From the NCBI GenBank assembly GCA_937146805.1, contig CAKZRR010000017.1:186001-250000 (forward strand): a stretch of DNA of 64,000 nt, in the 5' to 3' direction. A program made the translations under genes and the position numbers. This document shows positions 1 to 64,000 of this stretch, one piece after another (the first letter of the stretch is position 1; the number at the start of each line of letters is the position of its first letter). Origin of the DNA: an uncultured Owenweeksia sp. Lineage in GTDB: Bacteria; Bacteroidota; Bacteroidia; Flavobacteriales; Schleiferiaceae. Under the pieces are notes generated by a model. That model was not told the origin of the DNA. It did no database searches and worked only from the letters and a program-made list of their open reading frames with translations.

Positions 1-160
1 GGATGATGACGGATACTTAGCCAGTGCGGAAGCACAAGCGCAGTTGGCTGAACAAACTAGCACCCAGGCCTATATAGATATGTATAACAGAAGAGTAGCT
101 AGTCCTTTTAACTACTCCTTGCCTAGAAGAGTACGTTTAGGAATATCGTACAACTTTTAA
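1..160 (+). CDS. TonB-dependent receptor-like outer-membrane protein, C-terminal end (partial)
   Basis: An open frame runs from the window edge to a TAA at 158-160 and gives the last 52 residues of a protein. They end in SLPRRVRLGISYNF, the alternating, aromatic-terminated last strand typical of outer-membrane beta-barrels. In Bacteroidota the phrase RRVRLGISYNF is common at the end of TonB-dependent receptors, which import substrates across the outer membrane using TonB energy. The plug and most of the barrel lie outside the window, so the substrate cannot be told. It lies 22 bp upstream of a T9SS protein on the same strand and may be co-transcribed with it. Confidence 0.6.
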   Translation, partial: DDDGYLASAEAQAQLAEQTSTQAYIDMYNRRVASPFNYSLPRRVRLGISYNF

Positions 161-182
161 TAATATTTAGAAACAACAGATT

Positions 183-3100
183 ATGAGAGTGACTAAATTT
201 ATAGCAGTGGCTGTAGCCTTAATGGTAACAGTATCCAGCGCTGAAGCTCGCGAAAATGTGGGTCAGAAAAAGCAACGTAAGTCGGCACATAAGGCGTTGG
301 CAGAAGGTTGTGCAGCAGCAACTTCTTCATCGGATTTATCTATTAACAACGTACGTACTCGTATATTGGGTAGTGGTGATATGTGGTGGGATTTAGACGA
401 TGCCAAGTACGAAGTACCTAAGGGAAGTGATAAGCACTCCATGTTTGCTGGAGCTCTTTGGTTAGGAGGATATGATGAAGCTGATCAGCTAAAATTAGCG
501 GCAATGACCTACCGTCAATCAGGTGTTGACTACTGGCCAGGTCCATTAACAGATGATCAAACAGCTTCAGTTACTTCTGAAACTTGTGAGCGTTATAATC
601 GTCATTGGACGGTATATCGTGATGAAGTAGAGTTGCATGCAGCTTGGATTAAGTGTAAATCAGATCCTAGGTGTGATGAAGCAGATAGATTTCCTGGGTA
701 TGGTCCAGCGAGTGTTCCTCTGAGCATTAAAACGTGGCCCGGTAACGGAGTAGACGGGGAATTGCCTAATAAATTAGCGCCTTACTTTGAAGATGACACC
801 AACGGAATTCCGGGATTTTACGAATATGAGTGGGATTACCCAGCTTATGATGTAGATGGAGGTTTGGATTGCCAAAAAAAGGAAATTGATATTTTATACG
901 GAGACCAAACTATTTGGTGGGTGTATAATGATAAAGGTAATGTACATACTGAAACACAAGCAGGTGCTTTAGGTTTTGAAATTAGAGCACAAGCCTTTGC
1001 CTTTACTTCTAATGACGAAGTGAATAACATGACTTTTAATAATTACCGTATTATTAATAAATCAACCTTTAAGCTTACCGACACCTATTTTGGTACTTGG
1101 TTTGATCCGGATGTAGGAAATGCAACGGATGATATTATTGGTAGTGATATTTCACGTGGTTTAGGTTATTGCTATAATAAAGATAATGATGATGAAGGTC
1201 CTAATGGTTATGGCCAAAACCCTCCTGCTATCGGCTTTGATTTCTTTCAAGGGCCCTTCGCAGATTACTTTGACGGAGTAGATAATGATCGTGATGGCTG
1301 CGTGGATGGAGTACGTAATGACATTGGTATCTGTGAGACTGAAAGCCAGGGAGCAGGTATCAACGAGCGTATAATCATGTCGGGTTTTATGTATTATAAT
1401 AACAACTCTACTAATAGAGGTAATCCAGATGTAGCGCTAGATTATTATAATTATTTACGTAGTTTATGGAAAAACGGAAACTCGCTAATCATTGAAACAC
1501 CTTCTGGTGCTGGTAGTACTGCCAATGGTGATGGCTTTGTAGCTTCTAATACGGGTACCGCAACGGTATTTGCTTATCCAGGTTTGTCATATGATACAAC
1601 AGGTGCTTTTGAACCTTCGCAACCAATTGATTGGTGGGAGTCTCCTGCAGCGGGTGCTGATAAGCGTGGCTTGCACTCAGCAGGGCCGTTTTCTTTATCT
1701 CCTGGGGCATTAAATTTTATTACCACAGGTACAGTATGGGCACGTAACTTTAATAGCACCGATTTGTTTGCTTCTGTAAATGATGTAATTGTAGCGGATG
1801 ATAAAGCACAACAATTATTTGATAATTGCTTTAATGTGTTGGACGGACCCGATTCACCAGAATTGGAGATTGTAGAGATGGATAAAGAATTAATTCTGAA
1901 GTTAAACAATCCGTTTACGAGTAAGACGATTTTCTACAATGAAGAAGATCCAGCTATTACACCTGATAAAGATTGGACTCCTGTGCAGATTGACAGTGCG
2001 CGTAAGGCTAACTATTTTAGCTATGTTTTTGAAGGATTTCAAGTTTTTCAGGTGGCACATGCAGATGTAAGTGTAGAGAATTTATATGATCGAGCACAAT
2101 CGCGCTTAATTTTTCAATGTGATTTAAAAAACAATGTTGAACAATTGATAAATTTCGAAGGCAATAAGGATTTTGGAAATGGTGCTTTGGATCCAGTTGA
2201 TAAAACTATACAAACAGAGAATGATGGCATTAAATTGAGTTTCCGCTTTACGGAAGATGCTTTTGCCTTAGGTGATAAAAGATTGGTGAATTTTAAGGAT
2301 TACTATTTTTATGTGATTGCTTATTCTCAAAACCAATGGAAAATTGCCGATGCACGTAATCTAAGTGTTCCAGCGCAAAAAGCGCCTTTTTTGGCAGGAA
2401 GAAGAATTGGTAACGGCCAAAAAGCTTGGAGGGGGGCGCCTCATAAAACACAAGGGACTAATGGAGGTACTAAAATTAATAGTGCTTACGGTGATGGGCT
2501 ACCGATTACACGATTTAGTGGAGCAGGTAGTAGCGGTAACTTTTTACGTTTAACAAGAGAGAGTAGAAGGAATATTGCAACGAGCTATGCTAGTGAAGTT
2601 GTGGATTATGAAGCAGGTTTTGGACCTTTTGATGTAAAGGTGGTTGACCCAACTAAAGTTGTGGCAGGTGACTTTATTTTAAAGTTTGTATTGGCCGATA
2701 CCGCTAATCCGATAGACAGTGCCCAATGGGTTATTGAAGAAAAAACGAGCGGTTCCATTATAGCTACCTCGGCTTTTAATATTTCATTTTTAGGAGAGCA
2801 AATTATTGATGACCTAGGTATTTCAGTTTCGTTTAAAAATGCAACTCGCCCAGGGTTTGATACCTTGAAGCTACTGAATAACGGTGTTGTGGGAGCAGAG
2901 GTAAATTTCGCTGGCGGAGGGACACCTTGGTTAGGAGGTGTGCCTGATAATGATACATATTCTCCTGTAAACTGGATTCTAGCAGGTAATGGAGAAGATG
3001 GTAGCCAACCTGGAACTAGCTATAACGATCATAAGTTTAGCAACGGAGCTTTTGGAACACAATCACCAGATCCGTTTGGGGTATTTGAAAGTTTGTTAGG

Positions 3101-4256
3101 AGGCACTTGGGCACCTACAGATTTGGGTAGCGGTGTAACACTTAATGGGCCTAATGGAACAGCAGGTTTTGGAATTAAGCCGGTTGGTAGAAGCATCCCA
3201 GTTGAGGATTTACCAAATGTGGATATTGTAATAACTAATGATCATACCTTATGGAGTAGATGCCCCGTTATTGAAATGGGAGATTTGGCGGCAGCCAGCG
3301 ATGATGAAAAGCGAAAGTTTACTCTACGTTCAGGTAGAACCTTAAATAAGACAGCTACGGGGGAGTTAGTTCCAGATGCAGACCCGAATAATACGGGTTG
3401 GAGTTATTTCCCAGGATATGCGATTAACACAGAAACGGGCAAGCGCTTAAATGTGGCTTTTGGGGAATCTTCTTGGCTAAAAGCAGATAACGGAGCAGAT
3501 ATGCGCTGGAATCCGAGTAATTTAATTTCGGATAAACTGGGTAATTTTGTGATGGGAGGAATGCATGTTGTTTATGTAATGGCGGATTCAGCTCGCTTTG
3601 GTCTTTTACCACCGCTTACTACGGGGATGCGTGATTTAACGTATAAAGGCGATGCACCTTCTGACTATCCAACTAAGGATATATACGATAATATGGAAAG
3701 CAGTTATACTTTGTTTTCAAAGGCTTCTTTCTCAGGATTTGCATGGTCAACAATACCTTTAGTTGTGCCAGGTAATGACATCTCTGATTACCGCAATATT
3801 CCTTCGGATGTTACCATTTCGTTACGTGTTGCAAAACCATATCAACGTACGAACGAAGTTACTAATGAGGGCTTGCCACAGTATCAGTTTAGCACAATAG
3901 GAAGCGAGACTAGTCATAATAGCGAGTATATAACAGATGCTTTAAACTTTGTTAATGTAGTACCCAATCCGTACAACGGTTCATCAGATTACGAACGTTC
4001 ACAGTTGGAAAATGTGGTAAAAATTACGAACCTGCCACATACTTGTAAGGTGAGTATCTTCATGACGAACGGAACTTTAATACGTTCGTATAATAAGGCG
4101 AATGATAACACTTTTATAGAGTGGGATTTGAAAAATGACTTCAACGTTCCTATTGCAAGTGGTATTTACATTATTCATGTAGATGCGGGTGACTTAGGTC
4201 AAAAAGTTATAAAGTGGATGGGAAGCATTCGTCCAATTGATTTGAATGCATTTTAA
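183..4256 (+). CDS. Large T9SS-targeted surface protein (1357 aa)
   Basis: This is a secreted protein of unknown function. An N-terminal signal peptide (about residues 1-23, ending near SSAEA) is followed by a long beta-rich body with no family I can name. A calcium-loop-like stretch DGVDNDRDGCVDG lies near residues 364-376. The last 100 residues contain VVPNPYNGSSDYE, then a WDLKN...SGIYIIHV segment, which match the FlgD-like/T9SS C-terminal sorting fold; such proteins cross the outer membrane through the type IX system. The C terminus runs on to WMGSIRPIDLNAF, an ending I associate with Bacteroidota proteins found beside PorV/PorQ-type barrels. The next gene starts 11 bp downstream and is such a barrel, so they probably form an operon. 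Secretion is well supported; function is unknown. Confidence 0.75.
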   Translation: MRVTKFIAVAVALMVTVSSAEARENVGQKKQRKSAHKALAEGCAAATSSSDLSINNVRTRILGSGDMWWDLDDAKYEVPKGSDKHSMFAGALWLGGYDEADQLKLAAMTYRQSGVDYWPGPLTDDQTASVTSETCERYNRHWTVYRDEVELHAAWIKCKSDPRCDEADRFPGYGPASVPLSIKTWPGNGVDGELPNKLAPYFEDDTNGIPGFYEYEWDYPAYDVDGGLDCQKKEIDILYGDQTIWWVYNDKGNVHTETQAGALGFEIRAQAFAFTSNDEVNNMTFNNYRIINKSTFKLTDTYFGTWFDPDVGNATDDIIGSDISRGLGYCYNKDNDDEGPNGYGQNPPAIGFDFFQGPFADYFDGVDNDRDGCVDGVRNDIGICETESQGAGINERIIMSGFMYYNNNSTNRGNPDVALDYYNYLRSLWKNGNSLIIETPSGAGSTANGDGFVASNTGTATVFAYPGLSYDTTGAFEPSQPIDWWESPAAGADKRGLHSAGPFSLSPGALNFITTGTVWARNFNSTDLFASVNDVIVADDKAQQLFDNCFNVLDGPDSPELEIVEMDKELILKLNNPFTSKTIFYNEEDPAITPDKDWTPVQIDSARKANYFSYVFEGFQVFQVAHADVSVENLYDRAQSRLIFQCDLKNNVEQLINFEGNKDFGNGALDPVDKTIQTENDGIKLSFRFTEDAFALGDKRLVNFKDYYFYVIAYSQNQWKIADARNLSVPAQKAPFLAGRRIGNGQKAWRGAPHKTQGTNGGTKINSAYGDGLPITRFSGAGSSGNFLRLTRESRRNIATSYASEVVDYEAGFGPFDVKVVDPTKVVAGDFILKFVLADTANPIDSAQWVIEEKTSGSIIATSAFNISFLGEQIIDDLGISVSFKNATRPGFDTLKLLNNGVVGAEVNFAGGGTPWLGGVPDNDTYSPVNWILAGNGEDGSQPGTSYNDHKFSNGAFGTQSPDPFGVFESLLGGTWAPTDLGSGVTLNGPNGTAGFGIKPVGRSIPVEDLPNVDIVITNDHTLWSRCPVIEMGDLAAASDDEKRKFTLRSGRTLNKTATGELVPDADPNNTGWSYFPGYAINTETGKRLNVAFGESSWLKADNGADMRWNPSNLISDKLGNFVMGGMHVVYVMADSARFGLLPPLTTGMRDLTYKGDAPSDYPTKDIYDNMESSYTLFSKASFSGFAWSTIPLVVPGNDISDYRNIPSDVTISLRVAKPYQRTNEVTNEGLPQYQFSTIGSETSHNSEYITDALNFVNVVPNPYNGSSDYERSQLENVVKITNLPHTCKVSIFMTNGTLIRSYNKANDNTFIEWDLKNDFNVPIASGIYIIHVDAGDLGQKVIKWMGSIRPIDLNAF

Positions 4257-4267
4257 TAAATAGAAGG

Positions 4268-5308
4268 ATGAGCATGAGAAATAATTTATCAGTACGAATT
4301 ACTGCCTTAGCTTTAGTAGTTTCTGGAGCACTTTGGGCAGGAAACCCTCAAAGAGCAGGGCAAGCAGGTGCTTCTGAATTGCTTATAAACCCTTGGGCGC
4401 GCAATGCAGCTTGGGGAGGTGTTAACGTGGCAGGAGTTACAGGTGTACAAGCTAGTTTTTTAAATGTAGCGGGTACCGCTAATACCGAACGAACGGATAT
4501 TGCTTTTGCTAATACCAACTGGCTTATGGGAGCAGGTATCAGTGTTAATTCCTTTGGACTTAATCAACATGTAGGTGATAGAGGTGTTTTAGGAGCTAGC
4601 TTGGTAGCAGTTAATTATGGTGATTTTGATATCACTAACGAAGCGAACCCTAACGGTGGTTTAGGTACCATTAGCCCTACGGCTATTACAATAGGAATGA
4701 GCTATGCCCAACGTTTTACCGAAAGTATTCGTGGTGGGATAAACATTAAGGTGTATAATGCTAGCTCTAATAACCTTTCTACTACCGCCATGTGCTTTGA
4801 TGCAGGCGTACAGTATGTTACAGGTGAAGATGAGAAGGTGAAGTTTGGTATTACCTTACGAAATATAGGCCCTTCGGCAAGTTATAAAGGAGATGGTCAG
4901 GTGATTAACCTAGGCGTTCCTGGAGGGCAATACAGCCAAGCATACAAAGAGCGTAGTTCAACTTACGAATTGCCAGTGCAATTGAGTTTGGGAGGTAGTT
5001 ATGATTTTAACTTTGATGAAAACAGAGTAACTATGGCAGTTGCTTTTCAGTCAAACTCTTTCCAAAAGGATCAATTCACCGTTGGTGGAGAGTACTCTTT
5101 TAGAGAAAAATTTATGTTGCGTGGGGGCTACTCATTGTATAATAATACAGATGACGATCGTACCACAAGTGCTATCTCGGGCTTGTCAGCAGGAGCTGGT
5201 GTAAAGTTGGATATGGGAGAAAGTGACCTAGTGATTGATTATTCTTATTCAGATACTGACTTTTTTGATGGAATTCATTCTATCGGAATAGCCATTAACC
5301 TGAAGTAA
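4268..5308 (+). CDS. PorV/PorQ family outer-membrane barrel protein
   Basis: This 346-residue protein belongs to the PorV/PorQ family. Some members are T9SS outer-membrane components that shuttle cargo to its attachment site; others are orphan paralogues. The signal peptide covers about residues 1-24. The family signature AGQAGASELLINPWARNAAWGG follows directly in the protein as AGASELLINPWAR, then FLNVAGTANTERTDIAFAN. The rest alternates as FadL-like barrel strands and ends IGIAINLK. The gene starts 11 bp after the large T9SS protein and is followed by a strong terminator at 5356-5390, so it closes that operon. It is more likely a dedicated partner of the upstream cargo than the main PorV, because no other T9SS machinery genes are nearby. 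Confidence 0.8.
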   Translation: MSMRNNLSVRITALALVVSGALWAGNPQRAGQAGASELLINPWARNAAWGGVNVAGVTGVQASFLNVAGTANTERTDIAFANTNWLMGAGISVNSFGLNQHVGDRGVLGASLVAVNYGDFDITNEANPNGGLGTISPTAITIGMSYAQRFTESIRGGINIKVYNASSNNLSTTAMCFDAGVQYVTGEDEKVKFGITLRNIGPSASYKGDGQVINLGVPGGQYSQAYKERSSTYELPVQLSLGGSYDFNFDENRVTMAVAFQSNSFQKDQFTVGGEYSFREKFMLRGGYSLYNNTDDDRTTSAISGLSAGAGVKLDMGESDLVIDYSYSDTDFFDGIHSIGIAINLK

Positions 5309-5355
5309 TAAAAGCCACTAGTATTGGCTAATATTTTATAATTTTGATTTTACGT

Positions 5356-5390
5356 AAAAGACCAATTTTTTCGATTGGTCTTTTTCTTTT
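5356..5390 (+). terminator. Rho-independent terminator after the PorV/PorQ-like gene
   Basis: An 11-bp perfect stem (AAAAGACCAAT with ATTGGTCTTTT) encloses a 7-nt loop and is followed by a T-rich tract. It lies 47 bp after the PorV/PorQ-like stop and ends just before greA. Confidence 0.8.
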
Positions 5391-5408
5391 TACTAAATAC
5401 CATAAACT

Positions 5409-5879
5409 ATGGCCATTAATTATTATACCGAAGAAGGGCTGAAAAGATTGAAGGACGAATTAAGTCAGCTTAAGAGGGTGGAGCGTCCGCGTATTTCCAA
5501 TCAAATTGCGGAGGCAAGGGATAAAGGTGATTTATCGGAGAATGCCGAGTACGATGCTGCCAAGGAAGCGCAGGGCTTGCTTGAAATGAAAATAAGCAAA
5601 ATGGAAACAGCGGTGTCTGAAGCACGTTTGCTAGATACATCTTTGGTAGATAACTCCAAGGTAATGGTGCTTTCTACGGTAACCATTCGCAATGTGGCTA
5701 ATAAGGCTGAAATGAAGTACACTTTAGTTTCAGAAACCGAAGCAGACCTCAAAAGTGGAAAAATATCAGTAAACTCCCCTATAGGTAAAGGACTGGTAGG
5801 TAAGTCGGTAGGCGATAAAGCAGAGATTCAAGTGCCATCCGGAATAATGACATTTGAAATAGTTGAAATTACCATTTAG
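5409..5879 (+). CDS. greA: Transcription elongation factor GreA
   Basis: GreA rescues backtracked RNA polymerase by stimulating cleavage of the 3' end of the transcript. At 156 residues it has the usual family length. The N-terminal coiled coil spans about residues 1-75 and carries the conserved GDLSENAEYDAAKEAQ segment, whose acidic tip reaches the polymerase active site. The C-terminal FKBP-like domain covers about 80-156 and contains SPIGKGLVGKSVGDKAEIQVP. The HIT-family gene begins 2 bp after the stop, so the two are very likely co-transcribed. The start ATG is preceded by the terminator of the upstream operon. Confidence 0.95.
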   Translation: MAINYYTEEGLKRLKDELSQLKRVERPRISNQIAEARDKGDLSENAEYDAAKEAQGLLEMKISKMETAVSEARLLDTSLVDNSKVMVLSTVTIRNVANKAEMKYTLVSETEADLKSGKISVNSPIGKGLVGKSVGDKAEIQVPSGIMTFEIVEITI

Positions 5880-5881
5880 AA

Positions 5882-6274
5882 ATGGCAAGTATATTTTCAA
5901 AAATAGTAAGCGGAGAAATACCCTGTTATAAAATAGCCGAAGACGCTAATTTTTTGGCGTTTTTGGATGTTAGCCCCTTGGCGGAAGGCCATACATTAGT
6001 AATACCAAAAGGCGAAACAGATTATATTTTTGATGTAGTGGATGAAGAGTACCAAGCTCTTTGGTTATTTGCCAAAAAGGTAGCCCATGCCGTAGGTAAG
6101 GCAATGCCCTGTAAACGCGTTGGCGTAGCCGTAATTGGATTAGAGGTAGCTCATGCACATATTCATTTGGTGCCTATTCAATCGGTAAATGATATTGACT
6201 TTAGTCAGCCTAAATTAAGCGTGGCCACCGAGAGAATGACCGAAATTGCTTCTAAAATTCAAGCGCAACTTTAA
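5882..6274 (+). CDS. HIT family protein (histidine-triad hydrolase)
   Basis: This 130-residue protein is a histidine-triad nucleotide-binding hydrolase of the Hint branch, which acts on phosphoramidates and AMP-lysine-type substrates. The N-terminal ASIFSKIVSGEIPCYKI is the standard opening of the branch. The triad HAHIHLV sits at residues 91-97, with its last His replaced by Leu-Val in the relaxed H-x-H-x-H-x-x pattern. The gene follows greA by 2 bp, forming a pair seen in other Bacteroidota. Its stop abuts the stop of the convergent ruvC with no spacing, so no separate terminator fits between them. The physiological substrate is unknown. Confidence 0.9.
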   Translation: MASIFSKIVSGEIPCYKIAEDANFLAFLDVSPLAEGHTLVIPKGETDYIFDVVDEEYQALWLFAKKVAHAVGKAMPCKRVGVAVIGLEVAHAHIHLVPIQSVNDIDFSQPKLSVATERMTEIASKIQAQL

Positions 6275-6832
6275 TTACTTTTTTACAATTCGATTAGGAT
6301 TGGATTTTAAAAATTGATCCCAGTTTTTAGCCCCATGGCTATTAGGGCGTTCGCCTTGGTAATGATGGCATAGGGCAGCGGCCAAACCATCCGTGGCATC
6401 TAAATATTTACTATCAATTTTTGTTTTAAGGGTGCTTTCTAGCATGGCTGAAACTTGCTCTTTACTAGCATTTCCGTTTCCGGTAATACTTTGTTTTATT
6501 TTACGCGGAGCGTATTCTGTAATAGGAACATCTCGGTATAAACCTGCCGCCATAACTACGCCCTGCGCGCGTCCTAGCTTGAGCATGGATTGTACGTTTT
6601 TTCCGAAAAAAGGAGCCTCTACCGCCATTTCATCCGGCAAGTATTCATCTACTAAGGCCAAGGTACGTTCAAATATTTTTTTAAGCTTGGCAGCATGATC
6701 GGGTAGTTTATTGAGCATAATTACCCCCAAAGCCAAGGTTTCAATTTTATTCTTCCCGGTTATTTTGATAATCCCGTAGCCCAAAATGGTGGTACCAGGG
6801 TCAATACCCATAATTACTTTTTCCTGCTGCAT
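6275..6832 (-). CDS. ruvC: Crossover junction endodeoxyribonuclease RuvC
   Basis: RuvC resolves Holliday junctions by paired nicks, working with RuvAB. The 185-residue product is of usual length. The acidic catalytic residues of the RNase H-like fold are visible: D11 in IMGIDPGTT, E72 in VEAPFFGKN, and D145 and D148 in LDATDGLAAALCH. The C terminus has a short basic tail (SNPNRIVKK). The gene is divergent from the glycosyltransferase at 6879 across 46 bp and convergent with the HIT gene, whose stop it touches. No other ruv gene is in the window. Confidence 0.95.
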   Translation of the reverse strand: MQQEKVIMGIDPGTTILGYGIIKITGKNKIETLALGVIMLNKLPDHAAKLKKIFERTLALVDEYLPDEMAVEAPFFGKNVQSMLKLGRAQGVVMAAGLYRDVPITEYAPRKIKQSITGNGNASKEQVSAMLESTLKTKIDSKYLDATDGLAAALCHHYQGERPNSHGAKNWDQFLKSNPNRIVKK

Positions 6833-6853
6833 TTCAACACTAAAATAATGTAA

Positions 6854-6861
6854 TAGATTTG
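6854..6861 (+). promoter_or_regulatory. Candidate -7 promoter element for the GT2 gene
   Basis: The octamer TAGATTTG matches the Bacteroidota -7 consensus TAnnTTTG, 17 bp before the GTG start. No clear -33 TTG is visible at the expected distance. Confidence 0.35.
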
Positions 6862-6878
6862 AGGTCTATTTCGGTTTC

Positions 6879-8000
6879 GTGATTTTTATACTTCTTTTTT
6901 CAACGCTTTTGGCCTTGCCTTATTTACTGGTGGTAACCCTTTGTTTAGGGGCTTCACATAAAAGGAAGCACATAGCTTTGGGGGTGGATGATTCAGCCTT
7001 AACCGCAGAACGACTTACGGTTTTGGTGCCTTTTAGAAACGAAGGAACTAACTTATTTGCGTTGCTGGACGACCTTAAGGAACAAAGTTTAGATAGTAAT
7101 TGTTTTGATGTGGTTTTAATAAATGACCACTCGGAGGATAATTTTTTGAAAAAGTGGGAATTACGTAGAACCGAGTATTCTCTTAATATGCAACTCATAC
7201 ATCTCCCGAAGGGGAAAACAGGAAAAAAACAAGCCGTTTTAGAGGGTTTGAGAAATACCAAAACGGACTGGGTGATACAAACGGATGCGGATTGCCGCGT
7301 GCCTAAGCGCTGGCTTTCTATGGTTATAAGAGAGTTTCGGTTGGGTTCGGATTTAGTATTGGGTGTGGTAAAGATGGTGCCGCAATCTAATTTCTGGAGC
7401 CGATTTGCAGCATTGGAATTTATGAGTTTACAGGCGGTGGGTTGGGCTTTTGCGCGATTAGGAAAACCAATTATGGGAAGCGCGGCCAGCATGGCTTATT
7501 CAAAATCGATGTTGGAGATGTTGACCTTGGGAGGAGCAGATCAAAGGAGTGGAGACGATGTTTTTTTAATACAAGCGGTGGCGGCTCATCCAAAATTACG
7601 GTGTAGCTTTTTGCCTTTTGATGCGGCCGTAACAACTCCGGCCACCAATAGTTTGAAGGATTTAATTAACCAACGCAGCCGATGGGGTGCTAAAACACCG
7701 AGTTATACCAGTACATTGGCGATTACGGTGGCTTGTAGCTTGGTACTAATAACAGGTCTGTTACTCTTTTTAGGCTTAGCTATGCCTTGGTTTGGTTTGA
7801 AAATGGCGTGCCCTTTCTTGTTGGTATTTGGGCTGAAAACAAGCTTAGATTATATTTTGCTTCGCAAGTTTTCGAGTTTTACCAATCAGATTTTTTTGCT
7901 TAAAAACTACTTGGTAAGTACCTTGGTTTACCCTTTTTACTTGGGGCTTACTTTAGTCAGTATGTTGTTGGTAAAACCCGTTTGGAAACAAAGGAAATAA
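6879..8000 (+). CDS. Family 2 glycosyltransferase, membrane-anchored
   Basis: This 373-residue protein is an inverting GT2 glycosyltransferase of the type that builds polysaccharides or lipid-linked sugars at the inner membrane. An N-terminal membrane helix covers about residues 1-23. The GT-A domain has the nucleotide-binding VLVPFRNEG, the DAD metal motif at 136-138, the acidic GDD near 225-227 and the QRSRW acceptor/processivity motif at 265-269. Three further helices follow at roughly 280-365. The start is GTG at 6879, shortly after a good -7 element at 6854-6861. Its stop is 2 bp from the convergent mscS gene. The sugar donor and acceptor cannot be inferred. Confidence 0.85.
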   Translation: MIFILLFSTLLALPYLLVVTLCLGASHKRKHIALGVDDSALTAERLTVLVPFRNEGTNLFALLDDLKEQSLDSNCFDVVLINDHSEDNFLKKWELRRTEYSLNMQLIHLPKGKTGKKQAVLEGLRNTKTDWVIQTDADCRVPKRWLSMVIREFRLGSDLVLGVVKMVPQSNFWSRFAALEFMSLQAVGWAFARLGKPIMGSAASMAYSKSMLEMLTLGGADQRSGDDVFLIQAVAAHPKLRCSFLPFDAAVTTPATNSLKDLINQRSRWGAKTPSYTSTLAITVACSLVLITGLLLFLGLAMPWFGLKMACPFLLVFGLKTSLDYILLRKFSSFTNQIFLLKNYLVSTLVYPFYLGLTLVSMLLVKPVWKQRK

Positions 8001-8002
8001 CA

Positions 8003-9265
8003 TTAACCTGCTAGTCCATCTCTAAAATCCGATCCAGCTGGCCGTTGGTAAATTTTGAGTTTAAAAACCTGAGCGGCTGCTAATAAATGGTCAAAAATAT
8101 CAGACTGTACATTTTCATAATTTACCCAAGCCGTATCGGTGCAAAAGCAATACACCTCAAGAGGTAAGCCTAGTTCGTTGGATTGTAATTGACGTACCAT
8201 TACGGTCTCGTTTTGGCTAACCATTTTATGGTTTTGAAGGTAATGCAAGGCGTAATTTCTAAAAATGCCAAGGTTGGTCATCTTTCTTCCGTTAATTGCC
8301 ACATCGGTATTTTTAACATGCTTTTCGTTGTAGGCGGCAATTTCATTTTGCTTTTCGGAGATATAAGCACTGATGTTTTCAATTTTGGCAAATTCGTCAA
8401 TCATGGCGTTATCCACAAAAGTGATGGTGCTAATATCAATCATAAGAGCACGTTTTATTCGTCTAACGCCCACGTTTTCCATGGCGCGCCAATTTTTAAA
8501 CGAATCAGAGATAAAAGCATAGGTGGGAACGGTGGTAACAGTTTTATCAAAATTTTGAACCTTTACGGTAGTAAGGTTTATTTCGGTTACATTTCCATCT
8601 GCTCCGTACTTGGTCATACTTACCCAGTCGCCCAGTCGTACCATATCGTTGGCCGAAATTTGTATACTGGCTACAAAGCCGAGAATAGTGTCTCTAAAAA
8701 TTAAAAGTACTACCGCGGTAGCTGCTCCAAAAGCCGTAATGATGGTAATAGGCGATTTTCCAATGAGCATGGATAAAATGAGCACGGTACCAATAAGGTA
8801 CACCACAATATTAATTACCTGGATGTAGCTACTAATGGGTTTTCCTTCGGATTTTTTGCTTTGCAGGGCCAAATGCTCTAGGGCTTTTAGGAATCGGTTG
8901 AGAACTACAACCACCATTACAATCATGTAAAGGGTAATCGCTTTTCTAGCAAAAATCAAAACTGAATTTCCTTCTTCAAAAATCCATGGCATGGTGTACC
9001 AAATAATGGCAGCCGGAATTAAATGTGCTAGGGAATCAAATACTTTTTTGTCCAGAAAAACATCATCATACGTATTGGTCGATTTTTTTACATAGCGTTT
9101 CACTAAGCTCAAAATCACCTTACGCGCAACTATATCGGCTATAATACTCACTAATAATATGGCCAGTATTTCAATAATTTTAGAGAGGATATCTGCGGTG
9201 CCGGCCTGCATTCCACTTTGTAGTAAAAGAGATTCCGTCCAAAGTTCCAGATTGAAGTTATTCAT
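8003..9265 (-). CDS. MscS-family mechanosensitive ion channel
   Basis: The 420-residue product is a small-conductance mechanosensitive channel homologue that opens under membrane tension to release osmolytes. About five membrane helices lie in the first 200 residues. The last is the pore-lining TM3-like helix, with AFGAATAVVLLIFRDTILGF followed by the conserved VRLGDWV turn. The beta-domain and cytoplasmic vestibule follow (VTEINLTTVKVQNFD, then TVPTYAFISDSFKNW). The extra N-terminal helices and a stretch around 270-340 resemble the YbdG-like subgroup more than minimal MscS. It is transcribed divergently from the protease gene at 9469. A -7 element at 9289-9297 lies just upstream. Confidence 0.88.
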   Translation of the reverse strand: MNNFNLELWTESLLLQSGMQAGTADILSKIIEILAILLVSIIADIVARKVILSLVKRYVKKSTNTYDDVFLDKKVFDSLAHLIPAAIIWYTMPWIFEEGNSVLIFARKAITLYMIVMVVVVLNRFLKALEHLALQSKKSEGKPISSYIQVINIVVYLIGTVLILSMLIGKSPITIITAFGAATAVVLLIFRDTILGFVASIQISANDMVRLGDWVSMTKYGADGNVTEINLTTVKVQNFDKTVTTVPTYAFISDSFKNWRAMENVGVRRIKRALMIDISTITFVDNAMIDEFAKIENISAYISEKQNEIAAYNEKHVKNTDVAINGRKMTNLGIFRNYALHYLQNHKMVSQNETVMVRQLQSNELGLPLEVYCFCTDTAWVNYENVQSDIFDHLLAAAQVFKLKIYQRPAGSDFRDGLAG

Positions 9266-9288
9266 TTTAACTTTGCTGTATTAGTGCC

Positions 9289-9297
9289 ACAAAAGTA
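9289..9297 (-). promoter_or_regulatory. Candidate -7 element for mscS
   Basis: Read on the minus strand the sequence is TACTTTTGT, a full match to TAnnTTTGY, about 24 bp before the mscS start. A TTTG lies 15 bp further upstream, slightly closer than the usual -33 spacing. Confidence 0.4.
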
Positions 9298-9303
9298 GAA
9301 AGC

Positions 9304-9317
9304 TTTTGCTAGCAAAA
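9304..9317. repeat. 14-bp perfect palindrome in the mscS/prc intergenic region
   Basis: TTTTGCTAGCAAAA is perfectly self-complementary and sits between the divergent mscS and protease genes, immediately upstream of the candidate mscS -7 element. It could be an operator half-site pair or may be chance in AT-rich DNA. Confidence 0.4.
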
Positions 9318-9395
9318 ATACATTAGGACTTTTATCTCATTTGTTAATTAAAACCTAAATTGGCCTTTATCTTAAGGCGGTCGGCAATCTGGCTG

Positions 9396-9404
9396 TAAAT
9401 TTGC
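9396..9404 (+). promoter_or_regulatory. Candidate -7 element for the tail-specific protease
   Basis: TAAATTTGC is a full match to TAnnTTTGY about 65 bp before the protease start. No convincing -33 TTG is seen at 17-23 bp. Confidence 0.4.
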
Positions 9405-9468
9405 AGTTAACCATTGGGCTTATTGTAGTAGTACACTTTTTTGAGCAGGGTTAAAGTCTATATAATTG

Positions 9469-11589
9469 ATGAAAATAATATTGATAATGAATAAGTGGAA
9501 GTACCTTTTGTTGGTAGCCGTAGTTGGATTGGCTGTTGGATTTTATTATCCAAGCGGAGATGGAGCGAAGAAGGATCAGGTAATCATGAATATGATTTAC
9601 TCGGTATTGAGTACCAACCATTTTTCACCAGCCGAAATTAATGACGATTATTCGGAGAAGGTTTTTGATGATTTTATTGAAAATATGGATTACAGTAAGC
9701 GCTTTTTATTGGCGGAAGATGTAAAAACATTGGGATTGAATCGTCATCAATTGGATGATGAATTACGTCAATCATCTATGAAGTTTTTTAATGAGGCATT
9801 GCTTGTTTATCAAAGTAGGTTTGAGCAATCAAAGGTCTATTACTCGGATATATTGGCTGAGCCATTTGATTTTACATTGAATGAGGACTACGAAACAGAT
9901 CCTGAGAAGCGCGATTTTGCGGGGAATGAAAAAGAGTTAAAGGAGCGTTGGCGCCTATATTTAAAGCAGCGTGTGCTGGTACGTATTGAGGAAGGTATGC
10001 ACGATCAGGCAGAGGCGTTGGCTAAGGAAGATACTAGTTTTAAAGTAAAAACTTTTGAAGAACGAGAAATAGCAGCACGTAAAAAGGAGTTGGAACTACA
10101 TCAAGATTGGTATAAGAACCTGGAAGACATGGAGCGCCTTGATTGGGTTGGCGTTTACATGAACACCTTTACCAATGTATATGATCCGCATACGCAGTAT
10201 TTTCCGCCTGAGCGAAAAGAAGATTTTGAAATAAGTATGACCGGCCAATTAGAAGGAATTGGTGCCCAGCTGCAGCAAAAAGGTGATTATGTAACCATTA
10301 CTAAGGTAATTACAGGAAGTGCTTGTTGGAAACAAGGCGATTTAGAAGTAGATGATAAAATATTAGCAGCGGCCCAAGAGGATGAAACGAACGATGAGGC
10401 GGTAGATATGGTGGGTATGACCGTACGCAAGGCCGTAAAGTATATTAGAGGAAAGAAGGGTACCGAAGTACGTCTTTGGGTGCAGAAGGTAGATGGCACC
10501 AAAATGTGGATACCGATTGTTAGGGATGTAGTAGAGTTGGAAGCCACTTTTGCTAAGTCGGCTGTATTGGGAGAGGGCAAAAACAAAGTGGGCTATATTA
10601 GGCTGCCTAAGTTTTATGTGAATTTTTACGGTGATGATAATCGAGATTGCGCAAAAGATGTGAAGGCCGAATTGGAGAAGCTGAAAGCAGAAAATGTGAG
10701 CAGTGTAATTTTAGACTTGCGTAATAACGGTGGAGGATCGCTGCAAAGCGTGATTGACATTGTAGGACTTTTTATTGATAAAGGACCGGTGGTGCAAGTA
10801 AAAGCACCGGGTAAATCACCACGTGTGTTAAAAGATGAAACCCCTGGTATTGTATATGATGGGCCGTTGGTGGTAATGGTAAATCAGTTTAGTGCTTCGG
10901 CTTCCGAAATTTTTGCAGCCGCCATTCAAGATTATAAGAGGGGTTTAATTATTGGGAGCAAATCTACCTTTGGTAAAGGAACCGTTCAAAATGTATTAGA
11001 TATGGATCGAGCGGTGAGCCTAGATTTTAATGATGTTAAACCATTGGGCGCGTTAAAGCTAACCATCCAAAAGTATTACCGTATTAACGGTGGTACGCCA
11101 CAACTCAAGGGGGTTACCCCCGAAATTATTTTGCCGGATAATTACAATTACATCGATTATGGCGAAAAAGAGCAAGATTACGCATTGCCTTATGATGAGA
11201 TTAATGCAGCTCAATACACTACCTGGAAAACGGGCGTAGAGAATTATGCAAATGCAGTATCAGCCAGTGCTACACGTATTAAAGGTAATGCTAAGTTTGA
11301 TTTAATTGACGAGTACGCTAAGTGGTTAAAAGAGGAACGTGATTTATCTATAATTAGCTTGAATTACGAGGCGTATAAAAAAGAACAGGCCGTATTTAGG
11401 GCGGAGTCTAAAAAGTATAAGAAGCTTAAAAAGAGCGATGTAGAGACGTTGGTAACGAGCAATAAAGCAGATGTGAAGATGTGGGAAGGAAGTGAAGAGA
11501 AGACAATTGAGCGTGATAAGTGGTTTAAATCTATTGCTAGGGATTTGTATTTACAAGAGGCAATATCGGTGGCCAACGATTTAGATTAA
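9469..11589 (+). CDS. Carboxy-terminal processing (tail-specific) protease, Prc type
   Basis: This is a periplasmic S41 serine protease that degrades or trims envelope proteins from their C termini. The 706-residue length and layout match Prc rather than the shorter CtpA. There is an N-terminal membrane/signal segment (about 10-27), a helical domain to about 240, a PDZ domain at about 255-345, the S41 core, and a DUF3340-type C-terminal region. The catalytic Ser lies in FSASASEIFAAA (about 474-485) and the Lys in STFGKGTVQ (near 503); substrate-site LRNNGGGS is near 418-425. I chose ATG 9469; a TTG directly before it (9466) and an ATG at 9487 are alternatives. An ABC permease gene follows by 20 bp. 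Confidence 0.92.
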   Translation: MKIILIMNKWKYLLLVAVVGLAVGFYYPSGDGAKKDQVIMNMIYSVLSTNHFSPAEINDDYSEKVFDDFIENMDYSKRFLLAEDVKTLGLNRHQLDDELRQSSMKFFNEALLVYQSRFEQSKVYYSDILAEPFDFTLNEDYETDPEKRDFAGNEKELKERWRLYLKQRVLVRIEEGMHDQAEALAKEDTSFKVKTFEEREIAARKKELELHQDWYKNLEDMERLDWVGVYMNTFTNVYDPHTQYFPPERKEDFEISMTGQLEGIGAQLQQKGDYVTITKVITGSACWKQGDLEVDDKILAAAQEDETNDEAVDMVGMTVRKAVKYIRGKKGTEVRLWVQKVDGTKMWIPIVRDVVELEATFAKSAVLGEGKNKVGYIRLPKFYVNFYGDDNRDCAKDVKAELEKLKAENVSSVILDLRNNGGGSLQSVIDIVGLFIDKGPVVQVKAPGKSPRVLKDETPGIVYDGPLVVMVNQFSASASEIFAAAIQDYKRGLIIGSKSTFGKGTVQNVLDMDRAVSLDFNDVKPLGALKLTIQKYYRINGGTPQLKGVTPEIILPDNYNYIDYGEKEQDYALPYDEINAAQYTTWKTGVENYANAVSASATRIKGNAKFDLIDEYAKWLKEERDLSIISLNYEAYKKEQAVFRAESKKYKKLKKSDVETLVTSNKADVKMWEGSEEKTIERDKWFKSIARDLYLQEAISVANDLD

Positions 11590-11609
11590 TGATATAAGAA
11601 GAAACCGCT

Positions 11610-12659
11610 TTGCTGCGAAAAATTTTCAAAAAACCACTGGGGGCCTTTGGTCTTATAATAATAGGTTCCGCCTTATTGCTGGCGTTGGGGGCCTATTTTT
11701 TAATGCCCGATGGTAGTCCAAATGCCAATCAAATGAATGTGGCCTTGGCAGGAAAAAAACCTGGTTTTAAGGTACAAGTGCTCCAGGTAACCACAAGCCC
11801 GGCCAAAACCAGTTTTTGGCATAGGGCGCTTTACGGCAAAGAGCCCTCTTATAAGGAAATAGCGGTAAGCGAAGCACAGCAAGAAGGTGAGGTTTTTGTG
11901 TACCACGAATACGTAGGTGAAGGTGCTCAAGGCATCGAAAAGCAAATTGCAATTGAAGATTTGTATCAACCCCAGTTGATTACTAAAACGTATTGGCTAG
12001 GCACCGATAAGTACGGCCGCGATCTATTAAGTCGACTGTTACTGGGTAGCCGTATTTCACTTTCGGTAGGTTTTGTATCTGTTTTTATTTCGTTGATTAT
12101 TGGTATTCCGTTAGGCGCAATTGCTGGTTTTTATGGTGGTTGGATTGATAATTTGGTAATGTGGTTTATCAATGTGGTTTGGTCTATACCTACCTTATTG
12201 CTGGTTATTGCCATCACCTTGGCTTTGGGTAAAGGTTTTTGGCAAGTATTTATAGCCGTAGGTTTTACTATGTGGGTAGAGGTGGCAAGAGTAGTACGCG
12301 GCCAAGTTTTAAGTACTAAGCAAAAGGAGTACGTACAAGCTGCTCAAGTGCTGGGTTTCTCCGATTTTAGAATAATTTTCAAGCATATCCTACCCAATGT
12401 TATGGCACCTGTAATTGTTATTTCGGCTGCCAATTTTGCGGCTGCTATACTTATAGAAAGCGGTTTGAGCTTTTTAGGAATTGGTGCCCAACCTCCAATG
12501 CCCAGTTGGGGAGGAATGATAAAAGATCATTACGCTTATTTGTTGGTAGACAAGGCTTACTTGGCTATGGTGCCGGGCATTGCCATTATGTTATTAGTGC
12601 TGGCCTTTATGATGTTGGGTAATACCTTACGGGATGTATTGGATGTAAGGAGAGTTTAA
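11610..12659 (+). CDS. ABC transporter permease, OppC/DppC family
   Basis: This 349-residue inner-membrane protein is a binding-protein-dependent permease of the oligopeptide type. One helix lies at about 13-31, and the remaining five are in the second half. The EAA coupling loop reads EYVQAAQVLGFSDFRIIFKHILPN. The segment YWLGTDKYGRDLLSRLLLGSRISL is the usual OppC entry, shown here from TDKYGRDLLSRLL. A long periplasmic insertion of about 90 residues sits between the first helix and this motif, as in YejE-type permeases. The start is TTG at 11610. No binding protein, partner permease or ATPase is adjacent, so the rest of the transporter is elsewhere. The 3' end overlaps the convergent aat gene by 4 bp. 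Confidence 0.85.
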   Translation: MLRKIFKKPLGAFGLIIIGSALLLALGAYFLMPDGSPNANQMNVALAGKKPGFKVQVLQVTTSPAKTSFWHRALYGKEPSYKEIAVSEAQQEGEVFVYHEYVGEGAQGIEKQIAIEDLYQPQLITKTYWLGTDKYGRDLLSRLLLGSRISLSVGFVSVFISLIIGIPLGAIAGFYGGWIDNLVMWFINVVWSIPTLLLVIAITLALGKGFWQVFIAVGFTMWVEVARVVRGQVLSTKQKEYVQAAQVLGFSDFRIIFKHILPNVMAPVIVISAANFAAAILIESGLSFLGIGAQPPMPSWGGMIKDHYAYLLVDKAYLAMVPGIAIMLLVLAFMMLGNTLRDVLDVRRV

Positions 12660-13351
12660 GAGTCCTTCAAAAAGCCACTCCAGTTACCTTTAATGGTATC
12701 GCCAAAATGGCTATTGTCGTTTATTTCTAAAAAAGAAGGGCGGTCTATTTCATAGGCGCCTAAGGAAGCTAAAAAGGAATTATACATTTGGCAATCAACA
12801 TAGGCAAAGTCTAGTTTTTCGAGCATAGAACACATGGCGGTAAAGGCCACTTTACTGGCGTTACTTACTTTAGAAAACATAGATTCACCGCTAAAAACGT
12901 TGCCTAAGGCTAACCCATACAAGCCTCCAACCAGTTCGTTGTTTTCCCAGCACTCAAAAGAGTGCGCCAAACCTTGGTGGTGTAATTCAATAAAACTGCT
13001 TTTTAAATCTTCGTTTATCCAAGTTCCATCTTGCCCTTGGCGGTTAATGTTTTGGCATTGATGAATGACTTCTTCAAAGGCCGTGTCAATTTTAATTTGA
13101 AATTTTTTGCGATTTAGAACATTCCGAAGGCTTTTAGAAATCTTTACTTCACGCGGTTTTAATACCATACGTTTTTCGGGGCACCACCATAAAATCGGTT
13201 CGCCTTCATTAAACCAAGGAAAGATACCCTGCTGGTAAGCCAATACAATTCGGTCAGCACTTAAGTCTCCACCAATGGCCACCACACCGTGCTCTTCAAA
13301 CTCGTTGGCAGGTGGAAACCAAAGTTCGGCTCCTAGCTGATAAACAGGCAT
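12656..13351 (-). CDS. aat: Leucyl/phenylalanyl-tRNA--protein transferase
   Basis: Aat transfers Leu or Phe from tRNA to N-terminal Arg or Lys of proteins, marking them for ClpS/ClpAP degradation in the N-end rule pathway. The 231-residue product has the family signatures FPPANEFEEHGVVAIGGDLS, seen here as GVVAIGGDL near residues 22-30, then GIFPWFNEGEPILWW and CPEKRMVL. The GNAT-like C-terminal half contains FSGESMFSKVSNASKVA and YVDCQMYNSFLASLGA. Its 3' end overlaps the oppC-like gene by 4 bp on the other strand. The flotillin gene lies 15 bp upstream on the same strand, so co-transcription with the flotillin/NfeD pair is possible. Confidence 0.95.
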   Translation of the reverse strand: MPVYQLGAELWFPPANEFEEHGVVAIGGDLSADRIVLAYQQGIFPWFNEGEPILWWCPEKRMVLKPREVKISKSLRNVLNRKKFQIKIDTAFEEVIHQCQNINRQGQDGTWINEDLKSSFIELHHQGLAHSFECWENNELVGGLYGLALGNVFSGESMFSKVSNASKVAFTAMCSMLEKLDFAYVDCQMYNSFLASLGAYEIDRPSFLEINDNSHFGDTIKGNWSGFLKDS

Positions 13352-13366
13352 AAATGGGTAAAATGT

Positions 13367-14932
13367 TTATTCTTTAACGTCAACATCATCTGCTTCCGTA
13401 TCACTCGAAAGGTCGGTGCTTGGGGCAGTTTCTTTGTCCTCATACAAATCCTTACCTCGTAAATAATCGGGTAATTTTAACCCAGCTTGGTTAAAGATGT
13501 CTTCCAATGGTGGTACGGATTTATACATTCCCGAAAGGAAATTAGCCGTGTTGGTGCCGCCACCATCTTTACCCAAAGAGTCCCAAACGGTCACTTTATC
13601 AATCTTAATATTCTTGATAGCTTCTACTTGTGATTTAATAATTTCTGGAAGTTTTTCAGCCATCAATAACATAAAGGCATCTCTTGGATCGCTGCCCGCA
13701 GCGCTTACTAATTCTCTAAAACCTTCTGCCTGTTTAGAAAGCAGCTCGTAGTTACCACGTGCTTCGGCTTCTAGTTTGGCGTAAATCGCATCCGCTTCCC
13801 CTTTGGCCATTCTACGCAATCTTTCGGCTTCCGCTTCGGCATCAATTTCTACTTTTTGTTTTTGAATACTAGTAGGAATTACAATATCGGCATACTGGCT
13901 GGCTTCATCTCTTTCACCACGTGCTCTTTCAGCAGTTTGTTGCGATTTATAAGCTTCTTCCAGTGCTTGCGCCTCTTTTACTTTTTCAGCGGCTACGGCT
14001 AAGCGAGTGGCTTCGGCTTGTGCTTCACGTCTTCCTGCATCTGAATTAGCAATGGCAATTTTAGCGGTATTTTCACCTTCTACTGCTCGGGCATTTGCAT
14101 CAGAGGTTTCGATACGTTCATTTTTTTGAGCATCGGCTTCTCCAATAGTAGCTTGGGCATTGGCGGCTGCCACTTCAATACGTTCCTTTTGAGTAGCGGC
14201 TGCTTCCCCAATATTGGCGCTCGCATTTGCCGCAGCTACTTCTACTCTTTCTTCTTGGTTGGCATTCGCCTGACCAATCGATCCATCTCTATTTTTTTCG
14301 GCTACACTTTGGCGGGCATCATTCACCGCTTTGGCAGCTGCTTCCTTACCTAAAGCCTCAATATAACCGCTCTCGTCCTTAATGTCAGTAACGTTTACGT
14401 TGATGAGCTTTAGTCCAATTTTTTTCAATTCGGCACCTACGTTAGAAGCCACATTGGCCAAAAATTTATCTCGGTTATTGTTAATTTCTTCAATATCCAT
14501 GGTGGCTACTACTAAGCGCAGCTGTCCAAAAATAATGTCCTTGGCTAAGTCGTGCACCTGCGTTTGATTTAAACCCAACAAACGTTCGGCAGCATTGTTC
14601 ATTACGCCTGGTTCGGTAGAAATACCCACGGTAAAACGAGAAGGAACATCTACTCTAATATTTTGGCGACTTAAGGCATTGGTCAAGTTTACTTCAATGG
14701 AAGTAGGGGTAAGATCTAAGAAGGCATAATCTTGAATAATGGGCCAAACAAAAGCGGCTCCACCATGAATACACCTGGCCGATAGATTGCCTTCTACATT
14801 ACTACCTACTTTTCCGTACACTACCAAAATACGATCTGAAGGGCAACGTTTGTAGCGCTTGATAAGTGAAAAGAAAAGGATGAAAACAAAGGCAAAACCC
14901 ACAACAATGGGGATTAAGAACATAGAACTCAT
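13367..14932 (-). CDS. Flotillin-like SPFH-domain membrane protein
   Basis: Flotillins are inner-membrane scaffold proteins of ordered lipid domains. The 521-residue product has one N-terminal membrane helix (about 5-23), an SPFH/band-7 domain to about 200, and a long Ala/Glu-rich coiled coil to about 400, ending in an acidic tail. Within the coiled coil, residues 219-284 form three tandem 22-residue repeats, each with IG near its start and an ER(I/V)E core. The upstream gene at 14941-15531 encodes an NfeD-like protein ending 8 bp before this start, the usual flotillin/NfeD operon. The layout resembles E. coli YqiK more than the short FloA. Phenotype cannot be predicted. Confidence 0.88.
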   Translation of the reverse strand: MSSMFLIPIVVGFAFVFILFFSLIKRYKRCPSDRILVVYGKVGSNVEGNLSARCIHGGAAFVWPIIQDYAFLDLTPTSIEVNLTNALSRQNIRVDVPSRFTVGISTEPGVMNNAAERLLGLNQTQVHDLAKDIIFGQLRLVVATMDIEEINNNRDKFLANVASNVGAELKKIGLKLINVNVTDIKDESGYIEALGKEAAAKAVNDARQSVAEKNRDGSIGQANANQEERVEVAAANASANIGEAAATQKERIEVAAANAQATIGEADAQKNERIETSDANARAVEGENTAKIAIANSDAGRREAQAEATRLAVAAEKVKEAQALEEAYKSQQTAERARGERDEASQYADIVIPTSIQKQKVEIDAEAEAERLRRMAKGEADAIYAKLEAEARGNYELLSKQAEGFRELVSAAGSDPRDAFMLLMAEKLPEIIKSQVEAIKNIKIDKVTVWDSLGKDGGGTNTANFLSGMYKSVPPLEDIFNQAGLKLPDYLRGKDLYEDKETAPSTDLSSDTEADDVDVKE

Positions 14933-14940
14933 AGGACTGT

Positions 14941-15531
14941 TTATTTAGTGTGGGTAGTTTTAACGAGCATTTTGCTCTGATCGATAACTTCAATTATTTC
15001 AATAATGGCTCCGGTAGGTATATCTTCCGTTTGATCTGTAAGGGCATCAAACTCACGTACCGAGCCTTGTAGTGTAAGTTGAATTTTTCCAAAGCCACCT
15101 CTAGCTCCCGGTATGCGCAGGTATGTTTCGCCAATTTTTCCTTCGGCTCTTTTAATTACCAAGGTGCCCGATTGTTTTAATTTAGAGATGTAATAAAACA
15201 ACGCAGCCATAATTACCATCATGGTTAAACCTGCAATAACTGAAATTAGAATCGTGGTATTAGTGCTGTAGCCTGAATCAATACCTCCGAGGCCTGTCCA
15301 TGCAAAAATGGTAAAAAAGGCCACTAAGTTTTTGAAAGTAAAAAACTGAAATCCGATACCGGGGTCGCCATCAACTTCTAAATCCGCATCGGCTACATCG
15401 CTATCCATATCTCCACCAATAAAGGTGGTAATAAGTAGAAAAATAAAAAGGAGTGAAGCAGGAATCGCTATTCCCCAGTAAATTTTTTCGATAGTTAGTA
15501 GGGCTTCCCACCAACTGCTTACATCAGTCAT
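14941..15531 (-). CDS. NfeD/YqiJ-like membrane protein partner of flotillin
   Basis: This 196-residue protein has three membrane helices (about 12-36, 65-88 and 92-116). A C-terminal OB-fold-like domain follows at about 125-190, with the segments GKIGETYLRIPGARGGFGKIQ, here cited as RIPGARGGFGKIQL, and PTGAIIEIIEVIDQSKMLV. This is the arrangement of YqiJ/NfeD-type proteins, whose OB-domain is thought to bind or regulate the SPFH partner. The gene ends 8 bp before the flotillin gene and is followed by it in one transcript. Family assignment rests on topology, OB-like strand pattern and context. Confidence 0.75.
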   Translation of the reverse strand: MTDVSSWWEALLTIEKIYWGIAIPASLLFIFLLITTFIGGDMDSDVADADLEVDGDPGIGFQFFTFKNLVAFFTIFAWTGLGGIDSGYSTNTTILISVIAGLTMMVIMAALFYYISKLKQSGTLVIKRAEGKIGETYLRIPGARGGFGKIQLTLQGSVREFDALTDQTEDIPTGAIIEIIEVIDQSKMLVKTTHTK

Positions 15532-15563
15532 ATATTTTTAGAAATTTTCGGTTCTAAAGATAT

Positions 15564-16946
15564 TCAAAAAATCATGAGAACTCCTACGAAAATGAGTATT
15601 CCTAATCCCATTAAAATGAGGGTGTAAGGAATAATCTCTTTGGCTTTTAAACCAGTAATAGCCAATAAAGGCAGCGCCCAAAAGGGTTGCAGCATATTAG
15701 TAAGTTGATCTCCATAGGCCAAGGCCATAATACTTTTAGGTAATGCAACGCCTAAATTTTGCGCGGCCGTAACCAAAATAGGCCCTTGTATAGCCCATTG
15801 GCCACCTCCACTGGGTACAAAAATATTTACCAGTCCAGCGCTAAATAAACTAAGTATAGGAAAGCTTTGTGGGCTAGCAATAGAAATAAAGTAATCGGAA
15901 ATTTGCTGAATAAGTCCACTAGAACTCATAATGCCCATTATACCAAAGTAGAGTGGAAACTGCACTAAAATGCCGCTGGCGCCCCCAATAGCATCATCAA
16001 GCGCTTTTAAAAAATTACGAATGTTTTGATGAAAAATTAAGCCTAAGCCCAGCAGGCTGAAGTTTAAAAAATTGAGCGTAATAAAACCAAAAGTGCTGGT
16101 GCTGCGCCAAGCCAAGCTAAAGCAATAGGCTAATATCAACAAGCCAAACAAGCTCCCCAGCCATTTAGTTTTATCCAACCTTTCTGCTCCGTGAGCGGTT
16201 TTATCTTCCGCAATAGCGGAAACAGTAAGAGACGGAAAGGTGGGCACTGCTTTGCTGCTGCGATGCGCCAACCATGCCAAGGAGCTAGGTAAAATAAGCA
16301 GCAATAAAATAGCCGCGCTAAAATTCATGCTCGAAAAAATAGTTTGATTAAAGGGAATGGAAGTAGGTAGCAGCGCCAGTTGACTTGGGTTTAAAATACC
16401 GCCCATAAGCTGGGTTAAGTGCCCCGGCTCAATTACTTTTACAGGAGCGCTACCCGATAGGCCGCCATGCCAAACCATAAGGCCCGAGTAGCCAGCGGCT
16501 CCTAACACGGCATAGTTTATTTTTAAGTTGTTACGGGCAAAATGCTCACCTGTTTTACGAGCTAGTATGGCGCCAAAAATTAAACCCAAACCCCAATTAA
16601 AAAAGGCCACCAGCAAGGTGCAAAAGCAAACGGTAAAGGCTGCCTGGGCAGGTGTTTTAAGGTAATTACTTAGGTGCTCAATAAACTGGCTTATAGGCTT
16701 GGCCAAAGCCAAGGTATGTCCCAGCACCAAAATCAACATCATTTGCAAGGCAAATACCAGTAAAGGAGCATTCCAAATACCTTGATACCAGTAATCCAAT
16801 ATTTGTAAAGGCTTGTTTGTATTTTCATTAAAATGCCCAAAAACGAAGGCTAAAACAAAGGTGAGCAGCGTAAGCAGCACCGCAATGGTAAAGGGGCTGG
16901 GTAGCAGTAAACGAAAGGCGCGTTCAAATTTTTCGGCAAACTTCAT
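15564..16946 (-). CDS. Short-chain fatty acid transporter, AtoE family
   Basis: The 460-residue integral membrane protein matches the AtoE family, which in E. coli takes up short-chain fatty acids such as acetoacetate and butyrate. About eleven hydrophobic helices span the whole length. Family motifs include FALQMMLILVLGHTLA, FNWGLGLIFGAILAR, and the late VPSGGGQWAIQGPI followed by YGDQLTNMLQPFWALP. It starts 16946 on the minus strand, downstream of a terminator belonging to the DUF3127 gene, so it is probably an independent unit. A 16-bp palindromic repeat (16206-16221) lies within the coding sequence. The exact substrate is inferred from family only. Confidence 0.85.
   Translation of the reverse strand: MKFAEKFERAFRLLLPSPFTIAVLLTLLTFVLAFVFGHFNENTNKPLQILDYWYQGIWNAPLLVFALQMMLILVLGHTLALAKPISQFIEHLSNYLKTPAQAAFTVCFCTLLVAFFNWGLGLIFGAILARKTGEHFARNNLKINYAVLGAAGYSGLMVWHGGLSGSAPVKVIEPGHLTQLMGGILNPSQLALLPTSIPFNQTIFSSMNFSAAILLLLILPSSLAWLAHRSSKAVPTFPSLTVSAIAEDKTAHGAERLDKTKWLGSLFGLLILAYCFSLAWRSTSTFGFITLNFLNFSLLGLGLIFHQNIRNFLKALDDAIGGASGILVQFPLYFGIMGIMSSSGLIQQISDYFISIASPQSFPILSLFSAGLVNIFVPSGGGQWAIQGPILVTAAQNLGVALPKSIMALAYGDQLTNMLQPFWALPLLAITGLKAKEIIPYTLILMGLGILIFVGVLMIF
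16206..16221. repeat. Short palindromic repeat, AATA-loop type, inside atoE-like gene
   Basis: TTCCGCAATAGCGGAA forms a perfect 6-bp stem with an AATA loop. A 15-bp version lacking one G recurs at 61686-61700 inside nhaD, where it is read in a different codon frame. Confidence 0.55.
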
Positions 16947-16998
16947 GGGGCTAAGCTAAAAATAGAAAGGCAAGAAAGAAACCCCGATCTCTTAAAAC

Positions 16999-17036
16999 AA
17001 ACAAGCCCCTTTAAATTTATTTAAAGAGGCTTGTTT
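16999..17036 (-). terminator. Rho-independent terminator after the DUF3127 gene
   Basis: A 17-bp stem (with one G-U pair on the minus strand) and a 4-nt loop lies 15 bp past the DUF3127 stop. On the minus strand it is followed by TTGTTTT. It separates this gene from the atoE-like gene. Confidence 0.8.
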
Positions 17037-17051
17037 TTAAACGTTTTGTGC

Positions 17052-17414
17052 TTAAAAAGGAAGGTCATCATCCTCTTCTGCCAAAGGCGGCATACTAGCA
17101 GCCGGTGGGGCTGGAGCAGCAGCTGGAGCAGCTTGTGCAGCGGCAGCACCTTCAATTCTCCATCCGTGAATAGAGTTAAAATACTTTACTTCACCTTGTG
17201 GCGAAGTCCATTCGCGGCCACGCAAATTAATGCCAATGGTAATTTTATCACCTACTTTGTAAGCATCCAATAAGCTGGTTTTGTCTTGTACAAATTCTAC
17301 CAAAACGTGCTGTGGGTATTGCTCTTCGGTGGTTACTACTACCTCACGCTTACGAAAAGAATCGGTTACGTTTTTGGTTTCGTCTAGTTTTTTAATAATT
17401 CCGGTTAATTCCAT
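17052..17414 (-). CDS. DUF3127 OB-fold protein with SSB-like C-terminal tip
   Basis: The 120-residue product has an N-terminal DUF3127 domain (about 1-88), an OB-fold-like domain widespread in Bacteroidota, with the segments LTGIIKKLDETKNVTDSF and FNSIHGWRIEGA. A low-complexity Ala/Pro linker covers about 88-107. The last residues are PPLAEEDDDLPF. This acidic, proline-phenylalanine-ending tip is nearly the same as that of single-stranded DNA-binding protein (DDDIPF in E. coli), which recruits repair and replication proteins. OB-fold, linker and tip together suggest an SSB-like DNA-binding role, though the core is not a canonical SSB. The gene has its own terminator, and the flavin reductase-like gene lies 15 bp upstream. 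Confidence 0.8.
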   Translation of the reverse strand: MELTGIIKKLDETKNVTDSFRKREVVVTTEEQYPQHVLVEFVQDKTSLLDAYKVGDKITIGINLRGREWTSPQGEVKYFNSIHGWRIEGAAAAQAAPAAAPAPPAASMPPLAEEDDDLPF

Positions 17415-17429
17415 TTTTTTTTGATTTGT

Positions 17430-18332
17430 TTAAATACGATTTAATTTATCACACAACAGCGCTTTCCAAGCCGCTGCTACTTCATTTTCCTCCAGTAATT
17501 CTTTGGCATACTGGTGCAGTGCTTCGCGGTTTTCCAAGGCATCGCCACCATTATTTAAAATAGTTTTGATGGGTTCTGTTTCGCAAAATTCTTGCAGCTC
17601 CTCATCGGTAGGTAGGTTTTCAACATTACCCAGTTTACCCAAATCGTTGCCGCTTAGTATTACGCTTTCGCGGATACGTTTCGGAATCTGATCTACTCCA
17701 ATCCCTAGCGTAGTAAGTGGTTTTTCCACCTCAAAAAGTGCTTCGTTATTAGCGCGGCAGTACCAATTACCGCCCATACGTGCTACTAGGTCTATTTTGG
17801 GTAAAGAGATAAAGCCTTTTTCATCCAACACCGATTCATCTAAATGCATGCGCACTACTTCGCAAATTATAAGATTTCCGGCACCACCATTATCACCTAG
17901 GGCTACAATATCATTTACCTTACACTCAAATTGGGCGGGCGACTCTTTTACCCGAAAGGGTTTAACCACCTCAGAGGCAATAGGTGTAAAGCCCGATTTA
18001 CTAAACTCATCTACGCCTTCCGCATACTCGGTTGAGGAAAGCGAAGTTTGCTGCACCATATCATAGTTTACCACATTAATTACCACTTCGCGCAAAGCTT
18101 GGGCATTGTGTAAAGTATGTTTGGTGCTATTATCGCGCACCCTGCGGGCAGGCGAAAAAATAAGGATAGGCGGATTGGAGCTAAATACGTTGAAATAGCT
18201 AAAAGGACTTAAGTTGGCTTGCCCATTTTGGTTAATAGTACTGGCCAAAGCAATAGGCCTTGGGCCAATGGCACCCAGCAAATGCGCGTGAGCCGTTTTG
18301 CCGTCTAAATCTTGTAAGTTAAATGATTTCAT
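17430..18332 (-). CDS. Flavin reductase-like (FMN-binding split-barrel) protein
   Basis: The 300-residue protein belongs to the flavin reductase-like group of FMN-binding split barrels. Early motifs are GPRPIALASTIN, then NLSPFSYFNVFSSNPPILIFSPARR, cited in part as NLSPFSYFNVFS, both typical of the flavin-binding half. The region from about 205 on is a Bacteroidota-type helical extension. It may be an oxidoreductase using FMN, but the electron partner is unknown. I chose the ATG at 18332; an in-frame ATG at 18383 would add 17 hydrophobic residues (FALLSFVTFAASF) that could be mistaken for a signal peptide. Conserved relatives start at MKSFNLQDL-like sequence, which favours the shorter form. 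Confidence 0.8.
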   Translation of the reverse strand: MKSFNLQDLDGKTAHAHLLGAIGPRPIALASTINQNGQANLSPFSYFNVFSSNPPILIFSPARRVRDNSTKHTLHNAQALREVVINVVNYDMVQQTSLSSTEYAEGVDEFSKSGFTPIASEVVKPFRVKESPAQFECKVNDIVALGDNGGAGNLIICEVVRMHLDESVLDEKGFISLPKIDLVARMGGNWYCRANNEALFEVEKPLTTLGIGVDQIPKRIRESVILSGNDLGKLGNVENLPTDEELQEFCETEPIKTILNNGGDALENREALHQYAKELLEENEVAAAWKALLCDKLNRI

Positions 18333-18402
18333 AGGTGCTGAAAATGAGGCTGCAAAAGTAACGAAACTAAGCAGGGCGAACAACCATAAAATTTAAAAGA
18401 GT

Positions 18403-18436
18403 TTGGCGATAAAAATAAATTTTAAATTATATTTGC
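18403..18436 (+). promoter_or_regulatory. Promoter of tRNA-Leu
   Basis: TTG at 18403-18405 and TATATTTGC at 18428-18436 are separated by 22 bp. Both match the Bacteroidota housekeeping promoter (-33 TTG, -7 TAnnTTTGY) and lie 12 bp before the tRNA. Confidence 0.75.
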
Positions 18437-18447
18437 CGCCCCTAAAC

Positions 18448-18529
18448 GCAGGCGTGGTGGAATTGGTAGACACGCTAGACTTAGGATCTAGTGCCGCGAG
18501 GTGTGAGAGTTCGAGTCTCTCCGCCTGTA
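18448..18529 (+). tRNA. tRNA-Leu (anticodon UAG)
   Basis: An 82-nt class II tRNA can be folded by eye. The acceptor arm is GCAGGCG with CGCCTGT, the D-loop contains GTGGAATTGGTAGAC, the anticodon stem is CTAGA/TCTAG with loop CTTAGGA (anticodon TAG), the long variable arm is GCC-GCGA-GGT, and the T arm is GAGAG-TTCGAGT-CTCTC. The discriminator is A, as required for LeuRS, and CCA is not encoded. The terminal pair is G1-U72, which is slightly unusual. A consensus promoter lies upstream and a strong terminator downstream. Confidence 0.97.
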
Positions 18530-18535
18530 CTAAGG

Positions 18536-18566
18536 AAAAGCCGACTATTTTTAGTCGGCTTTTTTA
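18536..18566 (+). terminator. Rho-independent terminator of tRNA-Leu
   Basis: A 12-bp stem AAAAGCCGACTA/TAGTCGGCTTTT with a TTTT loop runs directly into further T residues, 7 bp after the tRNA. Confidence 0.9.
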
Positions 18567-19081
18567 TTGGGTCAAACATAGGTTGAACAAGTACACGGTG
18601 AGCGCATCCTTTTAGTAAAGCTCACCCATCGGCCAACTTGGCACTTTTTATTTTAATACAAAAACGCTGTAGCACCTATGTTTACTACCCATACAGCCAA
18701 ATTTTAAAGTCTTTTGAAAAAGGAACAAAAAATCCACTTTAAAACACCTTTTTAAGCAAAAAAAAACTCCTTAATCTTAAAACCGCCTAAAAAATATTTT
18801 AAAAAGTAAATAGGTAACTTGGGGTAAATGAAAATTACAACCTTATTTTTTGACTTATTTTGAGGCTTAAATTAGGGGGGGGTGAAAGTAGCTAATGCCA
18901 CCTAAGGAACACGTGGTTTAAAAAAGCCTCTAGAATGCCGTTAGAGACAATTTTGGCTAAATGGTCAGCTCATTATCTTTAAAGCAATATAGTTGCAAGC
19001 CACTTATTTACAGCTATTTACGTCTCTATAAGTAGATAATGCCACCTAAAGAACATTACCCCTAGGGAACATTACCGCTCA
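18567..19081. other. Gene-poor AT-rich region after tRNA-Leu with short imperfect repeats
   Basis: No convincing gene is seen in these 515 bp. The stretch holds a run of eight G (18875-18882) and a 19-bp near-repeat, TAATGCCACCTAAGGAACA at 18893-18911 and TAATGCCACCTAAAGAACA at 19037-19055. The decamer GAACATTACC occurs twice at 19051 and 19067, ending at the stop of the downstream lipoprotein gene. I found no copy of the tRNA 3' end that would mark an attachment site. Confidence 0.5.
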
Positions 19082-19618
19082 TTACCAGCGTTCCGAATAC
19101 AATGCCCTTGTTAAAACTTCACATTGAACCTGAACAGTAACAACAAAAATCTCACCCAAAGTGACTTCTTTAGCATTCAATCTCATAATTGGGTTCAAAA
19201 TAGATGATAGAGCAGGTTCATGATCCTTTGGGTCTTTAACAACAAAGGACTTTAACTCCTCTCTTACATCCAACTCAATAAGAATTTCAGATGCGATTTC
19301 CGTATCTAAACTATTCATTAGTATACCCGTTTCGGGATCGTACCCCCCGCTTTTAACAACAGAAGCGCTAACATACCTATGTAAAATCCAAAAAATAGCA
19401 ACCATATCTTGCTGATATTGACTAGGTTTTCCGTTCTCAATCGCCTTACAGAGATATAACCTATTTCTAGCCTCTAAACTCCTCGTTGCGTACGTGAGAT
19501 TATCAATAATATCCTTTCCGACCTCATCACTTTTATAATCTTTTTGGTCGCATGCAGACAAAAGAGCAACCATCAAAAAAGCAAAAAACGCCAAGCTACT
19601 TCTGTTGTGATTTATCAT
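19082..19618 (-). CDS. Putative lipoprotein of unknown function
   Basis: I do not recognise this family. Starting from the ATG at 19618 the 178-residue product has a short basic N terminus and a hydrophobic core, with lipobox LLSAC, predicting a lipoprotein cleaved before Cys22 or so and exported across the inner membrane. The mature part (DQKDYKSDEVGKDIIDNL onward) appears mostly helical, without recognisable motifs. A longer in-frame start at 19726 would place 36 residues before the signal peptide and is unlikely. It stands alone between two gene-poor gaps downstream of tRNA-Leu, so it may be part of an acquired or decaying accessory patch. Confidence 0.6.
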   Translation of the reverse strand: MINHNRSSLAFFAFLMVALLSACDQKDYKSDEVGKDIIDNLTYATRSLEARNRLYLCKAIENGKPSQYQQDMVAIFWILHRYVSASVVKSGGYDPETGILMNSLDTEIASEILIELDVREELKSFVVKDPKDHEPALSSILNPIMRLNAKEVTLGEIFVVTVQVQCEVLTRALYSERW

Positions 19619-20077
19619 ATTTTGAAATTTCGTATTTAGTACTGTCTTCACTAGTGGGAGGGCCTGTTGGTAGACCAAGCCCTCCACCCTTTTGAACTGG
19701 AAACACCAGAGGCTTTCCTTCTTCAAAGGTTCTAATTATCGTATCACCATTGCAATTAATACATTATCTTCATTACAGTGGGTTATCAATATTAAACTTG
19801 TTAATACGCATGGTATGTTTCAAAGCTATCAAATTATCTGTCAAAATGAAGTTTTTAAAACAATTGGTACCCTCATTCAAACTAAAACTAGGCAAGTGGT
19901 GGGCTTGTAATTTCAACGATAAGATTTTTGCAAAATCCATTTCTTTAATGTTTGTAGGGGTCAAATCATCTTATTTTAATCGTGAGCCGAATAGCTATTG
20001 TAATCGGCTCATGAACAATAATTGGTAACAAACTCAAAACCTAGTTTTGCGTTTGTTTTGGTGCATCAACCTTTGCG
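19619..20077. other. Gene-poor region with one inverted repeat
   Basis: This gap of about 460 bp has no supported gene. Short open frames here have poor codon character and no start context. The only structure I see is an inverted repeat near 19981-20013 (TGAGCCGA with TCGGCTCA, 13-nt loop). It lacks a clear T-run on either strand. Confidence 0.4.
19981..20013. repeat. Inverted repeat, possible weak terminator of the bestrophin gene
   Basis: An 8-bp perfect stem, extended to 10 bp by one G-U and one G-C pair, encloses a 13-nt loop. It lies 65 bp beyond the bestrophin stop. No U-tract follows on either strand, so terminator function is doubtful. Confidence 0.35.
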
Positions 20078-21112
20078 TTACATTAAAATTCCGTTGTTGG
20101 CCTCAATGGCGGGAGGCAGTTCTGTTTCGCCCAACATTTCTCTAAGGTCAATTTCAATAGTGCGGCATAGCGACATCATAGGAATATCATTGGCCATACC
20201 TTGAAATGGGTTTTCGGAATAATCGCCTACTACTTCCATCATCACATAAATCCAGCCTATTAGTGCAGTTATGGGTATAGAAAGCCATAAGCTCCAATTG
20301 GTTAGCTTCATTAATTCAGGAATCATGCTAAAGGGTAGTAAAAGAATAAAGATACCCACAAAATAACGGCTCATATTGGCATATTGGCGCGGCAACGGGA
20401 ATTTCTTAATACGTTCATTTTTACCTTGTAAGGTGTAAAAACTACGCAGTACATCTTCTAGTTGGATTAACCTAAAGTCATCCAGTAAATCGCGGGTACG
20501 TAGCTTGGCTAAGTCTCTAGATTGTTCGTTAATAATTTGAGTGGCGGTGTTTATATGGCCTACTAAACGGTCGTGCTCTTCTTTGGGCAAAAAGTGGGTT
20601 AGTTCGGTTTTGGTACTCTTGTCATCGAGTAAATCAATTCCTGCTTTTTTTTGAAATATTTTGGCCTTTTTAGAGGTTAGCCCGCCTTGGCTTACATGCT
20701 CCCAAGGGGTAGCCACTAACAATTGGCTGCGGTGAGCGTATAACCACGCTATGTGGCGGTAAATGAGCCGTTGTTTTATAGATTTTATTTCTTCATCACT
20801 CGCCTTGCTGCTGGCAAACAAGTTACTGATGTATCCATCAATCATCATTCCCCAAGTACGGCTGTCATTAACTATTCCGCCCCATATTTTACGGGCTTCC
20901 CACATCCTATCATACGATTGGTTGTTTTTAAAACCTACGTAAAATGCCACGGCTGTACCTATTACTGAAACTGGTAACCAGGGCAATGCTAAAGAGATAA
21001 TTTGGTAGTGATACAGAGTGGCTATGCCTCCCATAAGGGCAAGCAGCCAAAGTATGTGATGGGCCGTCCAGTTGAGTAGCCTTGGCAGACTTATTCCTTT
21101 GGTTATTATCAT
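20078..21112 (-). CDS. Bestrophin family (UPF0187) membrane protein
   Basis: The product is a bacterial bestrophin homologue, a family of pentameric ion channels. From ATG 21112 it has 344 residues. An ATG at 21151 would add 13 residues and cannot be excluded. Early helices at about 15-60 (HHILWLLALMGG and VIGTAVAFYVGF) lead into the family motif FKNNQSYDRMWEARKIWG. A second hydrophobic pair near 245-290 contains FVGIFILLLPFSMIPEL and ALIGWIYVMMEVVGDYSENPF, and the conserved NPF...NDIPM segment follows. Neighbours give no clue to its physiological ion or regulation, and it is probably transcribed alone. Confidence 0.88.
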   Translation of the reverse strand: MIITKGISLPRLLNWTAHHILWLLALMGGIATLYHYQIISLALPWLPVSVIGTAVAFYVGFKNNQSYDRMWEARKIWGGIVNDSRTWGMMIDGYISNLFASSKASDEEIKSIKQRLIYRHIAWLYAHRSQLLVATPWEHVSQGGLTSKKAKIFQKKAGIDLLDDKSTKTELTHFLPKEEHDRLVGHINTATQIINEQSRDLAKLRTRDLLDDFRLIQLEDVLRSFYTLQGKNERIKKFPLPRQYANMSRYFVGIFILLLPFSMIPELMKLTNWSLWLSIPITALIGWIYVMMEVVGDYSENPFQGMANDIPMMSLCRTIEIDLREMLGETELPPAIEANNGILM

Positions 21113-21305
21113 GTTTACAGTAGTTAAAAGTGTAGGGTAAAATAAATACATCCCGCGAAAGAGGAAAACCCCACCTAGCGATGCGTAAATATAGGGGATT
21201 GATTGCGCTTTTACTTACTGTTAGTACTAATGGCTAAAATAGCGTGCATGCAGATAAATGTGGATTCATATAATGTTAAAAAGTGGTAAGCTTTTAAGTG
21301 CTACC

Positions 21306-21680
21306 TCACTCAAACTGATACCTTAACTGAATCCCTGCACCCAGTAGTATGGTATTCTGTTTACTGTATTTAAGGTTTATAGATGCATTGGCATCTAAGT
21401 AAACACCCATTGACCAAGGCACCCGGTTGGTTTTAGAAAACTTGATGTTTAACATGGGCTGCAGGTAAAGGCCATAAAATACATCATAAATATAATTTTC
21501 TTCCCAGGTTATTTTATTGGAAGATTCATTTACTTGACTACCGCTGGTAGTATACCGCCCAGATACTGGGAGGTTTAGCTGTAAGCCTACCGGCAGGGAA
21601 AAATAGACCTTGCTTTTTTCCTTTTTCCAGATGCGGTTAACACCTAACCGGATGGTGGCAAAATTAATTTCCTTCTTCAA
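21306..21680 (-). CDS. Short outer-membrane barrel-like protein, probable remnant
   Basis: The 124 residues alternate as beta-strands (YFSLPVGLQLNLPVSGRY, VFYGLYLQPMLNIKFS) and end GAGIQLRYQFE, as in small outer-membrane barrels. There is no signal peptide. The only start is a TTG at 21680, and in-frame sequence with barrel character continues upstream for about ten codons (down to a TAA), so this looks like the C-terminal part of a longer gene that lost its front. An AGGAGG lies just inside that extension but has no ATG behind it. I would treat it as a probable pseudogene fragment, although a short expressed protein is not excluded. Confidence 0.45.
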   Translation of the reverse strand: MKKEINFATIRLGVNRIWKKEKSKVYFSLPVGLQLNLPVSGRYTTSGSQVNESSNKITWEENYIYDVFYGLYLQPMLNIKFSKTNRVPWSMGVYLDANASINLKYSKQNTILLGAGIQLRYQFE

Positions 21681-21774
21681 GTTTATGATGCCTTCGGGTA
21701 AAAGACCCTCCTGTTAACTTAGTTCTACCCAGTTTTACTGTACATTTCGCGGCTTATTTAATAGGGCGTTTTTC

Positions 21775-22413
21775 ATGCTTAAATTGTTAAAATATTACCT
21801 GCCTTTTATAACCATAGTAAGCATGGGCGCTTATTTGCTTGTTTTTACCATAGCGGTTAAAGATTACCCGGGCGGGTCGGCTAATATTCCTAATGCACAG
21901 GGTTATAGCTTTTTTCATAACCTTTTGTGTGATGCTATGAACCCCGTAACGCAAAGCGGAATACAAAATGAAGCACGGCCCTTGGCTATCATAGCTCATT
22001 TAATTTTGAGTTTTACGATGATTTCGTTTTTCTATTTGTTGCCCGAAATATTCTCGTATAAAAACAAAAACACGCAACTTATTAGAGGTTTTGGAATGCT
22101 TACCATGACGGCCTTTATTTTTATGTACAGCCAATACCATGATACCGTGGTAACTATTACAGCTGTATTGGGCACTATTGCCTTAATTCCCTTTTTTATA
22201 GAAGTACAAAAACACCCTAATGTGAGCTTGAAAAATTGGGCGCGGTTTTGTTATCTAGTAAGCATCATTGTCTTTTTAATTTTTACTACTAAAATAGGAA
22301 TCTACTATTTACCCATTATACAAAAAGGAGCTTTTGTGTTAGATGCGGTTTGGGTAATATGGGTGAGCTTACTGCTTATTAAAAAGAATAGAGTGGTGGC
22401 GCATGTAGCTTAA
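21775..22413 (+). CDS. Multi-pass membrane protein of unknown function
   Basis: I cannot name this 212-residue protein with confidence. It has about six membrane helices: roughly residues 7-28, 68-92, 102-120, 124-142, 155-175 and 182-203. A soluble stretch between the first two helices holds NIPNAQGYSFFHNLLCDAM. This layout and motif recall DUF998-type proteins of Bacteroidota, but the match is loose. The gene is preceded by a weak -7-like TACATTTC about 35 bp upstream. It is divergent from the barrel remnant at 21306 and has no operon partner. Function cannot be inferred. Confidence 0.6.
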   Translation: MLKLLKYYLPFITIVSMGAYLLVFTIAVKDYPGGSANIPNAQGYSFFHNLLCDAMNPVTQSGIQNEARPLAIIAHLILSFTMISFFYLLPEIFSYKNKNTQLIRGFGMLTMTAFIFMYSQYHDTVVTITAVLGTIALIPFFIEVQKHPNVSLKNWARFCYLVSIIVFLIFTTKIGIYYLPIIQKGAFVLDAVWVIWVSLLLIKKNRVVAHVA

Positions 22414-22708
22414 ATACCTAGCAAATAAGGAGCGCTCTCGGGAATTATTTGTATTTGCAAAGTAGCATTACTTCCGCTTCTTTTTTAGAATTGAATTTCA
22501 TGGTTTTTACAACCAGTCAGTTCTGGTAATTTTCAGCTAAAGACCACGTTCCTAATTTTTTAGTTTTCTTTGTTATCAGTGTTTGGTGCGCATCATATTT
22601 ATACGATATTTTTCGTGTGCATTTATTCTTGTCAACTAACCGCCTTTCGTTAATTTTACTGGTCATTTTCCTACATTTTTAGTACCTTGTTGCCAAAATA
22701 CCCATGCC
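22414..22708. other. Intergenic region before the tandem T9SS paralogues
   Basis: These 295 bp are AT-rich and contain no supported gene. No full TAnnTTTG promoter element or strong hairpin was found by eye. Confidence 0.4.
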
Positions 22709-24622
22709 ATGAAAAAACTAATGCTATTAACCGGAATTTTACTAATTTTTTCGCTTCAGGCAGTTAAAGGTAGTACGATCACTTGGAAGTCGATAGGTCC
22801 AAATTTATATGAATTCAAAGTATTGCTGTTTGCGGATAGCTCCTCAACGTGGCCAACAAATGTTACCATCGAAGGGCCAAACAGTATTCATTATTCCTTA
22901 GCGGGCTCAAGTATATCTTATATCGGTGATACTTGTGCAGTTTCTGTTTATGGTGTTTATAAGATTAGAGAGTACGTGGGTGTTATTGTACTAAACGGTA
23001 CGCCACCTTATTCGGGTTGGGTTTTTAAATTTTATAATTGTTGCGGATTTACCAATGTAATAAATACTACGGGACAAAATACTAGTTCCTATATTGAGGC
23101 GAGAATGTACCCAGGAGGGCAGAATTTAAACTCGCCTCAGTTTGATAGTGAAGCCGATTTTAGGATGTCAAAGCACAATCGTTTTTTCTTACCACATTCA
23201 AGCATTGGTCAATTAGGCGATTCACTTTACTATTCCTTGGTATCCCCAATGTACCTTCAATCATCTGCCCGTACATTTAGTTCGGGGTTTTCCGCTACAA
23301 GTCCGCTCCCCAATCCGCTTAGTAACCCGTTAAATGGCCCTATTTATTTTGACCGGAGTATCGGTTACATGCAGTTTAATATACATACGGCAACGGCAGG
23401 CGAATATTACTTTGCTACCGAAGTTGAACAATGGCGTAATGGTATATTAACTGCAAAAGTTATGAGAGATTTGCCCGCTAGTTTTCTGGTCAATCCAAAT
23501 CCCGTTGCCAATAGCCAGCCCACTGTGGAGATTGATACGAGTGTATATGATGTGCAAAGGCTTGATGATATTTACACGATGGCTGTGAGGCCAGGTGATA
23601 CGGCTCATTTTGAAATTAATGCAACGGATTTTGATTTAAACGGAAGTAACTTTCAGAATTTGACTTTTAAGGCCAAAGGGCAAGCTTTGGACGTTCATTG
23701 GAATTCAACCAGCTTTTATACCAGTACCGCACATTTACAACCTGTGTCGCCCCAGTTAGGTTTTACAAGCCCAGGTTCTAATAATATAAGTTTTGAGTGG
23801 ATTGTAGCTAATGAGCACGTAGATTTACACCCTGTTGAGTATGTATTTTTCTTTGAAGTAAAAGATGATGCCTCCTGTGCGCTATCAAGTAAAAAAATTG
23901 TAATAGTAAAGATACAGGTAGAGCCGGTGTTGGGCGTAGCGCCAGATACCTTGGCCATATGTCAAGGAGATTCTGTTTTGTTAAAAGGCACCACGCCTAG
24001 CAAAATCTATTTTTGGGAAAATGCTGACGTCAGTTTTACAAGTACCAAAAGATACGTCTATGTAAGTCCTAACCAGTCAGGGTATTTTTTTCTAAAAGAT
24101 GGGGCAAGCCAAAATGTAGTTGATTCGGTGTACATAAATGTAACGGAATTAAGGTCTTTTTCGTTGAATCAAGGCGCTGCAGGTTTATTATATGTGATCG
24201 ATAGTAATGGACTGAGCAATTTTAATTGGTATTTCAATTCAGTGTTAATACAAGGTAATAGTAGTGATACCTTATTGGCTAGCAAAAGAGGAAGCTACTA
24301 TGTAACTGCTCGGTTAGGTAGTTGTTTATTAGTTTCAAAAGATATTACAATATCTCAAATTTTTGGAATTGGAGAATTGGATTTGTCATCAGTTCAGCTG
24401 TATCCAAATCCGGCAAAGAGCCAAGTACTTATTTCAAATTTAGTTTCTGTTCAAAAAGTCTATTTAGTAGATGTTACAGGCCAAGTTCATCAAGAAATTA
24501 GAGCGACAAAAGGCCAAAGCGAAGTATTGGTTTCAAGGCAAAGTTTACCATCGGGTGTTTACTTTTTAAAAATGGAGTTTGATGAGGGAAATACCTTGGT
24601 TAAAAAGGTGGTGTTTGAGTAG
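22709..24622 (+). CDS. T9SS-targeted surface protein, tandem paralogue 1
   Basis: The 637-residue product is secreted, with a signal peptide at about 1-21. The N-terminal domain (SITWKSIGPNLYEFKVLLFAD) fits the adhesin-like family of Bacteroidota in which a (G)GxISWE-type strand is followed by a YRDC-like segment, here altered to FADSS. Beta-sandwich domains follow, and a region near 408-470 has an Ig-like character (LAICQGDSVLLKG). The T9SS type A sorting domain covers about 560-637 (VQLYPNPAKSQVLIS to KKVVFE). The next gene is a paralogue of the same length. The last 219 bp are almost identical to those of that paralogue while upstream parts have diverged, pointing to gene conversion. A role in adhesion is inference. 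Confidence 0.75.
   Translation: MKKLMLLTGILLIFSLQAVKGSTITWKSIGPNLYEFKVLLFADSSSTWPTNVTIEGPNSIHYSLAGSSISYIGDTCAVSVYGVYKIREYVGVIVLNGTPPYSGWVFKFYNCCGFTNVINTTGQNTSSYIEARMYPGGQNLNSPQFDSEADFRMSKHNRFFLPHSSIGQLGDSLYYSLVSPMYLQSSARTFSSGFSATSPLPNPLSNPLNGPIYFDRSIGYMQFNIHTATAGEYYFATEVEQWRNGILTAKVMRDLPASFLVNPNPVANSQPTVEIDTSVYDVQRLDDIYTMAVRPGDTAHFEINATDFDLNGSNFQNLTFKAKGQALDVHWNSTSFYTSTAHLQPVSPQLGFTSPGSNNISFEWIVANEHVDLHPVEYVFFFEVKDDASCALSSKKIVIVKIQVEPVLGVAPDTLAICQGDSVLLKGTTPSKIYFWENADVSFTSTKRYVYVSPNQSGYFFLKDGASQNVVDSVYINVTELRSFSLNQGAAGLLYVIDSNGLSNFNWYFNSVLIQGNSSDTLLASKRGSYYVTARLGSCLLVSKDITISQIFGIGELDLSSVQLYPNPAKSQVLISNLVSVQKVYLVDVTGQVHQEIRATKGQSEVLVSRQSLPSGVYFLKMEFDEGNTLVKKVVFE
24404..24622 (+). repeat. Near-identical T9SS sorting-domain repeat, copy 1
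   Basis: These 219 bp match 26437-26655 with only two substitutions found by eye, up to and including the TAG stop; identity ends right after the stop. Confidence 0.9.
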
Positions 24623-24747
24623 GAATGCAAACGGTTATAGGTTTTGTTTTTTTAATCCGTTATCTAAACCAAACCCTCTCTTTACTCATTGCACCTAGTA
24701 TTGTCTTACAATTAGAATTATCTATGTAGGATAAAACCACCTACACC

Positions 24748-26655
24748 ATGAAAAAATTTCTACTGTTATTCGGATTATTAGTAAGTCTTACAATTCAGGC
24801 CGGCCATTTTAGGGGAGGCTCTATTTCTTGGGAGTCCGTGGGGTTGGATAAATACGTGTTTTCAGTGTTGCTTCATGCGGATTGTGGTGGAGCTGGCTTA
24901 CCAGGGACTATTGTTCTGACAGGTCCAAATGGAAATATTAGTACATCGAGTTCTGGAGGAATGTCTTTTAATGATACTTGTGGAACTGTGATTACCTGTG
25001 TATTTAAAACCCGCGAATATAAAAGTGATACTATTACTTTAACCGGCACTCCGCCCCTAACGGGCTGGACATTTGGCTTTAGTTTCTGCTGTAGGAATAC
25101 CTCTTTAAACCTAACAGGGGGAGGTAACTATTACAATGAAGCTACGATGTATGCGGGAGGTTTAAACCGAAACTCCCCAAAGTTCGATCACTTTCCGGAT
25201 TTTAGAATGTCGCCAAAAACAAAGTTTTTTCTGCCTTATTCGGGCAAAGGCCAAACAAGCGATTCGTTGCACTATTCGTTGGCACCAGTTTTAGATGGCC
25301 AAAACAGCCCTATTACCTTTAAAACTAATTTTTCGGTTACTAGCCCATTTCCCAACCCACTTACCGACCCAGTAAATGGACCCGTTTACATACATGGACC
25401 AAGTGGTCATATTCAATTTGATGTAAATGTGGCCACATCTGGCCGTTATGAATTTGCTACCGAAATAGAGCAATGGCAAAATGGTGTTTTGGCAGCTGTG
25501 GTGAAACGAGATATTTACGCCACCTTTTCTGCTCAAACCAATGCCAATAACCAGCCTAGTGTGGCAATTGATACTAGTGCTTATAACTTACAAAGACAGT
25601 TAGATACGTATTCGATGACTGTTTGGCCTGGTGATACGGCTCGTTTTGAAATTAATGCGATAGATTTTGATTTGAATGGAAGCAATCTACAGAGTTTAAC
25701 TTTTACAGCTTCTGGGCAAGCGCTGGGCATACCGTGGAACGGAAATAGTTTATATACGAGCAATGCTCAGTTACAGCCCGTTACACCACAAGTGGGTTTT
25801 GTTAGTCAAGGTACCAATAACATTGGTTTTGAATGGTTAGTTATGCCTGAACATGCTGCTAAAACCCCCGTTATTCATAGTTTTTATTTTAGGGTAAAAG
25901 ATGATGCTTGTGTATTATCTAGCAAAAAAATTATAACTCTAAATATTGAGGTAAAACCTGTTTTAGGCATTGAGCCAGATACAGTGGCTATATGTTTAGG
26001 CGATTCTGTTGTGCTAAGAGGTAATACACGTAGTGAAACCTATTTATGGGAAAATGCGAATGCTAGTTTTAATAGCACCCAGAGGTATCCGCTTGTTATC
26101 CCAAGTCAGTCCGAATATTATTTTCTAAAAGATGGTCTTAGTCAAGATGTAGTTGACTCAGTGTATATATCGGTAACAGAATCCAAATATTTGGAGGTGC
26201 TACAAGATACCGGACAGTTTTTATATGTGCTGGATAGCAATGGAGTGACAAGTTTTAATTGGTACTTCAATTCAGTTTTACTAACAGGTCAAACCAACGA
26301 CACTATAGTGCCTACACAAAAAGGAACTTATTATGTAACTGCACAGATAGGAGCCTGTGAGTTGATTTCTTCTAACCAAATGGTAAATCAAATTTTTACG
26401 GTAAATGAGTTGTCCTTTTCATCGGTTCAGTTGTACCCAAATCCGGCAAAGAGCCAAGTACTTATTACAAATTTAGTTTCCGTTCAAAAAGTCTATTTAG
26501 TAGATGTTACAGGCCAAGTTCATCAAGAAATTAGAGCGACAAAAGGCCAAAGCGAAGTATTGGTTTCAAGGCAAAGTTTACCATCGGGTGTTTACTTTTT
26601 AAAAATGGAGTTTGATGAGGGAAATACCTTGGTTAAAAAGGTGGTGTTTGAGTAG
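24748..26655 (+). CDS. T9SS-targeted surface protein, tandem paralogue 2
   Basis: The 635-residue product is the tandem copy of the preceding gene and lies 125 bp downstream of it on the same strand. The signal peptide is at about 1-18, then GHFRGGSISWESVG and LLHADCGGAG retain the Cys lost in paralogue 1. Conserved blocks continue, such as RVKDDACVLSSKKI and ICLGDSVVLRG, and the C-terminal sorting domain starts at VQLYPNPAKSQ. Cell-surface display through the type IX system is expected. The two paralogues differ widely over most of their length, but share an almost identical 73-residue end. A terminator at 26684-26714 closes the unit. The ligand is unknown. Confidence 0.75.
   Translation: MKKFLLLFGLLVSLTIQAGHFRGGSISWESVGLDKYVFSVLLHADCGGAGLPGTIVLTGPNGNISTSSSGGMSFNDTCGTVITCVFKTREYKSDTITLTGTPPLTGWTFGFSFCCRNTSLNLTGGGNYYNEATMYAGGLNRNSPKFDHFPDFRMSPKTKFFLPYSGKGQTSDSLHYSLAPVLDGQNSPITFKTNFSVTSPFPNPLTDPVNGPVYIHGPSGHIQFDVNVATSGRYEFATEIEQWQNGVLAAVVKRDIYATFSAQTNANNQPSVAIDTSAYNLQRQLDTYSMTVWPGDTARFEINAIDFDLNGSNLQSLTFTASGQALGIPWNGNSLYTSNAQLQPVTPQVGFVSQGTNNIGFEWLVMPEHAAKTPVIHSFYFRVKDDACVLSSKKIITLNIEVKPVLGIEPDTVAICLGDSVVLRGNTRSETYLWENANASFNSTQRYPLVIPSQSEYYFLKDGLSQDVVDSVYISVTESKYLEVLQDTGQFLYVLDSNGVTSFNWYFNSVLLTGQTNDTIVPTQKGTYYVTAQIGACELISSNQMVNQIFTVNELSFSSVQLYPNPAKSQVLITNLVSVQKVYLVDVTGQVHQEIRATKGQSEVLVSRQSLPSGVYFLKMEFDEGNTLVKKVVFE
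26437..26655 (+). repeat. Near-identical T9SS sorting-domain repeat, copy 2
   Basis: This is the second copy of the 219-bp segment at 24404-24622. The differences seen are T to A in ATTTCAAAT/ATTACAAAT and T to C in TTTCTGTTC/TTTCCGTTC. Confidence 0.9.
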
Positions 26656-26683
26656 CATGGAATCTGATTTATAATTTGAAGAC

Positions 26684-26714
26684 CCCAATGGTATTACGCC
26701 ATTGGGTTTTTTTT
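26684..26714 (+). terminator. Rho-independent terminator after the T9SS paralogue pair
   Basis: An 8-bp stem CCCAATGG/CCATTGGG is followed by a run of eight T, 29 bp after the stop of the second paralogue. Confidence 0.85.
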
Positions 26715-26740
26715 GAAAATCGATTCAAGTATAATGATTC

Positions 26741-27985
26741 TTATTTTTTCACTAGCACTTCCATCTTAGCTTGATTAATTTTTAAAAAGTAAACCCCTTT
26801 CGATAAGTGATTAAGTCTGATTTTTTGTTTGGTTTGATAAAGATTTTCCTCATGTACTAGTTGCCCAGTAGCGTCATACAATTGTATTATTCCATTTTTC
26901 GAACTAGTATTCGCAATCCAAATAAAATCAGTTGTGGGGTTGGGGTATATAGATATAGTTGTAGCAACTCTTTTTTCAAGTAAACCAATATTACCGCCAT
27001 TTGTGGTTTTATATACGCGGCCATCTAATAAAGCATAACCTACGCTATCGTTGGCAAACGAAATATTGCTAAAAGCATAAGGCGAGGCGTGCCAGTTAAC
27101 ACCATTGGTGCTAGTAGATTGTAAAGGCCTTGCGGCTCCGCCATAAGCAAACTGTCCGTACACATAACCAATACCATTTCTCAGAAAAAAGATTTCCGTA
27201 AAAAAAGTAGTGTCATTGTTTAACTGTTGCTGAACCCAGTTGTTGCCACCATCTGTTGTGCTTAAAATCAGCCCATTATTACCACAGGCGTAACCGTTTT
27301 GAGCATCGGTAAAGTAAAAGTTATTAATGTGTTTTACTTTACCAAAGCCGTTACCATTTGTTGTGTCTTGATATACTTTGGTCCAGCTAGTACCTTGGTT
27401 TACCGATTTGAAGATACGGTAATAACTAACCCCAGAAATGTTGAGCTCATAAGTACTCAAAAACACAGTATCCTCACTTTGCATATACACGGCATTTACT
27501 TGATCTTGCAATGGGTGGCTTATTTGTGTTAGGTTTTTTCCGCCATTGGTAGTTTTTAGTAATAAATCGTATTCGCCTACAATAAAACCCACGCTGTCGT
27601 TAGCAAAATGCAATTGCCTAAAGTTGTAGCCTGTAAACTGGTTGGAAGTAAGCGAGTCCCAAGTTTGGCCTGCATCAGAGGTAGAGGCCAAAAAATTAAG
27701 ATGGTTACCAAAGGCAGTGCCGCCACACACATAACCCTTATTAGGGGAAGGAAACTGAAGGTCATTAAACCATTCGCCAAAATTGAAAATGGTGGCGGTG
27801 CTATCAAAAGTTTGTCCGCCATCAAAGCTGCGGTATATTTTACCGTTTCCACCGGTTATTACAACCGTATCAGGTGATACCGCCCAGCATTTATGTAATT
27901 GAAGATTTTTTAATGGTAGAGCCGTCCATTGAGCCGAAAGACCAAAGGCAAGGCATAGCGAAAAGCAGGTAGCAAGCTTTTTCAT
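26741..27985 (-). CDS. T9SS-targeted beta-propeller (BNR/YCF48-like) protein
   Basis: The 414-residue secreted protein has a signal peptide at about 1-18, followed by repeated propeller blades of the BNR/YCF48 type. Asp-box-like motifs include YRSFDGGQTFDS, TSDAGQTWDS, KTTNGGKNL, KSVNQGTSWTK and STTDGGNNWVQ. A T9SS type A sorting domain covers about 340-414 (ISIYPNPTTDFIWI to KMEVLVKK). Such proteins often act as exported scaffolds or binding proteins, but no enzymatic residues are identifiable. It lies 52 bp downstream of the diheme peroxidase gene on the same strand and may be part of the MbnP/MauG operon, or be separately transcribed. Confidence 0.8.
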   Translation of the reverse strand: MKKLATCFSLCLAFGLSAQWTALPLKNLQLHKCWAVSPDTVVITGGNGKIYRSFDGGQTFDSTATIFNFGEWFNDLQFPSPNKGYVCGGTAFGNHLNFLASTSDAGQTWDSLTSNQFTGYNFRQLHFANDSVGFIVGEYDLLLKTTNGGKNLTQISHPLQDQVNAVYMQSEDTVFLSTYELNISGVSYYRIFKSVNQGTSWTKVYQDTTNGNGFGKVKHINNFYFTDAQNGYACGNNGLILSTTDGGNNWVQQQLNNDTTFFTEIFFLRNGIGYVYGQFAYGGAARPLQSTSTNGVNWHASPYAFSNISFANDSVGYALLDGRVYKTTNGGNIGLLEKRVATTISIYPNPTTDFIWIANTSSKNGIIQLYDATGQLVHEENLYQTKQKIRLNHLSKGVYFLKINQAKMEVLVKK

Positions 27986-28037
27986 AGTATCTTTTTAGGG
28001 GTTTGGTAATAAGATGGTATTAGGATGAAAAGGGTTG

Positions 28038-29066
28038 CTACTGGTTTTTATGGGTAGCTATAAAATGGTGATCGGAGAGGCTCAAAAGAAAGTTTACTAG
28101 ATCGCTTTTTTCACTTTCGTTGAGGTTTAGAGGAGTAATTAGAGCGCTTTTATTGGGATGATTTTCACCTCCGCTATTGTAATGGTTTACCACTTCAAGC
28201 AGCGTGTTGAATTGCCCGTTGTGCATATAGGGAGTGGTAAATTCAACGTTTCGGAGGGAGGGTACTTTAAAGAGCGCTTGATCTGAACTAAGTCCCGTAA
28301 GCCTAGCGCGTCCTAAGTCTAAGTAAGCTGTATCCAAACCATTATTTTGAAAGCTGTAATTGCTAAAATTAAACCCTGCATGGCAGCTGCTGCAATTGGT
28401 TTTAGCGCTATTAAAAAGTTGCCATCCTCTTTTTTCACTTTCGCTTAGAGCTTGCTCCTTACCCTGATAAAAATATTTATCCCAAGTACTTTGTCCGCTA
28501 ATAAGCGAACGCTGATAGGTACCTAAGGCGCGGGTAATAGTAAATGGAGTTGGTGGGCTTTGGTACGCTTGTACTGAAAGTTTTTGGTAATCTTTTCGAT
28601 TTTCGAGTAACGCTATAATAGCCAACATATCATGGGCAAACTCGTTGTGCTCTTGTATCGGCACTAATACTTGCATTTCCAGTGTTTTAATGCTGCCTTC
28701 GCGCAATAGATAAGGGTGGTAGCCCACGTTGGCTAAAGAGGGTGCATTGCGAACTCCAGGCCGGTTAAAAACCCCTGGACTAAAAGCTTGGTCATCGGCA
28801 AAAGCCAAATGAGGTTTGTGGCAACTGCCGCAACTCAAAGTGCTATCTATAGAGAGAACGGGGTCAAAAAAGAGTTTTTTACCAAAGCGCCAACGAGCTT
28901 CGCTAAAGGCATTATCATTGGGAAATGGCATTGCTGGAAAACCTGTGGGGATTTGAACTAAACTACTTTTAGTGTCAAATTTTTCGGAATTTGATTTCTC
29001 GCAAGCTACTGCCAACATCATAATTCCGCTGCTTAGCAGTACCAAAAATTTTCCAGCAATACGCAT
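28038..29066 (-). CDS. Diheme cytochrome c peroxidase/MauG-family lipoprotein (MbnH-like), copy A
   Basis: The 342-residue product belongs to the diheme CcpA/MauG family. A lipobox LAVAC places a lipidated Cys at residue 22. Two heme c sites are visible, CGSCH at 79-83 and CSSCH at 225-229. The segment TPYMHNGQFNTLLEVVNHYNSGG ends with Tyr296, cited here as VVNHYNSGG, where classical peroxidases have a Met ligand; Tyr is the pattern of MauG and MbnH, which oxidise protein tryptophan or form cofactors. It lies 8 bp downstream of a second copy and belongs to the operon with the MbnP-like protein, its probable substrate. Peroxidase activity remains an alternative. Confidence 0.85.
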   Translation of the reverse strand: MRIAGKFLVLLSSGIMMLAVACEKSNSEKFDTKSSLVQIPTGFPAMPFPNDNAFSEARWRFGKKLFFDPVLSIDSTLSCGSCHKPHLAFADDQAFSPGVFNRPGVRNAPSLANVGYHPYLLREGSIKTLEMQVLVPIQEHNEFAHDMLAIIALLENRKDYQKLSVQAYQSPPTPFTITRALGTYQRSLISGQSTWDKYFYQGKEQALSESEKRGWQLFNSAKTNCSSCHAGFNFSNYSFQNNGLDTAYLDLGRARLTGLSSDQALFKVPSLRNVEFTTPYMHNGQFNTLLEVVNHYNSGGENHPNKSALITPLNLNESEKSDLVNFLLSLSDHHFIATHKNQ

Positions 29067-29074
29067 TGGTAATT

Positions 29075-30166
29075 TTAATTTGGGTCGCTGTAGTTTGGAT
29101 TAGTCAATAAATCTTCATCCGTAAGCGTGCGCAAAAAAGCCACTAAGTCTGCTTTATCTTGTGCATCTAACTGTAAACCTCCAGAGGCGCGTGTGTATTC
29201 CAAGGCAGGATCAACGGTGGTTGAATTTTGAATGCCACTGTTGTAATGATCTACTACCTCCTCTAAGGTGGTAAATCTACCATCGTGCATATAAGGCGGT
29301 GTTACGGCTATGTTTCGGAGCGAGGTAACTTTAAATTTACCTAAATCCTTGGCCAAAAAAGTGGCTTTTGCTCTTCCGCTATCGGCTCTTGCGGCATCAC
29401 TATCTAAGCCATTATTCATATACAGGTCGTTTTCAAAAGTTTTACCTGCATGGCAGTGGGCGCAATCGGCACCCGACATGTCAGGAAAGCCTGGGTTAAA
29501 TTCTGTAAAGAATAGGGCTCGTCCACGCTCTTCTGATTCGCTGAGCGTTGTTTGTCCTCTTAAAAATCGATCGTATTTACTATCTACCGATAAAATAGAG
29601 TTCATAAACTGCTCCAATGCAAGTGAAATCTTTTCGCTGGTAATTTCAGAACTCCCAAAAGTTCTAAAAAACTGGTTGCGATATGCTTCACTTCCTTCTA
29701 ATTTCGCCACTACGTTTTCCAAAGTCTCATCCATTTCCAAGGCATCTTGGATTGGTAAAATGGATTGATCTCGTAAAAGATGTGCACGTCCATCCCAAAA
29801 AAACTCATTATCGTGCCAAGCCATATTAAAAATACCCATAGCCTGCCTTTTTCCGGGTAGGCCTTTTACGCCTAACGAAAATTTAAGAGTATCGCTAAAG
29901 GCATGTTGTTGGCGGTGGCAGCTGGCGCAAGATTGTGAACCATCTCTTGAAAGCATTTTTTCATAAAACAAGGTACGTCCTAATTTTACGCCTTGCACCG
30001 TTAAGGGGTTATCAGCAGCTATGTTGGGCTTTTCAAAATCTTTATACGCTAAAGTATGAGCGGTAGTATCGTGTACAAGCTGGTTGTCGTCTTTATCGTC
30101 CTTACAAGCTTGGGTGCTAATTATCAGTGCGCCTATGGCACATACTAGTATTTGCTTATTTTTCAT
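29075..30166 (-). CDS. Diheme cytochrome c peroxidase/MauG-family lipoprotein (MbnH-like), copy B
   Basis: The 363-residue product is a diverged paralogue of the downstream gene. The lipobox is STQAC (Cys21), and the mature protein starts CKDDKDDNQ. A charged stretch right after the lipid-bearing Cys resembles the lipoprotein export signal that sends Bacteroidota lipoproteins to the cell surface. Heme c sites are CASCH at 80-84 and CAHCH at 235-239. PPYMHDGRFTTLEEVVDHY places Tyr308 at the MauG-type axial position. The gene begins 10 bp after the MbnP-like gene and ends 8 bp before copy A. Together they fit an MbnP-MbnH system with two oxidases, an inference from family and context. Confidence 0.87.
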   Translation of the reverse strand: MKNKQILVCAIGALIISTQACKDDKDDNQLVHDTTAHTLAYKDFEKPNIAADNPLTVQGVKLGRTLFYEKMLSRDGSQSCASCHRQQHAFSDTLKFSLGVKGLPGKRQAMGIFNMAWHDNEFFWDGRAHLLRDQSILPIQDALEMDETLENVVAKLEGSEAYRNQFFRTFGSSEITSEKISLALEQFMNSILSVDSKYDRFLRGQTTLSESEERGRALFFTEFNPGFPDMSGADCAHCHAGKTFENDLYMNNGLDSDAARADSGRAKATFLAKDLGKFKVTSLRNIAVTPPYMHDGRFTTLEEVVDHYNSGIQNSTTVDPALEYTRASGGLQLDAQDKADLVAFLRTLTDEDLLTNPNYSDPN

Positions 30167-30176
30167 GAGATGGGTT

Positions 30177-31127
30177 TTAAAGACTAATCAGCTTTTTGCT
30201 AGTTAACCTATTCCCATTTTTAAGCAAGGCTACTTGGTACACTCCTGTTTGCAGGTTGGGTAACAAAATCTGAGTTTGGTTACTCAGTTGTGTTTGCCAA
30301 ACAATTTTTCCACTTACATCAAAAATAACTAACTCCGCACCCGCCTGTGTTTCAACTAAACGCAGGGTAGTTTGCCCTTGGCTAGGGTTAGGACTAAGGC
30401 TAAAATTGAGTACGCTATTTTCATGTAATCCTACTTTACCACTAATATCCGTATATACATGGTTTTGAAAGTTTTGCATTATCATAGGAGCCTGTTGGTC
30501 TTCGCCATGGTAGTTTAAGTTACCCGAAACGGTAATGCCTCGTAAAGCTTTTTCGCAATCGGCCGCAAGGCTAATTACTAAATCACCGTTTATCATTTCT
30601 CCAGTAGTTGGAATAATGGCATGACCGTAGTTTTTATCACCGAGAGCATGTAATTGCCAAATTTGATCTCCACCGGCACCGCCTAAACCTTCAAAGGCAA
30701 CAAAGCGATATCCTGATGCCCATCCCCAATGCATAGAGGGGCCTTGGAACCATAGTGGATGCCCTTTAGGTTGAGTTGAGGGGTCTAAGTGATTTGACGC
30801 ATAATCTACACCAATGCCCAATTCAATTCCTTCTAGGTTGGTAATATTATACGAACCCAAGGTTTCTGATAAAGGCTCATTGGCTTTTACCATTAAATAT
30901 TTATCAGTTACGGCTGTTTTTTGGCCGCCATCGTGCACCAGCGAAATTTTCGAAATATAATATTCAGCTCGCGTAAAGCTAAAGCTGTTACCTAAATTAT
31001 TACTGCAAGGATGTTCGTAGCTAAAATCGCTGTAGGCCAATTTATGATGAATGTCTAGAATAACATTAACTTGACCATAGCTTAAGGCAGCCAGTAAGAA
31101 GGCACCAATAAGTGTAAATTTTTTCAT
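30177..31127 (-). CDS. MbnP-like copper-binding-type protein with T9SS sorting domain
   Basis: The 316-residue product resembles the MbnP family, whose Methylosinus member binds copper through a kynurenine formed from Trp by its diheme partner MbnH. A signal peptide covers 1-18. The MbnP-like domain (about 20-220) contains RAEYYISKISLVHDGG, then FQGPSMHWGWASGYRFVAFEG, cited as PSMHWGWASGYRFV; it is rich in candidate Trp and His ligands. Two Cys (HPCSNN and AADCEKAL) may form a disulfide. A T9SS type A sorting domain occupies about 240-316 (LSPNPSQGQTT). So the protein is probably displayed on the cell surface. Two MauG/MbnH-type genes follow 10 bp downstream. Confidence 0.78.
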   Translation of the reverse strand: MKKFTLIGAFLLAALSYGQVNVILDIHHKLAYSDFSYEHPCSNNLGNSFSFTRAEYYISKISLVHDGGQKTAVTDKYLMVKANEPLSETLGSYNITNLEGIELGIGVDYASNHLDPSTQPKGHPLWFQGPSMHWGWASGYRFVAFEGLGGAGGDQIWQLHALGDKNYGHAIIPTTGEMINGDLVISLAADCEKALRGITVSGNLNYHGEDQQAPMIMQNFQNHVYTDISGKVGLHENSVLNFSLSPNPSQGQTTLRLVETQAGAELVIFDVSGKIVWQTQLSNQTQILLPNLQTGVYQVALLKNGNRLTSKKLISL

Positions 31128-31146
31128 GATAGTAAATTTTTAAATT

Positions 31147-31211
31147 ATTTGAAATAAATGAGATTTCCTCTGTATGCTAGAGACGGATGATGGAAACTTC
31201 TTATTTCAAAT
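31147..31211. repeat. 11-bp inverted repeat flanking the MbnP-like operon leader
   Basis: ATTTGAAATAA at 31147-31157 and its reverse complement TTATTTCAAAT at 31201-31211 are 43 bp apart. They bracket the region just upstream of the MbnP-like gene and overlap the stop of the HYC_CC_PP gene. In AT-rich DNA this could be chance. Confidence 0.3.
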
Positions 31212-31646
31212 TAAAAACACCTGATATTTTACTAGTAAATTGTTTTTGACCCGAGGGGGTATAAGTGGAGGTAAGGCTGAACATCTTGTAATATAAGTAG
31301 GTTGCGGAAAATTGATTTTTTGGAGCAGCGGCATGGACAGAGCTACTACATTAGAGGTAGTTAATACCACGTCCTGATTAGGATGCTCAGCATCAAAGTT
31401 CAATCCTTCTACAACGATTTTTTTGTTGTGGCAGCAATCATCAATTAAGCCTAATTTTTTGGCTAGCCCATGGTGGCAGGCAGCACCCGAATGATTTGAC
31501 TGGTTGTGTTTGCAGGGTGTAGCTTGGTTAAAAAGTCCAATGCTCTTTAACGTATCGCCACACCAGTGGGTATCAATAGTAAAGCTTAAGGAGCTCAAAA
31601 ACACCTGAAAAGCAAGTAGTACTGATAAAAGATTCCTGCAAAACAT
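31206..31646 (-). CDS. HYC_CC_PP family Cys/His-rich exported protein
   Basis: This 146-residue protein fits the HYC_CC_PP pattern of Bacteroidota: HWC at residues 27-29, CC at 71-72 followed by His, and PP at 126-127 and 130-131. An N-terminal hydrophobic segment (about 5-22) predicts export. Further possible metal ligands are C45, H47 and the C57-H-H group. Family members are small proteins of unknown biochemistry that I associate with metal-related loci. It lies 78 bp upstream of the MbnP-like gene on the same strand. It could deliver or buffer copper for that system, which is inference. Confidence 0.72.
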   Translation of the reverse strand: MFCRNLLSVLLAFQVFLSSLSFTIDTHWCGDTLKSIGLFNQATPCKHNQSNHSGAACHHGLAKKLGLIDDCCHNKKIVVEGLNFDAEHPNQDVVLTTSNVVALSMPLLQKINFPQPTYITRCSALPPLIPPRVKNNLLVKYQVFLI

Positions 31647-31681
31647 CCTACAAAGATGTGAAAAAATAGATTAAGATAAAC

Positions 31682-32356
31682 CTAGGGTGTAAAGTGGATA
31701 AGCATCCACACTTCAGGGTTTTCTTTTTGACTTTCGTCAGATGTAAGTACTAGTTTTAAACTTAACCATGTTTCCGATTTCCAAGTGTTTACCCAAGTCT
31801 CACTTTGGGTTTCCCACTGTTGTAATGTCATGTTTGAGTAGTTAGGAAGCTCAGGCCTATTAACAATTTCTGCACTAAGCAAGGTGTTTGGAAATGCTTG
31901 CCCAATGGGTGCAAACAAGTCAATTATTTCTGCTAAAGCGGGATAACCTCCGTACTCGTAAAAAATATTATAGTGGCGAGCGCTACCAGTAATGGAATCG
32001 ATGTAAAGTAAGGTTCCAGTTTCGTTAAATGTAGAGTCCACTAATACTTTATCATAATACACCATTTCACTTCTCATTTCGTAGCCAACTCGTAAAAGAG
32101 TAAGGTGCAGTGTGTCCGTGCTGTTTAAATTCTTTTTTTTGGTATCGTCCAGCGAATAATGGTACGCCAAGTATTGGTTAAAAGTAAAGAGCATGCTTTC
32201 ATCACTTAGCTGCAACGTGTGTTTACTTTTTTTTAAAAGATGTAAATCAACCTGCTCTGTTTTGGTGGTAAAGCTTGAGTCAATATTTCGAATTTGCGCA
32301 GGCAGTAACGTGCTAAACGCTAAGTGAAGTACAACAGAACAAATAAGTAATTTCAT
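31682..32356 (-). CDS. Exported protein of unknown function
   Basis: I do not recognise this 224-residue family. A signal peptide (about 1-20, ending LLPAQ) predicts export. The mature part mixes beta and helical stretches, for instance KKSKHTLQLSDESMLFTFNQYLAYHY and a late LSLKLVLTSDESQKENPEVWMLIHF, cited partly as NPEVWMLIHFTP, and has four conspicuous Trp near the end but no Cys in the mature chain. It is the first gene of the minus-strand run that includes the HYC_CC_PP and MbnP-like genes, 35 bp upstream of the former. It is divergent from dgt. Whether it belongs to the putative copper system is uncertain. Confidence 0.6.
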   Translation of the reverse strand: MKLLICSVVLHLAFSTLLPAQIRNIDSSFTTKTEQVDLHLLKKSKHTLQLSDESMLFTFNQYLAYHYSLDDTKKKNLNSTDTLHLTLLRVGYEMRSEMVYYDKVLVDSTFNETGTLLYIDSITGSARHYNIFYEYGGYPALAEIIDLFAPIGQAFPNTLLSAEIVNRPELPNYSNMTLQQWETQSETWVNTWKSETWLSLKLVLTSDESQKENPEVWMLIHFTP

Positions 32357-32443
32357 AGGTAAATTGTTTACGTTGGTAAAGGTAGTTTATCATGCAGCTT
32401 TCATTCTCGGTTTTGAGCTTACTTTAGCGCAAAATTTTGGCAG

Positions 32444-33820
32444 ATGGAATTAACTTGGCTCAATTGTTACACCTACAACCGTTTTGGCTTAATGCCCGAA
32501 ACCGAGCATGTACGCTCGCAGTTTGAGCGTGATTACGATCGACTCATTTTTTCATCGGCTTTTAGGCGATTGCAGAATAAAACACAGGTTTTTCCTTTGC
32601 CCGAGCATGTGTTTGTACACAATAGGTTAACGCATTCGCTGGAAGTAGTGAGTGTAGGTCGCTCCTTAGGTCAAATTGTTGGAGACGAGCTGGCTCAAAC
32701 TTTACCCGTAAAGGGAAACAAAGACGCGGTAGAGTTTTATCAAAACCAATTAAAAAATGTAATCTCATCTGCTTGTCTAGCGCATGATTTAGGCAACCCA
32801 GCCTTTGGGCATGCGGGCGAAGAGGCCATTTCTAAGTATTTTAAAGATCAACAGAACAACAAGGTTTTCACCTCGCGCTTTAGCGAAAAGGAATATCTAG
32901 ATTTAACTCGCTTTGAAGGAAATGCCAATGCATTCCGTATTTTAACAAAGCAGTTTAATGGTAGGATGGAAGGTGGTTACCGAATCACCTATCCCACCTT
33001 GGCCAGTATTTTAAAATATCCCTGCGAAGCTTCGGCTCAAATTAAAAAGGGACCTAAGCATCGATCCAAGTTTGGCTTTTTTCAAGATGACCAGGCCGCC
33101 TTTGAACAAGTAGCTCAAGCTTTGCATTTAAAAAAAGATAGTAGCCAACCTTTAGCTTATTACCGACATCCTTTTGTGTACTTGGTTGAGGCGGCAGATG
33201 ATATTTGTTACAGCATTATTGATTTTGAAGATGCTCACCGTTTAAAAATTGTTTCGTTTGAAGAAGTTAAGGAAGCCTTTTTGGGTTTAATAGCTTTGGA
33301 TGAAGAAGTGGATTTGCAAAGGGTAGAAGCAAATCTGCATCAGTTGAGAAACGATAAAAATGAGGCCGTGGCGTATTTACGAGCTAAGGCTATTAGTTTT
33401 TTGGTAAAGCGTTGCGCACAGGCTTTTAAAGAAAATGCACAGGCCATTTTAAGCGGTAGTTTTAGCACTTCGTTATTAGGGGCTTGCACCGAGTTAAAGG
33501 AGGCTCTGGGTCATATTCAAGAGGTTTCTATTTCTAGGATATATGCATATGAGAGCGTGGTGAAAATTGAGTTAGCCGGCTTTAAAATTATGTCAGGCTT
33601 AATTGAGGATTTTGTAGAAGCCGCTTTGCTAAATCCGCAACAGCGGGAAACGCGCCATAAAAAGATATTAAACCTGATGCCTTTTCAAAATCGCTTTAGA
33701 GAGGAACAAACCGATTATCAAAAAGTAATGTGCATTTTAGATCATGTATCCGCCATGACGGATAATTATGCGCTCAACTTATACCGCAATTTGCGGGGTA
33801 TTGAAATGCCCGGTATATAA
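32444..33820 (+). CDS. dgt: Deoxyguanosinetriphosphate triphosphohydrolase
   Basis: Dgt hydrolyses dGTP to deoxyguanosine and tripolyphosphate and so shapes dNTP pools. At 458 residues it has a full-length HD-domain dNTPase. The N-terminal RSQFERDYDRLIFSSAFRRLQNKTQV is a family landmark, cited here from DRLIFSSAFRRLQNKTQV. The HD metal site includes H64 in NRLTHSLEV, H114-D115 in CLAHDLGNPAFGHAGE, and a later Asp in EAADDICYSIIDFEDA. The gene is divergent from the secreted-protein operon to its left and is followed by a separate T9SS gene after a 112-bp gap. Substrate preference is by homology. Confidence 0.93.
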   Translation: MELTWLNCYTYNRFGLMPETEHVRSQFERDYDRLIFSSAFRRLQNKTQVFPLPEHVFVHNRLTHSLEVVSVGRSLGQIVGDELAQTLPVKGNKDAVEFYQNQLKNVISSACLAHDLGNPAFGHAGEEAISKYFKDQQNNKVFTSRFSEKEYLDLTRFEGNANAFRILTKQFNGRMEGGYRITYPTLASILKYPCEASAQIKKGPKHRSKFGFFQDDQAAFEQVAQALHLKKDSSQPLAYYRHPFVYLVEAADDICYSIIDFEDAHRLKIVSFEEVKEAFLGLIALDEEVDLQRVEANLHQLRNDKNEAVAYLRAKAISFLVKRCAQAFKENAQAILSGSFSTSLLGACTELKEALGHIQEVSISRIYAYESVVKIELAGFKIMSGLIEDFVEAALLNPQQRETRHKKILNLMPFQNRFREEQTDYQKVMCILDHVSAMTDNYALNLYRNLRGIEMPGI

Positions 33821-33886
33821 GGGTTTTAGGGTTGCACCCTTGTTGGTGTAATATATGGTTGTAAGGGATGATTGATGTTTTTAGGT

Positions 33887-33894
33887 ATATTTGG
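33887..33894 (+). promoter_or_regulatory. Candidate -7 element for the PKD/T9SS gene
   Basis: TATATTTG matches the -7 consensus 39 bp before the start. A TTG at 33860-33862 is 24 bp upstream, at the long edge of the usual spacing. Confidence 0.4.
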
Positions 33895-33932
33895 TTTTCT
33901 ATTAATTAATTTTCACATCAAATATCCTTAGT

Positions 33933-35183
33933 ATGAAAAAACTATTACTATCCTTAACGGTACTTTTTACTGCTTTTAGTGGATTTTCTCAAACCTATCA
34001 TAGAGTAAGCTCGCAGCTTTTGGATGCCATCACTTTTAATGGTGTACCCGGTCAAAAAGTTTGGATGGAGGTATACAGCGGGTCGAGTATCATTAAACAA
34101 ATCGAAGGTTATTCTGATAACACCTCCTATGGAATGGTTATCGATTCGATTGATGCCAGTATTGTTTTTGACAGCATTGTGGCCTATACCTATGACTGTA
34201 ATGGGAATAAGGTTAGAGGAATAGGAAGCCCAAAGATTTACAATAATATATATGGGTATGAAGACACTATTTATCAGCCATGCCCAATGCCTATATTGGC
34301 AGGCAAAGCTACCCTTGGGCACACTCATTCTGCTAATCACTATACAATTGATTTTACAGATGCCACGGTAAAGTCCGGTTTTCCCAATACTAAGATAACT
34401 AGATATTGCTATTTTGGTGATAATGATTCTGGGGTTGTTGGAACAAACTTTAGTCATACCTACCCGGGTGCAGGCAAATATTATTTAGAGTATTATGTTC
34501 AAGAGTTTGATTCCTTGGCTCCATCGGGAAGTGGCTATCACTCAAAAAGTTGGTTTAGAGATACTATTGAAGTGAAAGGCTGTAACGCTTCCTATATGGT
34601 AGATACTGTGAATTCGGGTAATGGTACAGCCGTTATTTACAATAACTCGGCACCGTTAAATACCAATAGTAAATTTACCACTAGTTATTTATGGGATTTT
34701 GGGGATGGCGATACATCAAGTCAAGCGTTTCCAAAACATGTTTATGCCAAGGCAGGGGTATTTGGCGTGTGCCTCACTACCACCACAACGGAAGTTGCTA
34801 ACCCGAGCAATGTTTGTACTTCTAACTTTTGCGATACGCTTGGAATGGACTCAACAGGTGCATTGGTTTATAAAAATAGTAGCTATACACTGCAAGTTTT
34901 GGCGCCATTTATGGGGCTCAATAATATAAGCTTGCAAAGCAATTTTGAGGTTTATCCTAACCCGGTGGAGGGACTGTTAAAAATAAAATTGGTATCAGAT
35001 TGGGAAGAGGAATGGCGCTATTCCATTTTTGACATTAATGGAAGGCTAGTATCTTCTGAGCAGGTTACTTTTAGTAATGGCGTTGTAGAATTGAATGTGG
35101 AAAGTTTGGATAGCGGTATTTATCTGTTAGCACTTCAAAATAAAGAAGGGCACGCTTCTCACCAAAAAATTATAAAAAGATAG
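33933..35183 (+). CDS. PKD-domain secreted protein with T9SS sorting domain
   Basis: The 416-residue protein is predicted to be secreted through T9SS. The signal peptide spans about 1-19 (SGFSQ). A degenerate PKD-like domain lies at about 120-210 (CYFGDNDSGVVGTNFSHTYPG). A clear PKD domain follows at about 225-290, with YLWDFGDGDTSSQAF and HVYAKAGVFGVCLT. The sorting domain covers about 335-416 (EVYPNPVEGLLKIKL to SHQKIIKR). PKD domains commonly mediate protein or glycan contacts at the surface. It is a single gene ended by a bidirectional terminator shared with convergent dsbD. Confidence 0.82.
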   Translation: MKKLLLSLTVLFTAFSGFSQTYHRVSSQLLDAITFNGVPGQKVWMEVYSGSSIIKQIEGYSDNTSYGMVIDSIDASIVFDSIVAYTYDCNGNKVRGIGSPKIYNNIYGYEDTIYQPCPMPILAGKATLGHTHSANHYTIDFTDATVKSGFPNTKITRYCYFGDNDSGVVGTNFSHTYPGAGKYYLEYYVQEFDSLAPSGSGYHSKSWFRDTIEVKGCNASYMVDTVNSGNGTAVIYNNSAPLNTNSKFTTSYLWDFGDGDTSSQAFPKHVYAKAGVFGVCLTTTTTEVANPSNVCTSNFCDTLGMDSTGALVYKNSSYTLQVLAPFMGLNNISLQSNFEVYPNPVEGLLKIKLVSDWEEEWRYSIFDINGRLVSSEQVTFSNGVVELNVESLDSGIYLLALQNKEGHASHQKIIKR

Positions 35184-35198
35184 CCCAATAGTTTTGCT

Positions 35199-35242
35199 TA
35201 GCATTAAAAAAGGCTCCCAATTGGGAGCCTTTTTTAATGCTA
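35199..35242. terminator. Bidirectional terminator, 44-bp perfect palindrome
   Basis: A 44-bp perfect palindrome centred on AATT has G+C-rich arms (GGCTCCC) flanked by A6 and T6, so it can act on both strands. It lies between the convergent PKD/T9SS gene and dsbD and contains the dsbD stop codon. There is no unpaired loop in the DNA; a 4-nt loop would form in RNA. Confidence 0.88.
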
Positions 35243-37327
35243 GTTTTTGTCTTCAAAAAGTTGAATACCTTCTTTAAGCCAATTAACATAAAAGGGAATA
35301 TCCGGATCGTAAGCCGTAGAACCATTTAGGGGTTTCATGCTTTTGTGATCTAATAATATATACTGCGGCTGGCTATTATTTTGGTAGTGCTTAATTTGAA
35401 ATTCACTCCATTTGTTTCCAATCGTTTTTATTTTTTTACCCGTAACCTCCGAAACATATTGCTCCTTTGCTGGTAGTTCTTCTCGGTCATCAACATATAA
35501 CGAAACAAGCACTACATCATTTTGCAACATGCTTAAAACACCTGGGTCGCTCCAAACTTGTTCTTCCATTTTACGGCAGTTAACACAACCCCAACCGGTA
35601 AAGTCAATTAAAATAGGTTTACCTACTTTTTTGGCATAGGCCTTTCCCGCTTCAAAATCATGAAAGCAGTTGAGGTGTAATGGGCAGGTTTCGGGGTGCG
35701 ACCCTTCGGGTACATCAGAACTGTGTGCATCAGAACCTCCACTTGTTGCGCTACCCCCAAAGCCATTGGGCGATTCGCTGTAAAAGGAGGGAGGAGGAAA
35801 GCCGCTAATTAATTTTAAAGGTGCTCCCCACATACCTGGAATTAAATAGATTACAAAAAAGAGTGATAAAATAGCCATGAATAAACGGGGCACCGATAGC
35901 TTATCCATAGGGCTATCATGCGGCATTTTAAATTTACCCAAAAGGTATAGGGTAAGTAGTGCGAAAATAGCAATCCAAATAGCGATAAACCATTCACGTT
36001 GTAGTAAACCTGCTTGCCAAACTAAATCAGCCGTGCTTAAAAACTTAAAGGCAAAGGCTAGTTCAATAAACCCTAAAACCACTTTTACCGAGTTTAACCA
36101 GCCACCACTTTTAGGCATGGAGTTTAGCCATCCCGGGAAAGCGGCAAAAAGAGCAAAGGGTAAGGCCAAAGCCAATGAAAAGCCAAACATACCTACCAAG
36201 GGACCTTGAACACCTCCGGTGGATGCTTCAAAGAGCAAGGTGCCAATAATAGGCCCAGTACAACTAAAGGAAACCAAGGCTAAGGTAAAAGCCATAAAAA
36301 AGATACCCACTAAGCCACCTTTGTCCGAAGCTTGATCGGTTTTATTAACCCATGAAGAAGGTAAAGTAATTTCGAAAGCACCAAAAAAGCTAATGGCAAA
36401 AACAACCAATAGCACAAAAAAGGCAATATTTACCCAAGGGTTGGTAGAAAATTGATTTAGCGCATCAGAACCGAAAATGGCCGTTACGCCATACCCGATT
36501 AATGTGTAGAAGGCAATAATAGAAATGCCGTAAATAATGGCATTAGAAATACCCTTAGCACGTGTTTTACTTTGCTTGGTAAAAAAGCTTACCGTAAGCG
36601 GGATCATTGGGAAAACACAAGGGGTTAATAGGGCTGCAAAGCCGCCCAAAAAGCCGAATAAAAATATACCTAATAGCGATTTGTCTTTACTCTCAGGTAC
36701 AACTGGCTCGGTGTTTTCTTCTACATCATCATTATCTTCGCTACTTTCCGATTGGCTGTTCTCGTAGGTAGTAGTGTCTTCGCCATTGTAGGCGTAGTCA
36801 ATGTGTTCTTTTTCCCCATCTTCTTCCGTTTGGCTGCTTCCTTCTATTTGCCCTTCGGCAGATGAGTTGGCAACAGCCTTTATTTTAAATTCTAAATCAA
36901 GATACTCCGGTGTTAAGCAGGTTTCTTCATTACAGGTTTGGTAAATAAACTCTACCTCCGCTGTAAAATCTTTGTTGTTGAGTAGTTTTATTTTTTGCGA
37001 AAAAGTGACTTTCTTTTCGTGATACTTTAAAATTTCCTCAAAATTGGGGTCGTATTCTTCGTGTGGCGTGGGTTCTTCAACACCACCTATCAGTTTAAAG
37101 TTTGGGTTTTCGGCTACGTTTAGCTCGGTAAAAATCACAAAAGAGCCTTCCTTTTTTTCTACAGAGTATAAGTGCCAACCTTCATCCATGGTGGCAGTAA
37201 CCTCCAATAGCACCTCCGTGTCGTTAAGGCGAGTGGCCTTATGGCTCACTTTTACTGGTTCTAATATTTGAGCATTTAGGCTGCCAATGCCTATAAGTAG
37301 TATAAGTAGGTATCGAAAAATTCTCAT
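35240..37327 (-). CDS. dsbD: Thiol:disulfide interchange protein DsbD
   Basis: DsbD carries electrons from cytoplasmic thioredoxin across the inner membrane to periplasmic thiol oxidoreductases, including those of cytochrome c maturation. The 695-residue product has the three expected parts. The N-terminal alpha domain carries C132 and C137 in YQTCNEETCLTPE. The transmembrane beta domain (about 215-505) has eight or nine helices, with Cys in LLTPCVFPMIPLTV and SFSCTGPIIGTLL. The C-terminal thioredoxin domain has DFTGWGCVNCRKME. It overlaps tilS by 4 bp (ATGA), so it is translated from the pabB-tilS transcript. Its reductant could serve the heme proteins at 28038-30166. Confidence 0.93.
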   Translation of the reverse strand: MRIFRYLLILLIGIGSLNAQILEPVKVSHKATRLNDTEVLLEVTATMDEGWHLYSVEKKEGSFVIFTELNVAENPNFKLIGGVEEPTPHEEYDPNFEEILKYHEKKVTFSQKIKLLNNKDFTAEVEFIYQTCNEETCLTPEYLDLEFKIKAVANSSAEGQIEGSSQTEEDGEKEHIDYAYNGEDTTTYENSQSESSEDNDDVEENTEPVVPESKDKSLLGIFLFGFLGGFAALLTPCVFPMIPLTVSFFTKQSKTRAKGISNAIIYGISIIAFYTLIGYGVTAIFGSDALNQFSTNPWVNIAFFVLLVVFAISFFGAFEITLPSSWVNKTDQASDKGGLVGIFFMAFTLALVSFSCTGPIIGTLLFEASTGGVQGPLVGMFGFSLALALPFALFAAFPGWLNSMPKSGGWLNSVKVVLGFIELAFAFKFLSTADLVWQAGLLQREWFIAIWIAIFALLTLYLLGKFKMPHDSPMDKLSVPRLFMAILSLFFVIYLIPGMWGAPLKLISGFPPPSFYSESPNGFGGSATSGGSDAHSSDVPEGSHPETCPLHLNCFHDFEAGKAYAKKVGKPILIDFTGWGCVNCRKMEEQVWSDPGVLSMLQNDVVLVSLYVDDREELPAKEQYVSEVTGKKIKTIGNKWSEFQIKHYQNNSQPQYILLDHKSMKPLNGSTAYDPDIPFYVNWLKEGIQLFEDKN

Positions 37328-38661
37328 TCGGGTATTTGTTTTAAGAGTCGCACAAAATAAACAGATTTTGTTTGATTTGTTAGTCGGAAATAGTCATCAA
37401 TTCGCATTCCTACCACCCAAACAATTTTTTGCTGGGAGCAAAGCACCCAAATAGCCTTTTTTTGTAAGGGGTTAATTTTGGCATCGGTAAAGAAATCGCT
37501 CAGTTTTTTTTGCCCTTTCATACCCAAGGGTGTAAAATGGTCCCCGGCACGCCACAAGCGCAACTCAAGCGGAAAAGTTAGTTTGTTAAAATCGAGTTGA
37601 GCCACGTTTAAGTCACTATCAATAGGTGTTGTTCCGCGCTCCTTTTTATCAAAATGAAGCGTTAGGGGAAAGTCTATTTCGGTATCAGTTTCCTCGATAA
37701 AAAAAGTATCATGTTGCTTTTTATTTTCATTGGAGGTACTAGATAAAATAAGCTCGCCTCTATTTTTCGTCAATTTGTAAGCTTCCGCTTCAAAAGTTTG
37801 CCCACTGCCTTGATCTAAACTTTTTAAAATAGCGGTCCAGTCAAACACGGCTTTTGGTTGCAGCCAGTGCCTAATTAAAGAAGGAAGTTGCATGGGTTTG
37901 GCAACGGCCTTCCAGTTAAACGTTTCACCCGCCTCGGTTTGACTAACCAATGTTGCCAGTTTTTCTTGGAGCATATCCTGCCAAAGAGCTTTATCGTTTT
38001 TTAAATGTTGCAAGGTTTTGCCAAAACTACGTTCAAAATTGGGCGCGTTTTCTTTTAATGGAGGCAATACTTTGTGTCGTAAAAAATTACGTTGGTAATC
38101 GGTTTTAGCATTGCTAACATCCTCGCGCCAAGCTAGTTTTTGTTGTTGAGCGTAACTTTTAATGTCGTCTTTATGCCAGCGCCACAATGGGCGTGCAATC
38201 TGATTTTCTAAAGGAGAAATACCGGTTAAGCCATCCAAACCTGTTCCTCTGCCAAGGTTTAATAAAATTGTTTCCAGAGAATCATCTGCATGGTGAGCGG
38301 TGAGTATTAAATCAAAGCCTTCGGAATTTAGAAGCTCGTTAAAGTAGCTATAACGCAGCGTACGCGCAGCCATTTGTATAGAAATGCCCTGCTCTTGTGC
38401 GTAGGTTTTAGTTTGAAAATTTTGGCTAAAAAAAGGGACTTGCTGCTGTTCGCAATAGGCTTTTACAAAATGTTCATCGGCATTGGCATCTTGGCGTAAG
38501 CCAAAGTTACAATGCACCACCGCTACTTTAGTATTTTGTTGAATAAGCAAATGCAAAAGCACCATACTATCTATTCCACCGCTGCAAGCCACCAATAATT
38601 TTTGGGTGGATAGCTGGTTTTTTTTGTAGAAGGAATTAAAGTGGTTTAGTGCTTTAATCAT
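37324..38661 (-). CDS. tilS: tRNA(Ile)-lysidine synthase
   Basis: TilS converts C34 of tRNA-Ile(CAU) to lysidine using ATP and lysine, which makes it read AUA. The 445-residue product has the ATP-binding PP-loop SGGIDS at residues 27-32, the family segment HHADDSLETILLNLGRGTGLDGL, cited here from HADDSLETILLNLGRG, and a C-terminal substrate-recognition domain. Close overlaps with pabB upstream (8 bp) and dsbD downstream (4 bp) show tight translational coupling. It is an essential gene in most bacteria. Confidence 0.94.
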   Translation of the reverse strand: MIKALNHFNSFYKKNQLSTQKLLVACSGGIDSMVLLHLLIQQNTKVAVVHCNFGLRQDANADEHFVKAYCEQQQVPFFSQNFQTKTYAQEQGISIQMAARTLRYSYFNELLNSEGFDLILTAHHADDSLETILLNLGRGTGLDGLTGISPLENQIARPLWRWHKDDIKSYAQQQKLAWREDVSNAKTDYQRNFLRHKVLPPLKENAPNFERSFGKTLQHLKNDKALWQDMLQEKLATLVSQTEAGETFNWKAVAKPMQLPSLIRHWLQPKAVFDWTAILKSLDQGSGQTFEAEAYKLTKNRGELILSSTSNENKKQHDTFFIEETDTEIDFPLTLHFDKKERGTTPIDSDLNVAQLDFNKLTFPLELRLWRAGDHFTPLGMKGQKKLSDFFTDAKINPLQKKAIWVLCSQQKIVWVVGMRIDDYFRLTNQTKSVYFVRLLKQIPE

Positions 38662-39937
38662 TCTTCAAAATTCGAAAAAGATTTTCGGCTTTCAGTAAAC
38701 ATTCTTCATACTCTTTTTCGGCTTGGCTGGCCATGGTAATGGCACTGCCTACTCTTGCGCTAATCTCTTTATTTTTGGAGTTGTATAAAAGACTGCGTAT
38801 CACTACGTTAAAATCAAAATCACCATTTGGAGTAACATAACCTACTGCCCCCGAAAATAAATTGCGCGCAAAGGTTTCGAAAGAATCAATCAGCTGCATG
38901 GCTTTTAACTTAGGAGCCCCGGTCATGCTGCCCATAGGGAAGGTAGAGCGTAGAACATCGGTAAAATGTTGGTCTTCTTTAAGCTGGCTGTTAACGGTGC
39001 TTATCATTTGATGTACGCTGTTAAAGCTGTAAATGCCAAATAACTCGCTAACGGTTACGCTGCCTTTTTTGGCTGTTTTGCTTAAATCGTTGCGCACCAA
39101 ATCAGTAATCATTACGTTTTCGCTGCGTTCTTTTTCGTTGCTTTTTAGTTCGGCTTTTAGCCGATTATCCTCTTCTAAATTAGAGTGCCTTTTGGCGGTA
39201 CCTTTAATAGGTTGCGAAATGATATGTGCTCCCTGTTTTTGAACATAGCGTTCAGGAGAAGCACAGATCAGGTAATCGTTTTGATTGCGATAGAATGCCG
39301 CAAAAGGAGCTTGTGCGGTATGGTTAAGTTTACGGAAGGTGGCGGCAGGATTAAAAGAGGTAGCGGTACCCGTAAACTCTTTGCAATAATTAAGTTCGTA
39401 GATGTGACCGTATTGCAGTTCGTTTTTTATTTTTTGAATAGTATTTAAGTAATGCGCCTTGTTATGGGTTGCAGTAAGTTGTACGCTTCTAGTTGTGGAC
39501 TCCTCTTTTTCTTGTAAAGATTGCAAGTAGTCAATAAACTCTTCTTGGCAGCTATGCAGCGCACTTTCTACGTACACCTGATTGTTTTGGCAATAGATAA
39601 CCATTTGAGGTACGAAAAAGCACATGTTCGCGAAAGCGAAATTACCTTTACGCACACTAGGAAGAGTGGGTTCGAGCTTGTTTTTTAAATCGTAGTTAAG
39701 GTGGCCAAATAGCCAGTTTTTTTGGTTTTGATGAAACTTTTTGAGCTGACTAAAGTGGTCTTCTGTTGGGCTTAAAATAGCTTGAGCTCCAAGTGCAGCG
39801 AGCCACTGGTAGCGGCTGTATTTTTCTTGGTGATGGTTGCTATCTAGAAAAATGGCTTGCTCAAACCGTGGAACACTTTGTATAAGCCACTCTTTTGCCT
39901 GTTGCGGTGTAAAGTGCTTAATACTAAATTGATGCAT
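38654..39937 (-). CDS. pabB: Aminodeoxychorismate synthase component I (PabB-like)
   Basis: The 427-residue protein is a chorismate-utilising enzyme. It most likely makes aminodeoxychorismate for folate synthesis. The chorismate-binding domain begins near residue 165 and contains YELNYCKEFTG, CASPERYVQ, QPIKGTAKRH, and the signature STFPMGSMTGAPKLKAMQLID, cited here as FPMGSMTGAPKLKA. The short length and lack of a Trp-type N-terminal inhibitory domain favour PabB over TrpE. Its start shares one base with the hybrid kinase stop, and it overlaps tilS by 8 bp. A palindromic repeat at 39627-39640 is embedded in its coding sequence. Component II is not in the window. Confidence 0.88.
   Translation of the reverse strand: MHQFSIKHFTPQQAKEWLIQSVPRFEQAIFLDSNHHQEKYSRYQWLAALGAQAILSPTEDHFSQLKKFHQNQKNWLFGHLNYDLKNKLEPTLPSVRKGNFAFANMCFFVPQMVIYCQNNQVYVESALHSCQEEFIDYLQSLQEKEESTTRSVQLTATHNKAHYLNTIQKIKNELQYGHIYELNYCKEFTGTATSFNPAATFRKLNHTAQAPFAAFYRNQNDYLICASPERYVQKQGAHIISQPIKGTAKRHSNLEEDNRLKAELKSNEKERSENVMITDLVRNDLSKTAKKGSVTVSELFGIYSFNSVHQMISTVNSQLKEDQHFTDVLRSTFPMGSMTGAPKLKAMQLIDSFETFARNLFSGAVGYVTPNGDFDFNVVIRSLLYNSKNKEISARVGSAITMASQAEKEYEECLLKAENLFRILKND
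39627..39640. repeat. Short palindromic repeat, GAAA-loop type, inside pabB
   Basis: TTCGCGAAAGCGAA has a 5-bp stem and a GAAA loop. Related copies are at 46892-46906 (intergenic) and 49163-49177 (inside the S9 peptidase, opposite orientation), with weaker ones at 21151-21166 and 63934-63944. Confidence 0.5.
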
Positions 39938-42900
39938 TAGCCTTTCGAGATTTTTTTGGCGCCAATTTTTATTAGGATAGTTTTAATCGCTTCGTTACTA
40001 ATAGGTTTTGAAATGTACTCATCCATACCTTCTCCTAAAAAGCGTTCGCGGTCTCCTTCCATCGCGTTGGCCGTCATAGCAACAATTACAGGGCGGCTAC
40101 GGCCATGCCTTTTAATAATTTGGTGAGTGGCTTCAATACCGTCCATTTCGGGCATTTGAATATCCATAAAAACAAGATCGTACTTCTTGTTGTCCACAGC
40201 TTCTACCGCTTCTTTACCATTATTGGCTACATCCATTTCGTAACCCATTTTACCTATGGTAAGGGTTGCCAGTTTTTGGTTTACGGCATTATCCTCTGCT
40301 AATAAAATGGTAAGCGGATAGCGTTCGCCCAGCAACTTTTTGCTGTCTATATCGTCCTTTACCTTTTCTTGAGTATCGGCCTCTGGTTTATCTGAAAGTA
40401 TTTTGATGAGCGCTTTTTGAAGCAGGCTGTGGCGCGTAGGCTTCATAAAGTAGGCGTTAAAAAGTTCATCCTTTCTTTCTTTGGTAATACTTGGATAGGC
40501 AGAGCTTAATAAGACAATAGGCAATTGGTGTTTGCCTTTCTTTTCACGAATTCTTTCGGTGAGTTCTACACCATCTAAGTAAGGCATTTCAAAATCGAGT
40601 ACAGCAAAGTCAAAATCCTCGTTCAGTGCCAGTTCTAAGCCAGCTTTAGGGTCTTTAAACGTTTCAGATTCTACTCCCCAAAGCTGTAATTGCTTTTGAA
40701 GCACTTTTAGATTGGTATCGTTATCATCAATTAACAATGCCTTACGTTTATTTAATACTTCCGCGCTAAGCGCTTCTAGCTTAGCTGCTTTTTCTTGGCG
40801 CACAATTTCGTGGCAAATGGTAAACTGAAAGTCAGAGCCTTCACCAGGAACACTGGTTACCCAAATTTCACCACCCATAAGTTCGGCTAATTTTTTACAA
40901 ATAGCTAAGCCCAAGCCTGTCCCCCCATACTTACGGGTAGTAGATGAATCGGCTTGCGTAAAGGCGGTAAACAGTTTGGCTTGTGCTTCCTCCGAAATTC
41001 CCAGTCCGGTATCTCTAATCGAAAAATGGATGGTAGCTTTATTGTCTACAATTTCTTCTAAATCAACTCTTATCACAATTTCACCTTCATCAGTAAACTT
41101 AATGGCATTACTTAATAGGTTGATAAAGACTTGTCTCAGTCGCGTAATATCTCCTGAAATAATAGAGGGAACATCGGGGTCTATAAAGTAGAGTAACTCC
41201 AATTTTTTCTCGCTTACGCGGGAAGAAAGCAATTCAATAGCTTCCTCAACGCATTGGGCAATTTCAAACGGAAACTCCTCCAGTGTCATATTACCCGCTT
41301 CAATCTTGCTAAAGTCTAAAATATCGTTAATTACTGCTAAAAGCGCATCGCCACTTAGGCGAATGGTATTTACATAGTCAAGCTGCTCAGCTTCTAAATC
41401 AGTTTGTAGCAGCAGGGTGGTCATTCCAATAACTCCATTCATCGGAGTTCTAATTTCATGACTCATAGTGGCTAAAAAGTCGGCTTTGGCTACAGCAGCT
41501 TGTTCTGCATCTTCCTTAGCTAGCAATAGAGCTTGGCTATTTACAATAGTCTCCATTTCCGAACCTACCCATTGCGCAATTAGGTTTATTAAATCCTTAT
41601 CACTTTCAGTAAATCTTTTGCCATAAGGTTTGTCGCTAGAAAAGCTAATGGTGCCAAATAGGAGGCCATCAACGTACACTGGCGCACCCAAGTAGGTGTT
41701 TAATGGATTAGCTGATTGCGAGTCGTGGTCGGCATATTTTGAATTACTCACATCGGCCATGGCCATAGCTTTTTTACCCTCTACTACCAACGAACTAAAG
41801 GTGTCCTTTATGTCAAAGGTCAATTCGCTGGTGTCCATTTCGTCATTTTGGGCGTGCTGGGCTTTAATAACAAGCTGCTGCTGATCTTCACTTAACTCGC
41901 AAACAGCTCCATATGAAAGTTCAAATCTATCGCAACCCAGAGAGAGCATTCGGTCTAGTTTTTCTTCAAAGGTGAGGTTGAAGTTGGCGGATACCTTGTA
42001 GAGTTCGCGAATGGCTTCTTCGTTTTGAATTAACCTTTTTTCAGCCCTTCGTTTTTCAGTAACGTCATTTAAGGTCCAAACAACCCCATCTGCAAAATCG
42101 TAACCTCCAAATTCAATTACCCTACGCACCCCATTTTTGGTGAAGATGGGAAACAGGAAGTTTTCGATATAACCAGTACTTAAAAATTCGTTGTATTGCT
42201 CTTTTACAATTTCAGCATTTTCTTCGCCATAAATAGTGGTAAACCATTCGTTTCGAGTGGCTATTTCATCTTTGGTATAACCCAAAATGGCGGTTGCCTT
42301 TTTGTTTAAATAAAATTTGTCTTCCTCAGCCAAAACAGCTCCAACAGGTAGGTTTTCTACAATATCGCGTAGTTTGTTCTCACTGTTTTCTAGCTTTTTC
42401 TTTATTTCTTCTAATTGGGCTACGTATTCATTAAGCTCTTGCTCTCTTGAGGTAAGTTCTTCTTCTCGTACACTTAATTCCTCATTAAGTTCTTGTTCGT
42501 GTTCTAGTAAAGTTTGAACTTGTAACTCTTGCTCTTTTCGTTCGGTAATGTCTGATAAAGTTCCAATTACACGCAGCGGTTTATCATTTTTAAACTCAAC
42601 TACTTTGCCTACAATTCTAAACCACTTTTCAATACTATTTTTGCAGATACTTTTGTAATCGAAATTTACCGTAACAGGTGTTGTAGGGTCAAAAGCATCT
42701 CCAAATTCTTCTTCAAAAGTTTTAATATAATCTGGATGAATACTTTGTTGCCAAAATTTAATAGGGTCTTCGTTTATTTCTTCAGGTGTATAGCCATGTA
42801 GCGTGGCAAATGTGTCGTTAAATACTAGAGATTCTTTAATATGGTTCCAGTCCCACATACCTTGGTGACTGCTTTCCAGAGCCATGTCCAGCCTTTCGGT

Positions 42901-44034
42901 AGCCATTTTAATTTCGGCATTGGCTTTTTCTAAAACGGTAATATCTCGTATAAATCCCGCTACCCCCGAAATTCGTCCAATCGTATCTTTTATAGGGTTT
43001 AGAGATACTTGAAAAAAGCTGTCTTCTCGTGTTATTTTAAAGTTAACGTGTTGGTCATCAAAGGTTTTTTTGTATTCTTCATCCCATGATGCCAAGCCTG
43101 CCTTTTTAAAGGCATCAAAAAGATTTGTTTCGTTTTCTACGGGTTTTGAGCCTATTAGTTTTTCAAATTCAGATTTAAAGGCACCGTTAAATTTTTGAAG
43201 TGTCCCAGCAATATCTATTGACCATATTTCCTGGTTACTATAGTCCATAATGGCATCCAGATTAGCCTCGCTACTTTCCAAATAGTTGTTAGATAGATCT
43301 AATTGGGAAATGGTTTTTTGAAGTTCTTCCTCTCGTTTTACAAGCTCATCATTAGATTCTTGCTGTTGCGATAAACTGGTACTTAAACGTTGGTTTAGGG
43401 TTTTAAAAGTGCGGTTAAAAATCAATACTAGTATAAGTGCAATGGTAGCTAAAAGTGTAAAAATGGAAATAAGTAAAAACAAAAAGGATTTCTGTCCCTG
43501 TTGGCTTTGCTTTGCGTGAAGATTACCAAGTACAGACACATTTTTGTCTACTTGTGTAAAGAGAGCTCTGTTTAAAAGATCAATCTCGGTAAAATCGGCC
43601 TCAGTAAAAGGTAGAGTGTCTATAGTTTTTTGGCATAACCTCGTTTTAAAGGTTAACTGCTCCTGTATTTCATTAAATAATGAGGTGCCTTCGGTTAAAT
43701 GGTGTAACGTGCTTTCCCTCTCCTTGCTGTTTTCTCCAATCTTGTTTACTTGGGAGATAAGCTGATTATTAACATCGCTTATTTCCTGAAGAGAATTGTA
43801 AATAGCATGGCAAATTTGTTGCCTTTGGCTATCGTTGTCTTTGTTTAAAACACGTTGTGTGTTTCCCTCCATAATCAAAGCGTGCATACGTTGCTTAGCC
43901 GCCATGGTTATCAACTCTAGATTATCATCAAGACTTTGATTGTTTTGGTTGGCCAACCAATACAGACCAGTTCCCATACCTATGGTAAACAGTAGGTAGA
44001 GACCAAAAATGAGATTTAAGTTTTTGCTTTTCAA
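39937..44034 (-). CDS. Hybrid sensor histidine kinase (PAS/GAF/HisKA/HATPase/REC-REC)
   Basis: This 1365-residue protein senses an unknown signal and passes phosphate through internal receivers. The N-terminal helix (about 8-28) and a second at about 185-208 flank a periplasmic helical sensor region. A coiled-coil stretch leads to three PAS domains (about 255-370, 375-500 and 560-680) and a GAF domain (about 695-840). The HisKA domain has H859 in [13 protein letters not shown]; the HATPase domain carries the N, G1 and G2 boxes, for example [15 protein letters not shown]. Two receiver domains follow, with D1147 and D1291 as likely acceptors. No partner regulator is nearby. It shares one base with pabB and is probably first in that operon. 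Confidence 0.9.
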
Positions 44035-44053
44035 GAGGTGAGTGGTTTGAGTG

Positions 44054-44083
44054 ATAGCTCCAAACTGGAGAGTTTGGAGCTAT
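44054..44083. other. 13-bp hairpin between lpdA and the hybrid kinase
   Basis: A 13-bp perfect stem (ATAGCTCCAAACT/AGTTTGGAGCTAT) encloses loop GGAG in the 60-bp gap between lpdA and the kinase gene. Neither strand has a U-tract after it, so it may be an mRNA processing or stabilising element rather than a standard terminator. Confidence 0.5.
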
Positions 44084-44094
44084 TGTGTTATTTG

Positions 44095-45495
44095 CTAAAC
44101 ATGTAAAGATCTTTTGTCTGTAGCATCCAAAGCGGCTTCCTTAATTGCTTCGGCATAGGTTGGGTGAGCATGGCTCATCCTTGCTATATCTTCCGCTGAT
44201 GCTCTGTATTCCATCGCTACCACAGCTTCCGCTATCAAATCGGCAGCTCGTGGTGCAATCATGTGCATCCCTAGAATTTCGTCTGTGCTGGCATCAGCTA
44301 AAATTTTAACGGTACCTTCTATATCCATGCTGGCTCGGGCTCTACCCAGTGCTTTTATAGGAAAGGCACCTGTTTTGTATGCTACTCCAGCTTCCTTAAG
44401 TTGTTCCTCTGTTTTACCAACAGCGGCAACTTCGGGCCAAGTGTAAACTACACCTGGTATTAAATTGTAATTGATATGCGGTTTTTGTCCTGCAATTACT
44501 TCAGCTACTAAAGTGCCTTCTTCGCTGGCCTTATGCGCTAGCATAGCTCCTTTTACTACATCACCAATGGCATAAATATTTGCCACGTTGGTTTGTAGTT
44601 TTTCATTCACATCAATTCGTCCGCGGTCGTCCAATTTCAATCCAGCGGCTTCAGCATTTAAACCAGCCGTATAAGCTTTTCGACCTACGGCTACTAGGCA
44701 GTAATCGCCCTCAAATTGTACTTCTTTTCCTTTTTTATCGGTAGCAGTAACAGTAACCGCTTCACCTTTACGCGTTACATCGCTTACTTTGTGGCTCATA
44801 AAAAATTTAACACCTAGCTTTTTCAAGGATTTGGTCAATTCTTTACTCATAGTACCATCCATAGTTGGGATAATACGATCCATAAATTCTACTACGCTTA
44901 CCTGCGCACCTAAGCGCGCATACACACTACCTAACTCTAGGCCAATAACACCACCACCAATAATAATAAGGTGCTTCGGAATTTCTTTAAGCTCTAATGC
45001 TTCGGTACTGGAGATAATACGCTCTTTGTCAAATTTAGCAAAAGGCAATTCGGTAGGTTTACTTCCGGTAGCTACAATGGTGTGCTTGGCAGTTATGGTA
45101 TGCTCGTCCTTTTCGCCTACCACTTTTAGGGTATTGGCATCTACAAACGAACCCATACCTTGAAGCACATCAATTTTGTTTTTGTTCATCAAAAACTGAA
45201 TACCATCACAAGTTTGGCTTACCACTTTTTGCTTGCGCGCAATCATTTGCCCTAGGTTTACCTTGGGTGCATTTATCTCGATACCGTGTTCAGCAAAAGT
45301 TTTGTAGGCATTGTGAAAGTGCTCCGAAGAATCAAGAAGCGCTTTGCTTGGAATACAACCTACATTTAGGCAGGTGCCGCCTAGTGTGTTGTATTTTTCA
45401 ATGATAGCGGTTTTCATACCTAGTTGTGCGCAACGTATGGCTGCTACATATCCTCCAGGTCCTGAGCCTATTACGGCTACATCGTATTGGGTCAT
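44095..45495 (-). CDS. lpdA: Dihydrolipoyl dehydrogenase (E3)
   Basis: E3 reoxidises dihydrolipoamide in the pyruvate and 2-oxoglutarate dehydrogenase complexes and reduces NAD+. From the ATG at 45495 the product has 466 residues, the normal length. FAD-binding GSGPGGYVAA is near residues 10-19. The redox disulfide is C42-C47 in GGTCLNVGCIPS. The NAD domain has IIGGGVIGLELGSVYARLG, and the C-terminal interface carries the catalytic His in SHAHPTYAEAIKEA. An in-frame ATG at 45564 would prepend 23 hydrophobic residues, but a -7 promoter element lies inside that extension, which supports the shorter start. E1 and E2 genes are not in the window. Confidence 0.95.
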   Translation of the reverse strand: MTQYDVAVIGSGPGGYVAAIRCAQLGMKTAIIEKYNTLGGTCLNVGCIPSKALLDSSEHFHNAYKTFAEHGIEINAPKVNLGQMIARKQKVVSQTCDGIQFLMNKNKIDVLQGMGSFVDANTLKVVGEKDEHTITAKHTIVATGSKPTELPFAKFDKERIISSTEALELKEIPKHLIIIGGGVIGLELGSVYARLGAQVSVVEFMDRIIPTMDGTMSKELTKSLKKLGVKFFMSHKVSDVTRKGEAVTVTATDKKGKEVQFEGDYCLVAVGRKAYTAGLNAEAAGLKLDDRGRIDVNEKLQTNVANIYAIGDVVKGAMLAHKASEEGTLVAEVIAGQKPHINYNLIPGVVYTWPEVAAVGKTEEQLKEAGVAYKTGAFPIKALGRARASMDIEGTVKILADASTDEILGMHMIAPRAADLIAEAVVAMEYRASAEDIARMSHAHPTYAEAIKEAALDATDKRSLHV

Positions 45496-45524
45496 TTTTT
45501 TAGATTGATTTTGTAATAATACTT

Positions 45525-45533
45525 GCAAAAATA
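45525..45533 (-). promoter_or_regulatory. Promoter of lpdA
   Basis: On the minus strand TATTTTTGC matches TAnnTTTGY, with a TTTA about 19 bp upstream as a weak -33 element. It implies transcription from about 45518, 23 nt before ATG 45495. Confidence 0.6.
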
Positions 45534-45757
45534 GCAAAGCGATTAACGCTTGTAAACTTAGCACATATAAAGCTTAAATAATAGTAATTGTAGCACATTT
45601 ATGATGTAGATAAAAACATAGTTTAAGTACTTGAAAACAGAGGTTTAGCTATGATAAAAGCGTTAAAAAAAAGAGATGCAAATCACTAGGAAGCGAGACG
45701 AGAAAAGTGAAAACACAGATTTTTTTGATGTAAATGTTTAAGCTAATGGGCAAGGCT

Positions 45758-45766
45758 TATTTTTGC
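45758..45766 (+). promoter_or_regulatory. Promoter of prfB, close to its start codon
   Basis: TATTTTTGC matches TAnnTTTGY, with TTTA 17 bp upstream. The expected transcription start is about 45770-45773, at the A of the prfB ATG, which would give a leaderless mRNA. Confidence 0.5.
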
Positions 45767-45769
45767 GCC

Positions 45770-46873
45770 ATGTTTTCAAACGAGCAATTACAAGACTTAG
45801 ATAAAAGGCTGAAAGCTTTGCACAGCTATTTGGATATAGAGGAAAAGAAAATCCTCATTCAAAATGAAAATGAGAAAACGGCATCGCCTGAGTTTTGGAA
45901 CGACCATGAAAAGGCCGAAGGCGTAATGCGAAAAATTAGAGGTTTAAAATTTTGGGTAGAACAATACGAAGAAGCTAAAACGCAGCAGGAGGAGCTTAAC
46001 TTGGCCATGGAGTTTTTGGAGTTGGGAGAGATGGATCAAGCCGAAGTACAGAGTATATTTGATAAGGTAAGCACCATTGTAGATGACCTAGAGTTTAAAA
46101 ATATGCTATCGGGCGAAGAAGATAAATTGAGTGCCGTTTTACAAATTACCGCGGGCGCGGGAGGTACCGAAAGTTGTGATTGGGCCAGTATGTTGATGCG
46201 CATGTATTTACGTTGGGCCGAAAGAAATGATTTTAAAGTACGCGAACTAAATTACCAAGCGGGCGATGTAGCCGGAATAAAAACGGTGACACTAGAAATT
46301 GAAGGTGAGTTTGGCTTTGGTTACCTTAAAGGAGAAAACGGTGTGCACCGCTTGGTGCGTATCTCGCCTTTTGATAGTAATGCCAAGCGCCATACCTCTT
46401 TTGCCTCGGTATACGTTTTTCCGTTGGTAGATGAAACCATTGAAATTGATGTAAACTTAGCCGAAATTGAGTGGGATACCTTTAGGTCTGGAGGTGCTGG
46501 TGGCCAGAATGTAAACAAGGTAGAAACAGGGGTTAGATTAAAGCACAAGCCCTCTGGGATTATTATTGAAAATACGGAAAGCCGTTCGCAGCTTCAAAAT
46601 AAGGACAAAGCCATACAATTGCTGAAATCTCAGTTGTACGAGATTGAGATGGAGGCCAAAAACCAAGCGAGAGCTGAAATAGAGGCAGGCAAGAAAAAAA
46701 TTGAGTGGGGTTCGCAAATTAGAAATTACGTACTACACCCTTATAAATTGGTTAAGGACGTAAGAACAAGTGTTGAAACCAGCGCTACCGCTGATGTGTT
46801 GGATGGCGATTTAGATAAGTTTATAAAAGCCTTTTTAATGAAAGAAGGTAAAAGTGGCGAGTTACAGGACTAG
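45770..46873 (+). CDS. prfB: Peptide chain release factor 2
   Basis: RF2 reads UAA and UGA stop codons and triggers peptide release. From ATG 45770 the product has 367 residues. The first residues [17 protein letters not shown] align with normal RF2 starts; in-frame ATGs at 45734 and 45746 would add odd residues and lie across the promoter. The codon-recognition SPF is in [11 protein letters not shown] and the catalytic GGQ in [12 protein letters not shown]. The usual in-frame UGA and +1 frameshift near codon 25 are absent: the sequence continues [11 protein letters not shown] without a stop, so autoregulation by frameshifting is lost. The arsC-like gene follows in the same direction. Confidence 0.95.
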
Positions 46874-46891
46874 AATAGGAACGAATTTATA

Positions 46892-46906
46892 TTCCGCGAA
46901 AGCGAA
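46892..46906. repeat. Short palindromic repeat, GAAA-loop type, between prfB and arsC
   Basis: TTCCGCGAAAGCGAA lies in the short gap after prfB and just before the ArsC-like gene. It is the intergenic member of the repeat found at 39627 and 49163. Confidence 0.55.
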
Positions 46907-46916
46907 AAAAACAGAC

Positions 46917-47255
46917 ATGAAATATTACCATAATACACGTTGTTCAACCAGCCGAAAAGGTTTGGATTTACTTACCGAAAAAGGTGTTGCTCCCGAAATA
47001 GTCGAGTATATGAAGGAGCCTTTAATCTTGGCCGAATTGGAAGAATTAGTAAGCAAATTGGGTATAGCCCCAATTGATTTGGTGCGTACCAAGGAGGCGG
47101 TTTGGATAGAGGAATTTGCCGATAAAGAGTTGATGGATGAGGAGGTAATGCTGGCTATGATTGAGTATCCGCAGTTAATGGAGCGCCCAGTACTAGAGAA
47201 TGGAAATAAGGCGAGAATAGGCCGCCCAATTGACGATCTGCTCACCATACTTTAG
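46917..47255 (+). CDS. ArsC/Spx-family arsenate reductase-like protein
   Basis: The 112-residue product has the thioredoxin-fold ArsC pattern. The active-site Cys is in HNTRCSTSRKGL near residue 9. The segment VEYMKEPLILAELEELVSKL is the family linker, cited as VEYMKEPLILAELEE, and the late MERPVLENGNKARIGRP contains the conserved Arg. Such proteins reduce arsenate with glutaredoxin, or act as Spx-like regulators; no ars operon is adjacent and so the role is unclear. I chose ATG 46917; an in-frame ATG inside the prfB end at 46854 would add residues unrelated to the family and cross a palindromic repeat. Its stop is 8 bp from the convergent peptidase gene. Confidence 0.85.
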   Translation: MKYYHNTRCSTSRKGLDLLTEKGVAPEIVEYMKEPLILAELEELVSKLGIAPIDLVRTKEAVWIEEFADKELMDEEVMLAMIEYPQLMERPVLENGNKARIGRPIDDLLTIL

Positions 47256-47263
47256 TTCAAAAT

Positions 47264-49390
47264 TTAGTTTCCGATGCCTTCGAGCATTAGTAAAAAGGCA
47301 TATTCCATAGCGGTTTCCTTATAAGCTTCAAAACGGCCAGAGGCACCACCATGTCCTGTTTCCATATTGGTAAACAGGTACAAAGGATTGTTGTCGGTTT
47401 TTAGGTCTCTTAATTTAGCAACCCATTTGGCAGGCTCCCAATATTGTACTTGCGAATCGTGCAAACCTGTGGTTACCAGCATGGAGGGGTAGTTTTGAGC
47501 GATAACATTATCGTAGGGCGAATAACCTTTTATATAATGGTAATACTCGGCATTATTAGGATTGCCCCATTCATCGTATTCGCCCGTTGTAAGCGGAATG
47601 GTTTCATCTAACATGGTGCTTACTACATCTACAAAAGGTACGGCTGCAATTACACCATTAAAAAGTTGAGGCGCCCTATTTATTACTACTCCCATCAATA
47701 ATCCTCCGGCACTACCGCCCATGGCATACAATTGTTTTGGGCTGGTTAATTTTTGCTCTATTAGGCTTTCGGCACAGGCAATAAAATCAGTAAAGGTGTT
47801 GCGTTTGTGAAGCATTTTACCGTTTTCGTACCATTGGCGGCCAAGGTATTGTCCGCCCCTTATGTGAGCAATGGCAAATACAAAGCCTCTATCCAATAGG
47901 CTTAGGCGTGTACTACTAAAGCCGGGGTCTATTGTGGCTCCATACGATCCATATCCGTAAAGTAATAGCGGGTTACCGGTTTCTTCGTTTCTAGTATCTT
48001 TTCTAAAAACCAACGAAATAGGAACCTTTACACCGTCATCGGCAGTAGCCCAAATTCTTTTAGATTGGTATAGGCTGCTATCGTAGCCGCCTACTACTTC
48101 TTGTTGCTTCATCACCTTTTTTTCGCGGCTATCCATCTGGTAATCAATAATAGATGCCGGAACGGTTAAAGAGGTGTAACCGTAGCGTAAGGTTTGGGTG
48201 TCGTACTCCGGGTTGGTGCCCACCCAAGCGGAGTAGGTGTCTTCGCCAAATTCTATAGAATGCTCAGCGGTTCCGTCCCAGCGTTTTATGTTAATTCGGT
48301 TAAGACCGTTTTCGCGCTCTTCGGTAACCAAGTACTCTTTAAATACATCCGCATTCTCTAAAAAAACTTCTGGGCGATGTGCAATTACTTCCTCCCATTT
48401 ATCAAAATGCGTGTCCTCAATCGGGCATTTCATCAACTTAAAGTTGGTAGCACCTTGCGCATTGGTAAGTATGTACCAATGGTTTTCGTAATGCGTTACC
48501 GAGTATTCAAAATCTCTTTCGCGCGATTTAAATATTTTAAAATCACCCGCAGGGGTGTCCGCTTTTAAATATTGATATTCATCAGCAACGCTATTGCTGC
48601 TGCTAATCATAATGTAGCTTCTAGATTTACTTTTATACACCCCACAATTAAAAGTTTCGTCTTTTTCGTGGTACACCAATTCGTCCGCCTCCGTGCTGCC
48701 CATTAGCTGATGGCGCAGTATTTTATAAGGCCGCAAACTTTCGTCTTTTATAGTGTAAAACAGAGTGGCGTTATCTGATGCCCACGTAGCGCTACCAGTG
48801 GTATTTTCAATGGCTTTAGATAAAACCTCGCCCGTTGCAAGGTTTTTAAATTTTATCCGATAAATTCTACGGCTTAAGGTATCTTCACCAAAAGCCAGCC
48901 ATTGGTTGTTGGGGCTAATGCTTAGGCCACCTACTTGATAAAAATCGTGTTTGGCAGCTTCAATATTTACATTCATTATTATCTCTTCCTCCGCCTCAAG
49001 GCTTCCCTTTTTACGGCAATAAACAGGGTGTTCCATGCCAATTTCGTAGCGCACATAGTACCAATATTCATTTTTAAAGTAGGGTACACTTTGGTCGTCC
49101 TCTTTAATTCTTCCCTTAATTTCTGCAAAAAGTTTTTCCTGTAAAGGCTCGGTATGTTTCATCTCGCTTTCGCGGAATGTATTTTCGGCTCTTAAGTAGT
49201 CTAGTACTTTTTCATCTTCTCTTTGGTTTAACCAGAAATAAGGATCTTGGCGCGTATCACCATGTAAAACAAGTTCCTTTGGTATTTTTTCAGCTTTGGG
49301 GGCTGTATTTTTTTCGTTTGTCATAGTACTGTTTTGGCAAGAGGCCGAAAGTAACAAAGTAATAAAGATGCTGATGAAAATGGCTTTCAT
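47264..49390 (-). CDS. Prolyl oligopeptidase family (S9A) protease, oligopeptidase B-like
   Basis: This 708-residue serine peptidase cleaves small peptides, probably after basic residues as in oligopeptidase B. An N-terminal lipobox (LSASC, Cys19) predicts a lipoprotein in the envelope. The N-terminal propeller (about 60-410) follows DTRQDPYFWLNQREDEKVLDYL, cited as DPYFWLNQRED. The alpha/beta-hydrolase domain holds the catalytic Ser in GGSAGGLLMG, with an Asp in TTGLHDSQVQYWE and a His in METGHGGASGR. A palindromic repeat at 49163-49177 is embedded in the early coding sequence. It converges on the ArsC-like gene and is divergent from the reductase at 49492. Confidence 0.92.
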   Translation of the reverse strand: MKAIFISIFITLLLSASCQNSTMTNEKNTAPKAEKIPKELVLHGDTRQDPYFWLNQREDEKVLDYLRAENTFRESEMKHTEPLQEKLFAEIKGRIKEDDQSVPYFKNEYWYYVRYEIGMEHPVYCRKKGSLEAEEEIIMNVNIEAAKHDFYQVGGLSISPNNQWLAFGEDTLSRRIYRIKFKNLATGEVLSKAIENTTGSATWASDNATLFYTIKDESLRPYKILRHQLMGSTEADELVYHEKDETFNCGVYKSKSRSYIMISSSNSVADEYQYLKADTPAGDFKIFKSRERDFEYSVTHYENHWYILTNAQGATNFKLMKCPIEDTHFDKWEEVIAHRPEVFLENADVFKEYLVTEERENGLNRINIKRWDGTAEHSIEFGEDTYSAWVGTNPEYDTQTLRYGYTSLTVPASIIDYQMDSREKKVMKQQEVVGGYDSSLYQSKRIWATADDGVKVPISLVFRKDTRNEETGNPLLLYGYGSYGATIDPGFSSTRLSLLDRGFVFAIAHIRGGQYLGRQWYENGKMLHKRNTFTDFIACAESLIEQKLTSPKQLYAMGGSAGGLLMGVVINRAPQLFNGVIAAVPFVDVVSTMLDETIPLTTGEYDEWGNPNNAEYYHYIKGYSPYDNVIAQNYPSMLVTTGLHDSQVQYWEPAKWVAKLRDLKTDNNPLYLFTNMETGHGGASGRFEAYKETAMEYAFLLMLEGIGN
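49163..49177. repeat. Short palindromic repeat, GAAA-loop type, inside the S9 peptidase gene
   Basis: CTCGCTTTCGCGGAA is the reverse complement form of the repeat at 46892, here translated as FRES within NTFRESEM. Confidence 0.5.
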
Positions 49391-49491
49391 AATTTGGTTT
49401 GTTTTTTGAAAAGGTTGAAAGCCTAAAGTTAGTTATTTGTGAGCAAGCAAATGATTACCTTGGCTCCCTAAATACACAGGTTTAAGTGCTT

Positions 49492-50373
49492 ATGAATATC
49501 CCCAATACAGAAGGAATGCTGCGTGATGATGCCCTGGCCAATAAGGTTATAGCCGTTACAGGTGGCGGTACAGGTTTAGGTAAATCTATGGCCGAGTATT
49601 TTTTAAAGCTGGGCGCTAAAGTGGCTATTTGTGGCAGACGTTTACCTGTGTTAGAAGCTACTGCTCAGGAAATGATGGAAAAACATGGCGGAGAAGTATT
49701 GGCAGTAGCTTGTGATGTACGCGATTACGAACAAGTAGATAATTTTCTAAAAGCCATTTTAACCAAATGGAGCAAAGTAGATGTGTTGCTAAACAATGCA
49801 GCTGGTAATTTTATTAGTCCTACCGAGCGGCTTTCGCCAGGTGCGTTTGATGCGGTGGTAGATATTGTACTTAAAGGAACTAAAAATTGCACTTTGGCTT
49901 TTGGTAAGCATTGGATTGCTGAAAAGCAAAGTCAAAAAACAGTACTTAATATTGTAACTACTTACGCTACTACGGGTTCGGCTTTTGTGGTGCCCAGCGC
50001 CATGGCCAAGGCCGGTGTTTTAGCACTTACACGCTCATTGGCAGTAGAGTGGGCTAAATACGGTATTCGCTTTAATGCTATTGCTCCGGGGCCATTCCCA
50101 ACCAAAGGTGCTTGGAGTAGATTATTGCCTGGAGATTTGGGAGATAAATTGAAGTTGGAAAACGAAATTCCGGTGGGCAGATCAGGTGAACGCCAAGAGT
50201 TGGCCAATTTAGCGGCTTATTTGGTTTCTGATTTTTCGGCCTATGTAAACGGAGAAGTGGTAACTATAGATGGAGGTGAGTGGTTGCAAGGTGCGGGCCA
50301 AATGAACTTTTTAAATGCCATTAAACCCGAAGAATGGGATTGGATAGAAAAGGCGACTAGAGGAGCCAAATAA
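49492..50373 (+). CDS. SDR-family 2,4-dienoyl-CoA reductase-like protein
   Basis: The 293-residue protein is a short-chain dehydrogenase whose closest recognisable type is mitochondrial-like 2,4-dienoyl-CoA reductase, an auxiliary enzyme of unsaturated fatty acid beta-oxidation that uses NADPH. The cofactor loop is TGGGTGLGKSMAE. The usual SDR YxxxK is missing; instead VVPSAMAKAG carries the Lys and TYATTGS, 15 residues earlier, the Tyr, as in DECR. Downstream AIAPGPFPTKGAWSRL matches the same group. The start ATG is 49492; a GTG at 49486 is in frame. A candidate TTTG-N16-TACCTTGG promoter lies at 49436-49463. Its stop is 2 bp from a convergent small gene. Confidence 0.87.
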   Translation: MNIPNTEGMLRDDALANKVIAVTGGGTGLGKSMAEYFLKLGAKVAICGRRLPVLEATAQEMMEKHGGEVLAVACDVRDYEQVDNFLKAILTKWSKVDVLLNNAAGNFISPTERLSPGAFDAVVDIVLKGTKNCTLAFGKHWIAEKQSQKTVLNIVTTYATTGSAFVVPSAMAKAGVLALTRSLAVEWAKYGIRFNAIAPGPFPTKGAWSRLLPGDLGDKLKLENEIPVGRSGERQELANLAAYLVSDFSAYVNGEVVTIDGGEWLQGAGQMNFLNAIKPEEWDWIEKATRGAK

Positions 50374-50375
50374 AC

Positions 50376-50639
50376 TTATCCACGCAATTTGGCTTGCACT
50401 CGGCTTAGTAGGGCTTGTGCCTTAAACCGATCTTCATTAATGTTGATTTTCGTAGTCCAATAAATAAGTAAAGACTCGGCAGCTTTTATAAAATCGTCAT
50501 TTTCGGTATCACAATTTTCCAGTAACATTTCTGCTTGGTTAAGCAAAGCATTTGATTGCTCTTCTTTGTTCATCACGCGTAGGCGTTGGTAAAACTCGCG
50601 ATGCGCTTCGTCATTCCATTGTGTTGTTTCGGTAGCCAT
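50376..50639 (-). CDS. Small helical protein of unknown function
   Basis: The 87-residue product is acidic and predicted all-helical, with no signal peptide, Cys cluster or family I recognise (it begins MATETTQWNDEAHREFYQRL). It starts 2 bp after the TPR lipoprotein gene upstream on the same strand, so the two are probably translated together. It ends 2 bp from the convergent reductase gene. Good codon character and conserved coupling are the only reasons to call it real. Confidence 0.65.
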   Translation of the reverse strand: MATETTQWNDEAHREFYQRLRVMNKEEQSNALLNQAEMLLENCDTENDDFIKAAESLLIYWTTKININEDRFKAQALLSRVQAKLRG

Positions 50640-50641
50640 AA

Positions 50642-51685
50642 TTACTGTTGGGCGTCTAATCTATCCAGTCGTTGCAATGCTTCTTTAGCAGGCGTGTACA
50701 CGTTTAATATTTTTACGGCTTCGTAATAATCTTTGCGAGCGTTAATTACATCGCCCACCATTTCAAAGCAATAACCACGTCCGTAATGAGCCTTGTAATT
50801 TCTATCTATACTTTGTATGCTTTTGGTAAAGTAGCCTGAGGCCACCTGCCATTGCTTAATATCAATGTGCATAAAGCCCATGTTGTAATAGGCATCGGCA
50901 TGCGAAGGATTAAATTCAATCACTTTACTATACGCTTCCATGGCTCTATTAAACTCATTTTGGCGCATGTAAAATACACCTAGTTTATACCATACATGAT
51001 AATTTGTAGGCTGAGCCTCTAATATTTGTTGGTAGTAAAACTTGGCCAAAGTGTCCTGTCTATTGGCTAAGGTTACAGCCATCATATCAATGGCATCCCA
51101 GTAATTTTTTTTAAGATCAATGGCATTCTGGAAGTATTGAATAGCCAAGGTAGTGTCTTGAAATTTATCTCTAATAATAATACCCTTAGCAAAATAAGCC
51201 TCAGCATTATCCTTGCTGGCATCTAACAACTGATTAACCATTTTAAGAGCGCGGTCGTAATTTTGAACGGCAATGTATAGTTCTGTTAAACTCAACAGGC
51301 AGCCTGTATTTTTAGGATCTATTTTTATGCAAGCTTCCCACTCTTTTTTGGCTCTTCTACTTTTATTAAGCATAAAGGCCATCTCGCCCTTGGCTTCGCG
51401 AATGGTAGCTACACCAGAGTCTATAGAAAGCGCCAAATTAATATCATTCCGGGCGGCCGATACGTTATCGTTTGCAAGGTGCATTTTGGCACGGATAGCC
51501 AATAAATGAACATTGTGTGCATCGTTACTTAATAGCTCGTTAATAGAATCGAGCGCTGTTTTGGGTTGGCTAAATACGTTTTTAGCAGGCTCCTGTTGCT
51601 GCGTTTCAATATTGCTGTCGTTTCCTGTTTCTTTACAACTTACCAGCGCCAAAACAAGGAGGTTAAACCAAAATAATCTTTTCAT
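50642..51685 (-). CDS. TPR-repeat lipoprotein
   Basis: The 347-residue product (from ATG 51685) has a lipobox LALVSC followed by KETGNDS, so it is likely a lipoprotein in the periplasm or on the outer membrane. Tetratricopeptide repeats occupy most of the rest, for example DNAEAYFAKGIIIRDKFQDTTLAIQYFQNAI, cited as AYFAKGIIIRDKFQD, and NPSHADAYYNMGFMHIDIKQW. TPR arrays form protein-binding scaffolds. An in-frame ATG at 51712 would extend into the recA terminator and is unlikely. It is downstream of recA on the same strand but separated by that terminator. The binding partner is unknown. Confidence 0.82.
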   Translation of the reverse strand: MKRLFWFNLLVLALVSCKETGNDSNIETQQQEPAKNVFSQPKTALDSINELLSNDAHNVHLLAIRAKMHLANDNVSAARNDINLALSIDSGVATIREAKGEMAFMLNKSRRAKKEWEACIKIDPKNTGCLLSLTELYIAVQNYDRALKMVNQLLDASKDNAEAYFAKGIIIRDKFQDTTLAIQYFQNAIDLKKNYWDAIDMMAVTLANRQDTLAKFYYQQILEAQPTNYHVWYKLGVFYMRQNEFNRAMEAYSKVIEFNPSHADAYYNMGFMHIDIKQWQVASGYFTKSIQSIDRNYKAHYGRGYCFEMVGDVINARKDYYEAVKILNVYTPAKEALQRLDRLDAQQ

Positions 51686-51700
51686 AAATCTATAAACTAT

Positions 51701-51737
51701 AAAAGGCGACAAAGGTTGCCTGCCAATGTCGCCTTTT
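51701..51737 (-). terminator. Rho-independent terminator after recA
   Basis: An 11-bp stem AAAAGGCGACA/TGTCGCCTTTT lies 8 bp past the recA stop, with a run of U on the minus strand. It precedes the TPR gene and supports that gene's start at 51685. Confidence 0.85.
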
Positions 51738-51745
51738 TGTGTTTT

Positions 51746-52741
51746 TTAGGCATTTAAGATGTCCATAATCTTGCCTTCAATTTCGTCAGCTAATTCGGGG
51801 TTATCCAGTAATAACTGACGTACAGCATCTCTTCCTTGACCTAGTTTAGTATCTCCATAACTAAACCACGAGCCTGATTTTTTAACAATTTCGTGTTCTA
51901 CTCCTATGTCAATAATCTCACCTACTTTGCTAATGCCTTGGCCGTATAAAATATCAAACTCCGTCATTCTAAAAGGTGGTGCCACTTTATTCTTTACCAC
52001 TTTTACTCTGGTTCGGTTTCCTACTACGCCTTCGGTATCTTTAATTTGAGAAGACCTACGAATATCTAAACGAACAGACGAATAAAATTTAAGGGCATTA
52101 CCACCAGTAGTGGTTTCGGGGTTACCAAACATAACGCCAATTTTTTCGCGCAGCTGATTAATAAAAATACAGCAACAATTGGTTTTACTAATGGTAGAGG
52201 TAAGCTTACGCAAAGCCTGAGACATTAAACGCGCTTGAAGGCCCATTTTGCTATCCCCCATTTCGCCTTCAATTTCGGCTTTGGGTGTAAGTGCTGCTAC
52301 CGAGTCAATTACAATTAAATCTATAGCGCCTGAGCGAATAAGGTTATCTGTAATTTCGAGTGCTTGTTCTCCGTTATCAGGTTGCGAAATGATAAGCTCT
52401 TCGGTATTTATTCCTAAGTTTTCGGCATAATGTCTGTCAAAAGCATGTTCCGCATCAATAAAGGCTGCAATACCTCCTTGTTTCTGTACTTCCGCAATAG
52501 CGTGTAATGTTAAAGTGGTTTTACCTGATGATTCTGGGCCATATATTTCAACCACTCTACCTTTAGGGTAACCGCCAATGCCCAAGGCAATATTTAAACC
52601 TAATGAGCCAGTAGGAATGGATTCAAGTTCAATAACAGGACTGTCGCCCATGCGCATTACCGCACCTTTGCCATAGGTTTTGTCCAACTTATCCATGGTA
52701 AGTTTTAGTGCTTTTAGCTTGGCACTTTGATCATCACTCAT
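51746..52741 (-). CDS. recA: Recombinase A
   Basis: RecA forms filaments on single-stranded DNA for strand exchange and triggers the SOS response. The 331-residue product is typical but lacks the longer acidic tail of E. coli RecA. Walker A is GPESSGKTT at 68-76. The family signature [14 protein letters not shown] and the L2-adjacent [20 protein letters not shown] are present, cited here as [16 protein letters not shown]. The gene is divergent from comM across 131 bp. No LexA box of the kind I would recognise was seen upstream; a -7 element lies at 52777-52785. Confidence 0.97.
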
Positions 52742-52776
52742 ATTTTAATTTTTTGATTTCTTTTTAAAAAGGAAGC

Positions 52777-52785
52777 ACAAATATA
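52777..52785 (-). promoter_or_regulatory. Candidate -7 element for recA
   Basis: On the minus strand TATATTTGT is a full match to TAnnTTTGY about 36 bp before the recA start. No clear -33 TTG is present at the usual distance, as may be expected for a regulated promoter. Confidence 0.5.
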
Positions 52786-52872
52786 GCCAATAGCACAGGG
52801 CATTTTGAGGCTGTTGAAAACTAAAAAACTTTGTTTTGAAATTAGTAATTTACCCCACGTAAAACCAAACCT

Positions 52873-54411
52873 ATGCTTGTAAAAACTTTTGGCAGTGCCG
52901 TATTTGGAGTAGATGCTACCACCATTACCATAGAAGTAAATATGGATACGGGAATTAACTTTTTTTTGGTGGGATTGCCCGATAGTGCTGTTAAAGAAAG
53001 CCAGCATAGAATTACCGCTGCCTTAAAAAACAATGGTTTGGGTTGGCCTGGAAAAAAAATTACCATTAACATGGCGCCAGCCGATATTAGGAAGGAAGGC
53101 TCCGCGTATGACTTGCCTATTGCTTTGGGCATATTATCGGCTTCAGGTCAAAAATTAATGCCGCAAATTGGCGAGTACGTAATTATGGGTGAGCTTTCGC
53201 TGGATGGAAGTTTACAACCCATAAAAGGAGCATTACCTATCGCTATTCAGGCACGTAAGGAAGGTTTTAAGGGTTTTATCTTGCCAAAGCAAAATGCACG
53301 CGAAGCGGCTATAGTAAACGATTTGGAAGTATACGGTGTAGAGGAATTAACCGAGGTGGTTGATTTTTTAACGGGCGAACTTAGTTTAGCGCCTACCGTT
53401 GTAAATACCCGGGAAGAGTTTAATCAGCACCTAGAAAATCCCGCTTTTGATTTTAGTGAAGTAAAAGGACAAGAGAATATTAAGCGAGCCTTAGAAATTG
53501 CAGCAGCCGGAGGGCATAATGTTATTTTAATTGGTCCGCCTGGAGCAGGAAAAACTATGCTGGCCAAACGTATGCCTACCGTTTTACCACCCATGACTTT
53601 GAATGAATCGTTAGAAACTACCAAAATTCATTCGGTGGCGGGGCGTTTATCAACCAATGCAAGTTTGGTAGCCGAAAGACCTTTTAGGTCGCCACACCAC
53701 TCGATATCTGATGTCGCGCTAGTTGGTGGCGGTGGAGTACCACAGCCCGGAGAAATTTCGTTGGCACATAATGGTATTTTGTTTTTGGATGAGTTACCCG
53801 AGTTTAAACGCACGGTATTGGAGGTAATGCGCCAACCCATGGAGGATAGGAAAGTAAATATTAGCCGTGCCCGGTTTTCGGTAGATTATCCCGCGTCCTT
53901 TATGCTGGTGGCCTCTATGAATCCATGTCCCTGTGGATATTTTAACCACCCCAGTAAAGATTGTGTTTGTTCGCCTGGCATTGTACAAAAGTATTTAAAC
54001 AAAATATCGGGCCCCTTATTAGATCGGATTGACTTGCATGTGGAAGTGACTCCTGTGGGTTTTGATGAAATGGCGAGCGAAAGAAAAGAGGAGCGAAGTG
54101 CGGACATTAGAGCGCGAGTAGTGGCCGCGCGTGAAGTGCAAACGCTTCGTTTTAAGGAAGTAGAAGGCGTGTATTGTAATGCTCAAATGGAAACGAGGCA
54201 ATTGCGAGAGGTATGTAAAATTAGCAAGGAAGGGCAAGATTTACTTCGTCATGCTATTGATAAGTTAAACCTTTCAGCCAGAGCTTACGATCGTATTTTA
54301 AAAGTAGCGCGCACCATTGCCGATTTAGAAAATAGCCCCAATATCGAAACCAACCATTTAGCCGAAGGTATTCAATACCGCAGTTTGGACAGGGAAGGTT
54401 GGATGGGGTAA
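52873..54411 (+). CDS. comM: YifB/ComM family AAA+ ATPase (Mg-chelatase-like)
   Basis: ComM is a hexameric helicase that promotes branch migration during integration of transforming DNA. The 512-residue length is typical. The N-terminal Lon-like domain (about 1-165) contains [15 protein letters not shown]. The AAA+ module has Walker A GPPGAGKT at 221-228 and Walker [11 protein letters not shown], and the Mg-chelatase-like C-terminal region has the Cys-rich [16 protein letters not shown]. The last part contains [20 protein letters not shown]. The gene is divergent from recA and terminated by a bidirectional hairpin. Other competence genes are not in view. Confidence 0.93.
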
Positions 54412-54446
54412 ACAAAAAAGGCCTGCATTTGCAAGCCTTTTTGTTA
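54411..54446. terminator. Bidirectional terminator between comM and the exported protein
   Basis: An inverted repeat, AACAAAAAAGGCCTGC and GCAAGCCTTTTTGTT with one bulge and one mismatch, starts at the comM stop. Poly-A and poly-T flanks allow function for the convergent gene at 54469 as well. Confidence 0.75.
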
Positions 54447-54468
54447 GGTAAATATTTAGGCAGGCAGT

Positions 54469-55134
54469 TTAAAACAACTTTCTGCTATTTTTTGGGTCGG
54501 GTGGGTTTTTAGTCCATTCCAATGGGCCTTCACATAAAACTTCAATAAGCATAGTGTTATCCGTGGCAAGGGAAGACATTAAGGCCGTTTTCCATTCTTT
54601 AAAGTTTTCTTCGCTGTAATCGCTGCATTTGTAATTACATACAATTATTTCGTTATCGTTAATCAGTATTAAAGTAGGTGAGGCGTATGGGTAGGTACGC
54701 ATAGTACGCCCTGGCCTAATAGGTTGGCCTTGTAAAAACTCGCCCATCCAGTCCTTTAAGGCATATTGTCTGTCTTCGGCATACTCAAAGTAAAAAACGG
54801 AGAAGAAAAATTTACCATATACATTGTGTCCTACATTGTTTGGCTTTTTCTCTAAGGTTCTAAGCATAAACACCTCCTTGTAGTCGGTTTCGGTTTCGTT
54901 GATTACACCTAAGTTTCGCTCTGCTATATTTAGAAATTTCAACTCGTAATCTTCTGCTTGGCTGCTTTTAAAGGCTTCAATTTTTGTTTTAAAAGCTTTA
55001 AGCTGTTCGCTGTCGTCATCTTCATCTTGCGCCTGCATAGTAAAGCTGCAACTAAGGGCTACAATTAGCGCCATAAGGCCTTTAGTAAAAGCGGAAAAAT
55101 GCAATGTAAATGTGGGTTCTAACTTTTTCTTCAT
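54469..55134 (-). CDS. Exported protein of unknown function
   Basis: The 221-residue product begins with a long basic N terminus, then a hydrophobic signal segment (about residues 19-35, ending MQAQ). The mature protein opens with an acidic stretch DEDDDSEQLKAF. I cannot name a family. It ends DPKNSRKLF without a sorting domain, so it is probably periplasmic or outer-membrane associated. Two conserved-looking Cys are in IIVCNYKCSDYSEENF. The gene is convergent with comM and divergent from the DUF2490 protein gene, with a candidate small RNA in the intervening space. Confidence 0.65.
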   Translation of the reverse strand: MKKKLEPTFTLHFSAFTKGLMALIVALSCSFTMQAQDEDDDSEQLKAFKTKIEAFKSSQAEDYELKFLNIAERNLGVINETETDYKEVFMLRTLEKKPNNVGHNVYGKFFFSVFYFEYAEDRQYALKDWMGEFLQGQPIRPGRTMRTYPYASPTLILINDNEIIVCNYKCSDYSEENFKEWKTALMSSLATDNTMLIEVLCEGPLEWTKNPPDPKNSRKLF

Positions 55135-55173
55135 GATTTTATTTTAATACGTTGGTAATAAAGGTTTATAATA

Positions 55174-55206
55174 TTTGCTTAGTAAGCATTAAATAACTTA
55201 TATTTG
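55174..55206 (+). promoter_or_regulatory. Promoter of the candidate small RNA
   Basis: TTTG at 55174-55177 and TATATTTG at 55199-55206 are 21 bp apart, a spacing seen in both tRNA promoters of this window (21 and 22 bp). The last base after the element is G instead of the favoured pyrimidine. Confidence 0.55.
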
Positions 55207-55210
55207 GCAC

Positions 55211-55283
55211 AGAGTAGAGTTTTCAAATGTTTCATGACTTGACCTTTTAGGTTTATCAAGCCCCGCGATTAGCGGGGCTTTTT
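55211..55283 (+). ncRNA. Candidate small RNA of about 75 nt
   Basis: A promoter at 55174-55206 and a strong intrinsic terminator at 55258-55283 bound a short transcript with no open frame of note. The position lies between divergent protein genes, so a plus-strand terminator here has no upstream protein gene to serve. It could instead be the attenuated leader of the DUF2490 gene, whose ATG is 34 bp beyond the terminator. No known RNA family is recognised. Confidence 0.35.
55258..55283 (+). terminator. Rho-independent terminator of the candidate small RNA
   Basis: AAGCCCCGC and GCGGGGCTT form a 9-bp G+C-rich stem with loop GATTA, followed by TTT. It is one of the strongest terminators in the window. 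Confidence 0.85.
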
Positions 55284-55316
55284 AGTTATGGGTACTTCCT
55301 CATTTTTTTTGGTACA

Positions 55317-56081
55317 ATGCATAAATTAACGGTAACGTTGGCTTTGTTGGTATTGGGTTTAAGCAAAATGTGCGCCCAAATTGTAAATATTGAATCATTA
55401 CGAAACGATAACGACACCAGTGCTTTTAAAGGTATCGAGAATTTCAATGCCAATTATAAGCAAAATACTAGAGAGTTATTCACTCTAAACAATCAATTAG
55501 CCATTCAAATAAAAAAAGCTAAAAATAGCTGGTTGTTGCTAAACAATGTGGATGTTGAACTGGCACAGGGGCAGTCGCTGGAACAAAACCTGCTTTTTCA
55601 TGCACGGTACAACCGTAGGTTAAGCCAAAAGTTTGATGCCGAGGTGTACAGCCAATATCAAAAAAATGTGCCTTTAAAAATATCTGATAGGGTATTGTTG
55701 GGTGCTGGAGTTCGCTGGGCTATTCAAAAAAAGGAAAAGGCTAAAGTTACGTATGGGCTAAGCACTTTGTATGAGTATGAGCGCGAAATGATTAACCCTA
55801 TTATTCATAATGCTGTGCGGCTAAGTAACTATTTGTCCTTAACGCTGCAATCTAAAAAAACGAGTTGGTCATCGGTGGTGTACTACCAACCGCGTATAGA
55901 TTGGTGGGAGGATTACCGCGTTTCGCTGCAAACTAAATTAGAGCTAAAGTTTAATGCGGATTGGTCGTTTACTTCTAATTTGTCATTTAACATTGATTCC
56001 AAGCCTGTAGTTGATGCCAGTATTCCCAATCAAACTATTAAGTGGCTCAACGGCCTTACCTACCGTTTTAAAAAAGAATAA
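55317..56081 (+). CDS. DUF2490-type outer-membrane barrel protein
   Basis: The 254-residue product has a signal peptide (about 1-20) and a chain of alternating beta-strands (for example LLFHARYNRRLSQKFDAEVYSQYQ, cited as FDAEVYSQYQKNVPLK), ending LTYRFKKE. Key family-type segments are RVLLGAGVRWAIQKK and YEYEREMINPIIHNAVRLS. This matches DUF2490-type small outer-membrane proteins of unknown function. The start is ATG 55317, right behind the small-RNA terminator. Its 3' end overlaps the convergent Cys-rich protein gene by 14 bp. Confidence 0.75.
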   Translation: MHKLTVTLALLVLGLSKMCAQIVNIESLRNDNDTSAFKGIENFNANYKQNTRELFTLNNQLAIQIKKAKNSWLLLNNVDVELAQGQSLEQNLLFHARYNRRLSQKFDAEVYSQYQKNVPLKISDRVLLGAGVRWAIQKKEKAKVTYGLSTLYEYEREMINPIIHNAVRLSNYLSLTLQSKKTSWSSVVYYQPRIDWWEDYRVSLQTKLELKFNADWSFTSNLSFNIDSKPVVDASIPNQTIKWLNGLTYRFKKE

Positions 56082-56613
56082 CTTCTCCGCTGTTAAGTAA
56101 CTTTTTCAATTCTGGAGGCCCACCTACGTGCTCATCTGTAAATCTTTCTAATTCCTCTTTGGTTGATTTTGATAGACTTTCTTGAATTTCACTTAATATA
56201 GAATCGCCTAAAATATAAAGTTGCTGTTGGCTAATTTCATCTCCGCTACAGCGGGCATACACTTGATAGGATTTACAGTGATCTACCGATTTGCCACTGA
56301 GCAAGCAATAATGTAATGGTTGCTGTCGTGCTTTTTCAAGTAATTCGGGTTGTTGTTGCATGGCCATTTCTTTTTCTTTGAAAAGATCTTCAATACGCAG
56401 CAACGATTCGGTAGAAAGCTGCCCGCGCATGGTGTAAATACAGGGAAGGCAAATAGCCACCTCAAAAAGGAGTTCTTCACCCAGGTCGTTGTCAAAACGT
56501 TTGTAGGCCTTTTCAATGAGGTATTCGGTTTCGTGTAAACTGTTTTCACAAATGTTACAATGTGAAAAAGGCTTTTCGGTAAGAGAGTTGTGTAATTTAG
56601 AAGGAATGTACAA
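56068..56613 (-). CDS. Cys-rich protein with CxxC pairs, unknown function
   Basis: The 181-residue product is cytoplasmic by sequence (no signal peptide). Two CxxC motifs, CNICENSLHETE near residues 19-30 and AICLPCIYTMRG near 53-64, could bind one zinc ion. A further pair of Cys (YCLLSGKSVDHCKSY) follows near 102-113. The rest is helical and acidic. I recognise no named family. It overlaps the DUF2490 gene by 14 bp at its 3' end on the opposite strand. It probably has its own promoter, because the upstream tRNA gene is on the other strand. Confidence 0.68.
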   Translation of the reverse strand: MYIPSKLHNSLTEKPFSHCNICENSLHETEYLIEKAYKRFDNDLGEELLFEVAICLPCIYTMRGQLSTESLLRIEDLFKEKEMAMQQQPELLEKARQQPLHYCLLSGKSVDHCKSYQVYARCSGDEISQQQLYILGDSILSEIQESLSKSTKEELERFTDEHVGGPPELKKLLNSGEVILF

Positions 56614-56736
56614 ACGAAATAGGAGTTTAGGCGCCTTTAAAAAGCAGTGTTTAAAGCGTTAAATATAGGGTGACGCCAGACAAGAATTTGCGTAAAAAAA
56701 ATATTTTCAAAAAAAGTATTCAAAATCACAAAATGA

Positions 56737-56769
56737 TTGTGGCTGGAATGAAAAATGGTATATATTTGC
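56737..56769 (+). promoter_or_regulatory. Promoter of tRNA-Val
   Basis: TTG at 56737-56739 and TATATTTGC at 56761-56769 are 21 bp apart. The elements and spacing agree with the tRNA-Leu promoter at 18403-18436, and the tRNA starts 15 bp further on. Confidence 0.78.
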
Positions 56770-56783
56770 CGTCCCAAAAATAA

Positions 56784-56858
56784 GGGCGCTTAGCTCAGTT
56801 GGTTCAGAGCACCTCGTTTACACCGAGGGGGTCGGGGGTTCGAATCCCTCAGCGCCCA
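56784..56858 (+). tRNA. tRNA-Val (anticodon UAC)
   Basis: A 75-nt cloverleaf can be folded by eye. The acceptor pairs GGGCGCT with AGCGCCC, the anticodon stem is CCTCG/CGAGG with loop TTTACAC (anticodon TAC), and the T arm is GGGGG-TTCGAAT-CCCTC-like around GGTTCGAATCC. The discriminator is A and CCA is not encoded. A consensus promoter precedes it and a terminator follows. Confidence 0.97.
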
Positions 56859-56867
56859 CAAAATTAT

Positions 56868-56895
56868 AAGCCACGCAAATGCGTGGCTTTTTTTA
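56868..56895 (+). terminator. Rho-independent terminator of tRNA-Val
   Basis: A 9-bp stem AAGCCACGC/GCGTGGCTT with loop AAAT is followed by a T-run, 10 bp after the tRNA. Confidence 0.9.
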
Positions 56896-57036
56896 TACGC
56901 CAGTGTTTGCAAAATGTAAACTATCCATTAGGCTTTTGCAAAATCAACTGTTAAAAACCTATTGGTTGTTCCGCGCTTTCATAGTCTTCACTTAGTTATT
57001 TTTACAACTTTAGCTATAAATAGGTTGCAACAACAA

Positions 57037-57525
57037 ATGTTAAAAATAGTAGTGGCTTTGCTGCTTTGTTCGGGTATGGCTTTTGGCCAGCTGAAACAAG
57101 TTACCATAGAGTTTGTTAAAGATGGCGAGACTGTTAACGTATCGGATGAATCGTTTAACGTTTATGTGGTTACAATTGGGCAAGAGTTAAAAACAGTGTT
57201 TAAGCCTACTCTTAGCGGCAAAAATTTTTTGATGCCAGATTTATGCGGGGTGGCCAAAGGACATTTGTTAATAGCCTATGATGGCGAGGTGTATGATTTT
57301 GGGTATCACAACCTTAATTTTGATCAAAATATGCGATTAAAAATAGGTTTGGATAAAAGACCTTACGATAAAGAGTATTACCTAAAAGAGGCCGAACCCA
57401 AGGAGGTGCGTGCCATTGCCTACGTGGAGTTCTATCCGCTAGAAAACGGAAAAGGCAAGGTTACCACCAAAAGTATTAAAGATTTTAAGGCTTACCTTTT
57501 GGCCAGTAAAGATTTGATTGAATAG
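57037..57525 (+). CDS. Small exported protein of unknown function
   Basis: Starting at ATG 57037 the 162-residue product has a clear signal peptide (MLKIVVALLLCSGMAFGQ). The mature part looks like a single beta-rich domain (VTIEFVKDGETVNVSDESF, with GHLLIAYDGEVYDFGYHNL in the middle). No family is recognised. An upstream in-frame start at 56962 would place 25 residues before the signal and is unlikely. The stop is 3 bp from the convergent folC stop. It may be involved in the envelope, but there is no further evidence. Confidence 0.68.
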   Translation: MLKIVVALLLCSGMAFGQLKQVTIEFVKDGETVNVSDESFNVYVVTIGQELKTVFKPTLSGKNFLMPDLCGVAKGHLLIAYDGEVYDFGYHNLNFDQNMRLKIGLDKRPYDKEYYLKEAEPKEVRAIAYVEFYPLENGKGKVTTKSIKDFKAYLLASKDLIE

Positions 57526-57528
57526 GCT

Positions 57529-58755
57529 TTACGATAAGATCTCGGCTACCACAAAAGTACTCCCTCCAATAAAAATTAAATCATCAGCCTGGGTTTGGTT
57601 TTGCGCCATTTCAAAAGCTTGGAGTACCGAATCATAGGCTTTTCCCGAAAGCCCATACTGTACCCCCTCACGTTGTAATTCTACCGCATTTTTAGCTCTT
57701 TCTAGCGAAGGTGCACAAAAATAATAGATGGCACTTTTGGGCAACAAGCGTAAAATTTCTTTGGTGTTTTTATCGGCTACCATACCCCAAACAATATGTA
57801 ATTGACGGTAGCTGTATTTTTTTAACTGATCCACTACCTCGGTAATTCCGGCAAGGTTATGGGCGGTATCGGCAATGGTTAAGGGGCTTTCGCTTAAAGT
57901 TTCCCAGCGGCCACGTAACCCGGTAAGTTTGGCAGTTTGGCTCAAGGCCGAATGTAAATTGGCTTTTAAATCGGGAAATGATTTTTCGAGGAGATGAATG
58001 GCTCCTAAAGTTGTTTGCAAGTTTTTACGTTGGTAAGAACCCTTTAAGTCTGAGTTTACTTCTCCTAGTTTAGCGGCCAGTTTTTCGCCTGCTAAAAATA
58101 ATGAGGAGTTATTTTTAGCAGCCGTTTCTTTAAAAACATCAAATATTTCCTCTTGCAGTTCACCTATTAAAACGGGTGTGTTTTCTTTTATAATACCGGC
58201 TTTTTCCATAGCAATTTGTTCCAGAGTATTTCCTAAGAACTGGGTGTGATCCAAACTAATATTGGTAATGATACTAAGTTCAGGGCTAAGTACATTCGTG
58301 CTATCCAGTCTCCCACCTAGCCCTGTTTCTACAATAGCAATATCTATTTGTTGCTCTGCAAAATAATCAAAAGCCATTCCTACCGTCATTTCAAAAAAGG
58401 ATAATTCCATTTTAGAAAAATCAGATTTGTGCTTTTGTACAAAATCCAATACAGATTGTTCTGGAATAGGTAAACCGTTAATTTTTATGCGTTCTCTGAA
58501 ATCTACTAAATGAGGTGAGGTGTAAAGACCCGTTTTGTATCCAGCTTGCTGAAAAACAGCGGCCAACATGTGAGCGGTAGAGCCTTTGCCATTGGTGCCA
58601 GCAATATGAATGCTTTTAAACCCAAGGTGTGGGTTCTTAAGCAACATCATTAAATCCCAAGTGTTATTGAGGTTGGCTTTATAGGCTGCCGCACCCTGCC
58701 GCTGATACATGGGCAGTTGGGTAAACAACCATTGCAGGCAATCGCTATAATTCAC
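57529..58755 (-). CDS. folC: Folylpolyglutamate synthase/dihydrofolate synthase
   Basis: FolC joins glutamate to dihydropteroate and then to folates. The product from GTG 58755 has 409 residues, and its opening VNYSDCLQWLFTQLPMYQRQG matches Bacteroidota FolC starts, cited here as LPMYQRQGAAAYK. The ATP loop is AGTNGKGST. Further landmarks are SPHLVDFRERIKING and ETGLGGRLDSTN, and the later DTAHNLAG. The start at 58815 would overlap the TonB gene by 59 bp and lacks family support. FolC follows the exbB-exbD-tonB cluster directly, with only one base between the tonB stop and this GTG. It adds to the pabB-derived folate route in this window. Confidence 0.92.
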   Translation of the reverse strand: MNYSDCLQWLFTQLPMYQRQGAAAYKANLNNTWDLMMLLKNPHLGFKSIHIAGTNGKGSTAHMLAAVFQQAGYKTGLYTSPHLVDFRERIKINGLPIPEQSVLDFVQKHKSDFSKMELSFFEMTVGMAFDYFAEQQIDIAIVETGLGGRLDSTNVLSPELSIITNISLDHTQFLGNTLEQIAMEKAGIIKENTPVLIGELQEEIFDVFKETAAKNNSSLFLAGEKLAAKLGEVNSDLKGSYQRKNLQTTLGAIHLLEKSFPDLKANLHSALSQTAKLTGLRGRWETLSESPLTIADTAHNLAGITEVVDQLKKYSYRQLHIVWGMVADKNTKEILRLLPKSAIYYFCAPSLERAKNAVELQREGVQYGLSGKAYDSVLQAFEMAQNQTQADDLIFIGGSTFVVAEILS

Positions 58756-58756
58756 T

Positions 58757-59563
58757 TTAGTTTTTTTCGAAATAGTAGACAATATAACCAACCTGTAAGC
58801 TGGGTGCATCGGCATCTGCTTGCCAAGTAGTTTTTAGCGCGGCAGCTTTGGCTTTATTAAATAGGCACTTGCTGGCGGTAGTTGTTTTGGCACCATTTGG
58901 TATGCGGTCTCCCGGAAAGGCACTAGTAACCTTGCCATTGCGATCTACATAAATTTTAACCACTACACGGCCTTCATCGGTGCAATTGTATTCTGGCAAA
59001 GGTTTGGCCATAGCCATGCGTCCTCCCAATTGGTAGTTGCCACCGCCACCATTACCGCCTTGACCTCCGCCTACACGGTTGTGGCTTTTTTTATCGCCAT
59101 CGGCACGGCCTTGGTCACCAGCTCCTTTTTTATCGCCCTCACCTCCGGTTTTAGAGCTTTTTACATTTTGGAGCATTTTTTCTAGCTCACTACTGGGTTT
59201 GGGCTTTTCGGGTTCTTTTACCTCAGGCTCGTCTACTTTTTTAGTTTGACTCGTTTTTTGGCTTTCCACCGAAGGGGCTTCTACCGCATCTTGTGTTTGA
59301 ATAGGATTGTCATCCTGCGCTTGGGTTTCTTGTGTCTCGGTTTGCGGTTTAGCAGGGGTAGGAGTTTGCGTTGTGGGCGCGCCATCGTCTTGATGACCAA
59401 ATCCAGTTTCGGAGTTTCCGAAATTGATAACAATTCCATCTTCTGGTTTTGGTTCGGTGTATTTTAATCCAAACATTAAAAATAGCACTAGTAGTACTAT
59501 GTGAAACAGCACGGTACCAATAATACCCTTCCGTCTATTTTTATCACTCCACAGTTTTTTCAT
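58757..59563 (-). CDS. tonB: TonB-family energy transducer
   Basis: The 268-residue product (ATG 59563) transmits proton-motive force from the inner-membrane ExbBD complex to outer-membrane receptors. A cytoplasmic basic N terminus (KKLWSDKNRRKG) precedes one membrane helix at about 14-34. A long Pro/Thr/Gln-rich region with a Lys-rich middle crosses the periplasm, followed by a Gly-rich stretch. The TonB C-terminal domain (about 180-268) has GRVVVKIYVDRNGKVTSAFPG and ends IVYYFEKN. It ends one base before folC and starts 1 bp after exbD, so one operon is clear. A longer start at 59587 would overlap exbD. Confidence 0.85.
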   Translation of the reverse strand: MKKLWSDKNRRKGIIGTVLFHIVLLVLFLMFGLKYTEPKPEDGIVINFGNSETGFGHQDDGAPTTQTPTPAKPQTETQETQAQDDNPIQTQDAVEAPSVESQKTSQTKKVDEPEVKEPEKPKPSSELEKMLQNVKSSKTGGEGDKKGAGDQGRADGDKKSHNRVGGGQGGNGGGGNYQLGGRMAMAKPLPEYNCTDEGRVVVKIYVDRNGKVTSAFPGDRIPNGAKTTTASKCLFNKAKAAALKTTWQADADAPSLQVGYIVYYFEKN

Positions 59564-59564
59564 A

Positions 59565-59957
59565 TCACTTCGGGTTGGTTGCCGCAATCATTTTGAGCTT
59601 GTTGCGATAGGCAATATCCATTACCAAAACTACTTTTTCGTAAGGTACTGATTTATCCGCCCTAAGCATTACCACAGCCTCAGGGTCTCCTTTGGTTTCG
59701 CTTAATATTAAACTTTCCAATTGGTCTTCGCTTACAATTTGCTTGCCCACCGAAAATCGAACATCAGGTGAAATGTTTACGGTTACATCTTGTCTTTTTA
59801 CCGATTGCACCTTACTACTTGGTAGAATTAAATCCAAGGCGGAACTGGTAACGAGGGTAGAGGCCAGCATGAAAAATATAAGCAGCAGGAACACAATATC
59901 CGTCATGCTACTCATGCTAAACTCGGCACTTACCCTATTTCGTCTTTTTAACTCCAT
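59565..59957 (-). CDS. exbD: Biopolymer transport protein ExbD
   Basis: ExbD forms the proton-driven motor with ExbB that powers TonB. The 130-residue length fits. One membrane helix at about 15-35 contains the essential Asp in SSMTDIVFLLLIFFM. A periplasmic domain follows (VSEDQLESLILSETKGDPEAVVMLRADKS, cited as GDPEAVVMLRADKSVPYE). It starts 1 bp after exbB and overlaps nothing but the short tonB extension. One or more TonB-dependent receptors, such as the one cut at position 1, would be clients. Confidence 0.92.
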   Translation of the reverse strand: MELKRRNRVSAEFSMSSMTDIVFLLLIFFMLASTLVTSSALDLILPSSKVQSVKRQDVTVNISPDVRFSVGKQIVSEDQLESLILSETKGDPEAVVMLRADKSVPYEKVVLVMDIAYRNKLKMIAATNPK

Positions 59958-59958
59958 A

Positions 59959-60663
59959 TTACATAGGTTCGTTTAGCAGGTCTAAAAACTCTACGGTATT
60001 GGCTTCCATTTTATATACTACCTTATCTACACGTACTACCAGTAGATTGTAACCAATGTAGGCAATAATACCAACAGCCAAACCAGCTACGGTAGTGGTC
60101 ATGGCGGTGTAAATTCCTTGAGCCAGCATTTCAATATCAATTTGCCCTCCCGCAGCGGCCATTTCGTGAAAGGCTAGAATCATCCCGATTACGGTACCTA
60201 AAAAGCCAATCATTGGAGCGGCTCCTGCGATGGTAGCTAGAGAAGCAAGGTTTTTTTCAAGTCGGCTTATTTCTAACTTTCCCGTATTTTCTATGGCAGA
60301 GGTAATATCCTTTAAAGGCTTTCCAATTCTAGAAATACCTTTATCAATCATGCGCGCTACGGGCGTATTGTGACTTTGGCAAAGGGCTTTGGCTGCATCT
60401 AATTTTCCGCCACTTACATGGTCTTTGATGTTGTTTATAAAGCTGTCATCAATTTTATTGGCCTTTTTAATGGCGTTAAATCGTTCTACAAAAATGTAAA
60501 CGGCAATAATGGATAAGATAAACAGAACGGACATGATGATGTTACCACCAATGCCACCACTGGTAATAAGTTCTACAACGCTTAGCGTTTTTTCTACAGG
60601 TAGTTCATCTACACCAGCTGCGCTTGTATCAGCAGCAGCAATATTCATTTGCAATAAAGGCAT
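59959..60663 (-). CDS. exbB: Proton channel protein ExbB/TolQ family
   Basis: The 234-residue product is the proton-conducting subunit of the TonB motor. Helices lie at about 40-60, 145-170 and 185-210. The segment GAAPMIGFLGTVIGMILAF and AMTTTVAGLAVGIIAYIGYNL are family landmarks. An extra N-terminal stretch (about residues 1-30, rich in Ala and acidic residues) precedes the first helix and may be a periplasmic signal-like leader. A -7 element (TATCTTTG on the minus strand, 60691-60698) lies shortly upstream. The order exbB, exbD, tonB, folC shares one direction with 1-bp gaps. A MotA/TolQ role in envelope stability is an alternative. Confidence 0.9.
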   Translation of the reverse strand: MPLLQMNIAAADTSAAGVDELPVEKTLSVVELITSGGIGGNIIMSVLFILSIIAVYIFVERFNAIKKANKIDDSFINNIKDHVSGGKLDAAKALCQSHNTPVARMIDKGISRIGKPLKDITSAIENTGKLEISRLEKNLASLATIAGAAPMIGFLGTVIGMILAFHEMAAAGGQIDIEMLAQGIYTAMTTTVAGLAVGIIAYIGYNLLVVRVDKVVYKMEANTVEFLDLLNEPM

Positions 60664-60690
60664 ACTTTAAAGGATATTTTAAAATTCCTT

Positions 60691-60698
60691 CAAAGATA
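60691..60698 (-). promoter_or_regulatory. Candidate -7 element for the exbB operon
   Basis: On the minus strand TATCTTTG fits TAnnTTTG, 28 bp before the exbB start. The element also forms half of an 8-bp inverted repeat with 60719-60726. No clear -33 TTG is seen. Confidence 0.35.
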
Positions 60699-60754
60699 AC
60701 GTGGTGCTGAGGTGTAGATTATCTTTTAAAAAAGAAAAGTTAACAATGGATAGT

Positions 60755-62158
60755 TTACATGTGCAGTATGGTGTACTGCAAAATGTAAGCTCCCGCACCT
60801 GCTAGGTATCCTGCAATGGCGAGCAACGATATTTTTTTAAGATACCACCCAAAAGGAATTCCTTCTAATCCCATTACGGCTACACCAGCGGCAGAACCAA
60901 TAATAAGCGCGCTACCACCCGTACCGGCACAGTAGGCTAAAAATTCCCAAAACAGGCCGTCTTGCGCAAAGAAAGAGCCTGCTACAGCACTTATGTCATA
61001 CATCCCCATAGAGGCAGCCACCAAGGGTACATTATCAACTATGGCACTTAAAAGACCAATAATAATACTTACTAGGTAAATTCCATTTTCACTATCGGTA
61101 CCAATGCTGTTGTCTAAAAGTTGCGCCATACTTTCTAGCTGGCCAGCCGATTGTAAACTGGCAACGGCTAGTAAAATTCCTAAAAAGAAAAGAACACTGG
61201 CAGTGTCAATTTTTTGCAACACATGAATTACGCTTAATTTCGATTTCTCTTCAGTGTTTTTATTTCTATGTAAAATTTCTGTGAGTGTCCATAAGGCACC
61301 TAAGCTCAACATCATTCCCATAAATGGGGGTAAATGTGTGTAGGTTTTAAAGATGGGAACAAATAGTAAACCAGCAACACCAGCAACAAATACAATGTTT
61401 CTTTCTTTGGCCGTGGTAGGGTTTAGATAGTGCTCGACACCTTCTGCTTTTAAGGGTCTCTTAACTTCGCCTTTGTTGGTAAAACTCAAAATAATAAGCG
61501 GTATTAAAAGGCAAACTAAACTTGGCAGTATAACATTTACAACGATGGCTCCAGCCGTAATTTGGGAACCAATCCAAAGCATGGTGGTGGTAACATCTCC
61601 AATAGGAGACCAAGCACCTCCAGCATTAGCCGCAATAATTACCAAACCGGCAAACATCCAGCGGTCATTTTTATCCGCTATCAATTTCCGCAATAGCGAA
61701 ATCATTACAATAGAGGTGGTAAGGTTATCAAGGGCAGCCGAAAAGAAAAAGGTAAGAATACCGACTATCCACATGAGCTTTACCTTGTTGGTAGATTTAA
61801 TTTTATCGGTAATTACCGCAAAACCTTCGTGTGCATCAACCAGCTCCACAATAGTCATGGCGCCCAATAAGAAGAACAAAATAGAGGCGATTTCGCCAAG
61901 ATGCTCAAGTATTTGGTGGTGGGTAACGTAGTGGGTTATAATTTCGGTTTGGCTGTGATGTTCTCCGCCTGCCATTAAATCAATTAGGTATTGAGGGATA
62001 CTGGAAAAGTCTACAATTCCTTGCGCACCAAGCACATAAACTGTCCAGCAAAGTACGCCCGTCATTAAAGCGGAGGCGGCTTTATCAATTTTAATATTGT
62101 GTTCAAATGCAATGGCAGCGTAGCCAAGCACAAAAATTATTACCATTAAAATGTACAT
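60755..62158 (-). CDS. nhaD: Sodium/proton antiporter NhaD
   Basis: The 467-residue integral membrane protein is of the NhaD type, exchanging sodium for protons, as expected for a marine or salt-exposed organism. About twelve helices fill its length. Recognisable stretches are the N-terminal FEHNIKIDKAASALMTGVLCW, seen as KIDKAASALMTGVL, ALDNLTTSIVMISLLRKL, and GGAWSPIGDVTTTMLWIG. The late SAIVDNVPLVAASMGMYD and CAGTGGSALIIGSAAG fit the antiporter core. A 15-bp palindromic repeat is embedded at 61686-61700. It lies 21 bp downstream of the amino acid dehydrogenase gene and may be co-transcribed with it. Confidence 0.9.
   Translation of the reverse strand: MYILMVIIFVLGYAAIAFEHNIKIDKAASALMTGVLCWTVYVLGAQGIVDFSSIPQYLIDLMAGGEHHSQTEIITHYVTHHQILEHLGEIASILFFLLGAMTIVELVDAHEGFAVITDKIKSTNKVKLMWIVGILTFFFSAALDNLTTSIVMISLLRKLIADKNDRWMFAGLVIIAANAGGAWSPIGDVTTTMLWIGSQITAGAIVVNVILPSLVCLLIPLIILSFTNKGEVKRPLKAEGVEHYLNPTTAKERNIVFVAGVAGLLFVPIFKTYTHLPPFMGMMLSLGALWTLTEILHRNKNTEEKSKLSVIHVLQKIDTASVLFFLGILLAVASLQSAGQLESMAQLLDNSIGTDSENGIYLVSIIIGLLSAIVDNVPLVAASMGMYDISAVAGSFFAQDGLFWEFLAYCAGTGGSALIIGSAAGVAVMGLEGIPFGWYLKKISLLAIAGYLAGAGAYILQYTILHM
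61686..61700. repeat. Short palindromic repeat, AATA-loop type, inside nhaD
   Basis: TTCCGCAATAGCGAA matches the repeat at 16206-16221 except for one missing G. It is translated as SLLRK here and as SAIAE there, because it lies in different frames. Confidence 0.55.
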
Positions 62159-62179
62159 ACCTAATAGTGTTTGAAAAAG

Positions 62180-63406
62180 TTAAACGAGTTGAGCCAGGGC
62201 TATTTGATAAGCCGATTTAGTAAGTTCTAGAGGGTTGCTGTTATTCTTGTGACAGGCTTCTAGCGCTTCTTTAATTGTGTTTGAAGTATCGTTGAAAATA
62301 GATTCATCTGTAAGGTTTAAATCCTGAGACATAAGATAACCGAACACGCGAGCCATACCACAATTAGAAATAAAATCAGGAACGCAACTTACTTTTTGAT
62401 CGGCATATTCTGAAATAGGGCCGTAAAAAATTTCGTTATCGGCAAATGGCACGTTGGCACCGGATGAGATTACCTCAAGTCCGTTGCTTATCATCTGATC
62501 TAAATGGTTTTTGCTAACCAAGCGAGAGGCGGCAGCTGGAATAAAAATTTCTGCTCCTAGGCTCCAAATTTGCTTTTCTGTCTCCTCAAAGCTCGTAAGG
62601 TTATCGGCCACTAAATAGTTGCCCGTTTTAGCGTTAAACAAGGTTTTTACTTCCTCTAAACTAAAACCATCTTTATTAATAAGTCCTCCAACGCGGTCAA
62701 TAATGCCTACTACTTTGGCGCCATATTGCGCAAGGTAAAAGGCGGCAGCTGCAGCTACATTTCCCCATCCTTGTATAATTACGCGTTTACCAGCTACATC
62801 ACCACCATAAATATTGTAAAAGTGACGAACCGACTCGGCTGTGCCATATCCGGTAATCATATCAGCTACGGTATAGCTCTTTTCGTTGCTGGGTATTAGG
62901 CTTTCGGTTGTAACCGGAAACAAAACACCTTCTTGCAATTGTTTTATTTTTTTGGCTTTATCAGTAGGGTTAGGGTTGAAGTGTCCTACCAATACACCTT
63001 CCTGTGGGTGCTCAATTCCTAGCTCGCTAGTAACTGGAATTACTTCATGAATTTCATCAACATTTAAATCGCCACCGGTTCCGTAATAATTTTTCAAGAG
63101 TGGTTTTACAGCTTTGTACCATCTCTCCAAAACACCGCTTTTGCGTGAATCATTGGGGTCAAAATTAATTCCCGATTTGGCGCCTCCAATGGCAGGGCCT
63201 GCCACCGTAAATTTAATCTCCATGGTTTTGGCCAATGAAAGCACCTCATGTTCATTTAAACCTTTACGCATACGCGTGCCACCACCAGCGGCACCACCGC
63301 GCAGCGAATTAATTACTGCCCAGCCTTCGGCCTCCGTTTCGCTGTCGTTCCAATGAAACACAATTTCCGGTGATTTGTCTTCGTACTTTTTTAGTAACTC
63401 TTTCAT
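62180..63406 (-). CDS. Glu/Leu/Phe/Val dehydrogenase
   Basis: The 408-residue enzyme is an NAD(P)-dependent amino acid dehydrogenase of the glutamate/leucine superfamily. The active-site Lys is in AGPAIGGAKSGI (K77), and the second motif GTGGDLNVDE supplies the catalytic Asp. The Rossmann fold has IQGWGNVAAAAAFYLA. Late ASRLVSKNHLDQM and FISNCGMARVFGY are family-like. Whether glutamate or leucine is used cannot be read from the sequence. A -7 element (TATTTTTGC on the minus strand, 63426-63434) lies just upstream, and nhaD follows by 21 bp. Confidence 0.85.
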   Translation of the reverse strand: MKELLKKYEDKSPEIVFHWNDSETEAEGWAVINSLRGGAAGGGTRMRKGLNEHEVLSLAKTMEIKFTVAGPAIGGAKSGINFDPNDSRKSGVLERWYKAVKPLLKNYYGTGGDLNVDEIHEVIPVTSELGIEHPQEGVLVGHFNPNPTDKAKKIKQLQEGVLFPVTTESLIPSNEKSYTVADMITGYGTAESVRHFYNIYGGDVAGKRVIIQGWGNVAAAAAFYLAQYGAKVVGIIDRVGGLINKDGFSLEEVKTLFNAKTGNYLVADNLTSFEETEKQIWSLGAEIFIPAAASRLVSKNHLDQMISNGLEVISSGANVPFADNEIFYGPISEYADQKVSCVPDFISNCGMARVFGYLMSQDLNLTDESIFNDTSNTIKEALEACHKNNSNPLELTKSAYQIALAQLV

Positions 63407-63425
63407 AAAGGTTTGCTTGATGCGC

Positions 63426-63434
63426 GCAAAAATA
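63426..63434 (-). promoter_or_regulatory. Candidate promoter -7 element for the amino acid dehydrogenase
   Basis: On the minus strand TATTTTTGC matches TAnnTTTGY, with TTTTTG 15 bp upstream. The spacing to -33 is a little short. Confidence 0.45.
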
Positions 63435-63492
63435 AAAAAACATAGAAGCCAAAAACGCTGAGTTACATCAAATCTAACTAAAGTTGTTGCGC

Positions 63493-64000
63493 TTAGCTTT
63501 GGTAAATAATTCCAGCACTGTGATCTCGACTGCTGCCAGTTACTTGGCTTAGCACATTGTTTTTGTTCTGCAATTTTAAAACTCCTAAAAAAGCAAAAAT
63601 CAACGCTTCCTTATAATTGATTAGATTATGGTCTGGAATTTCAATTTTACAGGTGGAAGATTCACTTAAGAGTTGAACAAAATAGGAGTTAAAAGCTCCG
63701 CCACCAGTGAGTAAACAGTTTTTGATGGAATGCTGATTAAGAACAAGTTTAATTTGCTGAGCGGCATGATGGGCATAGGTAGCTAGGCTATCTGTTTCGC
63801 TTAATCCAGCAGATTTAAGAAGCGGAAAAACTTGTTGGTTGACCCATTCGGCACCGAGTGATTTGGGCCATTTTTGTTTGTAATAATCTAAGTGGTTTAA
63901 TTTCTTTAATAGCACTTGATTTACGTTACCACTCTTCGCGAGAGCCCCATCCTTATCAAAGGAATAGCCTAATTTTTCGCTTAAGTGATTAAATACAAAA
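63493..64000 (-). CDS. anmK: Anhydro-N-acetylmuramic acid kinase, C-terminal part (partial)
   Basis: AnmK phosphorylates 1,6-anhydro-MurNAc released during cell-wall recycling. The open frame continues to the window edge, so about the last 169 residues are seen. Near the edge it reads FNHLSEKLGYSFDKDGALAKSG, cited in part as GYSFDKDGALAKSG, then LLKKLN, then WPKSLGAEW, all landmarks of AnmK; the ATPase-fold LLTGGGAFNSYFVQLL is near the C terminus. The 5' part and the start lie outside the window. The amino acid dehydrogenase promoter is 59 bp beyond its stop, so the two are probably separate units. Confidence 0.9.
   Translation of the reverse strand, partial: FVFNHLSEKLGYSFDKDGALAKSGNVNQVLLKKLNHLDYYKQKWPKSLGAEWVNQQVFPLLKSAGLSETDSLATYAHHAAQQIKLVLNQHSIKNCLLTGGGAFNSYFVQLLSESSTCKIEIPDHNLINYKEALIFAFLGVLKLQNKNNVLSQVTGSSRDHSAGIIYQS

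Follow-up and report, generated by a model that had tools for sequence, protein, structure and literature searches.

A candidate copper-handling operon of Bacteroidota with a T9SS-sorted MbnP, two MbnH-type diheme lineages and a putative leader ORF

Introduction

Copper sites that contain kynurenine have been studied in methanotrophs. In the MbnP/MbnH system of Methylosinus trichosporium OB3b (7l6g, 6e1c), the first Trp of a WxW motif of MbnP is oxidised to kynurenine, and the roles of the Met and His ligands are established for 7l6g. MauG, another diheme enzyme, acts in TTQ synthesis. MopE/SACCP of Methylococcus capsulatus and CorA/CorB of Methylomicrobium album each combine a surface copper protein that carries kynurenine with an adjoining diheme peroxidase (PMC3912023). 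Copper can also be sensed by nascent chains, for which CutF of R. capsulatus (PMC9973294) and CruR of B. pertussis (PMC9426467) are the precedents; a recent survey reported that copper-linked RAPP/RGPP leaders are missing from Bacteroidota (PMC12992588).

The locus described here lies in a 64,000-nucleotide stretch (the window) of a contig from an uncultured Owenweeksia sp. It has in common with the M. trichosporium system the MbnP fold, an MxWxW motif, a His and an adjacent MbnH with a Tyr ligand, but it differs in its T9SS tail, its MHWGW motif, the lack of a four-Cys pattern and the presence of two diheme lineages, one of them without the inter-heme Trp. No methanobactin genes were seen beside the locus. 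MopE/SACCP and CorA/CorB gave no match by sequence or fold search, and those systems have another export route, a single diheme protein and repression by copper. We propose, with moderate confidence, that the operon handles copper in the way of MbnP/MbnH systems and is fitted to the Bacteroidota cell surface, with HYC_CC_PP serving as a leader that sets MbnP expression.

Results

Layout of the operon

Four ORFs lie on the minus strand, separated from the HYC_CC_PP gene onward by gaps of 78, 10 and 8 bp. The ORF coordinates and profile matches agreed with the genes, gaps, motifs and families given in a preliminary description of this DNA. Neither of the two outcomes that it named as fatal, lack of an MbnP-domain match or placement of both dihemes within Met-ligated CcpA peroxidases, was found. 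The features are as follows.

31206..31646, minus strand: HYC_CC_PP gene, 146 aa (NF047658, 57.8 bits; NCBIfam cut-off 28); candidate metal-sensing leader ORF
31200..31211, minus strand: 5' arm of the predicted RNA helix, ATTTGAAATAAG, which includes the HYC stop codon TGA (31206-31208); fold z -2.65
31147..31158, minus strand: 3' arm of the predicted RNA helix, TTTATTTCAAAT, 19 nt 5' of the MbnP start codon; fold z -2.65, with the swap test described below
30177..31127, minus strand: T9SS-sorted MbnP, 316 aa, with signal peptide, MbnP domain (~20-232) and T9SS type A tail (~242-316), by Pfam/NCBIfam and predicted fold
30720..30734, minus strand: MHWGW motif (M132-W136) of MbnP, a conserved candidate Met ligand plus WxW
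30648..30650, minus strand: H160 in the LHALG segment of MbnP, candidate copper ligand
29075..30166, minus strand: MbnH-type diheme lipoprotein of lineage A, with CKDDKDD start, inter-heme W124 (29795-29797) and distal Y308 (29243-29245)
28038..29066, minus strand: MbnH-type diheme lipoprotein of lineage B, with R122 (28701-28703) at the inter-heme Trp position and distal Y296 (28179-28181)

An MbnP domain with a T9SS tail

The 316-aa protein, previously described as an MbnP with a T9SS tail, matched Pfam MbnP (PF20243) at 84.2 bits over residues 21-200 and Por_Secre_tail at 40.1 bits over residues 246-314 (cut-off 27 for both). The T9SS type A C-terminal domain scored 40-44 bits across Pfam and NCBIfam, and the SprA translocon is encoded in the genome (2587 bits). 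In a blind Foldseek search with the AlphaFold model (pLDDT 93.9), 7l6g filled the first six places among the PDB matches, one for each of its chains (E 3e-8 to 2e-7), and the model aligned with 7l6g at Z 17.0 over residues 18-232 (203 residues, rmsd 3.0). Sequence profiles built from these MbnPs did not reach 7l6g, which was found by the fold search instead. Judged by its profiles and predicted fold, the protein is an MbnP with T9SS sorting, which would place it at the cell surface. The score for TIGR04052 (MbnP family copper-binding, four-Cys) was 37.1 bits, far below the equivalog cut-off of 140, and the four-Cys pattern was absent from the MbnP domain, which has just C41 and the non-conserved C191.

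MHWGW was invariant in 27 of 27 orthologs from an unbiased search; among the 80 named loci its presence partly reflects the retrieval, because PSMHWGW was a search pattern. MHWGW aligned with MAWNW of 7l6g and LHALG with MVHVG, and H160 was invariant. In the proposed mechanism, the MbnP domain would be exported, folded and then fixed to the surface via the T9SS tail. The lineage A enzyme, which has the full MbnH/MauG residue set, would use peroxide to turn W134, the first Trp of MHWGW, into kynurenine, and this residue together with M132 and H160 would complete a copper site.

Two separate diheme lineages

The two diheme proteins matched CCP_MauG (146 and 178 bits; Pfam cut-off 25.6), and each contains two CXXCH motifs. 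For both, the best NCBIfam model was the MbnH family TIGR04039 (257 bits for B and 243 bits for A), under the equivalog cut-off of 362.85 bits; the MauG model TIGR03791 gave 184 and 177 bits, far under its cut-off of 443.85. The alignment and tree bore out the claim that they are MbnH-type proteins with Tyr rather than Met as ligand. Y308 and Y296, in EVVDHYNSG and EVVNHYNSG, occupy the column of the CcpA Met and the MbnH/MauG Tyr, and Tyr was present at this axial column in all A and B sequences. Both lineages have in common with MauG the His-Tyr heme, the heme Cys/His, the distal Gln, Pro and Glu and the Ca ligands; MauG has another substrate, and B lacks the Trp93 of MauG. In the tree, A and B both fell on the MbnH side, apart from MauG and CcpA. 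Classical CcpA identity was ruled out by this position and by the Tyr in every sequence.

The preliminary description regarded the two proteins as duplicated oxidases. Tandem duplication was ruled out, as support for an A+B node was 0.145 and each lineage joined other MbnH proteins; on this phylogeny A and B are deep, separate MbnH-side lineages and not sisters. They differ at the inter-heme electron-hopping Trp (MauG Trp93 position), which was present in 79/79 lineage A sequences and 0/87 lineage B sequences, 76 of the latter having Arg. Some single-partner MbnH proteins also lack this Trp though they serve WSW MbnPs, and therefore its value as a defining trait is unsure. BthA of Burkholderia shares with B a Tyr-ligand diheme center without the inter-heme Trp (PMC6405878), whereas it has Ser, not Arg, and is not described as MbnP-paired.

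We suggest that lineage B may be a second peroxidase on MbnP with other electron-transfer behavior. It is possible, if somewhat doubtful, that only A modifies MbnP and that B is a helper (an electron acceptor, a scaffold or a degenerate copy). The difference in the inter-heme Trp and the fuller MbnH residue set of A would suit such a role, whereas B retains every other catalytic residue checked, some T9SS-MbnP loci (L044, L055) have B without A, and the Trp-less single-partner MbnH proteins mentioned above argue in the same direction. It seems quite improbable to us that both dihemes detoxify H2O2 as peroxidases of the surface or periplasm and leave MbnP unmodified. They do belong to the peroxidase superfamily, and B lacks the Trp used in MauG chemistry; but the Tyr stands in place of Met, the nearest solved relative of both is MbnH, the genes form a tight operon with a WxW MbnP at nearly all loci, and BthA still forms bis-Fe(IV) without an inter-heme Trp (PMC6405878). 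If both act on MbnP, the two enzymes form a natural pair that shares a substrate, one possessing the inter-heme Trp and the other not, and would offer a clean test of MbnH chemistry.

The CKDDKDD start had been interpreted as a surface lipoprotein signal. This start, earlier placed in copy B, belongs to the 29075-30166 protein of lineage A, for which the interpretation is plausible, but the signal is not general: K-(D/E)2 at +2/+3 occurred in 22/70 relatives of A and was almost missing among relatives of B (3/74). The basis for a possible surface location of the dihemes is this weak N-terminal signal.

Spread and copper neighborhood

Loci were retrieved by an alignment query of genome contigs, a single-protein query having given no match. 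Close relatives of this MbnP were found at no fewer than 381 species-level loci. The T9SS tail was present in 80/80 loci read and both dihemes in 69/80, and a HYC gene was not seen in about half of the T9SS-MbnP loci. The arrangement, which had been called unusual, is the usual layout of a widespread but little-studied Bacteroidia module, and the T9SS-sorted form of MbnP is now seen in hundreds of Bacteroidia species. Cultured species with the locus include Lewinella cohaerens and Acidiluteibacter ferrifornacis.

Neighboring genes encoded CusA/CzcA-type RND proteins (11 loci), CopA (5), CopZ/MerP-like proteins (7), AraC regulators (6) and TonB proteins with a weak copper-receptor match (4). 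The CusA, CopA and CopZ-like neighbors point to copper, in support of the copper setting proposed earlier for the operon; the capture proposed with it is just one of two directions, and sequestration under copper excess fits at least equally. Capture during starvation, as by MopE and CorA, is quite possible, although we incline slightly the other way, toward sequestration or resistance. Those proteins bind Cu(I) at the cell surface, carry kynurenine, have a diheme partner and are repressed by copper (PMC3912023), and T9SS display outside the cell suits scavenging. However, CusA or CopA adjoins some MbnP loci, and the leader class found before MbnP also precedes CusA pumps and CopZ/MerP-like proteins.

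HYC_CC_PP and the RNA helix

The HYC protein has an N-terminal hydrophobic export signal, HWC at residues 27-29, CC at 71-72, PP 15 residues from the stop and the end YQVFLI. AlphaFold predicted the HxC/CC part to be folded (pLDDT about 90) and the tail of 67 residues (80-146) to be unstructured. The tail is nevertheless constant in length (71±3 residues from the Cys-Cys pair to the stop among HYC members) and has a conserved motif at the stop. Among 39 HYC matches in 31 genomes, the gene lay upstream of an MbnP, CusA or CopZ/MerP-like gene wherever the follower was checked. In a class-wide replication, 27/29 had a same-strand follower, mostly metal genes, and the CC-to-stop distance was 70.5±1.5. 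The metal genes that HYC precedes as first gene are thus of several unrelated kinds (MbnP, CusA, CopZ/MerP-like, TonB).

Pairing between the stop region and the next start region was stronger for HYC than for 149 control pairs (11.3 vs 3.3, p 4e-11); 20.2 pairs were expected at this locus, near the top of 46, and the helix was strong in about 60% of leaders. In the swap test the pairing was locus-specific (z -11.9 over 74 loci; control -3.0), which excludes the mimicry of pairing by recurrent TTGATTTAG ends and common AAATCATG starts as the whole explanation. No Rfam families were found in the region.

These traits (the first position ahead of various metal genes, a constant distance from Cys to the end, and structure at the next start) are those of a CutF/CruR-like leader. 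The protein was earlier described as rich in metal ligands; a cis-acting leader ORF is likelier than a working partner, and HYC_CC_PP probably does not work together with MbnP. With the DUF2946 leader ORFs CutF and CruR it shares export, a Cys metal motif, a C-terminal Pro motif and the first-gene position, and with CutF a stem-loop at the downstream start. It differs in having HxC plus CC, PP ~15 residues from the stop, a stop region that itself forms a helix arm and its occurrence in Bacteroidota; DUF2946 had no match among 58 HYC members. In the shared traits HYC resembles copper-sensing nascent chains of the CutF/CruR type, and would act by stalling. An ordinary small secreted metal-binding protein that assists the downstream metal proteins as a chaperone, with a helix that is incidental or reflects simple translational coupling, would likewise be exported, with conserved His and Cys in a folded part. 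We consider this unlikely, as the downstream partners are unrelated, the disordered tail keeps its length and its motif at the stop, and the pairing is specific to each locus.

As a leader, HYC would sense metal through its exported HxC/CC mini-domain while the constant-length tail tethers it to the ribosome. Ribosome residence at the HYC end would open the helix that joins the HYC stop region to the start region of MbnP, and would thereby set how much MbnP is made, in the manner of CutF in R. capsulatus. CutF and CruR are opposite in regulatory sign, and the sign here is therefore unreadable from sequence.

A bolder version, which we rate as speculative and unlikely to hold in full, is a three-layer surface copper system of Bacteroidia. 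Two consistently different MbnH-type enzymes, one of the Trp-relay and one of the Arg type, would each make a distinct oxidative modification on one T9SS-displayed MbnP, and the resulting copper site would differ from the one in methanotroph MbnP. A nascent-chain metal sensor specific to Bacteroidota would set expression and use its own stop codon as part of an RNA switch; CusA and CopZ/MerP-like genes would have leaders of this class as well.

The name HYC_CC_PP was not found in the literature searched, and a family known merely by a motif name gains a testable function. Many CutF-like proteins are reported from Bacteroidota (PMC9973294), and HYC_CC_PP may be among them; it could fill, with a different motif, the gap in RAPP/RGPP leaders noted by the survey (PMC12992588). 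Across the class, HYC_CC_PP was present in 66/119 genomes sampled.

A T9SS-MbnP and diheme module of Bacteroidia with a probable HYC_CC_PP leader

The preliminary description had named four genes here, and both this observation and its family calls were borne out by the ORF coordinates and by Pfam and NCBIfam, which together confirmed every name. The genes lie head to tail on one strand:

31206-31646, minus strand, HYC_CC_PP gene
30177-31127, minus strand, MbnP with a T9SS tail
29075-30166, minus strand, diheme A
28038-29066, minus strand, diheme B

The genome holds three MbnP loci, four CCP_MauG loci and SprA, a T9SS translocon protein. When 84,980 species genomes were scanned with an alignment as query, at least 381 loci with close MbnP relatives were confirmed, in Flavobacteriales, Saprospiraceae, Taibaiella, Lewinella, Aureispira and others. 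Among the best 80 of 381, which were retained, the MbnP was T9SS-tailed in 80/80 and both dihemes were present in 69, with either A or B first; contig ends interrupted several of the remaining 11. The close subfamily was found in 9 of 198 sampled phylum genomes, the source genome counted. Therefore, the set is a standard module across a wide, patchy set of Bacteroidia, with two distinct enzyme lineages, and not the unusual layout for which it had been taken. One genome (G018) carried two separated T9SS-MbnP copies, one with A only (L043) and one with B only (L044). In two incomplete genomes, either A was present and B was not found (G016) or the reverse (G059).

The surroundings point to copper: outside the module itself, the neighbors conserved across the loci were CusA/CzcA-type RND pumps (11 loci), CopZ/MerP-like proteins (7), AraC regulators (6), CopA ATPases (5) and TonB receptors whose match to a copper receptor was weak (4). 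Because CusA density in the family genomes is about 1 per Mb and the flanks span about 0.7 Mb, we estimate that about one CusA would be expected by chance. Outside Bacteroidota, CopC, CopD, PCuAC and SCO genes adjoin MbnP/MbnH.

Candidate copper site of MbnP

In a blind Foldseek search with the AlphaFold model of the window MbnP (pLDDT 93.9), PDB ranks 1-6 were all six chains of 7l6g, the MbnP of Methylosinus trichosporium. A second aligner matched 7l6g across residues 18-232 (Z 17.0), and its subsequent rows scored far lower and covered the T9SS tail only. The 7l6g motifs MAWNW and MVHVG correspond to MHWGW (132-136) and LHALG (H160) in the window MbnP, which were invariant in 27/27 orthologs gathered without a motif filter. 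In the 2021 work behind 7l6g, the first Trp is reportedly converted to kynurenine, and His and Met are said to be the Cu(I) ligands. The window MbnP lacks the four-Cys pattern of the NCBIfam model TIGR04052 and scores under its cut-off. Since H133 and H207 are invariant in window-type MbnPs and outside the invariant columns of short MbnPs of the same family, the putative metal sites of the two may differ. In one survey of loci, two MbnP-domain paralogs (L011:6426-7181 and L064:6297-7079) have neither WxW nor an adjacent diheme, and the WxW MbnPs adjoin one; this fits a WxW-diheme link, within a single lineage.

Two diheme lineages

The doubled oxidases had been read as duplicates. Two MbnH-type dihemes apart from MauG and CcpA were indeed recovered in the tree, which ruled out A and B as sisters and resolved them as distinct monophyletic lineages (A, n=79, support 0.987; B, n=87, support 0.982). 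Alignment with MauG, in the established MauG numbering placed by fixed offsets, showed two CXXCH kept in both, with these counterparts:

Tyr294: Y308 (A), Y296 (B)
Gln103: Q134 (A), Q132 (B)
Pro107: P138 (A), P136 (B)
Glu113: E144 (A), E142 (B)
Ca ligands Asn, Thr275, Pro277: N114, T289, P291 (A); N113, T277, P279 (B)

The inter-heme Trp93 (W124 in A) was Trp in 79/79 A and 0/87 B, with Arg in 76/87 B. Diheme B need not be inactive, because some single-partner MbnH of the same family also lack this Trp, and BthA forms bis-Fe(IV) with Ser at the position, where B mostly has Arg (PMC6405878). Seven single-partner MbnH-type dihemes (L059, L060, L062, L063, L065, L067, L068) have Met/Ala at this site and adjoin WSW MbnPs.

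By sequence, both A and B are lipoproteins. The K-(D/E)2 start, a type of surface export signal demonstrated for Capnocytophaga (PMC5080379), was commoner in A (22/70) than in B (3/74), which weakly hints that A faces outward and B inward.

HYC_CC_PP as a probable leader

The fourth gene had been described as a partner of the others. Its family assignment to HYC_CC_PP held, whereas its position, fixed CC-to-stop spacing and stop/start pairing now make it a probable leader. An unbiased scan of 31 family genomes gave 39 HYC matches. The same-strand next gene of every checked copy encoded T9SS-MbnP, a ~1270-aa CusA or a small secreted CopZ/MerP-like protein, as judged by position and by reading of 20 of the 39 (at L177, the downstream gene was identified on reading). 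The CusA context (L036:10599-11036, L180, L181, L182, L185-L192), with HYC_CC_PP immediately 5' of the pump gene, is a second one as regular as T9SS-MbnP. In a fresh class-wide set, 27/29 HYC loci had a same-strand follower, mostly metal genes by eye (CusA, CopZ/MerP-like, T9SS-MbnP, TonB, heavy-metal-binding domain; a few unclear).

The CC-to-stop distance was 71.4±3.1 residues (n=71; 70.5±1.5 in the class-wide set) and the HxC-to-CC distance 41±8. The CC-PP stretch was almost unconserved (0.82 bits per column), whereas the last 20 residues were conserved (1.87 bits). AlphaFold predicted a folded HxC/CC part (pLDDT ~90) and no structure for residues 80-146. A disordered tail of fixed length with a conserved motif at the stop would be hard to explain in a free protein, and is what a nascent chain that stretches out of the ribosome and across the translocon would show.

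The HYC stop region pairs with the region 5' of the next start (11.3 expected pairs; the 149 other gene pairs from these loci gave 3.3, and shuffled sequences 4.0). Across 74 loci, native stop/start pairs gave -10.1 and swapped pairs -6.8 kcal/mol (z -11.9; control gene pairs, z -3.0), and thus the two helix arms change together. The window locus is among the best cases:

31200-31211, minus strand, 5' arm of RNA helix, ATTTGAAATAAG, pairs with 3' arm
31147-31158, minus strand, 3' arm of RNA helix, TTTATTTCAAAT, pairs with 5' arm

In R. capsulatus, the DUF2946 protein CutF is exported; copper binding delays this export, the stem-loop that covers the next start is opened by the ribosome, and translation of the downstream gene follows (PMC9973294). 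CruR has the opposite sign and acts via Rho (PMC9426467); its homologs come first in operons containing MbnPH-like genes. By analogy, HYC_CC_PP appears to share the CutF/CruR design, although, unlike CutF, it gave no DUF2946 match. Many of the CutF-like proteins counted in the CutF paper are from Bacteroidota, and the HYC_CC_PP family may therefore already be in its lists. The absence of copper-linked RAPP/RGPP leaders from Bacteroidota in a 2025 survey (PMC12992588) fits the different end motif of HYC_CC_PP. In other phyla, small ORFs with PP near the end lie directly upstream of MbnP in Deinococcus (L149:2514-2795), Ideonella (L150:2318-2683, annotated DUF2946) and Paracoccus (L151:2941-3330), and are possible CutF/CruR-like leaders.

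Other genes in the window

Diheme B is immediately followed on its strand, after a 52-bp gap, by a T9SS-tailed Ycf48/BNR-repeat protein (26741-27985), which is no conserved member of the MbnP-diheme module. Two tandem plus-strand T9SS-tailed proteins of 637 and 635 aa (22709-24622 and 24748-26655) are similar over their full length and nearly identical in the last 85 residues, which looks like recent duplication or conversion. A DsbD-like thiol:disulfide protein by eye (35240-37327), 4 kb off the operon, is possibly linked to cytochrome c or copper work. A Flotillin-like protein (13367-14932) scored 168.7 bits, where the equivalog cut-off is 700 bits.
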